Positions 1 to 42,522 of a stretch of 42,522 nt of DNA are shown here, in pieces. Made by a program: the position numbers and the translations under genes. The notes under the pieces are model-generated. The model was not told the origin of the DNA, did no database searches, and saw only the letters and a list, made by a program, of their open reading frames with translations. Numbering within the stretch: the stretch's first letter is position 1; each line of letters opens with the position of its first letter. The DNA comes from a virus: IMG/VR virus record IMGVR_UViG_3300045911_000201, positions 1-42,522 of that record. One strand, given 5' to 3'.

Positions 1-127
1 GGCACGTGTGCGGGCACATGCCTGCCGCAACCCGGTGCCGATTTCTTCCAAGTCCTCAGGGTGTGTGAGCACGGAACCTGTCCAACCGACAGTCACGACA
101 CTATGCCTGCCCGTATGTGCACGGGGG
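1..127. repeat. Terminal direct repeat, left copy (circular join)
   Basis: Bases 1-127 are identical to bases 42396-42522. A glycosyltransferase reading frame continues in phase through the join, so the two ends overlap and the genome is a 42,395-bp circle in the assembly. The length of 127 equals a k-mer size commonly used by de Bruijn assemblers, so this is most simply an assembly overlap and not a physical terminal repeat. It says the genome is complete, or circularly permuted, but not where packaging begins. Confidence 0.95.
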
Positions 128-744
128 CGCAAATGGTCGACTGGAACAGCGTTGCGTAGCAGCACGGTTGGAGCGAACCGTGCGTAATAGGAACGAAGCT
201 CGGCGCTTGACACGGTGATCAGATCAGCGTGTTTGAGCGCTTGGTTCAAGTGCACACGGTTTGTGGCACCCTGATGGTCGAGTGTGTGCACCCAGTTTCC
301 GTTCGCGCTGACACGATCAACACGGAACGGGCCGTACGCTTCGCGTACACGGGCCGCTTCGTCCTTGTGTAACCAGTTTGGTTCAACAGCGTGCCATGCA
401 ACGTTTCGCGGGTCGATCCGGTCAAAGTGGTCGTCGATGTCCACGACGATTCGGATGCCGTGCTGTTTGAGCAGCGGGAACAGGTGCTGCCATTTGGCGT
501 GCAAAGGCCGTTGGAACACCATCACGTCAACATCAGGCACGTTGCTAACGGTGATCGGCGTGTTGTACTCGAGCGGCTCGTCAGCGCTTGTGTCTTCTTT
601 GTAACCGACGTGGATCGGGTCGAGTTCGTCGGCGAGTTTCACGTCAACATCACAGCATGTTGAGCGGACCGCGAGCGCAGGCCAAATAAGCCGGTAGTGG
701 CCGCATCCGCCACGGTCTGCTGGGAACACTGCGATTCGCAGCAT
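1..744 (-). CDS. Glycosyltransferase, GT4-like, N-terminal part (continues at 42395 downwards)
   Basis: This is the first 248 codons of a 398-residue glycosyltransferase whose remaining 150 codons and stop lie at 42395-41943 after circularisation. The ATG at 744-742 follows a purine-rich GCAGGA stretch. The N-terminus has the short first strand and glycine/cysteine loop (GGCGHYRL) seen in GT-B enzymes that act on nucleotide sugars; residues near 100 read VVDIDDHFDRI. The C-terminal half carries the donor-binding signature described under the other segment. It follows the prohead protease by 30 bp in the same operon, so it is expressed with the virion genes, which suggests a virion protein as acceptor (inference). 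The family call is good; donor and acceptor are unknown. Confidence 0.85.
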   Translation of the reverse strand, partial: MLRIAVFPADRGGCGHYRLIWPALAVRSTCCDVDVKLADELDPIHVGYKEDTSADEPLEYNTPITVSNVPDVDVMVFQRPLHAKWQHLFPLLKQHGIRIVVDIDDHFDRIDPRNVAWHAVEPNWLHKDEAARVREAYGPFRVDRVSANGNWVHTLDHQGATNRVHLNQALKHADLITVSSAELRSYYARFAPTVLLRNAVPVDHLRPRAHTGRHSVVTVGWTGSVLTHPEDLEEIGTGLRQACARTRA

Positions 745-774
745 GTCCTGCGTCCCTTTCTTTTCACATGTTGG

Positions 775-1671
775 TCACAGTGCGTCGAACGCCCCGGAGA
801 TGGCAGCGTCGAGTTCTTCGATGAGCGTTTGGATTGTGGTTTCGGGGAGTGTTTCAGAAAGTGGTTCGGGTTCGGCGGAGGCCGGGGCGGGGGGGTTTCC
901 GGTGGGCTCCTCCGCCGAACCCTCCCCCGTTTCGGGGGCTGCACTATCAGAGCGCGCCACACTCTCAACAGGGGATTCTTGTTCTGGTTCAACCCCGGGG
1001 GTTTGGTCAGGGGTGATGTTAGGGGTGGTGTTCGGGTCTGGTGTGGTCGCAAGAGTTTTCACTTCGTGCAACGCTTGAGCCAAATCGATTTCCCCCAAGT
1101 ACAGCTGGGAGATGATCCGAGCAACCTCGTTCGCGTCGACCACAGCCTGGGTTTCAACAGTCGTCCCACCAGCCTGCCGGAACGACAACAGCCGGGTGCC
1201 TGGCACTGATCCTTCTGCGACGATGCTCACCTCACCCAAACGGGCTTTCGTAACCCACACCGACCCGTCCACGTCACGCTCGTCACGCTGGCGGAGAAAC
1301 CCGATACTGAACTCGTCGAGCGTCCCGTTCCGCAACTGGTAGGCGAGCTGGCGGGCGGTTGGCACATACTCGAAATCGTCGAACTCGAACAGAATATCCA
1401 GCCCTTCACCAGGCACGTTCCGCCAGTCAACACCTTTGCCGACGATAGCGTTCGGGTTCTCCCATCCGCCGTGCCCGTACATCAGCCGGGGCAGACGGCG
1501 CGCCAAATATTCGTCGGCGAACCCTTCACGGAACCGGGTGCCATAGTCGTCGAGCACACCGTAGTTGACGACACGCGCCCAAAACCTGCGAGGCAACCCG
1601 TCCTGGGTGGGTGCATCATCGGGGACAACCGCCCTGGTTTCAATGTTGCGACGTTCCAAATGTCGGCTCAC
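775..1671 (-). CDS. Prohead (capsid maturation) serine protease, HK97/S78 type
   Basis: This 298-residue protein is the capsid maturation protease, which trims scaffold or delta segments inside the prohead before DNA packaging. Residues 30-160 match the HK97 family: the catalytic His is in MYGHGG (H67), the Ser in DEFSIGF (S122), followed by the GEVSIV strand near 147. After about residue 190 it has an unusual long acidic, Pro/Thr/Glu-rich tail of about 80 residues ending in a helical segment (IQTLIEELDAAI), which could act as a fused scaffolding region. The start is GTG at 1671, overlapping the MuF stop by 4 bp (GTGA). Unusually, the major capsid protein it should process is not downstream but on the opposite strand at 7472. 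Confidence 0.9.
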   Translation of the reverse strand: MSRHLERRNIETRAVVPDDAPTQDGLPRRFWARVVNYGVLDDYGTRFREGFADEYLARRLPRLMYGHGGWENPNAIVGKGVDWRNVPGEGLDILFEFDDFEYVPTARQLAYQLRNGTLDEFSIGFLRQRDERDVDGSVWVTKARLGEVSIVAEGSVPGTRLLSFRQAGGTTVETQAVVDANEVARIISQLYLGEIDLAQALHEVKTLATTPDPNTTPNITPDQTPGVEPEQESPVESVARSDSAAPETGEGSAEEPTGNPPAPASAEPEPLSETLPETTIQTLIEELDAAISGAFDAL

Positions 1672-2762
1672 AAGCCACCTGCCTTCGCAGACCGGTTTCC
1701 GTTCACCGTACCAGAATGGCAGAGTTCGACAAGCGCATGCCGATAGTCGACGTGTCCGAGCGCCACTTCTAACAGGAGCCGTTCAACGTCACTTGTGGCG
1801 ATCATAGCAGGCTGCCGTCCCCCGATTTCGTCTGCGGTGACAACAGCGGTCGTGCACCTGCATTGAATAATGTTGCGAGCGCTACCAGCAGGATCCCCAG
1901 GGTAGCGCAGGTTCTCGCCACCAACTTGGAATAGTTCACCGGCGGCAACAATTTGCCCGTCCGCTTCCCGGTGTGATGGGCGTGTGCGACCGTCACTGGT
2001 CGCGATCCATTCCATTCCGCCCACAATGTTTCCGGGCAGGTCCATCGCCCCGTGGTAGACGGCACCGTTGTACGCGCTGATGACTTCGGTGCGGGCGATC
2101 ACTGTGGCACGCGTTTTGCTCGCCGCCCGGAACGACTGTTGGACGCGTTTCGCGAGATCCGGGATCGGTTCGCCTTCAAGAATCCCGCGGCGCAGGTTGC
2201 GTTTCAACTGCCGGTAGGTGGATTCGCTCACATACCCGGCAAGCTGGTTTGCTCGTTGTGTGACCGCTTGTTGTACCGCGAACGACGGGCCGATATCGAA
2301 GGTGAGGCCGAGCGTGAGGGCGAGCCGTTCGAGTGCGACGGTCGCAGCGTCATCGAGCATGCCGGATGTGAGCGTGATGAACGCTTCGGTGAACGCTGTC
2401 GCATCCCAAACTTCGTCGATGATTTCTTGTGCGAGCAGCGTGTCATCTTCAATGACAGCCCGTTTTTCTCGTAACAGTTTGCTGATCCTACGCGAGCGTC
2501 CTTGCATTTTTCGGGCGGTTTCAGCACCAAAGTTGACGAAGAACTCTTGGATTCGTGGGATCCACGCTTTTTCGATTGCACGACAGTCCCGGTCGACTTG
2601 TAGTGCGTACACGTTCCGGTTTGGTCGTGTCCGAGTGCGCCCCCGTGATTGTGCTCGATGTTCGTGGTCGCAATGTTCGTGTGACCCGCGCTGTTGGATG
2701 AGTAGCGCGGTGCCGTCAGCTAAGCGGACGAGCATTACTGGTGCGACGGGTGTCGGGGGCAT
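1668..2762 (-). CDS. MuF/SPP1 gp7-like minor head protein
   Basis: This 364-residue minor capsid protein of the Mu F family sits inside the head on the portal and is thought to assist DNA delivery. The diagnostic C-terminal domain spans about residues 225-305: TEVISAYNGA, then the EWIATSDGRTRPSHREADG signature (251-269) and the CRCTTAVV motif (301-308). The N-terminal 60 residues are basic and low in complexity; 60-220 are helical. The ATG at 2762 is one base past the portal stop. The last 50 residues beyond the MuF motif have no recognisable domain. Position between portal and protease is the standard one. Confidence 0.88.
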   Translation of the reverse strand: MPPTPVAPVMLVRLADGTALLIQQRGSHEHCDHEHRAQSRGRTRTRPNRNVYALQVDRDCRAIEKAWIPRIQEFFVNFGAETARKMQGRSRRISKLLREKRAVIEDDTLLAQEIIDEVWDATAFTEAFITLTSGMLDDAATVALERLALTLGLTFDIGPSFAVQQAVTQRANQLAGYVSESTYRQLKRNLRRGILEGEPIPDLAKRVQQSFRAASKTRATVIARTEVISAYNGAVYHGAMDLPGNIVGGMEWIATSDGRTRPSHREADGQIVAAGELFQVGGENLRYPGDPAGSARNIIQCRCTTAVVTADEIGGRQPAMIATSDVERLLLEVALGHVDYRHALVELCHSGTVNGNRSAKAGGL

Positions 2763-2763
2763 G

Positions 2764-4344
2764 TCACACTTGTTCGACTACGAGCCTGCCGTCACGGTCT
2801 TCGACGATTTTCACGTGTCGCACGTCGTATGCTGCCAGGTCGACGATCATGGAACGCGTGCCAGCGTCCGGTGCGGGCGTGGAGACTGGTGTGCCGGTTG
2901 TGTCTCCATTCGTGTTCCCGGTTTGTGCGGCTGGGGCAACCGGTTCGACCGGTGTGACCGGTGTGGTTGTTTGGGTGGCAGCTTTCATTCTTGCGAGATC
3001 CGCTTCACGTTGCGCGTCACGGAACGCTTTCTCGTCAGCGGTGAGCACGTCGTCGAGGGGTGCGAGACCGTACTCGTTGCGCACCTCGTCAACTGTGAAC
3101 ACAGTGTCAAGCAGCCCTTGCACACCGGCGCCGAGCGCCACAATCCTGCTTTGGCTTTGCAACGCTGCAACACCGCTCGTATCAAACCAGCCGACTTCCC
3201 GGCCGACCAGTGGCGCCAACCTGATGTTCACCGCATCCTCAAACTCGGCCATCAACGGGAGCAGAGTGGCCTCCCACCAGTTCCGATACTCTTGTTCGGC
3301 GTTAGAGAACGTGCGGGCGCTCGAATCCCCGAGAATGGACAGCGGGGTGCCGAACGCCACGCAGATAGCCCGAATTTTCGCCTCGTATCGGGGGATGAAC
3401 TCAGCGTCCTTTTGGGAAAGGCCGAGCCGTTCAATGTGAAACGTGCGGTTGATCTCCTCATCACCTGGTGTGGCTTCAACAAAGATTGGTTTGCCAGCGT
3501 TGTCAACACCACGGAACTCTGCAAGGAACTGGGAGCGGAACGCTTCCCGTTCCTCGCGTTCCGCGAACTCTTCATGCACGATCACCGCGGCTGGACGAGC
3601 GTCGTTTTTCAAGAACGCCACGTCGTACCGGTCTTGCATGACCGCGACGCTCACATCCAAACGTGCGGCTTGCAGCACGCTTTCCGGCTGGCGGAAGTCA
3701 AGCTGTGAAGGGTTCCAGTCGTACACCACCTGCTCGCGTGCGAGATACCGTTGTTTGCCACCCAAATGCCGTCCGTACACGAACCCTTTGAAATACTGGC
3801 GGCCACCGTCGCTGATGATCGGGTCAATCAGGTGTGCGGGTAGCGGCCACAAGCCGAGCACCTCGCCACGAGGATTAGACGGGTTGACTCGTTCAATTTC
3901 CCAGAACCAGCGGCCGGTGATCAACCTTTGTGCGACTGTCCACTTCCACAGGCGTCGTGGGCTTACTTCAGGGTTCGGGCTGCCAGGCGGGGGGCCGAGC
4001 AGCCGGGCGAGTTTCACGGTTTCGTCGAACTCGCCGCGTTTCCGGGGGTCCGGTCCGGCGCGGAAAGGGCAGGCGCTGATCGCGCTTGCGATCATGTCCA
4101 CACACCGGTACACGTACGTGTTCGCGATATAAGCCCAGCGGACTGCGGTTTCCGCGTCCCATTCGCTGATCATCGGCGCCGAGATCGACTGGTAGGAGAC
4201 GGAAAGGGTTGCCGCTGACGGGTCGCGGCGTTCACGGGTGATCACATATTGTTTGCCGACTTCGAGTGGGCGGCCGTCAACGTCAACCGGTGCGGAGGCG
4301 GTTGCGGATGCTGGTGTGGGTGTGGTTTTGCGGAAAAGCCCCAT
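2764..4344 (-). CDS. Portal protein, HK97 family
   Basis: This 526-residue protein forms the dodecameric ring at the special vertex through which DNA is packaged and ejected. The family-typical region runs from about residue 60 (TAVRWAYIANTYVYRCVDMIASAIS) through the wing and stem regions to the motif around ISILGDSS-type residues (LSILGDSSARTFSNAEQ). The C-terminal 70 residues are Pro/Thr-rich linker followed by a short tail. It follows terminase in the same operon (24 bp gap), with AAAGG 13 bases upstream of the ATG. Length is at the long end for HK97-type portals. Confidence 0.92.
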   Translation of the reverse strand: MGLFRKTTPTPASATASAPVDVDGRPLEVGKQYVITRERRDPSAATLSVSYQSISAPMISEWDAETAVRWAYIANTYVYRCVDMIASAISACPFRAGPDPRKRGEFDETVKLARLLGPPPGSPNPEVSPRRLWKWTVAQRLITGRWFWEIERVNPSNPRGEVLGLWPLPAHLIDPIISDGGRQYFKGFVYGRHLGGKQRYLAREQVVYDWNPSQLDFRQPESVLQAARLDVSVAVMQDRYDVAFLKNDARPAAVIVHEEFAEREEREAFRSQFLAEFRGVDNAGKPIFVEATPGDEEINRTFHIERLGLSQKDAEFIPRYEAKIRAICVAFGTPLSILGDSSARTFSNAEQEYRNWWEATLLPLMAEFEDAVNIRLAPLVGREVGWFDTSGVAALQSQSRIVALGAGVQGLLDTVFTVDEVRNEYGLAPLDDVLTADEKAFRDAQREADLARMKAATQTTTPVTPVEPVAPAAQTGNTNGDTTGTPVSTPAPDAGTRSMIVDLAAYDVRHVKIVEDRDGRLVVEQV

Positions 4345-4367
4345 GCGACCTGCCTTTCGGTCGTAAC

Positions 4368-5681
4368 CTAATCCCGGAACCTTAGTTTGCGGCGTTTGGA
4401 CGGCGGGCCGTCCATCAGATAGGTGAGCGCCCAGACGAGCGCGTCCATCCGGTCCGGTGAATCATCGCCAGGCACCCATGTGCACATTTGGTCTTCGAGT
4501 TCGGGGAACGCACGGGTGTGATGGACTCGGGCCCCACCCTGTTCGGTGTACATGACCGCAACAGGTTCGGCCCGGGTGCGTTTCCCTCGAGAGGCGTGCA
4601 CGGGTACCAGGTGAAGTCGTGCGGCCGGGACGCCGATCGCAGCGGCGGCGGCGCGGATGACAGCGGCGATCATCTCACCACCCTGGTTGGTTTCGTAAAC
4701 GATCGCGTCCGCTTCCCATTCTTGGTATGCGTGTACGACTGTCGCCCCCCACATTTCGGGTGTGGCCCGTGTGGAAAGGTCGTCGAGCACGTAGGCGTGG
4801 TCGGCTGAGCGTCCTGCGACCACGATCCCGGTTTCGTCACTGCTTCTAGTGCTGGTGGCCGCAACGTCTACTCCTACCACGATGACATCCATGGTTTGCG
4901 GGGTTTGGTCGTACGGGGTGCGGGTCGTTTCGATCATCGCCCGTGTCCACAATGCGCCTTCAACGTCTTCGATGATTTCCCCGTACAGTTCTTGACGTCC
5001 GAGTGTGGTGCCTTCGTAGCGGCGGCTAAGTTCCTCGAGTGTGGCAGCAGACAGGTTCTCCGAGTTCGCGAACGTCGACTCAGTGGTGACAACAGTGGTC
5101 GGGCGTGCGGCGATGTCTTTCAGCAGTGGCAGGGGTTTGGGAGTGGATGTGATGACTGCTTGGGGGCGGTGGCCGAGTCGTAGTCCGAACATGAGCATGT
5201 CCCATGTTGCTTGCGGGTACGCCCATGATCCGAGTTCTTCGCACCAGGCGCGATGGTGTTGTGGGCCTCGCAAACGGTCTGGTTTTTCGGCGGAGAACAG
5301 TTGCCAGCGGCTTCCGTTGCGCAACCAGAGTGCGCCTTGCGATCGGTTCCACGCGGCAATCTCATCAGGGTGTAGGACTTGGAGCAGCCCGGATTCGCCT
5401 TCGACGCAAACGTCTCGGGCGACGCTGAACGTGGGGGCGACGATGGCGATGCGCGATCCGGGGTGTGTGCGAGCAAAGTGCGCTGAGTCTTCCGCGCCTG
5501 CACGTGTTTTGCCTGCGCCACGCCCGCTTTTGAGCAGCCAGATCAGCCAGTCACCTTCAGGGGTAAGCTGTGCTTCACGGGCTTGGAGCAGCCAGCGGGC
5601 CCGCATTTTCGCGGCTGGGCCCATCCGGTTGAGCGTGCGCTGCAGCGTGTCGGAGGGTTCAAACAGGATGCTGCTGCTCAT
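4368..5681 (-). CDS. terL: Terminase large subunit (ATPase-nuclease)
   Basis: This 437-residue motor packages DNA into the prohead. Walker A is SGRGAGKT (residues 52-59), Walker B runs into AWCEEL (catalytic Glu 148/149), and the coupling motif is TSTP (179-182). The RNase H-like nuclease domain has acidic residues D272 (VGVDVAA), E330 (VYETNQGG) and D413 (DRMDALVWAL), all present. The start overlaps the small subunit by 23 bp. The sequence is most like actinophage and other Gram-positive terminases of the Terminase_6 type. I cannot infer cos versus headful packaging from this sequence alone. Confidence 0.95.
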   Translation of the reverse strand: MSSSILFEPSDTLQRTLNRMGPAAKMRARWLLQAREAQLTPEGDWLIWLLKSGRGAGKTRAGAEDSAHFARTHPGSRIAIVAPTFSVARDVCVEGESGLLQVLHPDEIAAWNRSQGALWLRNGSRWQLFSAEKPDRLRGPQHHRAWCEELGSWAYPQATWDMLMFGLRLGHRPQAVITSTPKPLPLLKDIAARPTTVVTTESTFANSENLSAATLEELSRRYEGTTLGRQELYGEIIEDVEGALWTRAMIETTRTPYDQTPQTMDVIVVGVDVAATSTRSSDETGIVVAGRSADHAYVLDDLSTRATPEMWGATVVHAYQEWEADAIVYETNQGGEMIAAVIRAAAAAIGVPAARLHLVPVHASRGKRTRAEPVAVMYTEQGGARVHHTRAFPELEDQMCTWVPGDDSPDRMDALVWALTYLMDGPPSKRRKLRFRD

Positions 5682-6207
5682 TGGTTGTGGCCGCCGGTTC
5701 GACGCCGATTTCGATTGCGGGCACGTCGATGACGCGGGCTAGTCGTTCGCGGGTTGCGGTGGCAAACAGTTCGATGAGCTGGGTGTCAATGTCGCTTGGC
5801 TGGTCACGGTCGTTTTCGTGTTTGACCACGATCGTGTCATGGAAGCCCATCATGCGTAGCACACGGTCAGCGGCGGCGAGCCTGTCGGTGTCTCGACGGC
5901 CGTTGCGCATGATTTCAACATAGGTGTCGACAGCTTCGCCGGCTGCTTCGACGAGCGTGTCGAACAGGGCGCTGCGCACCATGTCCAGCCGTCGCCGTGT
6001 CTGTTCTTGGACGGTGATGGTGCTCCCCCCGTGCGCCCGGCAGAACGGGGTTCCGAGAAGTGCGCGTGCCCGGCATTGTTCCCCGTTGTCTTTGATTGCG
6101 GCGCATTGGATGCTGGTGCCGTTCAGCGGAAAGTCGGGGAGTGGGGCGCCGGTGAGTTCACGCCAGTCTTCTGGCCCGTAGACGACCTGTTCGACGTGCT
6201 CGCTCAT
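5659..6207 (-). CDS. terS: Probable terminase small subunit with Cys/His N-terminal motif
   Basis: This 182-residue protein directly precedes and overlaps the terminase large subunit, the normal place for the small, DNA-recognising subunit. Near residue 33 it has a C-x6-C-x8-C-x2-H segment (CAAIKDNGEQC, then PFCRAHGG) that looks like a small zinc-binding knuckle; similar knuckles occur in small terminases of actinophages. The rest is helical, with a segment rich in Arg/Asp. No strong ribosome binding site is seen before the ATG. Function is assigned mainly from context and the knuckle. Confidence 0.7.
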   Translation of the reverse strand: MSEHVEQVVYGPEDWRELTGAPLPDFPLNGTSIQCAAIKDNGEQCRARALLGTPFCRAHGGSTITVQEQTRRRLDMVRSALFDTLVEAAGEAVDTYVEIMRNGRRDTDRLAAADRVLRMMGFHDTIVVKHENDRDQPSDIDTQLIELFATATRERLARVIDVPAIEIGVEPAATTNEQQHPV

Positions 6208-6259
6208 GGCGAGCGTAATCGTACAGAATCACACGGAATAGGGTGTGGTCTCGTGGGTT

Positions 6260-6715
6260 TTAGTGTTGCCGTTCCAACATTTCACGCTCCCACCGCTCCT
6301 GGTTCTTCCACCGTCCACGTTGTTCCCGACGGTTGCGGCGCATCATGTTCATGATGATTCCGAGCGGACCGAACGCGAGCAGATTGAACACGGACACCAT
6401 CGCTCGAATGGTTCGTCGCACCGACCAGCGGACGATGCGAGCGGCGGCAACAATAACCCACCAGATGGCACGGGCGACGGCGACGGTGGCCCGCCAAACG
6501 ATCCGGGCGGCGCGACGGGCGGCGGTGATAGTGGCGGCGGCGACCACGACAGCATGCTGTTTCGCGTTTTCTGCCAGTGCAGGCCCGGCAACCGGGACAG
6601 GTTCCTGGAGCAGTGTCGTCTCAACGGCGGAGGACGGTGGGGGGAGCTGTACAGGCGGGGGAAGCGGGGATGGTTCAACGGGTCGAACCGGTTCGGTGGG
6701 TGTAAGGTTGCTCAT
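6260..6715 (-). CDS. Pro-rich, Arg-patterned membrane protein of unknown function
   Basis: I do not recognise this 151-residue protein. The ATG at 6715 has a GAAGGAG ribosome binding site 6 bases upstream, which decides the start. Residues 1-50 are Pro/Glu-rich with no charged Lys. Residues 55-125 are a long Ala/Val/Ile/Trp-rich stretch broken every three to five residues by Arg, followed by a more hydrophobic part (FNLLAFGPLGIIMNMM) and a very basic C-terminus (MRRNRREQRGRWKNQ). The Arg spacing gives an amphipathic helix, so membrane-surface association is more likely than clean spanning for the middle part. It lies between a lipoprotein and terminase. Possible roles are lysis or exclusion, but nothing in the sequence proves either. 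Confidence 0.7.
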   Translation of the reverse strand: MSNLTPTEPVRPVEPSPLPPPVQLPPPSSAVETTLLQEPVPVAGPALAENAKQHAVVVAAATITAARRAARIVWRATVAVARAIWWVIVAAARIVRWSVRRTIRAMVSVFNLLAFGPLGIIMNMMRRNRREQRGRWKNQERWEREMLERQH

Positions 6716-6741
6716 CGTTGCTCCTTCACGGTAGACGTTGT

Positions 6742-7020
6742 TCACACCGATTCTGGGGTCGCCCCACATTTCAGACCGGGAATGTGGCGCACGTTCGCGT
6801 AGGTGGTGGTGAACGTGAACAGCCCGTCCGGGGTGCGGCAGGTGACACGCATGTCATACGGATAGCGGATGGCAGTGTTGAAATCCGCGCGGATCTGCTG
6901 TTCATACCCTGGCGGGGTGATGTCGTACGCTTCGTCGGTGCGGAACGTGGGCCCGCACGCGGTGAGCGTGAAAGCTGCGATAGCAGCGGCGGTGGCGATA
7001 GCAGTGTGACGTTTCATCAT
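6742..7020 (-). CDS. Small phage lipoprotein
   Basis: This 92-residue secreted lipoprotein has a classical signal: MMKRH, a hydrophobic core of Ala/Ile/Thr, then lipobox LTAC with the modified Cys at residue 22. The mature part of about 70 residues contains two more cysteines that could pair. GGAG lies 6 bases before the ATG at 7020, favouring that start. It is flanked by a membrane peptide upstream and a membrane-associated protein downstream in the leftward operon. Phage lipoproteins at the cell surface often block superinfection, while others act in lysis; this one matches no family I can name, so both remain open. Confidence 0.75.
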   Translation of the reverse strand: MMKRHTAIATAAAIAAFTLTACGPTFRTDEAYDITPPGYEQQIRADFNTAIRYPYDMRVTCRTPDGLFTFTTTYANVRHIPGLKCGATPESV

Positions 7021-7091
7021 GTCAATCTCCGTCTCCTGTTGTCCTGCGCTCATTGTGCGTCACAGCGGGCGGCATGTCAACAGGTTGCCGG

Positions 7092-7172
7092 CTATCGGCC
7101 TGCGGCCCACAGGAAGACGATCACACACAAAGCTGAAACAGCCCAGGCGAAGATGCCGATGGTGACAAGCAC
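7092..7172 (-). CDS. 26-residue single-pass membrane peptide
   Basis: A short frame starts at GTG 7172 with AAAGGA 8 bases upstream, and encodes a 26-residue peptide that is almost wholly one membrane helix (LVTIGIFAWAVSALCVIVFLW) ending in AAGR. It would be the first gene of the leftward late operon, 71 bp before the lipoprotein. Good start context and clean hydrophobicity support it; its small size leaves room for chance. Confidence 0.5.
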   Translation of the reverse strand: MLVTIGIFAWAVSALCVIVFLWAAGR

Positions 7173-7471
7173 GAGGGGTGTCCTTTCTGTCCGAGGGTTG
7201 ACGGGGTGTAGACGTTCGACGGCTGGTTGGATGACGTGAACGTCACACCAACTATCGGCAGCACACCCCCCGAAGTTGAGACAGCCCTCAGGATCAGACA
7301 GCTCGCAGCCCCCTGCAGGCTATGGACAGTCACGCAAACACCTGGTCCACTACGACAGGTGCATTCTAATGCTATAGTTGTTTTGAAAGTCTGATCGGGG
7401 TGAACGGACGCTGGTGACCACCCGCAGGCTCCACACACACACACAAGCCAACCTTTTTAGAGGAGAAGCAA
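7173..7471. promoter_or_regulatory. Divergent control region between the two late operons
   Basis: About 300 bp without a gene separate the leftward packaging operon from the rightward capsid-tail operon, so both late promoters must lie here or be supplied by read-through. I see a weak rightward -10 (TATAGT, 7373-7378) with a poor -35 (TACGAC, 7351-7356, spacing 16), an AC dinucleotide run just before 7450, and the dyad at 7226-7252. The capsid mRNA leader would be about 90 bases with AGAGGAG before the ATG. No strong sigma-70-like promoter comparable to those at 37.5 kb is visible, in keeping with activator-dependent late transcription (inference). Confidence 0.5.
7226..7252. promoter_or_regulatory. 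Dyad, candidate operator
   Basis: GTTGG-a-TGACGT-ga-ACGTCA-ca-CCAAC forms an almost perfect two-fold symmetric site: the inner six bases and outer five bases of each arm match, with one base of asymmetry between them. It sits near the middle of the divergent late control region, a fitting place for a dimeric regulator acting on both operons. Confidence 0.45.
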
Positions 7472-8659
7472 ATGCCTACCGGCAACGTGGTGGAGCTGCG
7501 CGAGCGGCTCCTCGAACTCGGCGAACGATCCCGTGAACTCCGCGAAAAGCCTGCTGAAGAGCGGTCCGCGAACTGGGCTGCTGACATCAAGAACACGGCC
7601 GCGGAAATCACCGCGCTCGACGCTGAACTGCGTGTCGCACAGATGCTCGACAACGCTCCCGGCCCGCAGGCCGGAACCCAGCAGGTTTCCTACGAGCACC
7701 GGTCCCCTGGCACTCTGCTCATCGAACACCCCGATTTCCAGGAGTGGTGCAAGCGTGGGGCACGTGGTTCGTCGCCTGCGATCGAAGTTGAGCGACGCAA
7801 CCTGGTGAGCACCGTTGTTTCCGGTGACGGCGGGGCCCTGCTCCCGCACGGCCAGCCGTTCCTCGCCCCCGGCGCAGTGTCCCGGCGGCGGCTGTTCGTT
7901 CGCGATCTGATCGCACCCGGTAGCACCACGCTGTCCAGTGTCCCGTATGTGCGTGAGCTGAACCCGCGGGCGAACGAGCTGGGCGCTTCCGCTGTTGCTG
8001 AGGCTTCCGCGAAGCCTGAGGTGACCATGCAGTTCGAACCGGACGACGCACCGGTTCGCACGGTTGCCGCGTGGATTCCGATCACCATGCAGGCCATGGA
8101 AGACATGCCGACCATGCGCTCGTACATTGACGGGCGGCTCACCTACATGGTGTACCTGCGCGAAGAGGAAGAAATGCTCAACGGGCCTGGTACCGGTGCC
8201 CGGTTGAAGGGCATCCGCTCGGCCACCGGTCTGCAAACTCAGGCTGCTCTGTCTGACAAGGCGCAGACGATCGGCATGGCCATCTCGAAGATCGAGCTGG
8301 TTGACGGTGAGCCGGACGGGGTTGCCATGAACCCGCTCAACTTTTGGGAGATGCTCACCACCCGGTTCGCCAGCCAGTTTGATGGTGGCGGTGCGAACAC
8401 TGGTGCGCCGTGGGATGGTGTGCCTTCGACCGTGTGGGGTCTGCCGGTTGTCAGGTCGCGGACTGTGCCCGCCGGTAAGGCGGTGGTCGGCAACTGGCGG
8501 ATGGGCGCCCAGGTGTTTGACCGGAGCACGGTGTCGATCCGGGTGACTGACTCGCACGAGGATCGGTTCGTCAAGAACCAGCTGGTGATCCTCGCCGAAA
8601 GCCGGCTCGCTCTTGCCATTCATCGTCCTGACTTTTTCGTTGAAGTCACGCTTCCCTGA
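7472..8659 (+). CDS. Major capsid protein, HK97 fold
   Basis: This 395-residue protein builds the icosahedral head. Residues 1-60 are charged and helical, like the delta (internal scaffolding) domain removed by the prohead protease. From about residue 100 the HK97 E-loop, spine helix and P/A domains follow, with family-typical segments such as AWIPITMQAMEDMPTMRSYI and the C-terminal RFVKNQLVILAESRLALAIHRPDFF. AGAGGAG precedes the ATG by 6 bases. It starts the rightward late operon, while its presumed protease is in the leftward one. No separate scaffold gene is seen. Confidence 0.93.
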   Translation: MPTGNVVELRERLLELGERSRELREKPAEERSANWAADIKNTAAEITALDAELRVAQMLDNAPGPQAGTQQVSYEHRSPGTLLIEHPDFQEWCKRGARGSSPAIEVERRNLVSTVVSGDGGALLPHGQPFLAPGAVSRRRLFVRDLIAPGSTTLSSVPYVRELNPRANELGASAVAEASAKPEVTMQFEPDDAPVRTVAAWIPITMQAMEDMPTMRSYIDGRLTYMVYLREEEEMLNGPGTGARLKGIRSATGLQTQAALSDKAQTIGMAISKIELVDGEPDGVAMNPLNFWEMLTTRFASQFDGGGANTGAPWDGVPSTVWGLPVVRSRTVPAGKAVVGNWRMGAQVFDRSTVSIRVTDSHEDRFVKNQLVILAESRLALAIHRPDFFVEVTLP

Positions 8660-8672
8660 CCTTTGAAAGAGT

Positions 8673-8705
8673 GATGGCGGACCGGCTCTTTGCCGGTCTG
8701 CCATC
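8673..8705 (+). terminator. Strong hairpin after the capsid gene (attenuator or processing site)
   Basis: GATGGCGGACCGGC (8673-8686) pairs with GCCGGTCTGCCATC (8692-8705) through 14 pairs, one of them G-U, around a five-base TCTTT loop. No U-tract follows, so it is better read as an attenuator or mRNA-stabilising hairpin that keeps capsid mRNA above downstream messages than as a full stop. Confidence 0.7.
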
Positions 8706-8734
8706 GCTCGCGTGAGCTTTGAAAGGATTGATGT

Positions 8735-9175
8735 ATGGCAGAGATCGCACCCGACGAGGGTCTCGACTACATGATCGGTGTGCTTTTGCGAGCACAAACA
8801 CAGCCGACCACGCTCTATGTTGGACTGTTCACCAGCCAGTCCCCGACAACGGTCCCAGCTAGCACCGCGGTGCTCGCCACTGGGACTGGTGTTACCGAGC
8901 TGACCGGCACCGGCTATGCCCGCCAGTCGATCACCGCGGCAACGTGGGGTGCGCCGACAGCAGGTGGTGGCGGCAGGCAGACCACAGCCTCTACGTATGT
9001 GACGTTCACCGCTGGCGGAACGTGGACCGCGGTCAACGGCTTCTTCGTTTGCACTACCGCGACCGCTGGCACTGGTATCGCACTGTTCTATGCGAACTTC
9101 GACTCCGGGGTGGCACGCACCCTGCTCAACGGGGACTCTCTGCGAATCACCCCGCGGTTCGCGCTGACCGGATGA
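8735..9175 (+). CDS. Small virion structural protein (candidate capsid decoration or head fibre)
   Basis: This 146-residue, Thr/Gly/Ala-rich, beta-predicted protein has the pattern TTLYVGLFT near residue 25, TGTGYARQSI near 60 and W-containing strands, a layout I know from a family of small phage virion proteins often annotated as tail-fibre or decoration proteins. It has no signal peptide and few charged residues. Being first after the capsid gene, with GAAAGGA before its ATG, favours a head location. The family name is not certain, and a tail location cannot be excluded. Confidence 0.65.
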   Translation: MAEIAPDEGLDYMIGVLLRAQTQPTTLYVGLFTSQSPTTVPASTAVLATGTGVTELTGTGYARQSITAATWGAPTAGGGGRQTTASTYVTFTAGGTWTAVNGFFVCTTATAGTGIALFYANFDSGVARTLLNGDSLRITPRFALTG

Positions 9176-9261
9176 TGCGTGCGATGCTCGCGGGTGGGGT
9201 CACTCATACGCGAGCAAAGCCGTTGTGCCACAACGACTTCAAGCCATGAGGAAGCGACAAG

Positions 9262-9870
9262 ATGGCAAATAACGATCCTCGCGCATCAACCAGCGGCAGC
9301 CTGCCAGTTGCGACCGATGACGTCTCGGGTGTCCACTATCAGCGGGTCAAACTTGTAGATGGCACCGAAGACTCATCCACAAACATTCCCGGTGACGGGC
9401 AAGGTCTTTACGTCCAGGTGCGGCACCCGCGCGCGAATATTGCCGAGTTGACAATAACGCTCAATAGCTTGGCGGCGTCAGCGACGGTTGGCAGAGCTTC
9501 GACGGCCGTCAACATGTCATCAAATATTCCTTACGATGTGATGCTGATGGCAGCGTTCAATTCGACCGGCAGCTCTGGGGTTGTTGAGGTCTACGGGGTA
9601 GGTTCGATTGATGGAACCGATTGGTCAGGTGACCGTTCCGGATGGAATGGCACGAACCAAAGCTACACGTTGGAAGCTCCAGGTTCGTTGAACATGGCGC
9701 TGATTGGCACTGTGCGCTGCTATGCAGCTAGTACAATCTACCGTGGACTGTTTTCGTTGCGGCAAGCGTTCGGATTTGTGCCACCGTGGTGGGCGGTGGT
9801 GGTAGTCAACAACACGTCCGGTGCTTTGGCGTCATTCGCGAACTACGTCAAATATTCGGCGGTCTGGTAG
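9262..9870 (+). CDS. Virion structural protein with VHYQRVKLVDG N-terminal motif
   Basis: This 202-residue protein opens with PVATDDVSGVHYQRVKLVDG (15-34), a segment that recurs at the N-termini of otherwise unrelated phage structural proteins and probably serves as a docking strap. The rest is beta-rich, with Ser/Thr/Gly strands and two Trp-rich patches (DGTDWSG, PPWWAVVVV). GAGGAAGCG lies before the ATG. Its place in the accessory cassette between capsid and connector suggests a head-bound adhesin or decoration protein. Confidence 0.65.
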   Translation: MANNDPRASTSGSLPVATDDVSGVHYQRVKLVDGTEDSSTNIPGDGQGLYVQVRHPRANIAELTITLNSLAASATVGRASTAVNMSSNIPYDVMLMAAFNSTGSSGVVEVYGVGSIDGTDWSGDRSGWNGTNQSYTLEAPGSLNMALIGTVRCYAASTIYRGLFSLRQAFGFVPPWWAVVVVNNTSGALASFANYVKYSAVW

Positions 9871-9881
9871 CCGGTGAACTC

Positions 9882-10682
9882 ATGCAACCACCCCCGCATT
9901 TTGCACGTCGTTTGAATCGTGCGGCGATGGGCTCGCTCGCACAAGGTCTCATCGGATACTGGTCGTTCCACACTGGTGACAAGCGTGCCGCATGGCCAAA
10001 CCTTGCGGTGCCAGGAAAGAGTGACATCACCAGCGAATCAGCGACCACCAGTTTCACGGTTATCCCCGAATACGGTCGCGGTATCAAAGGCGACGACCCA
10101 GGCGCGGGTACACGTGCCCCTGCGCACGCTAATCACAGACCGACCCCTACGTTCACGATCATATGGTGGGGCTACCACTTGCAAGCCGGCGCAAACGACT
10201 GGGATTCGCGGTTTGGCATCTACTATTCGACGCCTGATCCTGGTTTGCACGCGGTCGTTTATGACCGGCAAGGATGGGGGCAAACCGATCAGTGGGGCGT
10301 GTCAACGAATAACGGGTCAGAGCTGTGTCTCGTCAATAACTCGGTGTCAACGCTTCACCCTGGCGGCACCTTTTCGACGCTTTATACCGCGCCGATCAGT
10401 GTTGGCTATGTGCGCACTGTTGACAGGATCGATGCGTATCGCAACGGACAGCCGCAATGGTATGCCACAACGTCCGCGAACGCTGGATTGCTTGGGACTG
10501 TTAGCTGGACGTCATCGTCGTTTTTCTACACGGCAAACGGTTCGCTGAACTGGTGGGGTGGCAATCCGCAGCCTAACTCTTATGCGCATTGCGCGGGTAT
10601 GGCGTTTTGGAATCGTGCGCTCACAGATTACGAGATCGCACGGTTTGATCGTGACCCTTACGCAGGATTGCGTGCGCAATGA
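9882..10682 (+). CDS. LamG/concanavalin A-like lectin domain virion protein
   Basis: This 266-residue protein is one jelly-roll lectin domain. It begins GLIGYWSFHTGD near residue 20 and closes with AFWNRALTDYEIARFDRDPYAG, the typical first and last strands of LamG-like laminin-G/ConA folds, with Trp-rich strands between. It would bind glycans. The ATG at 9882 is preferred over upstream in-frame starts because it leaves only a short gap after the previous gene. Position among head genes suggests that it is displayed on the capsid and helps the virion stick to host-surface or matrix polysaccharide (inference). Confidence 0.75.
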   Translation: MQPPPHFARRLNRAAMGSLAQGLIGYWSFHTGDKRAAWPNLAVPGKSDITSESATTSFTVIPEYGRGIKGDDPGAGTRAPAHANHRPTPTFTIIWWGYHLQAGANDWDSRFGIYYSTPDPGLHAVVYDRQGWGQTDQWGVSTNNGSELCLVNNSVSTLHPGGTFSTLYTAPISVGYVRTVDRIDAYRNGQPQWYATTSANAGLLGTVSWTSSSFFYTANGSLNWWGGNPQPNSYAHCAGMAFWNRALTDYEIARFDRDPYAGLRAQ

Positions 10683-11557
10683 GCCTGCTGCTTCTTTTCA
10701 CCGATAGCGGCACGATCTACTCCGAGACTGGCGGCGCGATTGCGGACGTGAGTTCCGTGGCAGTTGACACTGTCACACTCGTCGACGCTGGTGTTGGCGC
10801 GGTTGGCACTATAAGCGCAAGCGTCGACACCATCGTCTCGCTTGAAACTGGCGGTGGTATCGCAGACGTTGCTGCTGCTGGTGTTGGCGTGGTTTTGTAC
10901 GAAGAAAACGCCAGCACGACAGTCGGTGTCGTGTCTTCCAGCGCGGATGCCGTGACATGTGTAGACGCTGGCGTTGGCGTCGTTGACGTGGCAAGCGGTG
11001 GTGCGGCAGGTCTGCTTCACGTTGAATATGGCGCGAGTGCCGCGAGTGTTATCGCCGCTGGTGAAGACACGATCGTCACTGGTTCGCAGCTGTATGAGGA
11101 CGCGGGTGTTGCAACTGTTGGGGTTGCGAGCGGCGGGCTGGATGCGATCGTTCAAAGTGAAACAAACGCTGGTGTCATCGGGATTCTTAGTGAAGGTGCA
11201 GACGCCATCGACTATGCGGACACTGGCGCGGGTGCGGTAAGCGGTTTTGCTGGTGGCAGTACGACATGGGTTGCTGTTGAGACCAGCAGCGGGGTGCTTG
11301 GCATTGTTAGCTCTGGTGCTGATCTCGTTCATGCGCTCGACGCTGGTGGCTGTTTCGTCGGTGTTCTCAGCGCTGGCAATGATGCGGCACAGTTCATCGC
11401 AGACGGATTCGCAGCAGTCACGGTGGCATCCGGCGGGCTGGACCTGCTGGGCACTGTTGTAAAAGTGGCACGTGCCATTGCGCAAGCGTCAAAGCAGAGT
11501 AATGCTGTTGCGCAAGCGTCACCACAGATGATTGTCGAAGTGAAGGTGGGGCCATGA
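10679..11557 (+). CDS. 20-residue tandem-repeat beta protein
   Basis: This 292-residue protein is about twelve tandem copies of a 20-residue unit with the rough consensus xxx(E/D)(T/A)G(x)G(x)(x)(x)V(x)S(x)G(x)D(x)(V/I), covering residues about 10-255; one unit carries a five-residue insertion. The ending is different: Ala/Gln/Ser-rich (QASKQSNAVAQASPQM). Regular small, beta-branched and Asp/Gly residues suggest a beta-solenoid fibre. It overlaps the lectin gene by 4 bp (ATGA) and the connector by 4 bp, so all three are made together. I do not recognise a named family; a head-fibre or decoration role is inferred. Confidence 0.75.
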   Translation: MSLLLLFTDSGTIYSETGGAIADVSSVAVDTVTLVDAGVGAVGTISASVDTIVSLETGGGIADVAAAGVGVVLYEENASTTVGVVSSSADAVTCVDAGVGVVDVASGGAAGLLHVEYGASAASVIAAGEDTIVTGSQLYEDAGVATVGVASGGLDAIVQSETNAGVIGILSEGADAIDYADTGAGAVSGFAGGSTTWVAVETSSGVLGIVSSGADLVHALDAGGCFVGVLSAGNDAAQFIADGFAAVTVASGGLDLLGTVVKVARAIAQASKQSNAVAQASPQMIVEVKVGP

Positions 11558-12447
11558 GCACTGGCACGCTGTACTACGAGACAGGCCAGACAGTCGCGGT
11601 CACCGGCAGCTTCTACGAAAACGAGCAGCTAGTCGACCCGGCAACCGTATCCGTTGTTGTCACCAAACCAGACGGCACCACACTCACACCCGCACCCATC
11701 CCGGTTCGTCTCACAACCGGAAAATGGTTTATTTCGCTCACACTCACCGACCGGGGCACCTGGGGTGTCCGCTTCACGGGTACCAGCCCGGACACTGCAA
11801 CCGACATTATCCTTGTCGCAGACTGGTCGTCACAACCAGGCGGCGGACAAACTCTTGTCAGCTTGCAAGAGTACAGGGACATCACCAGAGACAACGACAC
11901 AGAAAACGAAGCCGTTCAAACATATCTCACCGAAGCCGTTGAACTGGTCGAAGAGTTCCTGCAACGCAAACTTGCCAGCCAAACAATTACCGAAATTGTT
12001 GAAGTGTGGACAATTGACGGGGGCACATACGCCTACCCGACCGTCACCCCGATCACCGCTGTCCCACCAGGTTCCGTGTACACGATCGACCATGGCAACG
12101 TTCGTTTGCGTGGGGTGAGCTTGCTAAGCGAATCCATTCTTGCCGGCGGGAGCGGGCTGCTCGGTGATGGCAACCCGTACAGGCTGCGGGAACGCCCGTT
12201 GTACACGCAGGTGACCTACACGGGCGGGTACACCAACACAACACTTCCACAAACGTTGAAACGTGCGATCGCTCGTGTTGCGTTTGGCTTGTCACGGATT
12301 ACAACTGCGAGCGTGATTGGCGCACAGTCTTTGCGTGTCGGAGACGTGAGCGTCACCTACCCCAGTTTGCAAGGCGGAATCGACACGCTCGCACCGGGCG
12401 TGTCGCTGATGATCAAACCTTACAAACGGAAAAGAGTGCGGTTCTGA
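11554..12447 (+). CDS. Ig-like domain fused to head-tail connector (gp6-like)
   Basis: This 297-residue protein has two parts. Residues 1-90 form an Ig/macroglobulin-like beta domain (TGQTVAVTGSFYENEQLVDP, then TVSVVVTKPDG and LTDRGTWGVRFTG). Residues 100-297 match the HK97 gp6-like connector that docks below the portal: LQEYRDITRDNDTENEAVQTYLTEAVELVEEFLQR, then ending in LAPGVSLMIKPYKRKRV. Connector proteins of this class are usually about 100-200 residues with no Ig domain, so the fusion would place twelve Ig domains around the neck. Start ATG overlaps the repeat protein by 4 bp. Confidence 0.8.
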   Translation: MSTGTLYYETGQTVAVTGSFYENEQLVDPATVSVVVTKPDGTTLTPAPIPVRLTTGKWFISLTLTDRGTWGVRFTGTSPDTATDIILVADWSSQPGGGQTLVSLQEYRDITRDNDTENEAVQTYLTEAVELVEEFLQRKLASQTITEIVEVWTIDGGTYAYPTVTPITAVPPGSVYTIDHGNVRLRGVSLLSESILAGGSGLLGDGNPYRLRERPLYTQVTYTGGYTNTTLPQTLKRAIARVAFGLSRITTASVIGAQSLRVGDVSVTYPSLQGGIDTLAPGVSLMIKPYKRKRVRF

Positions 12448-12788
12448 TGCTGCCGCTCACCACCACCACAATCACTGTTCAACGGTTGGAAAGCGGGGTG
12501 GACCCGTACGACAACCACGACACAACCTGGTCGACTGTTACCACCCGGCAGCCTGCGACAATCACCAGCCCGTCCGGGTTCTCACAGCTTGTCGGCGGCC
12601 ACCAGCAAACCGTGTCCGCTACTTTGTACACGGACACCGATGTTGACTTGCGATACGAAGACCGGATCATCGACGAAACCACCAATGTCACATGGCAGGT
12701 CAAATGGGTGGCAGTCCGATATGAACTTGGGTTCGGCCACCTAAAAGCCGGGATCGAACACACGGCAGGCGCAGCAGATGGCGGGTAA
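12447..12788 (+). CDS. Head closure (stopper) protein
   Basis: This 113-residue beta-rich protein starts on the last base of the connector stop. Its features are an N-terminal strand ITVQRLESG, a middle VGGHQQTVSATLYTDTDVDLRYEDRIID and WQVKWVAVRYE. That matches small head-tail joining proteins that seal the neck after packaging. Size, order and strand pattern support the call; sequence conservation in this family is low. Confidence 0.7.
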   Translation: MLPLTTTTITVQRLESGVDPYDNHDTTWSTVTTRQPATITSPSGFSQLVGGHQQTVSATLYTDTDVDLRYEDRIIDETTNVTWQVKWVAVRYELGFGHLKAGIEHTAGAADGG

Positions 12789-13107
12789 CATTCGACTTCA
12801 ACACAACGATCGTGCGCTCCACAAACTGTTCGCCGGACAGGACGGGCCGGTCGCAGCGCACATCGAACGGATTTGCTTGCGGATCGAACGCCGCGCGAAA
12901 CAGTTGTGCCCGGTGGACACCGGACGTTTGCGTAGCAGCATCAGCACAGCAATCATCGTGGACGGACGGTCGATTTCCGGGATTGTTGGCACGAACGTCG
13001 AGTACGCCCCGTACGTCGAGTTTGGCACGTCACGCATGGAAGCCCAACCCTATTTGCGTCCAGCGTTTTACGCTGTGACTGGCACAACAGCAACCGGTGG
13101 TGGGTGA
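12778..13107 (+). CDS. HK97 gp10-like tail completion protein
   Basis: This 109-residue protein carries the clear gp10 signature: CPVDTGRLRSSI (44-55), then GIVGTNVEYAPYVEFGTSRMEAQPYLRPAF (67-96). Proteins with this signature join the neck to the tail tube. The start overlaps the stopper gene by 11 bp. Confidence 0.85.
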   Translation: MAGNIRLQHNDRALHKLFAGQDGPVAAHIERICLRIERRAKQLCPVDTGRLRSSISTAIIVDGRSISGIVGTNVEYAPYVEFGTSRMEAQPYLRPAFYAVTGTTATGGG

Positions 13108-13520
13108 TGGCAGAAGGTGACTGGCCGGACATCGAAAAAGGGTTGCGAGCGTATTTGCGGGCCGACCCGGATGTGACAGCGCTTGTCAACTCGCGTGTGT
13201 TTTTCGGTGTGCCACGCAAAGATCCGATCTTCCCGCTGATCACCGTCAGCCGGATCGGTGGTGGCGAAGATCGAAGCGAAGCCGACGTGGATGTTGCGGT
13301 GTATAGTGTGTCGTGTTGGGGCAATAGCTCGAAGCAAGAAGCTCTTGATGTTGCGAACGCTGTGCGAAAGGCGCTGCGCAAAATCCGAGGGCGGACGGCA
13401 CTCGCGCCTGGTGTCATCGCTTTCGGAGCCACTGTGGACACCGTGCTATGGCGTCCCGACCCGGCCGATGACAGGCCACGGTACATTGTCACCGGTCAAG
13501 TGACAGCGATCGCCGCATAA
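13107..13520 (+). CDS. Tail terminator protein
   Basis: This 137-residue protein caps the growing tail tube. It begins with the typical LRADPDVTALVNSRVF segment and has ITVSRIGGGED, AVYSVSCWGNSSKQEALDVANAVRKAL and a final W-containing strand, matching the DUF3168-like and related terminators. I take ATG 13107, overlapping the previous stop by one base; a GTG at 13104 would add one residue. Confidence 0.78.
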   Translation: MAEGDWPDIEKGLRAYLRADPDVTALVNSRVFFGVPRKDPIFPLITVSRIGGGEDRSEADVDVAVYSVSCWGNSSKQEALDVANAVRKALRKIRGRTALAPGVIAFGATVDTVLWRPDPADDRPRYIVTGQVTAIAA

Positions 13521-13545
13521 ACGTTGCGGCAGAAAGGAAGCGGAA

Positions 13546-14103
13546 ATGGCCGCAGGTGGAACCTCAGCAAACGTGACCGTCGGCGCTGGGCGGCTCTGGT
13601 ACGCCCCGCTGAACACCACAGAGCCGACAAACGCTTCGACCGCTTTGCCGTCCGCGTGGGTGCCACTCGGATACACCGAAGAGGGCACCACAGTGTCGAT
13701 CGAAATCAACCAGGAACCGATCGAGGTTGCCGAAGAGTTCGACCCGGTGTCGTGGATCACCACGTCACGTCGTGTCACTCTTTCGGTGGCAATGGCCGAA
13801 GCGACCCGCAAGCGTTTGGCGCTCGCGCTTGGTATGGGCGCAAACGAGGCGGATAGTGCTGCGACGCTTGAACCGCCGAACCCTGGCAGTGAGACCGGCA
13901 TCATGCTCGTTTGGGATTCGGAAGAAACCGCGGGCGCGTCGAACACCCGCTGGCTGTTCCGCCGTTGCAAAGTGTCCGGAACCGTTGAAATCTCACGGAA
14001 GAAAGCGCCGAACAAGGCGCTGCTGCCGGTCACTTTCAACGTCGAAAAGCCGTCGAACGCTGCGCCGTTCAAAGTGTTCCCGTCGTCCACCGGTCTGATC
14101 TGA
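13546..14103 (+). CDS. Major tail (tube) protein
   Basis: This 185-residue protein polymerises into the non-contractile tail tube. It has a short N-terminus followed by VGAGRLWYAPLNTTEPT and WVPLGYTEEGTTVSIEINQEPIEVAEEFDPV, a pattern common to actinophage tube proteins, and ends on a beta strand. GAAAGGAAG precedes the ATG. Position before the chaperones and tape measure fits. No C-terminal Ig domain is attached. Confidence 0.85.
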   Translation: MAAGGTSANVTVGAGRLWYAPLNTTEPTNASTALPSAWVPLGYTEEGTTVSIEINQEPIEVAEEFDPVSWITTSRRVTLSVAMAEATRKRLALALGMGANEADSAATLEPPNPGSETGIMLVWDSEETAGASNTRWLFRRCKVSGTVEISRKKAPNKALLPVTFNVEKPSNAAPFKVFPSSTGLI

Positions 14104-14118
14104 TCGGCTAGCCGATCA
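14101..14118. promoter_or_regulatory. 18-bp perfect palindrome over the tube/chaperone junction
   Basis: TGATCGGCTAGCCGATCA is perfectly self-complementary. It contains the TGA of the tail tube gene and ends on the A of the chaperone ATG, leaving no room for a ribosome binding site. In mRNA it folds into a seven-pair hairpin that would hide the chaperone start, which fits the need for far less chaperone than tube protein. Confidence 0.6.
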
Positions 14119-14453
14119 TGGACGACATGTTTGATGCTGTGGCCGCGGAGGCCACTGGTGGGACGCGCACGATCACAGTTGCTGGTGCAACTGTGCGGCT
14201 TGTCGCCCAGCCGCCTGCGGGTGCGCTGCTCGTGTTCGTGCGACGCCTCCAATCGAAAGACCCGATGGAGCAGATCGCGGCGATCGTCCGCCTGTTCGAA
14301 TCGTGGGTGGAACCCGACGACCACGATCAGCTGTACACGGCGATCGAACGGATTGTGGACATCGGCGAGTTCATGGAAATCGAACTGCCGAAACTCGTCG
14401 AAACAGCCACCGCCCGCCCTACGTCGGCTCCTGCATCCTTGCCCGCATCCTAG
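14118..14453 (+). CDS. Tail assembly chaperone (short form)
   Basis: This 111-residue protein is the first of the two overlapping tail assembly chaperones (lambda gpG-like) that load tube subunits on the tape measure. It is acidic and helical, with VRRLQSKDPMEQIAAIVRLFESWVEPDDHDQL typical of the family, and a Pro/Ala/Ser-rich end (ARPTSAPASLPAS). The start lies in a palindrome with no visible ribosome binding site, so translation is probably coupled to the tube gene. Confidence 0.8.
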   Translation: MDDMFDAVAAEATGGTRTITVAGATVRLVAQPPAGALLVFVRRLQSKDPMEQIAAIVRLFESWVEPDDHDQLYTAIERIVDIGEFMEIELPKLVETATARPTSAPASLPAS

Positions 14454-14707
14454 GTGAACGGTGGGGTGAGCTTGACGGGCTGCTACTGCTCGCAGGCTCA
14501 CCGGCCGGGCTCACTTACCATATGCATGTGCGGTCAGCGCTCAACTTCACATATGCGGCGATCACACAGCACGCAACTGTTGAAGATCGTGCCGAGGTTG
14601 ACGCGTGGCTTTCGTGTTCGGTTGATGATGCGGCACAGTGGGCGCAGGAGCAGCGGAAAGCAGAGTGGGATTTGATTAGCAGCGTCGGGGAGGTGATGCG
14701 ACCGTGA
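14118..14707 (+). CDS. Tail assembly chaperone, long form by -1 frameshift (putative)
   Basis: An open frame one base back (-1) from the short chaperone runs on past its stop to 14707 and encodes about 95 further residues (from YVGSCILARILGERWGELDG to SSVGEVMRP) that look like the gpT part of gpG-gpT fusions. The frames overlap through 14400-14453. I see no textbook X-XXY-YYZ heptamer; the best candidate is CCGCCCT at 14414-14420, where both frames encode Arg-Pro. The downstream frame lacks a good start and ribosome binding site, which supports frameshifting over separate translation. Confidence 0.6.
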
Positions 14708-17145
14708 GCTTGAACGAGGCGATTGCAAGCGCGTTTGTTCGTGTCACCCCTGACACTCGCGACTTTCCTCGTGAACTCGACAAAGGTATCGCCGGACCGT
14801 TGGATGCTATGTCCAACCGTCTGTCGTCGACGTTCAAAAAGATCGGTGGGGCGCTTGTCGCCGGGTTCGCTGCCGCCAAAGGGTTCGAGTGGATCAAAGG
14901 CGCGATCAGCTCGGCGTCAGACTTGAACGAGACGATCAGCAAGACCGGTGAAGTGTTCAAGGAGTCGGCTGCTGAGATCCTCGAGTGGTCGAAGGCGTCG
15001 GCGGGTGCGTTCGGTCAGAGCCGCAAACAGGCGTTGGACGCGGCGAGCACGTTCGCCGTGTTCGGCAAAGCCGCAGGGTTGACCGGCAAAGATCTCGTCG
15101 AGTTCTCAACGAAGCTCACCGGGCTTGCCTCTGACCTTGCGTCGTTCTACAACACCAGCCCTGAGGATGCGATCGTGGCGATCGGCGCCGCGTTGCGTGG
15201 CGAGGCGCTCCCGATGCGCCGGTACGGGGTGCTGCTCGACGACGCTACGTTGAAGCAGAAAGCGTTTCAGCTCGGTCTCATCAAGACAACAAAGACGGCG
15301 TTGACCCCGCAAGCCAAAGTGCTTGCGGCGCAAGCATTGATCTTCGACCAGACGAAAGACGCTCAAGGGGACTTCGCTCGGACAAGCAATCAGCTCGCGA
15401 ACACTCAGCGGATCCTCACCGCCCGGTTGGAGGACGTGAAGGCGGCGATCGGCCAAGGTCTGCTCCCCGTGGTGCTCACGCTCGCCGAAGCGTTCGCCAA
15501 GATGCTTCCCGTGCTTCAACGAGCCGGGGAGATGCTCGTGGACCGGCTCGCTCCCATTTTCCAAGGTGTCGCCAAAGGGGTGCGCGGGTTCGTCGACGCG
15601 CTTGTCGGCGGCAAAAAGACGGTGATTTCGTCCGGGTTTATCGGGTTCATGGAACGGTTGGGGCTCACCGTCCGCAAGGTGTTCGATTTCCTTGTCGACC
15701 ACAAAGATGAGATCAAAGGGGCGATCATCACGATTGGCGCTGCGATCACGGTGTATTTGATCCCCCCGCTCGCCCGTGCCACTGTTCACATGCTCTCGTT
15801 TCTTGCTCCCGCCGGTCTGCTCGTCGCCACCCTTGCGGCTGTGGGCGCCGGGTTTGTCACCCTTTACAAGCGCAGTCAAACGGTGCGCGACGCGCTCGAA
15901 CCGCTCACCCGCGTGTTCGGCAAGCTGCAAAGCGTCGGCCGGGACGTCGCCAAAGCGTTCAACGAGGGCGGGTTTGGTGCAGCGTTCAAGCAGCTCGGCG
16001 AATCGCTCGGCGAAGCATGGCCGGACATCAAAGCGGCGCTCGGCGACTTGGCCGATCAGGTCGGTGCTGCGATCACCGACGTTGTGTGGCCTGCGATCAA
16101 ACGGAATGCCCCCGTGCTCGCGAAAGCGTTGTGGGAGTGGATCAAGGACGTAACCCCCCCGACGCTCCGCAAGCTCGGCGAATGGGCGCAGGCGCTCGGC
16201 GAATGGATCGTCGGCATCGGGCTCCCGTGGCTCGGCCGTAAAGCCGCGGATCTCGCGAAAGCGTTGTGGGAGTGGGTGAAGGACGCGGTGCCCGCAGCGT
16301 TGCGGCAGTTGGGCGAATGGCTCGCATCGTTGGGAGAATGGATTGCCGGCACCGGGCTCCCGACGCTAGCGAAGAAAGCCGCGCAGCTTGCTAGCGGTCT
16401 GCTCGACTGGATCGGTAACGCTGCAAGGGACGTGCTACCAAGACTCGGCAAGTGGCTCGGCGAGGTCGACGGTTGGCTCGTCACCACCGCCATTCCGACG
16501 ATCGCGAAAACGTCCGCGAAGCTTGTGAACTCGGTTCTCAACTGGATCGGTGACGCTGCGATCGCCGCCCCGGGCAAGATGCTCGACTTCATGAACGCCA
16601 TCACAAACTGGGTGAACGGCGAGGGTGGGAGGCTTCTCGCGAACGCGTTCAAAGCGTTAGGCGATGTCATTATCGGCGTTTGGGAAGGGATCTACAACGC
16701 GATCGCCGCGCTGTGGAATAGCACGATCGGGGCGATCAGCTTCAAAGCCCCCGACTGGGTGCCCGTGCTCGGCGGCAAAGGGTTTGACTTCCCGGACATG
16801 CCATACGTCGGGCTCGGCGGCGGCGGGTCCACTAGCAGTGGAGGCGGATGGCTTGCGCCCCTTAGCCGTGCCGTTTCGCGGGCTAACTCGACCCGGCCGA
16901 ACCCGACCGGCACGGTCGTCGCACGAGCGATGGGCGGCCCCGTCGTTCCCGGCCGCGATTACATCGTCGGCGAGCGAGGCCCTGAACTGTTCCGCACCAA
17001 CACTCCCGGCACGATCATCCCAACCAACCGGCTCGCCGGAGCGTTACATGCCAACAGTGGCGTGAACGTGTTCAACATGACGTTCAACGAGAAAGTTGAT
17101 CCGATGAGCGTGTCCGCTGAGATTGCATGGGTGTTGGGGAGGTGA
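14704..17145 (+). CDS. Tape measure protein
   Basis: This 813-residue protein sets tail length, predicting a tail of roughly 120 nm at 0.15 nm per residue. The start is GTG overlapping the chaperone by 4 bp. Residues 1-60 resemble actinophage tape measures (FVRVTPDTRDFPRELDKGI), 335-390 hold hydrophobic membrane-type segments, and the end has the family motif GGPVVPGRDYIVGERGPELF. Residues about 472-635 contain three and a half copies of a 45-residue repeat beginning LAKALWEW, with GEW repeats, matching 135-bp DNA repeats. No peptidase or lysozyme domain is visible. Confidence 0.92.
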   Translation: MSLNEAIASAFVRVTPDTRDFPRELDKGIAGPLDAMSNRLSSTFKKIGGALVAGFAAAKGFEWIKGAISSASDLNETISKTGEVFKESAAEILEWSKASAGAFGQSRKQALDAASTFAVFGKAAGLTGKDLVEFSTKLTGLASDLASFYNTSPEDAIVAIGAALRGEALPMRRYGVLLDDATLKQKAFQLGLIKTTKTALTPQAKVLAAQALIFDQTKDAQGDFARTSNQLANTQRILTARLEDVKAAIGQGLLPVVLTLAEAFAKMLPVLQRAGEMLVDRLAPIFQGVAKGVRGFVDALVGGKKTVISSGFIGFMERLGLTVRKVFDFLVDHKDEIKGAIITIGAAITVYLIPPLARATVHMLSFLAPAGLLVATLAAVGAGFVTLYKRSQTVRDALEPLTRVFGKLQSVGRDVAKAFNEGGFGAAFKQLGESLGEAWPDIKAALGDLADQVGAAITDVVWPAIKRNAPVLAKALWEWIKDVTPPTLRKLGEWAQALGEWIVGIGLPWLGRKAADLAKALWEWVKDAVPAALRQLGEWLASLGEWIAGTGLPTLAKKAAQLASGLLDWIGNAARDVLPRLGKWLGEVDGWLVTTAIPTIAKTSAKLVNSVLNWIGDAAIAAPGKMLDFMNAITNWVNGEGGRLLANAFKALGDVIIGVWEGIYNAIAALWNSTIGAISFKAPDWVPVLGGKGFDFPDMPYVGLGGGGSTSSGGGWLAPLSRAVSRANSTRPNPTGTVVARAMGGPVVPGRDYIVGERGPELFRTNTPGTIIPTNRLAGALHANSGVNVFNMTFNEKVDPMSVSAEIAWVLGR

Positions 17146-17148
17146 CGC

Positions 17149-17577
17149 ATGGCGCTCATCCGGCTTGATGTTGGCTCGCTTTCGTTCAACACGGGAACCG
17201 CGGACGGCAACGGGAACCGCTGGTACTACCAAACCCTTGAAGGGTGGGACATGCCAGCCCTGCGGCAAACGTGGGTCGATCGGCTTGGTGCCCACGGACA
17301 GGTGCTCGGCGAATCGAACATGTCATCGCGCACCGTGACCGTTTCCGGGATTGTGATTGGCACGTCACCGAACGGGATTTGGACTGCGTGGAATACGATG
17401 CGCACCGTCTTCCAAAACGCGGTGACCACCGCCATCAGCCTTGTCTTGTACGCCCCGACCGGCAACCAGACCCTCTCATCGTGTTACACGTCGGACCGTC
17501 TCCGTATGGAGCTGACCTCGGGTGTCGCGTTCCGCTACCAGTTTGCGGTGACGGCTGGCACGCCGACGATCACTTGA
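17149..17577 (+). CDS. Distal tail protein, short form
   Basis: This 142-residue protein begins like the N-terminal, ring-forming domain of Dit proteins (WYYQTLEGWDMPALRQTWVDRLGAHGQ, then SSRTVTVSGIVIG). Full Dit proteins are usually 200-300 residues and have a second, outward galectin-like domain; here only the first is present. The protein attaches the hub to the tube. GGGAGG lies before the ATG. Confidence 0.75.
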   Translation: MALIRLDVGSLSFNTGTADGNGNRWYYQTLEGWDMPALRQTWVDRLGAHGQVLGESNMSSRTVTVSGIVIGTSPNGIWTAWNTMRTVFQNAVTTAISLVLYAPTGNQTLSSCYTSDRLRMELTSGVAFRYQFAVTAGTPTIT

Positions 17578-17578
17578 C

Positions 17579-19249
17579 ATGCCTGGCGCAGCGTGGACCC
17601 TTGAACTTGTGAACAGGTCGGGCACCGTGCTTGCAACGCTCACTCCTAATGCGCGGTGCACGAACATCACTTGGGGGTTGAATGAGGTTGAAAGCCTCAG
17701 CTTTGACATGCCGCAGACTGATTCAAACTCGGCGCTTGTCCACGAGTGGACGACCGAAGTTCGGGCCCGTGTCGGTTCGTCGATCTATTTTTGGGGTCCT
17801 GTCGTTCGCGTCCAGAACGACTACCGGTTGATGCGCGTGCAATGCCAAGGCATTTTCGCTTATTTTCGTAAACGGTTCTTGTCGTACGCGGGCCGGTCCC
17901 CTCAGCTGCTTGTCAACGGTTATTTCGAGAACACAACGGGGCAGACGTTCACAAACGGGGTTGGGAGCACGAACCCGTTTGGATGGACACCGTATTTGTT
18001 CACGTTGCAAAACGGGTTGCAAACCCAGGGTGGCCCGTGGTCTCGGCCTGTGAGCACACACAAGTTTGGTGGCAGTTACGGCGTCCGGATCGAGAACAAC
18101 ACCGAAGGCCAAGACATGTGGCTCGGCCAAACGGTGACAGTTACAACAGGGGCGACCGATGAACGCTATGTGCTCAGCGGCGACCTTCACATCTGCACAG
18201 ATAGCGTGACCGGTCCGCTTGGCCCGTTCACTGAAGCGTCACAGGGTCGCGGGCTGTGCGCGTTCGTCCGGCCGCAAGGGGCCAGCGTTACAACACCACC
18301 GACAGCGGAAGCCGTCTACTTTGTCGGCCCAATGTACGGGCATCAACCCGGGCAGTCGTACTCGTCAGGCAATCAGTACAACGCCCGCCCGTCCCGCTCG
18401 TTTATCGTCCCCAAAAACGGGACATGGGATATTGACGTGCGCTTGTACGCCCCGCGCGGGTCGATCGTGTGGGACAACGTTGAGCTTCGACGAGACCCGG
18501 TGTATTCGTCGAATCTTGGCACCGACCTTCGCGAGGTCATCCTTGACATCCTCACCCTCGCCCAAGACACGACGCTCGGCAAGTCGTCGTTGAACATCAC
18601 GGCCACCGGGGTCACGTTCCCGCTCACCGGGATTACACGCACAGCGTCGTTCGCGTACGGGGACCGGTTACAAGTTCTCGGCGTGCTGCAAAGTTTCACG
18701 AACATGCGGGACGGTGTGGACATGTGGTTCACGTACGGGGAAACGTCCCGCTACTTGAACGGGACCCGTCAGAACGTGCACGCCGACGGACGTGGCCGGG
18801 GCAGTGTGCTTCCCGCTTATGCGATCGAGCTTGGCACGCACATCGCTGATTACACGGTGAGCGGAGACGGTGAGCAAACCGCGAACGCGATCACCGTGAT
18901 CAGCGACCCGAGTCCCGGTAACGGGATTCTTCCGACTGAAGGTGTGTATGTTGACACGTCAACGCTCGGCGGGCTGGTGTTGGAAGAGGTGTTGACCGTT
19001 GATTCTGGGATGTCCAGGGATGCGGTTGATGCGCTTGCCCGTCGCCGTTGGGATGTTGTGAGCAGCACCCCGCAGATCATCACCGTTCGGCTTGTTCCTG
19101 GCACCGGTCACGAGTTGAACGTGTGGCCAGGTGACGTGATCCCTGTGACTATTCAGCGGGGCAACATCAACTTGAACGCTGCTTATAAGCGGGTGGTGGA
19201 AAAGCAGGTGGATCCGACGTCGGGTGTGGTCACGCTCACGCTCAACTGA
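17579..19249 (+). CDS. Tail hub (gp37/Tal-like) with inserted carbohydrate-binding-like domain
   Basis: This 556-residue baseplate hub resembles the siphovirus ReqiPepy6 gp37-like family. Residues 1-115 and about 340-556 form the hub fold (NITWGLNEVESLSFDMP; later LTLAQDTTLGKSSLNI and VLTVDSGMSRDAVDALARRRWDV, with a strand-rich end VIPVTIQRGNINLN). Between them, residues about 120-320 form an inserted jelly roll that starts LLVNGYFENTTGQ and has GGSYGVRIENNTEGQDMWLGQ, a carbohydrate-binding CBM4/9-like pattern. It would contact cell-surface glycan. Confidence 0.8.
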   Translation: MPGAAWTLELVNRSGTVLATLTPNARCTNITWGLNEVESLSFDMPQTDSNSALVHEWTTEVRARVGSSIYFWGPVVRVQNDYRLMRVQCQGIFAYFRKRFLSYAGRSPQLLVNGYFENTTGQTFTNGVGSTNPFGWTPYLFTLQNGLQTQGGPWSRPVSTHKFGGSYGVRIENNTEGQDMWLGQTVTVTTGATDERYVLSGDLHICTDSVTGPLGPFTEASQGRGLCAFVRPQGASVTTPPTAEAVYFVGPMYGHQPGQSYSSGNQYNARPSRSFIVPKNGTWDIDVRLYAPRGSIVWDNVELRRDPVYSSNLGTDLREVILDILTLAQDTTLGKSSLNITATGVTFPLTGITRTASFAYGDRLQVLGVLQSFTNMRDGVDMWFTYGETSRYLNGTRQNVHADGRGRGSVLPAYAIELGTHIADYTVSGDGEQTANAITVISDPSPGNGILPTEGVYVDTSTLGGLVLEEVLTVDSGMSRDAVDALARRRWDVVSSTPQIITVRLVPGTGHELNVWPGDVIPVTIQRGNINLNAAYKRVVEKQVDPTSGVVTLTLN

Positions 19250-19261
19250 CAGGAGACGGTG

Positions 19262-21706
19262 ATGGGCACGACGAATCAGGTGCAACCAACGTTGCAGGAT
19301 CGGATCGCCCGGCTCGAGGAGTTGTACCGGCAGGGTGTTGGTGCGCTTCAAATGTCGTTCAGCGTGGGTCCGAATGGTGCGGTGCAATTCGGCAATGGGA
19401 TTGTGGCACCTTCACCTGGCGGGGCGCTTGACACGCTGACAAATGTGCAAACGTTTACACCCCCGCAACCGGTGACGGCGACAGGGAATGATGGCACCCA
19501 GTCATGGGTGGATGTGACAATTCCTTCAAGCCTTTATGGGAGTGGGACGGCGGCGCAGCAAATAGCCGATTGGGATGTTGAAGTCACCCCGGGGATTTAC
19601 CAGAACGTGTTGCCGTACACAAGCGCGGAGATGACACCGGCGCACGGGTGGTCTGTGTTGTCGGATTCAACGGTCGCACAAGAAAACACTGTTGCGTACG
19701 TGGGGTACGGGTGTTTGAAAGTTACGGTGACAAGGGTGGCGCAAGGGTCAACTGTTATGAGCGCCATCGCCACACTGCCAAGCGCCCCAGCCAACACAAC
19801 GTTTACCGGGTCCGTGTGGGTGCGGCATGCCACGGGCACGGCAAGGTCAGTTGCTGTTCGGATCATGTGGCTCAACGCTTCCAACCAGCAGCTCGGCACT
19901 TCATCGGCTGGCACAGCAGTCGGGCCGTTGACATCAACTTGGCAGCGGGTCAGCGTAACCGCGCAGACACCCACCCCTGCGGGTGCGGCGAAAGCGCGGC
20001 TGATGCTAGAAACGACGACCAGCGGCAGTATTGGTGACACTTTCTACGTTGACCATGCGGCGATTCTCACTGGCACAGGGCTTTCACCGTCCAGCTCAGA
20101 GTATGGCGGGGTGCGTAACGAACGGGTCAACGCGCCGGTCGTTCTTACGTCTGCGGGTCCGCGCATTCGCATCTGGTCGATCCCGCCAGGTGTTGAATCC
20201 GAAGTGCGTATCCGCGGGGTGAGCAAGCTTGGTGTGCCGACACAATGGTCGCCGGGTCTCGTTGTCGCTGTGGCTCCTGACAATGTTGCGCCGACAACGG
20301 CGCCGGTCGGGGTCACTGTGTCAGGCGGGCAAACGTCTGTTGTCGTGTGGTGGGATCCTGACACGACAATGCCCCCGGACGTTGCCAGCTGGCAGGGCAC
20401 GTTCGATGCGCAGATCACAACGAACGCGGACACGTCATGGTCGTCGCCGATCGCAACGAAACGGGTGCCAGGTGGCATCTGCGGGTTTGACGGTCTCACT
20501 GCGAACACGACCTATCGGGTGCGTGTCCGTGCGGTAGACGCCGCAGGGAATGTTGGCCCGTGGTCGGCGGACGTGACTGTCACCACGAACGGTTCTGGGG
20601 CGGCGGCGCCGTCGGAGAAACGGTGGATCGCTGCGGACATGATCGCCACGCTTGACCTGCGAGCCGTCAACGCGGTGATCGGAAACGCGACAATCACAAA
20701 CGCGAAAATCAACGATCTAAGCGTTAGCAAGCTGACAACGGGAAGTTTGAACGCTGGGACGGTCACGCTCACAGGTGGAGATATTCGCTCGGCAGGGTTT
20801 GTGCCCGGTTCGTCAGGCTGGCAGATCACGGCCGCGGGGAACGCCGAGTTCAACAGTGTGATCGTGCGCGGCACGGTAGCGGGGTCGACGATTACCGGTG
20901 GCACGATCAACATTGGGTCCGGCAACTTTCAGGTGGCGAGCAACGGAAACTTGACGACGAACGGGTCGACGACCATCAACAACTCGCTTACTGTTGGGGC
21001 AACGTCGACGTTCAACTCGCAAGTCACGATCAACGGCCCGTTTGTCGTGGAAAACGTGATCAATCATCCGGGTGGCACAAACTATGTGGTGTTCCCGGGC
21101 GACACATACATCCATTATGGACACTGCCAGAACTACTGGGATTTGCGCAATAATCCGCTTTACATTCGCGACATAAGCCTCAATCAGGTTTCGGAATATC
21201 TCCAATTCGACAATCAGGTGACGCTTGCAACAGGGCGGCAAGGTCGCGTGCTCTACGGCGAAAGCCAACCGTGGTATTTCAACATGCTCCAGTGGGTGTG
21301 GCAGGCCGACGGGAACGTCGTGCTTTACAACCAGAACACTGTTCTCTGGGCTAGTGGTACCGCTGTGTTCTCGTCCCGCGAAGCGAAAGAGAACGTTGAG
21401 CCTGTGGCCCGCCCGATGGACAAGATCCGGGCGCTTCAACCGGTCACGTTCACGTACAAGCAGGGCGTGGACCCTCGCAATCTCGGCCCACAGCTAGGGC
21501 TCATCGTCGAAGACGTCGAGCCGGTCGACCCGTGCCTCATTCACACGATCAAGAACATGAGCGAACCGAACAAGGACGGCGAGTACCCAGACGTGAAACT
21601 CATCAACTATGACCGGGTGGGTGTGCTCGCCCTCGCCGGAGTGAAAGACGTGGACGCACGGCTTGCCGCTGTTGAACGCATCCTCACAAGTGTCGGCTGG
21701 CTGTAA
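19262..21706 (+). CDS. Central tail-tip/receptor-binding protein with CBM, FN3, bulb-lectin-like and S74 domains
   Basis: This 814-residue protein is a mosaic. A coiled-coil start (LQDRIARLEELYRQG) is followed by a CBM-like jelly roll (about 110-270), an FN3 domain (about 345-445, ending NTTYRVRVRAVDAAGNVGPWS), a repetitive stalk (NAVIGNATITNAKINDLSV), then around 660-685 QADGNVVLY, an exact match to the mannose-binding bulb-lectin QxDxNxVxY motif. The last 111 residues are an S74 intramolecular chaperone; the catalytic Ser is in SSREAKENV near 704. This trimeric fibre should be cut from its chaperone before that Ser. AGGAG six bases before ATG 19262 decides the start. Confidence 0.85.
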   Translation: MGTTNQVQPTLQDRIARLEELYRQGVGALQMSFSVGPNGAVQFGNGIVAPSPGGALDTLTNVQTFTPPQPVTATGNDGTQSWVDVTIPSSLYGSGTAAQQIADWDVEVTPGIYQNVLPYTSAEMTPAHGWSVLSDSTVAQENTVAYVGYGCLKVTVTRVAQGSTVMSAIATLPSAPANTTFTGSVWVRHATGTARSVAVRIMWLNASNQQLGTSSAGTAVGPLTSTWQRVSVTAQTPTPAGAAKARLMLETTTSGSIGDTFYVDHAAILTGTGLSPSSSEYGGVRNERVNAPVVLTSAGPRIRIWSIPPGVESEVRIRGVSKLGVPTQWSPGLVVAVAPDNVAPTTAPVGVTVSGGQTSVVVWWDPDTTMPPDVASWQGTFDAQITTNADTSWSSPIATKRVPGGICGFDGLTANTTYRVRVRAVDAAGNVGPWSADVTVTTNGSGAAAPSEKRWIAADMIATLDLRAVNAVIGNATITNAKINDLSVSKLTTGSLNAGTVTLTGGDIRSAGFVPGSSGWQITAAGNAEFNSVIVRGTVAGSTITGGTINIGSGNFQVASNGNLTTNGSTTINNSLTVGATSTFNSQVTINGPFVVENVINHPGGTNYVVFPGDTYIHYGHCQNYWDLRNNPLYIRDISLNQVSEYLQFDNQVTLATGRQGRVLYGESQPWYFNMLQWVWQADGNVVLYNQNTVLWASGTAVFSSREAKENVEPVARPMDKIRALQPVTFTYKQGVDPRNLGPQLGLIVEDVEPVDPCLIHTIKNMSEPNKDGEYPDVKLINYDRVGVLALAGVKDVDARLAAVERILTSVGWL

Positions 21707-21729
21707 CCAGTCCGGGTACTCTTCCCAGC

Positions 21730-21897
21730 ATGGAAGTTGACGCTGACGCTGTGATCCGCCATCTTGGCGTCGAACTGACCAGGCTCGCTGTCGAGAACGC
21801 GATCCTCAAGGCACGCTGCGAAGCGTACGAAACACAGGCACAACAACCGGCAGTGGTACGAACATCGGAGAACGAGACAGGGGGAGCAGCAGGATGA
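21730..21897 (+). CDS. 55-residue coiled-coil protein
   Basis: A short frame of 55 residues (starting MEVDADAVIRHLGVEL) forms one predicted helix with leucines and isoleucines at heptad spacing over residues 8-35, then a Glu/Thr/Gly tail. Its stop overlaps the start of the endolysin gene (ATGA), so it is likely real and coupled. No clear ribosome binding site is seen. Function is unknown. Confidence 0.6.
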   Translation: MEVDADAVIRHLGVELTRLAVENAILKARCEAYETQAQQPAVVRTSENETGGAAG

Positions 21898-22787
21898 GTG
21901 ACAGCGGTCTGATCTACGACCACAAGCTTGTCACCGCGATGTGGCGTGCCGGCCACCGTGATGGTGGTGCAATGGTCGGCGGGCCCCCACGGATCGTCTT
22001 GCACACAAGCGAAGGGCGCACCGGGCCTGGGGCGCTTCTCACACTCAACGCCGGGCTGCTCGTGAAACGGTTCGCCTACCATCTGGGAGTGGACCTGCCA
22101 ACCCGAACCGTCGACCAGTACGTGCCGTTCGACCGGGCGGCGTCCACGCTGCGTCGTCCAACGAGCTTGCAAACAAACCGGCAAGGGTCGGTGTGCATTC
22201 AAATATGTTTGACCGGCAGATCAGCGGATGTTCGCAGCATCCCCGCCGACGATCTGCGATGGCTGGGCCGCGAAGTTTTGTATCCGATCATGCGAGCGTA
22301 CGGGGTGCCGGACGTGTGGGCGACGTTCGTCGGCCCTGAGGCGGGGGTTATTGCTACGCCTACAGCACCACAGCGGTTCACTGCTGATGAGTGGGTCAGG
22401 TTCTCCGGGGTGTGCGGCCATCAGCATGTGCCCGGTAACGATCATTGGGATCCGGGCGTCATCAATGTTGAAGCTATCCGTCAAGGTATTTGGCAAGCCG
22501 GGTTGGGTGCCGCTGGAACAGATGCTCGTCCGCAGGAGGTTGCGCCTATGTATTCGCCGCCGCTGGTTTTGGAGCCGATCGCCGCTTCATGTCAGGCGCC
22601 GCAGGGCGGGGTTTGGCTGGTGGCCACAAGCGGGGCGGTGTACGCCTTCGGTGCCGCCCCATACTGTGGTGGGGCGAACGGGCAACCCTACTTTGTCGGG
22701 CGGAATGCCGCGCGTATCGAACCGAACGCAAGGGGTGGTTACGATATTATTGCGACATCTGGTGAACGCTACTCGTACCCGGTTTGA
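21894..22787 (+). CDS. Endolysin, N-acetylmuramoyl-L-alanine amidase with GGVxAFG-type tail
   Basis: This 297-residue enzyme cuts the amide bond between muramic acid and the peptide stem. It has the Amidase_2 zinc site: H37 in IVLHTSEG, then CGHQHVPGNDHWDPG (174-188) with His and Asp ligands. The C-terminal 65 residues have two copies of a short beta motif (GGVWLVATSGAVYAFG, GGYDIIATSGERYSYPV), like the GGIFAFG repeats common in surface proteins of Acidimicrobiia and related actinobacteria, and probably bind wall polymer. No signal peptide is present, so it needs the holin. Confidence 0.9.
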   Translation: MSDSGLIYDHKLVTAMWRAGHRDGGAMVGGPPRIVLHTSEGRTGPGALLTLNAGLLVKRFAYHLGVDLPTRTVDQYVPFDRAASTLRRPTSLQTNRQGSVCIQICLTGRSADVRSIPADDLRWLGREVLYPIMRAYGVPDVWATFVGPEAGVIATPTAPQRFTADEWVRFSGVCGHQHVPGNDHWDPGVINVEAIRQGIWQAGLGAAGTDARPQEVAPMYSPPLVLEPIAASCQAPQGGVWLVATSGAVYAFGAAPYCGGANGQPYFVGRNAARIEPNARGGYDIIATSGERYSYPV

Positions 22788-22793
22788 ATATTT

Positions 22794-23111
22794 ATGTTGA
22801 CGTTTGCTGCGCTCACACTTCCGGACTCTGCGCTTATTGCTATCGCTGGTGGCATCGCGTCGATTCTCGCTTGGGTTGTCCGTGAACTTTCACGTGTGTC
22901 CAGCAGCGTTGACAGAGTGTACGACAACATGCGTCAGCTCACCAGTTCTATTGATCGCATACAGCAAGCACAAATCGAACAAGACAAGTTGATCAACGAT
23001 CTGCGCATCAAAATCACTGCGCTGTCCGTACGATTCGGGTACGTGGAACCCCAGTCGCACGCCACACCCCACCACCACCACTATCCGGGTGGGCTAGAAT
23101 CCGACCTATGA
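22794..23111 (+). CDS. Membrane-anchored coiled-coil protein, lysis cassette
   Basis: This 105-residue protein has one membrane helix (about 9-30, ALIAIAGGIASILAWVV) and a 40-residue coiled coil (34-76), then a His-rich end (HATPHHHHYPGG). The order is the reverse of XhlA-type haemolysins but the parts are similar. It lies between endolysin and holin with a 4-bp overlap to the latter, so it is probably a second holin, antiholin or linker. A ribosome binding site is not obvious. Confidence 0.65.
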   Translation: MLTFAALTLPDSALIAIAGGIASILAWVVRELSRVSSSVDRVYDNMRQLTSSIDRIQQAQIEQDKLINDLRIKITALSVRFGYVEPQSHATPHHHHYPGGLESDL

Positions 23112-23326
23112 AACCACAGGTGGTCATCGACAAGAACTCGCCTACCGGCCGTGCCATCAGGCTTGTTGTAACCGGGATCTGCGCGGTGCTGCTGTTCACC
23201 CAGTCGCTCGGCGCTGACGCCCCAGCAGCGCTTACCGGGGCTGTTGGCGTGCTGAACGCCCTTCTGGTAGTGTTCACCTGGCTCACCCCGCTCGGGGACA
23301 CCACAACGACTGACACCAGCGAATAA
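23108..23326 (+). CDS. Holin, two membrane segments
   Basis: This 72-residue protein has two membrane helices (about 17-37 and 42-62) joined by a short turn, a charged N-terminus (MKPQVVIDKNSP) and an acidic, Thr-rich end, as in class II holins. It follows the endolysin and the coiled-coil membrane protein, completing the lysis cassette. It would open the inner membrane to release the amidase. Confidence 0.75.
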   Translation: MKPQVVIDKNSPTGRAIRLVVTGICAVLLFTQSLGADAPAALTGAVGVLNALLVVFTWLTPLGDTTTTDTSE

Positions 23327-23340
23327 GGACAGCCAAGACC

Positions 23341-23721
23341 ATGGAACGGACGAACGACACCAAACAGATGCGCCAGTACACGGTGCGAGACAACGAACAA
23401 ACCCTCGACTTCACCGGTGTGCTTCTCGCCGAGAAAGACTCGCGGGTGCAAACCAAAAACCGGTGGATTGAACTGCGCCTCTACCGCACCCAAGCCGGTT
23501 CATACGTGCTCGAAGGAATCGGACGCACCACCGTGCCAGGTGAGATCGACCGGTGCTGGGCGCAGGTAAGCGACGAACCGGAAGGCATTATCGAACGTCT
23601 CTACCTGTACTCGGAAAACGGTCAACGGTACATTCCGCACACTTCACGAGCACTGCTCTTGCAAGCATCACGCTACGACGAGAACCTGGCGAAAGCCTAC
23701 CGGCACCAGCACATCGCCTAA
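23341..23721 (+). CDS. Conserved actinophage-type hypothetical protein
   Basis: This 126-residue basic protein carries YTVRDNEQTLDFTGVLLAEKDSR and KNRWIELRLYRTQAGSYVLEGIGRT, a pattern I know from small hypothetical proteins at the edge of the replication module in actinophages. It has no signal or membrane segment. AAGGAC precedes the ATG. It is the first gene after lysis and may be the first gene of the replication operon. Function is unknown. Confidence 0.65.
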   Translation: MERTNDTKQMRQYTVRDNEQTLDFTGVLLAEKDSRVQTKNRWIELRLYRTQAGSYVLEGIGRTTVPGEIDRCWAQVSDEPEGIIERLYLYSENGQRYIPHTSRALLLQASRYDENLAKAYRHQHIA

Positions 23722-23761
23722 CATGTGACATAAAGACAGGCAAGGTGTGGAGGACGTGAAG

Positions 23762-25516
23762 ATGAAAGACGCTGAACTCACCTTTGTTGACAGCACCGAC
23801 AAACTCGCCGATTTTCTTACGTGGATGGGACAGCGCCACCCGTGTCTTGCGGTTGACACTGAAACCGAAGGGTTGGACGCGTGGCGTGACGACATACGGT
23901 TGATCCAGATCGGTGATGCCACCGCAGGATGGGCGTTTCCGTGGCATGAGTGGGGTGGTGTCGCACTCGCAGCGGTGACCTCATACGACGGGCCGGTCGT
24001 CTTCCATAACTGCAAGTTTGATGTCACCATGATCGAAGAGCACAGCCGGAACGGCTACCGGTTCGACTGGTCCAGGGTGCATGACACGATGATCATGGGC
24101 CATTTGCTTGACCCGACAGATTCACGGGCGTTGAAAAACATGTGCAACCGGTATGTCGGCTCGTATGCGAGCGAACTGCAAATGATGCTCGCTAATGCGA
24201 TGCGTGAGAACAGGTGGACGTGGGCGACTGTGCCCATCAACTTTCCTGTCTACTGGGGGTATGCGTGTGTGGACACGGTGCTCACCGCCCGACTGTTCGA
24301 ACATGTCTGGTCGCAGATCGCCGCCGGTTACCGTCACGTGTACGAACTGGAAATGCAGGTTGCTCGTATCACCATGGGCATGGAACGACGTGGGGCGCGC
24401 ATTGACCTTGATTACTGTCAACACAAGTTCGACGAACTGGAACGGTACTGTGAGCAGGCTCGTGCGTGGGCTGAGCGTGAGCATGGTGTGAACATCGGAT
24501 CGAACCCGCAGGTGGTCGCACGACTGCAAACGTTCGGGGTCAACCTGACCAAGCTGACACCTGGCGGGGCGTGGGCGTTAGATGAAGACGTGCTCGACCA
24601 GCTTGGCATGGTTGACGGCCCGGCGGGTGAGCTGGTTGAAACGGTGCGCACCACTAGGAAAGCCGAGAAAATCAAAAGCACCTACTTCGAGAACTTTTTG
24701 CGGTTCAACGTTGACGGGCTATTGCACCCGACGATCAACCAGCTTGGGGCGCGCACAGGGCGCATGTCGGTGACCAGCCCGGCGCTGCAAACCCTTCCAC
24801 GCGGGACGATCGTCCGTGACGCGTTCACCGCCCGCGACGGGCACGTGCTGTTCAGCGCCGACTCGGATCAGATCGAAATGCGATTGCTCGCCCACTTCTC
24901 ACAGGACCAGAACCTGATCGAAGCGATCCTCGCAGGTGACCTTCACACTGAGACCGCACGCCGCGTCTACCAGGACCCGACGATCGACAAGAAAGACCCG
25001 CGACGACAAACCGCGAAGAACGCCGGGTTCGCGAAAGTGTACATGGCAGGGGTGGCACAGTTCGCGAAGACCGCGGGGATTAGTGTGGAGCAGGCCCGCG
25101 AGTTCCTCGACTTGTACGACCAGCAGTTCCCCGGTGTGCGAGCCTTCCAACACAAAGTGGACAGGATCGCCCGGCAACGGTATGAGGAAACTGGTGAAGC
25201 GTATGTGGTCGCCCCGTCAGGTCGACGGCATGTGGTACGCAACCTGGATGCCTCATACAAGATGATCAACTATCTGATCCAAGGCACCGCCGCTGACGTG
25301 CTCAAAGAACAGCTGGTGTCGTTGGACATGGCCGGGCTAAGCGAGTTCATGATCCTGCCAGTCCACGACGAAGTAGTGTTCGACATACCAGTCGATCTGG
25401 CGGAGGACGCCCGGCGAACAATATCGGAGGCGATGACCGACCTGGATCGGTGGACGGTGCCGATCACTGTCGGGGTGGACGGCCCGTTCGAACGGTGGGG
25501 GGACAAGTACCGGTGA
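23762..25516 (+). CDS. polA: DNA polymerase, family A, with proofreading
   Basis: This 584-residue replicative polymerase has 3'-5' exonuclease motifs with D32/E34 (VDTETEG), D87 (HNCKFD) and D171 (YACVDTVLTA), all intact, and no 5' nuclease. Polymerase motif A is DSDQIEMR (367-374), replacing the usual DYSQIELR but keeping the Asp and the steric-gate Glu. Motif B has R415, K419, F423 and Y427; the Phe at 423 predicts discrimination against dideoxynucleotides. Motif C is VHDE (534-537). GGAGG eight bases before ATG 23762 decides the start over a GTG at 23747. Confidence 0.93.
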   Translation: MKDAELTFVDSTDKLADFLTWMGQRHPCLAVDTETEGLDAWRDDIRLIQIGDATAGWAFPWHEWGGVALAAVTSYDGPVVFHNCKFDVTMIEEHSRNGYRFDWSRVHDTMIMGHLLDPTDSRALKNMCNRYVGSYASELQMMLANAMRENRWTWATVPINFPVYWGYACVDTVLTARLFEHVWSQIAAGYRHVYELEMQVARITMGMERRGARIDLDYCQHKFDELERYCEQARAWAEREHGVNIGSNPQVVARLQTFGVNLTKLTPGGAWALDEDVLDQLGMVDGPAGELVETVRTTRKAEKIKSTYFENFLRFNVDGLLHPTINQLGARTGRMSVTSPALQTLPRGTIVRDAFTARDGHVLFSADSDQIEMRLLAHFSQDQNLIEAILAGDLHTETARRVYQDPTIDKKDPRRQTAKNAGFAKVYMAGVAQFAKTAGISVEQAREFLDLYDQQFPGVRAFQHKVDRIARQRYEETGEAYVVAPSGRRHVVRNLDASYKMINYLIQGTAADVLKEQLVSLDMAGLSEFMILPVHDEVVFDIPVDLAEDARRTISEAMTDLDRWTVPITVGVDGPFERWGDKYR

Positions 25517-25980
25517 CCACTGGCAGTGTGACAGTTCTTGCTGTTGACCCTGGGCTCACATCAGGGGTTGCGATATGGCACAGCCATCTGCGAGACGACC
25601 CGCCTTGGGCGTGTCAGCTTGACGTGCCCGGGTTTTGGAGGCTCGCCGAGCAGATGACAGCGGGACGGCATGTTGTCGTCATCTGCGAAGCGTTTGTCAT
25701 CTCAACGCGGACGATCAAAGGATCACAGCAAACATGGCCGTTAGAACACATCGGGGTGCTCAAATATTTGTGCGCCAAACACGGTCATCAGATCGTTCTT
25801 CAGCAAGCATCCGCGGCGAAAACAGCGGTCACGAACGAACGGTTGCGAGAGTGGGGCTGGTATCAGCCCGGCCAAGATCACGCCAACGACGCTCTCCGAC
25901 ACTTGGGCCTCTACCTGATCCGAACCGGGACGATCACCGCACATGGTACGATGCCCGGCAGACCGGTCAACGGTTTTTGA
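25513..25980 (+). CDS. RuvC-like Holliday junction resolvase
   Basis: This 155-residue RNase H-fold nuclease has the acidic set D12 (LAVDPGLTSGV), E59 (VVICEAF) and D126 (HANDALRHL), the RuvC pattern; these bind the catalytic metals. Phage enzymes of this type trim branched DNA before packaging and resolve recombination intermediates. The start is GTG 25513, overlapping the polymerase stop by 4 bp. The set near HAND is the most diagnostic. Confidence 0.85.
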   Translation: MTTGSVTVLAVDPGLTSGVAIWHSHLRDDPPWACQLDVPGFWRLAEQMTAGRHVVVICEAFVISTRTIKGSQQTWPLEHIGVLKYLCAKHGHQIVLQQASAAKTAVTNERLREWGWYQPGQDHANDALRHLGLYLIRTGTITAHGTMPGRPVNGF

Positions 25981-25999
25981 CGAAGGAGACAGAACGACA

Positions 26000-27796
26000 A
26001 TGACAGCCCCCATAACTACTGCCATCGTTCGTGCGGAACGTGGTGACGCTGACGACATTGTGATCATCAGCGAGTTCCGAGACAAAGACCTGGTGAAAAC
26101 CCTGCCCGGGGCCCGCTGGGACACTGTCGACCGGGTGTGGCGGGCCCCGCTCGCCTGGTCCACATGCAAAGCTTTGCGCTCGATCTTCGGGGACCGGCTG
26201 GTGGTCGGCGACCGGCTTCGCGACTGGGCGTGGGAACACAAGACGACACGAATCGACCCGGCGCTCGCCTTACGCCTAGAAGTTGACGAGCCTAGTATCG
26301 GCGCCTGGGACCCCCGGCTGTTCCCCTTTCAACGTGCGGGGGTGGCGTTTCTCGCTGTTGTGGAACGCGGTTTGCTCGCCGACGAGATGGGCACCGGCAA
26401 AACCGTGCAAGCGATCAGCGCGCTCCGCTACGCCCACGAAACGTGGGGGGCTGAAGTGCTCCCCCTGCTCGTGGTCGCCCCGAACACGATGAAACGCACA
26501 TGGGAACGTGAAATCCGCAAATGGTGGCCTGATCTTCGTGTGGTCGTGCTCAACGGGAACGCCGCCCAGCGACGCAAAACGTTTGAGGTTGTTCAAGCCG
26601 GGGAAGCGGACGTGCTTGTCACACACTGGGAGATCCTCCGCTACCACTCCCGGCTCGCACCGTTCGGCAGCATCAAACTCGCCGAAACCGAGAAACAACC
26701 GAAAGAACTGAACATGATCGGTTGGCGGGCGGTGATCTTCGACGAAGCTCACAAGCTGAAAAACCCGCAAGCACAACAGACACGGGCGGCGTGGGCGATC
26801 GCACACATGCCGTCCGTCAACTATCTGTTCGCTCTCACCGGCACCCCGGTGGCGAACGCTCCGCACGACCTGTGGAGCGTGTTGCACGCTATCGACCGGC
26901 GCGAATGGCCGAGCCGCACAAGGTTCGTGGACCGGTACTGTTTGTGGTCTTGGAACACGTTCGGCGGTCTGGACGTGATCGGTGTCCGCCCTGACACCGC
27001 CGAAGAGTTCTACTCGGTGGTCGACCCGAAAATGCGGCGCATGCCCAAAGCGCTCGTACTCCCACATCTGCCCCCGAAAATCGGTGGGATTCTCAACGAC
27101 AGCGGACCGGTTCTCCGCTACGCGCAAATGACCTCGAAACAGACGGCAGCGTACAAGCAGATGGCCGCTGGGATGCTCGCCGAGCTTGACAGCGGGGACA
27201 CGGTGGTTGCGACCAGCCCGATCGCCCAGCTCACCCGGCTTCTCCAGTTCGCCAGCTCGTACGCTGAGATCGACGAGAACGGTGCGGTGCGACTGGCGGC
27301 ACCATCCTCCAAAGTTGACGCCCTAGTCGAGATCCTCGACGAGATGGGATCAGACGAGCCGGTGGTCGTGTTCGCACACTCCAAGCAGCTGATCATGCTC
27401 GCCGGGCAGACACTCGCCGACATGGGGGTCACACACCGGTTCCTGGTCGGCGACCAAACCGAACGAGAGCGCACCCAGGCGATCGACGACTTCCAAAACG
27501 GTCAAGCACGGGTCATCTTGTGCACGCTCGCCGCCGGCGGGGTCGGGGTCACACTCACCCGTGCCCGGGTGTGCGTGTTCTTGCAACGCGACTTCAACCT
27601 TGTGAACAACGTGCAAGCAGAAGCCCGGGTGCATCGGATCGGCAGCGAACAGCATGACAGTGTGCTGATCGTCGACGTGGTAAGCGAAGGCACGGTTGAC
27701 GAACGGGTGTTAGAGCTGATGCGCACGAAAGGCGAACGCTTAGAAGAAGTGGTGCGGGACCGGGACACGCTGCGAGCGTTGATCGGCGGCAACTGA
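26000..27796 (+). CDS. SNF2-family DNA helicase/translocase
   Basis: This 598-residue enzyme has a Q-type motif (FPFQRAGV, 108-115), Walker A ADEMGTGKT (127-135), DEAH box (248-251), motif III LTGTP (279-283) and motif VI ending in HRIG (545-548). That is the full SF2/SNF2 set and it should be active. Residues 1-90 form a small N-terminal domain (LPGARWDTVDRVWRAPL) seen in phage SNF2 helicases. GAAGGAG lies upstream of ATG 26000. It probably acts in replication restart or recombination with the RuvC-like and Sak4-like genes. Confidence 0.9.
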   Translation: MTAPITTAIVRAERGDADDIVIISEFRDKDLVKTLPGARWDTVDRVWRAPLAWSTCKALRSIFGDRLVVGDRLRDWAWEHKTTRIDPALALRLEVDEPSIGAWDPRLFPFQRAGVAFLAVVERGLLADEMGTGKTVQAISALRYAHETWGAEVLPLLVVAPNTMKRTWEREIRKWWPDLRVVVLNGNAAQRRKTFEVVQAGEADVLVTHWEILRYHSRLAPFGSIKLAETEKQPKELNMIGWRAVIFDEAHKLKNPQAQQTRAAWAIAHMPSVNYLFALTGTPVANAPHDLWSVLHAIDRREWPSRTRFVDRYCLWSWNTFGGLDVIGVRPDTAEEFYSVVDPKMRRMPKALVLPHLPPKIGGILNDSGPVLRYAQMTSKQTAAYKQMAAGMLAELDSGDTVVATSPIAQLTRLLQFASSYAEIDENGAVRLAAPSSKVDALVEILDEMGSDEPVVVFAHSKQLIMLAGQTLADMGVTHRFLVGDQTERERTQAIDDFQNGQARVILCTLAAGGVGVTLTRARVCVFLQRDFNLVNNVQAEARVHRIGSEQHDSVLIVDVVSEGTVDERVLELMRTKGERLEEVVRDRDTLRALIGGN

Positions 27797-27808
27797 AAAG
27801 GAGCACCC

Positions 27809-28177
27809 ATGCGCAAACTGTTGGCTGTAACCCTGGTCGTACTCGGAGCGGTCACACAGACTGGTTGTGAGCCACCAGAACAGACGATCCGCCGAGTATG
27901 GGCCGATCTCGGCGCGGAACCGGCGGTGATCAACAAAGCGGTGCGTGTTGCACGCTGCGAAACCGGTGGCACGATGGACCCGACCGTTGAAAGCCAGTGG
28001 ACCCGGCTGCGTGGCCGGTTCGTGGGACTGTTCCAAATAGACTGGACGTTGCACGCCGCACGGCACGGGTACACGAAAGACGACCTGCTCACCGCTGAAG
28101 CGAACGCCACGGTCGCCTACCATGTGAGCCGGGGTGGCCGGAACTGGTCTCCGTGGCCGGTGTGCGGCCGACGGTAG
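27809..28177 (+). CDS. Secreted lysozyme-like (transglycosylase-fold) lipoprotein
   Basis: This 122-residue protein has a lipoprotein-type signal (MRKLLAVTLVVLGAVTQTGC, modified Cys 20), though the -3 Gln of the lipobox is unusual. The mature part matches small lysozyme/Rpf-like domains: VARCETGG (catalytic Glu 51), RGRFVGLFQID, and the end GGRNWSPWPVC. Two cysteines (50 and 119) could pair. AAGGAGC precedes the ATG. It sits inside the replication module, not with the lysis genes, so it should be made early. Remodelling of wall at the membrane, or superinfection exclusion, are possible roles. Confidence 0.75.
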   Translation: MRKLLAVTLVVLGAVTQTGCEPPEQTIRRVWADLGAEPAVINKAVRVARCETGGTMDPTVESQWTRLRGRFVGLFQIDWTLHAARHGYTKDDLLTAEANATVAYHVSRGGRNWSPWPVCGRR

Positions 28178-28229
28178 CGCACCCGCGTCCGCTGGGGTAC
28201 AGTACCCTGCACGAACCGAAGGAGGACAC

Positions 28230-28817
28230 ATGGACACTGTTGGTGTTGTTCACCCGTTCACCGAGCACCCGCCGGTTGTCACAGTCGAACAGCTCACACC
28301 AGGGTCACGTTGGCTGGTCGCACTCCCAGCACGGCACGGTGGTGGGCGCATGACCGTCGAATGCGAAGTGGTCACACAACCCGGCCGGGGGCTGGTAACC
28401 GTGCGACCCGTCGACCCTCGAGCAGAACTGCTCATCAAAAACCCTGGGCAGGATCACACTGTCCGGCTCGCATCAGTGGAATGCCGCCCAGAAGACAAGG
28501 CGGCCGCTGACGCCGAATACGAGCGGCGGGTCAGCGAAGCACAAAAACGGCACGCCGAACTGCTCGCACGGGTAGAACATGCGGTCACCAACCTGAACGA
28601 TGCGCTACGCCGCTTCCTGCCAGACGGTCGGCGTGCAACAGGCGGGGTTCTCGACGGGAGAGTTCACCCCGGGGACATGCCGTCACTTGGTAACCCGAAC
28701 GGCAGCTGGCATCGCATCGAATGGCGGGCAACGCTCTACCTTCGACCAGACGAAACCGAACAGGTGCTCGCCCGGCTCGCCCGGCTCGCCGAGGTGCTTG
28801 ACAATGCCAGCGCGTGA
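28230..28817 (+). CDS. Hypothetical protein with central coiled coil
   Basis: I do not recognise this 195-residue protein. The ATG at 28230 has AAGGAGG seven bases upstream, which decides the start. Residues 15-90 are beta-rich (PGSRWLVALPARHGGGRMTV), 95-140 a charged helix (AAADAEYERRVSEAQKRHAEL), and the end is helical and Leu/Arg-rich (QVLARLARLAEVL). It overlaps the nuclease gene by 14 bp. The context suggests an accessory to recombination. Confidence 0.6.
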   Translation: MDTVGVVHPFTEHPPVVTVEQLTPGSRWLVALPARHGGGRMTVECEVVTQPGRGLVTVRPVDPRAELLIKNPGQDHTVRLASVECRPEDKAAADAEYERRVSEAQKRHAELLARVEHAVTNLNDALRRFLPDGRRATGGVLDGRVHPGDMPSLGNPNGSWHRIEWRATLYLRPDETEQVLARLARLAEVLDNASA

Positions 28818-29844
28818 CGGGTCGATCCGGTACTTCACAAACAGCGAGATTCAAGCGTTCAAACGTTGTCGTCGCAAATGGTTTCTCGCCTACTGGTTGA
28901 AACTCGCCCCCACCGTCGAACAGGTTACCGGTGTGCGCAGTCTCGGCACACGAATCCACCGTGCGCTCGCCGCCTATTACACGACACCAGACCGTGCACG
29001 CAACCCGCTCGAAATCTTAGAAGACGACTACCAGCACGACCGGCGTGCACTCTTAGAAACCGGTGACCTGGTAACAGTCGAAAACCTTGACAAGGACATC
29101 GAATACGCACGGGTGATGGTCGAAGGCTACTTGGAGTGGGTTGCCGAAGAAGGTGTTGACATCGGCCTTCGAATCGTGGACAGCGAAAAAGAAGTGTCCG
29201 CCCCGCTCCAAATCACACATCAAGGGCGGCCCGTTCACCTGCTCGGCCGTCTCGACGTGCAAGTGGCCCGCGAACTGGACGGGGCCCGCCTGTTCTTAGA
29301 CCACAAGAATGTTGGATCGTTCAGCCAGGCGACCGCCATGCTGCACATGGACGAGCAGATGCAAACGTACACGCTCATCCAAATTTTGGAGCAGGTCGCT
29401 CGTGGCATCCCAGCAGAGGAACGTGTCCGCTGTGACGGTGGTATTTACAACATGCTGCGCCGTGTGAAACGCACCGCCAGGGCCCGCCCACCGTTCTATG
29501 CACGAGAAACAGTCCAGTTCAACGACACCCAGCTGCGCAACTTCTACCGGCACGTGCACGCTGTCATCCAAGAGATCTGTGCCATCGAAACACGGCTGGC
29601 CGCTGTTGAAAACGGTGGGGCCCCGAACCCGGCGGTGCGGGTCGGCGACGTCCACCACGACTTGTGCCCCCCATTTCCCCGGGCGGACTGCGCCTGGTCA
29701 TGCGACTACCGGCACCTGTGCCCGATGATGGACGACGACAGGTCGAACGCCGAAAAGTTTGCGCTCGACCACTTCCGAGCGTATGATCCGCTCGACAGGT
29801 ACGCCGACAAGGAGAGCGACCTGCACGAAGGAGACGGAGAATGA
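28804..29844 (+). CDS. PD-(D/E)xK nuclease, RecB/Cas4-like with Fe-S cysteines
   Basis: This 346-residue exonuclease has H52 (GTRIHRALAAYY), D151 (LLGRLDV) and the D166-x-K168 pair (LFLDHKNVG), the PD-ExK catalytic set. C22 (KRCRRKW) plus C296, C300 and C306 (CAWSCDYRHLC) give the N- and C-terminal cysteines of the Fe-S cluster of Cas4 and AddB nucleases; C288 is a fifth. It probably resects ends to give single strands for the Sak4-like ATPase and SSB-like protein encoded next. The ATG at 28804 is chosen for overlap. Confidence 0.85.
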   Translation: MPARDGSIRYFTNSEIQAFKRCRRKWFLAYWLKLAPTVEQVTGVRSLGTRIHRALAAYYTTPDRARNPLEILEDDYQHDRRALLETGDLVTVENLDKDIEYARVMVEGYLEWVAEEGVDIGLRIVDSEKEVSAPLQITHQGRPVHLLGRLDVQVARELDGARLFLDHKNVGSFSQATAMLHMDEQMQTYTLIQILEQVARGIPAEERVRCDGGIYNMLRRVKRTARARPPFYARETVQFNDTQLRNFYRHVHAVIQEICAIETRLAAVENGGAPNPAVRVGDVHHDLCPPFPRADCAWSCDYRHLCPMMDDDRSNAEKFALDHFRAYDPLDRYADKESDLHEGDGE

Positions 29845-30560
29845 CGAACGACACGAGCAGCCGCCCGCCCGGCGTGTGCTTCCTAGTCCACGGTGAAAGC
29901 AAGGTCGGCAAAACCTACCTGGCCGCCACCATGCCCACCCCCACCCTCATCCTCGACGCCGAAGGAGGCACCCGCTTCCTGCGGCAACCCAAAATTGAAT
30001 GGGACGGAACCAGCGAACCACCCAAGCCTGGCAGCTGGGAAGTGTGCATCGTCCCAGTCCGATCCTACTCGACACTCCAATCCGTGTACGCCTGGTTGAA
30101 CTCTGGGAAACACCCGTTTCGCAGTGTGACCATTGACAGTCTCAGCGAAGCCCAACAGCGGTGTGTGGACGCTATGGCCGGAACCAACGCGATGAGCCAA
30201 CAAATGTGGGGGGACCTGCTCCGCCAGATGAGCGCGCTCGTCCGAGCGTTCCGTGATCTCGTCACACACCCCACCAACCCGCTGAACGCCGTCCTGCTGA
30301 TCACCATGACCCGCGAACAGAACGGCAAGCGTGTCCCGTACGTGCAAGGACAGCTCGCAACCACCCTCCCCTACTACATCGACATCGTCGGCTATTACAC
30401 GATGCACACCACAGACGACGGCACCCCTGTACGCCGCCTGTGGGTTCAACCACACCCGCTGTTCGAAGCGGGTGACCGCACCGGGCTGCTCGGCCAAGCA
30501 GTAGACAACCCGAACATCACCAGCCTGCTCAACACCATCCACGAAGGAGTGACAGCATGA
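29841..30560 (+). CDS. Sak4-like RecA-fold ATPase (recombination)
   Basis: This 239-residue ATPase has Walker A GESKVGKT (18-25) and Walker B ending SVTIDS (95-100), with LDAEGGTRFL near 38. It matches phage Sak4/AAA_24 proteins, which help anneal or exchange single strands. Its start overlaps the nuclease stop (ATGA) and its stop overlaps the SSB-like gene, forming a tight recombination unit. Confidence 0.85.
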   Translation: MTNDTSSRPPGVCFLVHGESKVGKTYLAATMPTPTLILDAEGGTRFLRQPKIEWDGTSEPPKPGSWEVCIVPVRSYSTLQSVYAWLNSGKHPFRSVTIDSLSEAQQRCVDAMAGTNAMSQQMWGDLLRQMSALVRAFRDLVTHPTNPLNAVLLITMTREQNGKRVPYVQGQLATTLPYYIDIVGYYTMHTTDDGTPVRRLWVQPHPLFEAGDRTGLLGQAVDNPNITSLLNTIHEGVTA

Positions 30561-31057
30561 ACCCGAACAGCGTCAACTGGTCTGAACTCATGGAAGCCGC
30601 CGAAGAAGGCGGAGCATACGACGCTCTGCCCGAAGGTGCGTACACCGCGAAAATCTTGGACGCCACCGTGAAAACCACGGGCAACGGCAAACCGATGATC
30701 GCCGCCACGTTCGAAGTGGCCGCAGGCCCGTACAGTGGCCGCCGGTTTTGGAACAACTTTGTGATCACCAAAGACAACCCGAACGCTATGGCCTGGTTTT
30801 TCCGGCACATGAAAGCGCTCGGGCTCGGCAAAGACTTCTTCGCTATGGGCCCGTCCCTGGAAGCCACCGCCCAACAGCTGGTCGGCAAAACGTGTGTGGC
30901 CACGCTCGGCGTGCGCACCTATCAGGGGGAAACCCGCAACGAAGTGAAGAAGATCGAATCGGCCAACACCAGCACATCAGCCCACGCTCCCACTGTGACT
31001 GGGACTGTGACATCCTCGACCGTCACAACCCCATCCGCCCCGTCAGTCCCCTTCTAA
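30557..31057 (+). CDS. SSB-like protein (DUF669 type)
   Basis: This 166-residue protein has the DUF669 pattern: EGAYTAKILDATVKTTGNGKPM, a TFEV strand and RRFWNNFVI, then a Thr/Ser/Pro-rich linker and the end SVPF. DUF669 proteins act as phage single-strand DNA binding proteins near Sak4. The last residues resemble the IPF tip by which bacterial SSB recruits partners, though the acidic residues are missing. GAAGGAG precedes the ATG. Confidence 0.78.
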   Translation: MNPNSVNWSELMEAAEEGGAYDALPEGAYTAKILDATVKTTGNGKPMIAATFEVAAGPYSGRRFWNNFVITKDNPNAMAWFFRHMKALGLGKDFFAMGPSLEATAQQLVGKTCVATLGVRTYQGETRNEVKKIESANTSTSAHAPTVTGTVTSSTVTTPSAPSVPF

Positions 31058-31077
31058 CAAGCGGACGGCAGCAACCA

Positions 31078-31113
31078 GGACCGGCCCTAGACATCACGGT
31101 TTAGGGCCAGTCC
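31078..31113 (+). terminator. Intergenic hairpin after the SSB-like gene
   Basis: GGAC-c-GGCCCTA (31078-31089) pairs with TAGGGCC-a-GTCC (31102-31113), giving 7 plus 4 pairs around a C/A mismatch and a 12-base loop. No U-tract follows. It may cut expression between the recombination genes and the next set. Confidence 0.5.
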
Positions 31114-31144
31114 ACAAACAAGAAGCGACAACGAAGGAGACGAC

Positions 31145-31756
31145 ATGACACTCACACCGACACCCGCACAATCAGTGACAGTCACCATGATGCCCCGCAC
31201 GTTAGGGCACGCCAAAGAATGGCAGACGTACAATAGGACGGCGCGCGTCTATGTGCCGGACTATACGCGGAACATGGAGCACGGCAACCGTGTCCTGCGT
31301 GACACATGGCGCAAACGAACCGCTGAAGCCCTTGCGGCACAAGGGGTTGAGTTCAACCGCGTGCGCTGGTCCGAGCAAGAGCAGGTCTTCGTGCTAGATC
31401 GTGTCGTGCGCAATGAGTACGGCACGCCATGCGACATCCGTGTCGAGTTCACTAGCACCGCGCAGGTTGCGTCAGAACCAGCGCCAGCACCGGCGCTCAT
31501 CCGCTTGCGTAACGGGGCCAAACCGCTTCGCTGCGAACTGTTCTTAGACAGCGACTTCCTGCACGGCGAAGCGCTCTGCCAGTTCGAAAACCAGTATGTG
31601 ATCTGGGACGTGTGGGAAAGCAGCCGTGACGAACTGTGGGACTGCGGAAACGGCAGGTACTTTGACACGCTCAAAGAAGCACTCCACGAATGGTACAAAC
31701 CGTTCCACGGTCGCTCATATCAGATCGGCGGGGAACAACCAGCGGGCAGCATGTGA
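31145..31756 (+). CDS. Hypothetical protein
   Basis: I do not recognise this 203-residue soluble protein. It starts at ATG after GAAGGAG. The middle has a Pro/Ala hinge (SEPAPAPALIRLRNG) between two halves; the second half is acidic and Trp-rich (YVIWDVWESSRDELWDCG), like host-interaction proteins, but with no catalytic motif. Its stop overlaps the next small gene (TGATG). Confidence 0.6.
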   Translation: MTLTPTPAQSVTVTMMPRTLGHAKEWQTYNRTARVYVPDYTRNMEHGNRVLRDTWRKRTAEALAAQGVEFNRVRWSEQEQVFVLDRVVRNEYGTPCDIRVEFTSTAQVASEPAPAPALIRLRNGAKPLRCELFLDSDFLHGEALCQFENQYVIWDVWESSRDELWDCGNGRYFDTLKEALHEWYKPFHGRSYQIGGEQPAGSM

Positions 31757-31848
31757 TGAGCTGGGATGAACGATTCGCCACAGGTGTCATCATCTTCGCC
31801 GTGCTCTACCTGCTCGCACACACCCTCGTCTTCGTGCTCATCCGATGA
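31756..31848 (+). CDS. 30-residue single-pass membrane peptide
   Basis: This frame starts on the last base of the previous stop and encodes MSWDERFA followed by a membrane helix (TGVIIFAVLYLLAHTLVFVLIR). Its stop overlaps the next ATG by 4 bp. Coupled overlaps on both sides and a clean helix support a real peptide. Confidence 0.6.
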   Translation: MSWDERFATGVIIFAVLYLLAHTLVFVLIR

Positions 31849-32078
31849 ACGAACAGACGGTGACAGTCTCCGAACACTGGCAGGGCATCAGCCGTGGGGA
31901 CACGATCACCGTCAAAGGTGAACGCGGACAGTTCACGTTCATCCGCCACGTGCACAGTGAGCACGGCGAATGGGTCGACTGTTATGGCGGGGCCCGCAAA
32001 CAATGGCGGTCATTCCCCCCGCAACTTGTGCGAAAAGTGCGCACCCCCCGCCGTCACACCACGAAGGACACGAAATGA
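31845..32078 (+). CDS. Small conserved phage protein, beta-barrel-like
   Basis: This 77-residue basic protein contains SRGDTITVKGERGQFTFIRHV and QWRSFPPQLVRKVR, a pattern like small SH3-like phage proteins of unknown function found near WhiB genes in actinophages. Its stop overlaps the next ATG by 4 bp. Confidence 0.6.
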   Translation: MNEQTVTVSEHWQGISRGDTITVKGERGQFTFIRHVHSEHGEWVDCYGGARKQWRSFPPQLVRKVRTPRRHTTKDTK

Positions 32079-32629
32079 TCACACTCGTCCCCTACCCGTC
32101 ATTCGAACAAAGCGCACGAACACTCGACTGGCAGGATCTCAGCCAGCAACGAATCGACGCTCTCGAAATTCTCCGCGCGTTGCTCGCACCCCCTGAAGGA
32201 TGGGTCGATCATCCTGCGATCACCATGTGGGAACAACACGGGCTCGCTCTCGTCTGCTACACGCTCACCATCTGCGACGAATGGGCGGCCCGCACCTGGC
32301 TCAGCGAAACCGGTTACAGCCGTGTCGAAGACCCTGTGCGGGACACGGTGATCGAACTTGTCGCCGAACGATTCGGATGCAGCCAGGAAGCCGTCGAAAC
32401 GTTGGCCGCCTACGAGGCGCTCACCAACCCGGAACTTGTCGCCCGCACCGGTGCAAGCCTGCCATGGTGGGTTGGTCACCAGCCTGTTCACGCATCCCAC
32501 CGCTCCCTGCTCCTCCGCCGAAACCCGGTGTGGTACCAGCAGCACGGATGGGGCGAACCCGACGGTATCCCCCTCCTCTGGCCGTCAGCAACACAACCCG
32601 GGCATGTCAACGTTGAACCGGAAACGTGA
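32075..32629 (+). CDS. Pyrimidine dimer DNA glycosylase-family protein (Pyr_excise/MSMEG_6728-like)
   Basis: This 184-residue protein closely follows the family pattern: LVPYPSFEQSARTLDWQDLS, QQRIDALEILRALL, GWVDHPAITMWEQHG, TICDEWAARTW, then HRSLLLRRNPVWY and the final W-P. The family is related to T4 endonuclease V, which cuts DNA at UV pyrimidine dimers. The usual Leu-Gly-Lys after the first motif reads Leu-Ser-Gln here, so activity is not certain. Start overlaps by 4 bp. Confidence 0.75.
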   Translation: MITLVPYPSFEQSARTLDWQDLSQQRIDALEILRALLAPPEGWVDHPAITMWEQHGLALVCYTLTICDEWAARTWLSETGYSRVEDPVRDTVIELVAERFGCSQEAVETLAAYEALTNPELVARTGASLPWWVGHQPVHASHRSLLLRRNPVWYQQHGWGEPDGIPLLWPSATQPGHVNVEPET

Positions 32630-33047
32630 ACAACCTGAACCAAAAGGGCAACCCAAACAGTACAGTCTCCCAGGATTAGACCCGGCGCTTGCAGAACGGC
32701 ACGCACGCCTCCGCCAGCACGGCGCCTGTGCCGGTTCCGGGCTTGACTTCTTCCCAGCAAACGAAGGCGACCGGCAAACACTCGCCGTTCTCCGCGTCGT
32801 ATGCGCCCGGTGCACTGTCGCAGAAGACTGTCTTGCACACGCCATAGAAGCAGGCGAACGGTTCGGCATCTGGGCGGGAATGAGCACACAAAAACGTCAA
32901 CGGTTACGGCGCATGGGCGGAACCGCTGGCCGCTGCCCGAACTGTGCCAGTCTCTACACGTGGCCTGTGACCGCAGGCGGCAACCGCACAGGCAAAGTCA
33001 CCGGCCGTGCACGCCGCTACTGCGGGGACTGTGGTGCCATAACGTGA
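32604..33047 (+). CDS. WhiB-family regulator with C-terminal zinc ribbon
   Basis: This 147-residue protein has the WhiB Fe-S cysteines C42, C67, C70 and C76 (C-x2-C-x5-C), followed by GIWAGMS (88-94) and a basic patch (KRQRLRR). WhiB proteins bind sigma-A and DNA and are confined to actinobacteria and their phages. Unusually, after residue 108 there is a second set of cysteines, C111/C114 and C140/C143, a zinc ribbon. It overlaps the previous gene by 26 bp. It may direct early-to-late switching. Confidence 0.88.
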   Translation: MSTLNRKREQPEPKGQPKQYSLPGLDPALAERHARLRQHGACAGSGLDFFPANEGDRQTLAVLRVVCARCTVAEDCLAHAIEAGERFGIWAGMSTQKRQRLRRMGGTAGRCPNCASLYTWPVTAGGNRTGKVTGRARRYCGDCGAIT

Positions 33048-33081
33048 AAGACCCCTCGCGGCACCGGATGCGAGGGGTCTT
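33048..33081 (+). terminator. Terminator-type hairpin after WhiB
   Basis: AAGACCCCTCGC (33048-33059) pairs perfectly over 12 bases with GCGAGGGGTCTT (33070-33081), with a 10-base loop. It begins right after the WhiB stop. The U-tract is short (TCTTCC), as in many actinobacterial terminators. Confidence 0.75.
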
Positions 33082-33219
33082 CCACCCGAAGGAGGGGCAG
33101 CCTCCACCCGCACACTAACACACCCGCACTGGCATCGCGCATGGCAAGATCACCGGCCACCACCCGTGCCACCCGCGCCACCAGCACCACAATCACCGGA
33201 ACCAGACAACGAGGGGCAG

Positions 33220-35700
33220 ATGAACGAAACCAACCCGCTTCTCGCCGCCGCACTCGACTACACGGCCCGCGGCTGGTATGTCATCCCCGTCCACGGCATC
33301 GACCCGAACGGGCACTGCACCTGCCGAGCCAAAACCGACTGTGAACAACCCGGCAAACACCCCATCCTCCCCGGCGGCTACAAAAGCGGCACCACAGACC
33401 CCACCATCATCCGCCGCTGGTGGCAAACCTACCCGCTCGCCAACATCGGCATCGTCTGCGGACAACCCTCCGGCATCTGGGTGCTCGACATCGACGGCAG
33501 CGAAGGCATCAACACCCTCGAACAATACGAAACCACACACGGGCCCCTCCCCGAAACCATCACCGCCCGCACCGGCTCCGGAGGCCTCCACCTCATCTGG
33601 AAATGGAACGACGGGCAAATCCTGCGCACCCGCATCCGCGCCCACCCCGGTATCGACATCAAAGCCGGAGGCGGCCACATCGTCGCACCCCCCTCCCGGC
33701 ACGCCAACGGGCGCCGCTACCAGTGGGAAACCCCACCCGCACACGGAGGAGACAACCTCGCCTACGCACCAGACCAGCTAGTCCGCTGGCTGAAAAACCC
33801 GCGGGCCCTCAACAGCGGGGACCACAGTGACAGCGGAAACGGGCACACACCCGACTTTCCCAGCGTCGACGAAATGCTCCGCAACGGTCTCCCCGAAGGC
33901 CAACGAGACGACGGTATCTTCCACGCCGCCCTCACCCTCCACCGGGCAGGGCTACACCCCCACGAAACCGAACAGCTCATCCAACAAATCGCCGCGCGCT
34001 GCCAACCACCGTTCCCCCCCGAAGAAGCTCAACGCAAAATTGAACAAGCCCGCAAACACCACGAACAAACCCGGGCAACCAGCGTGTCAGGCGGCTGGGC
34101 AGACCCAGTGCTCACAACCTGGGCGGCAAACATCACCAGCACCAGCACCAGCACCAGTGACAGCAACAGCGGTGACAATGGTGACAGCGGAACCGGAACC
34201 GGAACCGGTGGCAGCCCCCTCTGGCCAGGATTCGGACAAGCAACAGACGACAACCTTGCAGCCAGACTCAAAACCCTCTGGCACGACGCACGCCCCCTCC
34301 AAGGCGGCGGCTGGATCATCTACAACGGGCAAACCTGGCAGCACGCCGAACGCCCCCTACGCGCCGCAACCGCCCGGCTCGTCCAAACCCTCCACCAAGA
34401 ACTCGCCCTCACCAGCAGCGACCGGCACGAAACCATCCAAAAAGCAATCACACGCGCCGAAACCGCCAACACCATCAAAGCCGTCCTCACCCTCCTCGAA
34501 ACAGAAACCACCCCCGGCTACGTCCTCACCCGCGACAACCTCGACCCCGACCCGTGGGCGCTCGGCGTCCTCAACGGAGTCCTCGACCTGCGCACCGGAC
34601 AGCTGAGGGAATACCGGCGGGAAGACATGATCACCCGGCAAACAAACGTCGAATGGCACGGACCCGACGTCGAATGCCCCCTGTTCGTCGAAACCCTGCA
34701 CATGGCAGTCCGAGACGAAGGACCAGACCGTGCCGAAGAAATCGTCGCCGCCACCCAACTCTTCTTCGGCATCTGCCTGACCGGCGTGTCCTTCAAAAAC
34801 TTTGCGGTCATGCACGGACCAGGAAACACCGGCAAATCCACCATCATCGAAGCGTACGCCTGGACACTCGGCGAATACGCCGGGGTCATCCCCCGCGGAA
34901 TCCTCACCACCCGCAAACACGGACACGACCCGCACCCCACCGCCCTCACCGAACTCGAAGGCCGCCGGTTCGTGTACACCACCGAACCCGGCCCTGGTGA
35001 AACATTGAACGCCGAACTCATCAAAGAACTCACCGGCGGCACCGTCCTCAAAGCCCGGCGCATGTACGGCAACTGGTACGAGTTCCGGGCGACCGCCAAA
35101 CCATTGATCGACACCAACAACCCCCTCCAGCTGCGGGACGTGAGCAAAGCCCTCGAAGAACGCATGGTGCTCATCCCCATGCTCAGCCCCATCCCCAGCG
35201 GAATTCGACGCAAACGGGACGCGGTGATGGACGATTTGCGCCGAGAAGGACCCGGGATCCTCGCCTGGGCGTGGCAAGGATTGCGACGGTTGTTGGACGC
35301 CGAACAAACACAAGCGATCGGCGGAGGGGATATCAGCCCGCTGCTAGGGGCCACCCTGCTCGAAGACCGGCATGAAACCGTCGAAGACGACGACATCCTC
35401 GGCCAGTGGATGAACGAATGCTTACGCGCAGGAGGGCCGGCCAACTTCGCCAGCACCCGGGACTTATACGACTCGTACACGTACTGGTGCGCCGAGAACG
35501 GTCACTCACCGTGGTCGAAAATCGGGTTCTCACGCAACCTGAGCGCCCGGCTACGAGCAGGGGTCACCCTGCTCACCGGGGACGAGCTAACAGATGATGG
35601 CGGGGAAACGGTCACCCGACGGTACACGCGTGGAGTGCTCGACCGAACCCAACGAGGCTGGCACGAACTCCGAATCGTCCGAAAAGGACTGTCCCTGTGA
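33220..35700 (+). CDS. Primase-polymerase/SF3 helicase (bifunctional, D5-like)
   Basis: This 826-residue protein opens forks. The N-terminal archaeo-eukaryotic primase-polymerase domain has D90/D92 (VLDIDG), H124 (GSGGLHLIW) and D146 (GIDIKAGGG), with Cys/His pattern C33, C35, C41, H47 ahead. A Ser/Thr/Gly/Asp linker (about 305-331) separates it from the C-terminal SF3 helicase: Walker A GPGNTGKST (533-541), then FVYTTE and TNNPL. I take ATG 33220 with GAGGGG upstream; GTG 33166 would add 18 residues. The end is followed at once by iteron-like repeats, a normal place for an origin. Confidence 0.9.
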   Translation: MNETNPLLAAALDYTARGWYVIPVHGIDPNGHCTCRAKTDCEQPGKHPILPGGYKSGTTDPTIIRRWWQTYPLANIGIVCGQPSGIWVLDIDGSEGINTLEQYETTHGPLPETITARTGSGGLHLIWKWNDGQILRTRIRAHPGIDIKAGGGHIVAPPSRHANGRRYQWETPPAHGGDNLAYAPDQLVRWLKNPRALNSGDHSDSGNGHTPDFPSVDEMLRNGLPEGQRDDGIFHAALTLHRAGLHPHETEQLIQQIAARCQPPFPPEEAQRKIEQARKHHEQTRATSVSGGWADPVLTTWAANITSTSTSTSDSNSGDNGDSGTGTGTGGSPLWPGFGQATDDNLAARLKTLWHDARPLQGGGWIIYNGQTWQHAERPLRAATARLVQTLHQELALTSSDRHETIQKAITRAETANTIKAVLTLLETETTPGYVLTRDNLDPDPWALGVLNGVLDLRTGQLREYRREDMITRQTNVEWHGPDVECPLFVETLHMAVRDEGPDRAEEIVAATQLFFGICLTGVSFKNFAVMHGPGNTGKSTIIEAYAWTLGEYAGVIPRGILTTRKHGHDPHPTALTELEGRRFVYTTEPGPGETLNAELIKELTGGTVLKARRMYGNWYEFRATAKPLIDTNNPLQLRDVSKALEERMVLIPMLSPIPSGIRRKRDAVMDDLRREGPGILAWAWQGLRRLLDAEQTQAIGGGDISPLLGATLLEDRHETVEDDDILGQWMNECLRAGGPANFASTRDLYDSYTYWCAENGHSPWSKIGFSRNLSARLRAGVTLLTGDELTDDGGETVTRRYTRGVLDRTQRGWHELRIVRKGLSL

Positions 35701-35764
35701 TCCTATCTGTACCATGTGTAGACGATCTGTCCCCCCTATCCCCCCTACTAACCCCTATCCTTCT

Positions 35765-35788
35765 ACAGATGAAACAGATGAAACAGAT
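35765..35788. repeat. Iteron-like tandem 9-mers (ACAGATGAA)
   Basis: ACAGATGAA occurs at 35765 and 35774, with a third, partial copy (ACAGAT) at 35783. An exact inverted copy (TTCATCTGT) lies at 35909-35917, and two further ATCTGT boxes at 35705 and 35725. They sit just behind the primase-helicase gene. The run also lies in a +1 open frame (see findings), so a coding origin of the repeat is possible. Confidence 0.6.
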
Positions 35789-35833
35789 AGAACTAAGAAA
35801 AGTAGTATAGAGGGGGGGGAATATTACAAAAGC

Positions 35834-35851
35834 GTTACGAAGGTTACGAAA
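35834..35851. repeat. Second tandem 9-mer (GTTACGAAR)
   Basis: GTTACGAAG at 35834 is followed directly by GTTACGAAA at 35843, again a 9-bp period in AT-richer sequence. Its neighbour is the ACAGATGAA set 50 bp upstream. Confidence 0.5.
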
Positions 35852-36074
35852 CGATGAACAGGGGTGGGGGAGAAAAAAGAAACAATAAGAAGTCAACTGT
35901 AAATCTGCTTCATCTGTCACCGACCCCCTGCCCGCCCCCTGCCACCCGGTCGACCACGAATCGTGACCGACAGTGTCGGTCGGTCCAACCCCAGACCAGC
36001 CGTGCCCCCACCAAGCCCGTGCGCCTGCCCCCACCCGAACAGCCCAACCAAACCCGCCCCGCCCGGAAAGGGCC

Positions 36075-36178
36075 CTGTACGCCACGCAGAGCCACGCAAC
36101 CCCCGCCCCGGCTACCACCCCCTGCCCCCGCCCGTTTGTCGCTCTACGAGCCTTCTAGGCGCCCGAAACGGGCGACCG
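36075..36178. repeat. 105-bp imperfect direct repeat, copy 1
   Basis: This copy begins CTGTACGCC, contains GGCTACCACCCC, the exact 13-mer GTCGCTCTACGAG (36138-36150), a short dyad GCCT-tct-AGGC and the hairpin GCCCG-AAA-CGGGC (36161-36173). Copy 2 is at 36248. The 173-175 bp spacing is not a multiple of three, so the pair is not one protein repeat in frame. Confidence 0.65.
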
Positions 36179-36247
36179 CGACGCACAACCCCCCGTGCGT
36201 ACTGCGGGGCCCTCGGGTGCCCTCACCCCCACAACCCGTACGGGGCG

Positions 36248-36353
36248 CTGTACGCCCCGTAGAAGCCCACAAACAGACGTCCGGCTACCATCCCCCATCC
36301 CCCCACGGTTTCGTCGCTCTACGAGGCGTCTAGACGCCTGAAACGGGCGGCCC
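36248..36353. repeat. 105-bp imperfect direct repeat, copy 2
   Basis: This is the second copy, with the same order: CTGTACGCC, GGCTACCATCCCC, GTCGCTCTACGAG (36313-36325), then a perfect palindrome GGCGTCTAGACGCC in place of the dyad, and GCCTGAAACGGGC. Changes between copies keep the pairing, which suggests that structure is selected. Confidence 0.65.
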
Positions 36354-36607
36354 GCACCGAGAGCACAGGCTGCGTCGGCCGGTGGCCGTCCGGGGCCCGG
36401 TCACAAGGCCACCGATCCACCCAGCACACACCCCCCGCTGAAACCCCCCTGAAAGCCACGGAAAGCCCCGCAACCCGGAAGTCAAATAGGACAGGTGCGG
36501 GCAGAGTGCTACAAGAACGCACACAGGCGCACAAAGCCACACACCGGCCTGACAGCACCGGATATCATCCGACCATGACCGCACAAGGACACGAAAAAGG
36601 GGGGCGG

Positions 36608-36793
36608 ATGGCACGCCTGCTCATCACCGGGACGATCATCTGGGCGGCCGCCGTCAGCGTGCTCGCCGCGTTCATCTGGGCGGCCAGCGACCGGCGACAG
36701 CAAACCGGCAACCACAAACTCCCACCCATCCCAAACACCGTCGCCGACCTGCAAACCCTGTGGGGCTGGGAACCACACCAGCCCCACAGCTAA
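36608..36793 (+). CDS. 61-residue single-pass membrane protein
   Basis: The protein starts at ATG 36608 with a G-rich ribosome binding site (AGGGGGG). Residues 3-27 are a membrane helix (LLITGTIIWAAAVSVLAAFIW), followed by a basic stop-transfer patch (SDRRQQ) and a Pro/Trp-rich cytoplasmic or external tail. An upstream in-frame ATG would add 11 residues without a better site. Function is unknown. Confidence 0.6.
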   Translation: MARLLITGTIIWAAAVSVLAAFIWAASDRRQQTGNHKLPPIPNTVADLQTLWGWEPHQPHS

Positions 36794-36821
36794 CAGCAGA
36801 CACACCCCCCCAAAACTGGGC

Positions 36822-36859
36822 GGGCCGGTCGGAAAAACCACAGCCCCTCCGACCGGCCC
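36822..36859. terminator. Bidirectional terminator hairpin
   Basis: GGGCCGGTCGGA (36822-36833) pairs perfectly with TCCGACCGGCCC (36848-36859), 12 pairs with a 14-base loop. A-runs on the left side of the loop give U-runs on the minus strand. It lies between convergent genes. Confidence 0.7.
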
Positions 36860-36898
36860 AAAGTGGACGGCACTAGAACAGCACCGCCACCCATCCTG

Positions 36899-37501
36899 TC
36901 ACCCCCAACGCAACCCCAACACCCGGCGAACATGCTCAACATCAACCCGCCCGGCACCCTCCAAACACGCAACCGTTCGAGCAACCCGCAACACCATCCC
37001 CCGCCCCCTACCCGAACCGGGCAGCATCTCACGCGCCTCCGGTGACACACCCAGCCGATGCGACCCTGCCACCAACTCGAACGGCCCGCCCACACCCCCG
37101 CTCGCTGCGATCACATCTTTCGCACGCAAACGAACAGTAAACACGTCAGACACCCAACCTGCTTCCACAACCGGGGTCACAGCACCCGCAACAAGCAGAA
37201 CTTTGGACGGCTCCCACACCACACGCACACGGTCGATCATGCTCACAGAAAACTCGTCAACCCGGTCCACAAACAGGACACCACCGTCGGCGAGCCCCAT
37301 GCGAACAATGATCTCCGAAAACGTGGAATCCGGATCAACCACCCGAAACGGGGTTTCGTCCACCTGCTCGCCGTCAACCACCGGCGGCCGGACCAGTCGG
37401 GCAACCTGCCGGGCTGCCATCAACCTGTCAGCAGCCTGACCCCACACGAGCAGCGGATGCCACCCGGACACGGCAACCCGCAAACCGAAACCAGTCTGCA
37501 C
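36899..37501 (-). CDS. Degenerate ComM/Mg-chelatase-like AAA+ protein A
   Basis: This 200-residue protein aligns with the core of ComM/YifB Mg-chelatase-like ATPases. SGWHPLLVWGQAADRLMAAR stands where they have GGHxLLLxGPPGxGKTMLAR, so the P-loop Lys-Thr is gone. TPFRVVDPDSTFSE matches RPFRAPHHTxS, and GGVLFVDRVDEFS matches GGVLFLDELPEFS, with Arg in place of the Walker B Glu. The end, MVLRVARTVACLEGAGRVDVEHVRRVL, matches the Mg_chelatase_C domain. It should fold but not hydrolyse ATP. GTG 37501 is chosen for GAGGAGG upstream. It shares a divergent promoter with its paralog at 37621. Confidence 0.75.
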   Translation of the reverse strand: MQTGFGLRVAVSGWHPLLVWGQAADRLMAARQVARLVRPPVVDGEQVDETPFRVVDPDSTFSEIIVRMGLADGGVLFVDRVDEFSVSMIDRVRVVWEPSKVLLVAGAVTPVVEAGWVSDVFTVRLRAKDVIAASGGVGGPFELVAGSHRLGVSPEAREMLPGSGRGRGMVLRVARTVACLEGAGRVDVEHVRRVLGLRWG

Positions 37502-37537
37502 ACGTCCTCCTCGAGCGTCTGTTCGTCCTAACCGCTC

Positions 37538-37566
37538 ACAGTACGACACCCCTACTAGCACGTCAA
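37538..37566 (-). promoter_or_regulatory. Leftward sigma-70-type promoter
   Basis: On the minus strand, TTGACG (37566-37561) and TACTGT (37543-37538) are spaced by exactly 17 bp, ahead of AAA+ protein A. The leader would be about 30 bases with GAGGAGG. Confidence 0.7.
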
Positions 37567-37585
37567 CCCGCACCACCCCCCAGGG

Positions 37586-37614
37586 TTGACAGCCGCCGCC
37601 CACAATCATACGAT
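37586..37614 (+). promoter_or_regulatory. Rightward sigma-70-type promoter, leaderless transcript
   Basis: TTGACA (37586-37591) and TACGAT (37609-37614) are spaced by 17 bp. The expected start site, seven bases after the -10, is the G of the GTG at 37621, so the mRNA would be leaderless, a common form in actinobacteria. Confidence 0.75.
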
Positions 37615-37620
37615 CAGACC

Positions 37621-38280
37621 GTGACGAACGACAAGGAGGACACCACAACCACTACCACCACCACTGCACCAGCCTTGTTCCCGGTCGAGGTTGCCGCTAC
37701 TGGCCGCCATCACGTCTTGCTGGTCGGCCCTCAGGGCCCGGACCGGCTGGCCGCCGCCATGCGGGTCGCCGCCGCCTTGCCTGCCGGCGTGCCTTTCGTG
37801 GCGCTCGACGACTATTTCGCCACCCCGTGGACTGTCGAGGAGGCTATGAAGGCCGCTGAGGGTGGGGTTCTGTTCGTGGACCGGCTGGACGAAACCGGCT
37901 GGGGTACGCCAGCCATGTTGAGGCCGGCGGTCGATGCGGGCCGCTTTCTGCTGATCGTTGCGGTGAGCAAGGTCCCCACCCCCGGCCCTTTGACCGACCG
38001 TATCTTCGAGCGGTTGCCGGTCCGGCTGCCGGTGGCCGAGGTGCTGGCCGCTCACGCTGGTGAGGGCCCGGTGGCCCCGGTGGACGCTGCCGGTGTCGAG
38101 CTGGACGATGGCGGGCTGGATGTCATGAAGGCCGCCACCATGGTCGGGTTGGTGATCGGTGATGTCGAGTGGCATGCCACGGCTGGTGTCGCTAAGACGG
38201 CGGCTGTCATGCTCGGCTACCGGCGGGCGAACGCTGATCATGTGCGGGCCGCCCTGGCGTGGCGGGACGCTAGGCGGTGA
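37621..38280 (+). CDS. Degenerate ComM/Mg-chelatase-like AAA+ protein B
   Basis: This 219-residue protein is a distant paralog of the leftward gene. After a Thr-rich start, GRHHVLLVGPQGPDRLAAAMR is a Walker A relic (GPQGPDRL in place of GPPGxGKT). GGVLFVDRLDE is the Walker B region with the same Glu-to-Arg change. Later come RIFERLPVRLPV and a C-terminal helical segment YRRANADHVRAAL, like the Mg_chelatase_C end. The start is GTG with no ribosome binding site but an ideally placed promoter. Base composition is GC-rich compared with the neighbouring clamp. The two products could form a complex in which ATP plays no part. Confidence 0.75.
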   Translation: MTNDKEDTTTTTTTTAPALFPVEVAATGRHHVLLVGPQGPDRLAAAMRVAAALPAGVPFVALDDYFATPWTVEEAMKAAEGGVLFVDRLDETGWGTPAMLRPAVDAGRFLLIVAVSKVPTPGPLTDRIFERLPVRLPVAEVLAAHAGEGPVAPVDAAGVELDDGGLDVMKAATMVGLVIGDVEWHATAGVAKTAAVMLGYRRANADHVRAALAWRDARR

Positions 38281-38335
38281 GCGGGGCAGTCGCTAACCAG
38301 CCGACAACGACGAACGACAAAAAGGAACCCAGTCT

Positions 38336-39082
38336 ATGAACACAATCACCGGCACCATGCTCACCCGAGCAATCCGCCAAATCGCCGGAGCAGCCAGCCG
38401 CAACAAAACCCTACCCCACCTCAACGGAATACTCTTAGAAAACACTGGTGACCGGCTACAACTCACCGCCTGCGACAGCTACCGGGTCGCCATACGCACC
38501 ACACTCCCACTCCCCGGCCTGAAACAAGGCGAAAAGCTCCTCATCCCAGCCCCCGTGCTGCGTGACACCGCCCAACAGTTGCAAGGCACCGGACCGGTAA
38601 CCGTCACCGCAACCGGCCAGAACACCGCAACCTTCGAAACTGATGGCACACAAGTGACTGTTCCACTACTCGACAGCCACAACTATCCGAACCTTGACCG
38701 GTACACCAGTCTCACACACCCATACCAGTATGTGGTAGCACGCCGCCCGCTTGTCGACAGTTTCAAATGGATGCAATCAGCGGTCGGCAAACAGGCCAAA
38801 GTGCGAGTGTGGTTCACCGTGTACGACATGGAAGTCGCCGGCCAACTAGGCGATGGTGACGAGGCACGGTTTTCGTTTCCTGTTGAAAAAGTTGAGAGCA
38901 CGGGGGGCGGCCGGACGCCTGACGTGGAAACAGCGGTGAACATCGGGTTTTTCCGTGCCGGTGTCGAGGCTGCTCGCACTGATCATGTTGTGATCCAGGT
39001 TTTGGATTCGACAAGCCCGATCGTGATCCGCTCGGAACCTGAGGACGGCTACCGGTACGTGTTCATGCCGTTCCGAAAGTGA
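38336..39082 (+). CDS. Two-domain sliding clamp-like protein (DnaN domains II and III only)
   Basis: This 248-residue clamp starts at domain II: AIRQIAGAASRNKTLPHLNGILLE and DRLQLTACDSYRVAIRT line up with residues about 128-170 of the full clamp next door. The end, PIVIRSEPEDGYRYVFMPFRK, matches the last strand of domain III. Domain I is missing; there is no leftover piece of it. The partner-binding pocket between II and III should be kept. Two-domain clamps elsewhere (T4 gp45, PCNA) form trimers with six domains. AAAGGA precedes the ATG. Confidence 0.8.
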   Translation: MNTITGTMLTRAIRQIAGAASRNKTLPHLNGILLENTGDRLQLTACDSYRVAIRTTLPLPGLKQGEKLLIPAPVLRDTAQQLQGTGPVTVTATGQNTATFETDGTQVTVPLLDSHNYPNLDRYTSLTHPYQYVVARRPLVDSFKWMQSAVGKQAKVRVWFTVYDMEVAGQLGDGDEARFSFPVEKVESTGGGRTPDVETAVNIGFFRAGVEAARTDHVVIQVLDSTSPIVIRSEPEDGYRYVFMPFRK

Positions 39083-39109
39083 AGAAACCGAACAAACAAG
39101 GGGTTGGAT

Positions 39110-40210
39110 GTGAAGTTTCAATGCGAACAGGATGCCCTGACCGAAGCTTTGACAACGGCAGGCCGGGCGATCTCGAAACGTGGAACACTTATGTCCCCCA
39201 GGGTTCTCAACGGGCTCAGATTCGACATCAACGGCGACAAGTTGACTGTCACAGGCACCGACCTGGAACTCACCATCGAGGTGACCGTGCCAGTGTCATC
39301 CACCGTCGACGGGTCTGCTCTGCTCCCCGCCAGATTGGTTTCTGACATCGTCCGCTCCTTCGCCCCGGGAACAATCCAGGTGGAAGTGAACGATGAGGAG
39401 GCCACGCTGTCGTCGGGCCGTTCCCGGTTCGCGGTGCGGGTGCTGTCGGTGGACGACTTCCCCCAGCACGCCCTGTTGCGCGGCGAGCCCGTGGCGTTGG
39501 ACGCGGCCACCTTCGCCGAGGCGCTGCGTCAGGTGGTCCGGGCCGCCAGCACCGACATAACCCGACCGGTGCTGACCGGGGTGCTGCTGGCCGCCGAGGA
39601 GGACGGCCTCCGGTTGGTGGCCACCGACTCGTACCGGCTGGCGGTGCGCGACCTGCCCGGCACGCACATGCTGCACCCCGGGCAGCACGTGCTGGTGCCC
39701 TCCAGGGCGCTTCAAGAGCTGGTCCGGCTGCTCGGAAAAGGGGGCACTCTGGCCGTCCGGCTGGGTGAGCGGGAGGCGAGCTTCGAAGCGCAAGACGTGC
39801 GGTTGACCACCCGGCTGATCAAAGGCGAGTTCCCCGACTACCGTCAGCTGATCCCAGAGTCGTACCCAAACCGCCTGGTGGTGGGTCGAGAGCCGCTGCT
39901 CGACGCCATCAAGCGGGTGAAGCTGATGGCCCGGGAGTCGGCCCCGATCCGCCTGGGGTTGTCCGAAGAGGGGCTTGAGCTCACCGCGATCACCAAAGAT
40001 GTTGGCCAGGCGAGCGAGTCGGTGGACGCCACTTTCACCGGGTCAGAACTTACTGTGGCTTTCAACGCCGAGTTCCTCAGCGCCGGGGTTGATGCCGTGG
40101 GCGGCGACGAAGTGGTTTTGGAGAACATCAGCCCGGTGAAGCCTGCGGTGATCAGATCCGGGCAGGATGACAGTTACCTGTACCTGCTTATGCCGGTGCG
40201 GATGAGATAG
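39110..40210 (+). CDS. dnaN: DNA polymerase III beta sliding clamp, full length
   Basis: This 366-residue clamp has all three domains. The N-terminus MKFQCEQDALTEALTTAGRAIS and TVTGTDLELTIEV are as in actinobacterial DnaN, especially Acidimicrobiia as I recall them; domain II holds VLTGVLLAAEEDGLRLVATDSYRLAVRD; the end is YLYLLMPVRMR. It tethers polymerase to DNA as a dimeric ring. GTG 39110 is preferred to TTG 39104 because AAGGGG lies six bases upstream. GC is about 74% at 39421-39600 against about 58% in the counted part of the shorter clamp, which suggests recent gain from the host. Confidence 0.9.
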   Translation: MKFQCEQDALTEALTTAGRAISKRGTLMSPRVLNGLRFDINGDKLTVTGTDLELTIEVTVPVSSTVDGSALLPARLVSDIVRSFAPGTIQVEVNDEEATLSSGRSRFAVRVLSVDDFPQHALLRGEPVALDAATFAEALRQVVRAASTDITRPVLTGVLLAAEEDGLRLVATDSYRLAVRDLPGTHMLHPGQHVLVPSRALQELVRLLGKGGTLAVRLGEREASFEAQDVRLTTRLIKGEFPDYRQLIPESYPNRLVVGREPLLDAIKRVKLMARESAPIRLGLSEEGLELTAITKDVGQASESVDATFTGSELTVAFNAEFLSAGVDAVGGDEVVLENISPVKPAVIRSGQDDSYLYLLMPVRMR

Positions 40211-40732
40211 CTAAAGGTGTACGCGTGCGACCAGCCGTGTGTCCCCGGCAGCAAGGTCAGCTTCCGCACACACAACATCCACTGTCACATCTAAAACATC
40301 CAGCAGGCTGGTGAGCGGCACGTTCTCATACCACTCGCCAGGCCGTGGAGGCCCAGACCCGTCCGCAGCGTGCGCCGCCCGGCCCGTGCCAGCACACGTG
40401 ATAATCAGCCATCCGCCAGGGCGAAGCACGTGAACCATCCCTCGAACGATCCCCTGCCACACGGGTGAATGTTCCAACGCTTCGGTTGACACCGCTATGT
40501 CAAAACAACCTGCGGGCATGGCAGGAAGCAAGGTTGCAGCGTCACCAACAAGGTTCACGTCCGGGCCTGACAGCAGATCGACGCCAACCCATTCCGCCCA
40601 TCCTCCTGGCAGAAAGTCACGGGCCCGACCGTTCACGTTGAACGCACCAACCTCAACCACCCGCGCACCAGCCATGTCCGCTTCGACGAGCGGTGCGACA
40701 GAACGTAAAAATTGTGCGGCCTCATCGTGCAT
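40211..40732 (-). CDS. SAM-dependent methyltransferase A
   Basis: This 173-residue class I methyltransferase has motif I ARVVEVGAFNVNGRARD, motif II GVDLLSGPDVNLVGDA, motif III/IV FDIAVSTEALEHSP and HVLRPGGWLIITCAG. The N-terminus is short, so the acceptor part is small. GGAGGG precedes the ATG. Its stop abuts the clamp stop (TAG/CTA), with no terminator between. It is last in the leftward operon. Confidence 0.85.
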   Translation of the reverse strand: MHDEAAQFLRSVAPLVEADMAGARVVEVGAFNVNGRARDFLPGGWAEWVGVDLLSGPDVNLVGDAATLLPAMPAGCFDIAVSTEALEHSPVWQGIVRGMVHVLRPGGWLIITCAGTGRAAHAADGSGPPRPGEWYENVPLTSLLDVLDVTVDVVCAEADLAAGDTRLVARVHL

Positions 40733-40759
40733 CGCTCGAAACCCTCCAAATCCGCACGC

Positions 40760-41323
40760 TCAACCTGCGACACGGCCGTAGACAGCGCACTGCCACTCAA
40801 CACGTAACACAACCGGCCAACCATTCAACAATTCCGAACCCAACGGCACCCCGGTCACTCCCACAAACCCTGCCGTTTCAAGCGCATCCACCACACGCTG
40901 TTCGTGTGCGTTCCAGTGGTGACGAGCCCCATCCCACACACTCTCGTCACCCAGCCCTGGTTTCGAACTGTCCCCTTCTAAACACTGGACAACCAGCCAC
41001 CACGGCTCCAACCCGTCACGCCACCGTTCAATCACCCGAAAACAATCAGGGCCGACCACCAGCACCTCGCCACCTGGGGCAAGGACCCGGGTGACACCCG
41101 CCAAAAACTCTGGCACCCAACCCCAAGGAACGTGTTCTAACACGTGACCGAGAAACACCCGGTCAAACCCGCCGGCCGGAAACACTTCATCCAACCGCAC
41201 CCTTGCGGGCACAACCTGATCGGGCGTAATCCCCAACTCGGGGCGGCACACAACATCCACGTTATGCCAGCCCGGTGCGTAATGCTGGCCGCAACCCACG
41301 TTCAACCAACGTGACACGTTCAT
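40760..41323 (-). CDS. SAM-dependent methyltransferase B
   Basis: This 187-residue methyltransferase has motif I WLNVGCGQHYAPGWHNVDVV, FDRVFLGHVLEHVPWGWVPEFLAG and VLAPGGEVLVVGPD, the pattern of methyltransferases beside glycosyltransferases in sugar clusters. Its ATG overlaps the previous stop by 4 bp (ATGA). Acceptor is unknown; sugar methylation is suggested by context. Confidence 0.85.
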   Translation of the reverse strand: MNVSRWLNVGCGQHYAPGWHNVDVVCRPELGITPDQVVPARVRLDEVFPAGGFDRVFLGHVLEHVPWGWVPEFLAGVTRVLAPGGEVLVVGPDCFRVIERWRDGLEPWWLVVQCLEGDSSKPGLGDESVWDGARHHWNAHEQRVVDALETAGFVGVTGVPLGSELLNGWPVVLRVEWQCAVYGRVAG

Positions 41324-41973
41324 GTCCCCGACAAGCCGCTGTCAAAATCGATCGCAGCGACAGGCAATCCTATCTTCCATGACACGTACGGGACCGCAAG
41401 CGGGTCGTGCAAAGACCAACGCAAACATTCGCGGATGATCATGTCACCGAACTCGACCGCATACCACGTGTTCCGGTAGACGATCACCGTGGTCGCCCAA
41501 AGCCCGTAATCATCGGGCATCCCGCACACGTGCAAATAGTGCTCGGCCTGTTCGATGATCCGCTGCCCTTTGTACTGTTTCATCGCGGCGGCGGCGACCG
41601 CCTCGTCTGTTAGCCGTGTCCGATCCGGGTGCGGGATCATCGCCACATCCGCGGGTCGTGGCGACCAGCGGACCAGTGAATCTGAGAGAACAGCGATCGT
41701 ATCCGCACTGTTGATGCGCACACCCCCGTCCACCCATATAAGAATGTCAGTGTCAGGTGGCGCATAGTCTGCGGGAGCGTATTTGACTAGTTGTTCCGCC
41801 AGCCGCGGGTGCAAATGTGGGCGTGGCTCGTATCGCACCTGCCATATGTCGCTTGACAGCCGCCGGTCAGAGATTGCGATCCATGTTGCGTCCACGGTTT
41901 GTGCGGGCGGGTCAACCAGAAGGGTGTCACCGTACACGCTGGTTAGAACAACGATTCTGCTGGTTGTTCCCAT
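41320..41973 (-). CDS. DUF616/TOD1-MUCI70-like glycosyltransferase
   Basis: This 217-residue protein has RIVVLTSVYGD at the N-terminus, DILIWVDGGVRI (about 83-94; a DxD-like WVDG) and YGLWATTVIVYRNT, the pattern of DUF616 glycosyltransferase-like proteins. GGAGG five bases before ATG 41973 decides the start over an ATG eight codons upstream. It overlaps the upstream glycosyltransferase by 31 bp. It may add a sugar to a virion glycan. Confidence 0.75.
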   Translation of the reverse strand: MGTTSRIVVLTSVYGDTLLVDPPAQTVDATWIAISDRRLSSDIWQVRYEPRPHLHPRLAEQLVKYAPADYAPPDTDILIWVDGGVRINSADTIAVLSDSLVRWSPRPADVAMIPHPDRTRLTDEAVAAAAMKQYKGQRIIEQAEHYLHVCGMPDDYGLWATTVIVYRNTWYAVEFGDMIIRECLRWSLHDPLAVPYVSWKIGLPVAAIDFDSGLSGT

Positions 41974-42522
41974 GCTTGCCTCCAAGCTTCCGCCCATTCG
42001 CTTGCCCTGGTTTCACAGGTGTTCGCTGCGGCAACCTTGAAACCTTGTTCGCGCAGTCTTGTCCGATAGTCATCGTCGTCCACCAGGCGCACAATATGCC
42101 GTGCCCAGTCGCGTGGCCGCCGGGCGATCACACCGACCCCCAGCTCATGCAACCGCTCATATTCGGGTAGCGGGGACATGATCGGAACCGCACCCACCGC
42201 CGCCGCTTCTAACGGTTTCAACCAGCTTTTCGCACGGTTGAACGGCGTGTTCTTCAACGGGCACAACGCGACGTCAAGTGTCCCGTAAGCGGCCGGATAG
42301 TCGGCAAGGTCAACCCATCCGGTTGTCTCGTCGGGCGCAACGCCCAGTGCGTGTGTCACACCTCTGCCGGTGCCAACCACTTTGAATTTGAACCCGGCAC
42401 GTGTGCGGGCACATGCCTGCCGCAACCCGGTGCCGATTTCTTCCAAGTCCTCAGGGTGTGTGAGCACGGAACCTGTCCAACCGACAGTCACGACACTATG
42501 CCTGCCCGTATGTGCACGGGGG
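41943..42522 (-). CDS. Glycosyltransferase, GT4-like, C-terminal part (continues from position 1)
   Basis: This is the C-terminal segment of the gene starting at 744; bases 42396-42522 duplicate 1-127. It begins in the linker ahead of VVTVGWTGSVLTHPEDLEEI and has the donor-site motif KSWLKPLEAAAVGAVPIMSPLPEY, as in retaining GT-B enzymes (first Glu of E-x7-E). The end is helical. After circularisation the protein is 398 residues. Confidence 0.85.
   Translation of the reverse strand, partial: PRAHTGRHSVVTVGWTGSVLTHPEDLEEIGTGLRQACARTRAGFKFKVVGTGRGVTHALGVAPDETTGWVDLADYPAAYGTLDVALCPLKNTPFNRAKSWLKPLEAAAVGAVPIMSPLPEYERLHELGVGVIARRPRDWARHIVRLVDDDDYRTRLREQGFKVAAANTCETRASEWAEAWRQAWEQPAESLF
42396..42522. 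repeat. Terminal direct repeat, right copy
   Basis: This is identical to bases 1-127; see the left copy. Remove one copy to get the circular genome. Confidence 0.95.

Follow-up and report, generated by a model that had tools for sequence, protein, structure and literature searches.

A DnaN-type sliding clamp without domain I encoded beside a complete, host-like clamp in an actinobacterial phage

Bacterial sliding clamps are generally taken to be dimers of three-domain DnaN chains. The phage locus analyzed here encodes, immediately upstream of a complete DnaN, a second DnaN-type protein with two domains per chain instead of three, which raises the question of whether this short protein closes a ring of its own, joins the neighboring clamp, acts outside a ring, or has no present function. 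A clamp ring consists of six domains (PMC9690074), and the arithmetic put forward in the first-pass annotation, whereby three chains of two domains would also amount to six, is right.

The window, that is, the whole 42,522-nt stretch of DNA analyzed (an IMG/VR virus record), originates from an uncultured actinobacterial phage, and because an exact 127-nt repeat is present at its ends (positions 1-127 are identical to 42396-42522), the phage genome is complete, at about 42.4 kb. It carries the tailed-phage genes for terminase, portal, major capsid, and tape-measure proteins, as well as a set of replication and repair genes encoding a family-A DNA polymerase, an SNF2-type helicase, a PD-(D/E)XK exonuclease, a Sak4-type protein, and a Prim-Pol/D5 primase-helicase; a pyrimidine-dimer DNA glycosylase domain (PF03013) is also encoded in the replication region. 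No clamp-loader homolog was recognized among the phage proteins scanned, the count of clamp-binding motifs in the phage proteins was not above chance, and the phage polymerase had no such motif beyond chance. Upstream of the short clamp gene lie two adjacent divergent paralogs, 34% identical to each other and weakly similar to Mg-chelatase/AAA proteins, both with a P-loop that lacks the usual lysine and with the hydrophobic Walker B-like motif GGVLFVDR kept; phage records and viral contigs yielded no relatives of these two proteins. On the minus strand, the full clamp gene is followed directly by a cluster of methyltransferase-like and glycosyltransferase-like genes (Table 1).

Table 1. Coordinates of the two clamp genes, their parts, and other genes discussed, as positions in the window
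Feature	Position	Strand	Details
Short DnaN-type protein, domains II and III only	38336..39082	+	ATG start, 248 aa
Domain II part, aa 1-122, pocket motif ACDSYRVA	38336..38701	+	PF02767 at aa 4-119, E 2.3e-15
Domain III part, aa 123-248, complete; I272S, L273A, R269W (E. coli numbering); C-terminal pocket motif MPFR kept	38702..39079	+	
Shine-Dalgarno-like AAGGA of the short gene	38322..38326	+	Sequence; 9 nt before ATG
Complete three-domain DnaN, host-like, canonical dimer residues kept	39110..40210	+	TIGR00663, 297.5 bits; GTG start
Mg-chelatase/AAA-like paralog	36899..37648	-	
Mg-chelatase/AAA-like paralog	37621..38280	+	
Pyrimidine-dimer DNA glycosylase domain	31970..32629	+	
Methyltransferase-like and glycosyltransferase-like gene cluster	40211..42491	-	

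The short protein matches the DnaN profile TIGR00663 over positions 129-366 of 367, with a score of 82 bits, below the NCBIfam cut-off of 137.65, and covers positions 129-364 of phrog_947. The Pfam scan yielded DNA_pol3_beta families only, namely the central domain (Table 1) and the C-terminal domain (E 2e-4, under Pfam's cut-off), with no match to PCNA or gp45 and no HTH. When the short protein is aligned with 118 other clamps, its first residue corresponds to residue 129 of the neighboring clamp (TTG numbering), where domain II starts, bearing out the boundary proposed in the first-pass annotation; the suggestion made there that the protein ends like domain III likewise agrees with the extent of the TIGR00663 match and with the domain-wise comparison, in which the N-terminal half scored best against domain II (median Smith-Waterman score 149, vs. 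73 for domain I) and the C-terminal half against domain III (median 100). These scores rule out a protein made of domain I fused to domain III. Because the open frame extends only 13 codons upstream of the start, beyond which lies a different gene, there is no domain I remnant. Compared with the DnaN beta clamp, the short protein thus shares domains II and III, the fold, and the pocket motifs, and differs in the absence of domain I, the changed dimer-contact residues, and the subthreshold profile score. It is 33% identical to the neighboring clamp over domains II-III and 20-33% identical to the aligned clamps in general.

The neighboring protein is a complete DnaN with all three domains, as had been supposed, and retains F106 and I78 of domain I. 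Its likely start is the GTG at 39110 rather than the TTG at 39104, with AAGGGG at 39098-39103, so that it begins 27 nt past the stop of the short gene, in the same direction and frame. Over domains II-III, it is 67% identical to an Ilumatobacteraceae sequence. In a tree of the kind that the first-pass annotation had recommended, this full clamp nests among the DnaN proteins of Acidimicrobiia, which suggests that the host is probably acidimicrobial, and the short protein sits on a long, unsurely placed branch (end branch of 1.44 changes per column vs. 0.31 for the neighbor). A recent duplication of the neighbor is not supported by the best tree, yet sisterhood of the two clamps survives the AU test (p 0.22), as does a position of the short clamp with the Acidimicrobiia group (p 0.39). 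The domain III half of the short protein has the neighboring clamp as its best match, and the third-codon composition shifts along the gene, which starts out C/A-rich, like the primase gene, and becomes richer in G/T where domain III is encoded; from these two features, the short gene may be mosaic or gene-converted.

Despite the low overall identity, the residue class is kept in the short protein at 37 of the 39 near-invariant structural positions and at 18 of the 19 near-invariant pocket positions, the level of conservation seen in intact phage clamps, which makes it unlikely, as far as sequence constraint can tell, that the gene is a pseudogene. The pocket residues that changed are T172C, L177V, and V247Y. 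An AlphaFold2 model built with 74 aligned family members (pLDDT 94.5, pTM 0.90) aligns structurally with E. coli DnaN residues 128-366 at a Z of about 27 and an rmsd of 2.1-2.4 over about 237 residues, and places domains II and III in a ring-like relative orientation. A control consisting of domains II-III cut from the full clamp scored alike (pLDDT 95.5, pTM 0.91, Z about 31), so the model speaks to the integrity of both domains and not to the assembly state of the short protein, and given the score of this fragment, model confidence was discarded as a sign of function. On the channel-lining helices of the family fold, three near-invariant basic residues are gone (K198P, R205Q, and R269W), but the four inner helices nevertheless have a combined charge of +5, which ties for the top value among 116 clamps, and we therefore no longer counted lost channel charge against a ring. 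Domains II-III have a net charge of +1, compared with -18 to -1 in the comparison clamps. The high inner-helix charge and the positive net charge make DNA contact plausible and constitute the strongest remaining argument for a ring.

The contacts that lock the DnaN ring tell a different story. In the E. coli clamp, domain I contributes I78 and F106 to the stabilization of the dimer and domain III contributes I272 and L273; a variant carrying I272A/L273A is a monomer (PMC11139829). The substitutions in the short protein, with serine and alanine in place of I272 and L273 and tryptophan in place of R269, come close to this mutant, and hydrophobic residues are absent from both positions in only one of the 116 comparison clamps. 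Interface loss was nonetheless abandoned as proof of a monomer, because variation at one or both of these sites, mostly together with F106, also occurs in seven intact phage clamps. Judged from the aligned residues, the domain III of the short protein is poorly suited to the domain I of its neighbor, with S/A where the F106/I78 edge expects hydrophobics. When the domain II edge of the short protein was mapped onto the domain I edge, no clear sign of its becoming domain I-like was seen, in a register that is itself ambiguous.

Single-sequence scans recovered no close relatives of the short protein, and the main scans yielded no stand-alone two-domain clamp among 31 viral and 80 genomic relatives (in one fetched locus, L033, the clamp is cut by the contig edge); none of the matches listed in 149 genomes of the phylum falls within an open frame shorter than 345 aa. 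A further scan retrieved a phage locus, L171, encoding a 215-aa protein in which domain II is followed by no more than the second half of domain III, and through it the proteins of Gordonia phages Horus (gp57), Sproutie (gp47), and Jace (gp60) and Mycobacterium phage Tortellini (gp57), of 233-246 aa. Like the short protein, these phrog_12598-type clamps stand alone, lack domain I, and keep the pocket ends without the dimer contacts, but they retain 5-11 residues of the first half of domain III, compared with 66 in the short protein, and each is the sole DnaN-type gene found in its own record, whereas the short protein has a full clamp adjoining. The match of the short protein to phrog_12598 itself (E 7.3e-5) covers residues 4-56 only. 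Of the stand-alone clamps lacking domain I that were found, ours alone has, by sequence, a complete domain III. The depositors name the Horus, Sproutie, Tortellini, and Jace proteins sliding clamps or polymerase beta subunits; several RefSeq copies say RusA-like resolvase, and the RusA-like Holliday junction resolvase label carried by loci L174, L179, L180, and L181 (phrog_12598, phrog_3007) is probably a misannotation. The 74-aa neighbor of Sproutie gp47 (gp48; L179, 3139-3363) is annotated as a sliding clamp and shows nothing clamp-like by eye.

Domain I is also missing from a bacterial group of Streptomycetaceae proteins (e.g., WP_072485474), in which DnaN domains II-III are fused to a MerR HTH and the pocket is kept, with the dimer segment lost or scrambled. 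In a Streptomyces-like family (represented by G028), 12 of 41 genomes had a match to such a fusion, and the loci include L005 (2623-3690), L006 (2638-3711), and L154-L165. In contrast to the short protein, which begins at domain II, they carry the HTH at the N terminus and are strongly negative (-11 to -20 in the four measured); they are possibly regulators that sense clamp-binding proteins. No studies of clamps without domain I were found in the literature searched, and the toxic phage clamp Adephagia gp35, considered as an experimentally studied short clamp, was ruled out by its 402 codons.

The combination of a missing domain I, lost dimer contacts, and a kept pocket, common to all these relatives, argues for a noncanonical, pocket-bearing clamp derivative without DnaN-style ring closure over an ordinary DnaN ring, and we tentatively favor this reading, at somewhat less than an even chance. 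The S/A/W residues at contacts nearly always kept in the comparison clamps point the same way, as does the adjoining host-like clamp, which would be able to serve as the ordinary ring; pulling against it are the complete first half of domain III, the inner-helix and net charges that suit a DNA-encircling ring, the variation at 272/273 in intact phage clamps, and the lack of a motif excess in the phage proteins. The chief alternative is that a DnaN-type clamp was rebuilt as a homotrimer: three II-III chains would close a six-domain ring, with domain II of each meeting domain III of its neighbor at a newly formed interface, as in PCNA and gp45, and would keep a polymerase on DNA. A complete domain III and positive inner helices make such an interface possible, and the ring-like orientation of two complete domains, the kept pocket, and the six-domain rule fit it as well. 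PCNA and T4 gp45, which are trimers of two-domain chains, resemble the short protein in length and fold, although it has no sequence match to either and is a trimer only as a candidate. The E. coli beta* protein, a product in its own right that spans approximately DnaN domains II-III, arises from an internal dnaN start and retains I272/L273, unlike the short clamp, which is encoded by a separate, diverged gene; beta* has reportedly been described as a trimeric clamp, and if this is right, domains II-III alone can trimerize when I272/L273 are present. We nevertheless regard the homotrimer as rather unlikely, considering that the canonical domain III contacts are lost, the domain II edge offers no clear replacement, neither a clamp loader nor a polymerase clamp-binding motif beyond chance was recognized, the half of domain III that would serve in a ring is also missing from the relatives without domain I, and the phage already possesses a full, host-like clamp. 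That such a three-chain ring arose in convergence with PCNA/gp45 and stands beside a host-like DnaN, giving a single phage two clamp architectures, is slightly less likely again.

Two other explanations appear improbable. The short subunit could join the full or host clamp and cap or poison it as an open assembly, for which one can cite the adjacent, codirectional genes and the toxicity to Mycobacterium that overproduced three-domain phage clamps can have (PMC11373665, PMC9339283), but the reported toxic clamps are full-size (376 aa; 402 codons). A closed ring of short and full clamp is disfavored in any case, because three plus two domains do not make six and because the short domain III lacks the residues to meet the F106/I78 edge, a difficulty that weighs on the open, capped assembly too, itself a separate candidate. 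Marginally more improbable is that the second clamp gene is decaying or mosaic and has no function at present; the long end branch, the codon shift, and the lack of a close relative would fit decay, whereas the open reading frame is intact and has a ribosome-binding site, the near-invariant positions are kept, and the truncation falls exactly at a domain boundary.

Under the favored reading of a pocket-bearing derivative, the loss of domain I and of the domain III residues that grip domain I of the next chain would preclude a DnaN-style ring, and the short protein would most likely be a monomer or a loose oligomer. Its pocket would bind short clamp-binding peptides and its positive helices would face DNA, and it would thereby engage host or phage clamp-binding proteins, such as polymerase, repair, and recombination enzymes, at DNA, an activity that might either bring these partners to phage DNA or keep them off the host clamp, with the full clamp next door serving as the ordinary ring.

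Overall, clamps without domain I, in which the pocket is kept and the ring lock is lost, occur in several actinophages and in Streptomycetaceae. The short protein is a real, constrained, and uncommon member that joins this existing, largely undescribed class, and it offers a good test case for the passage from a ring clamp to either a two-domain ring or a non-ring adaptor.
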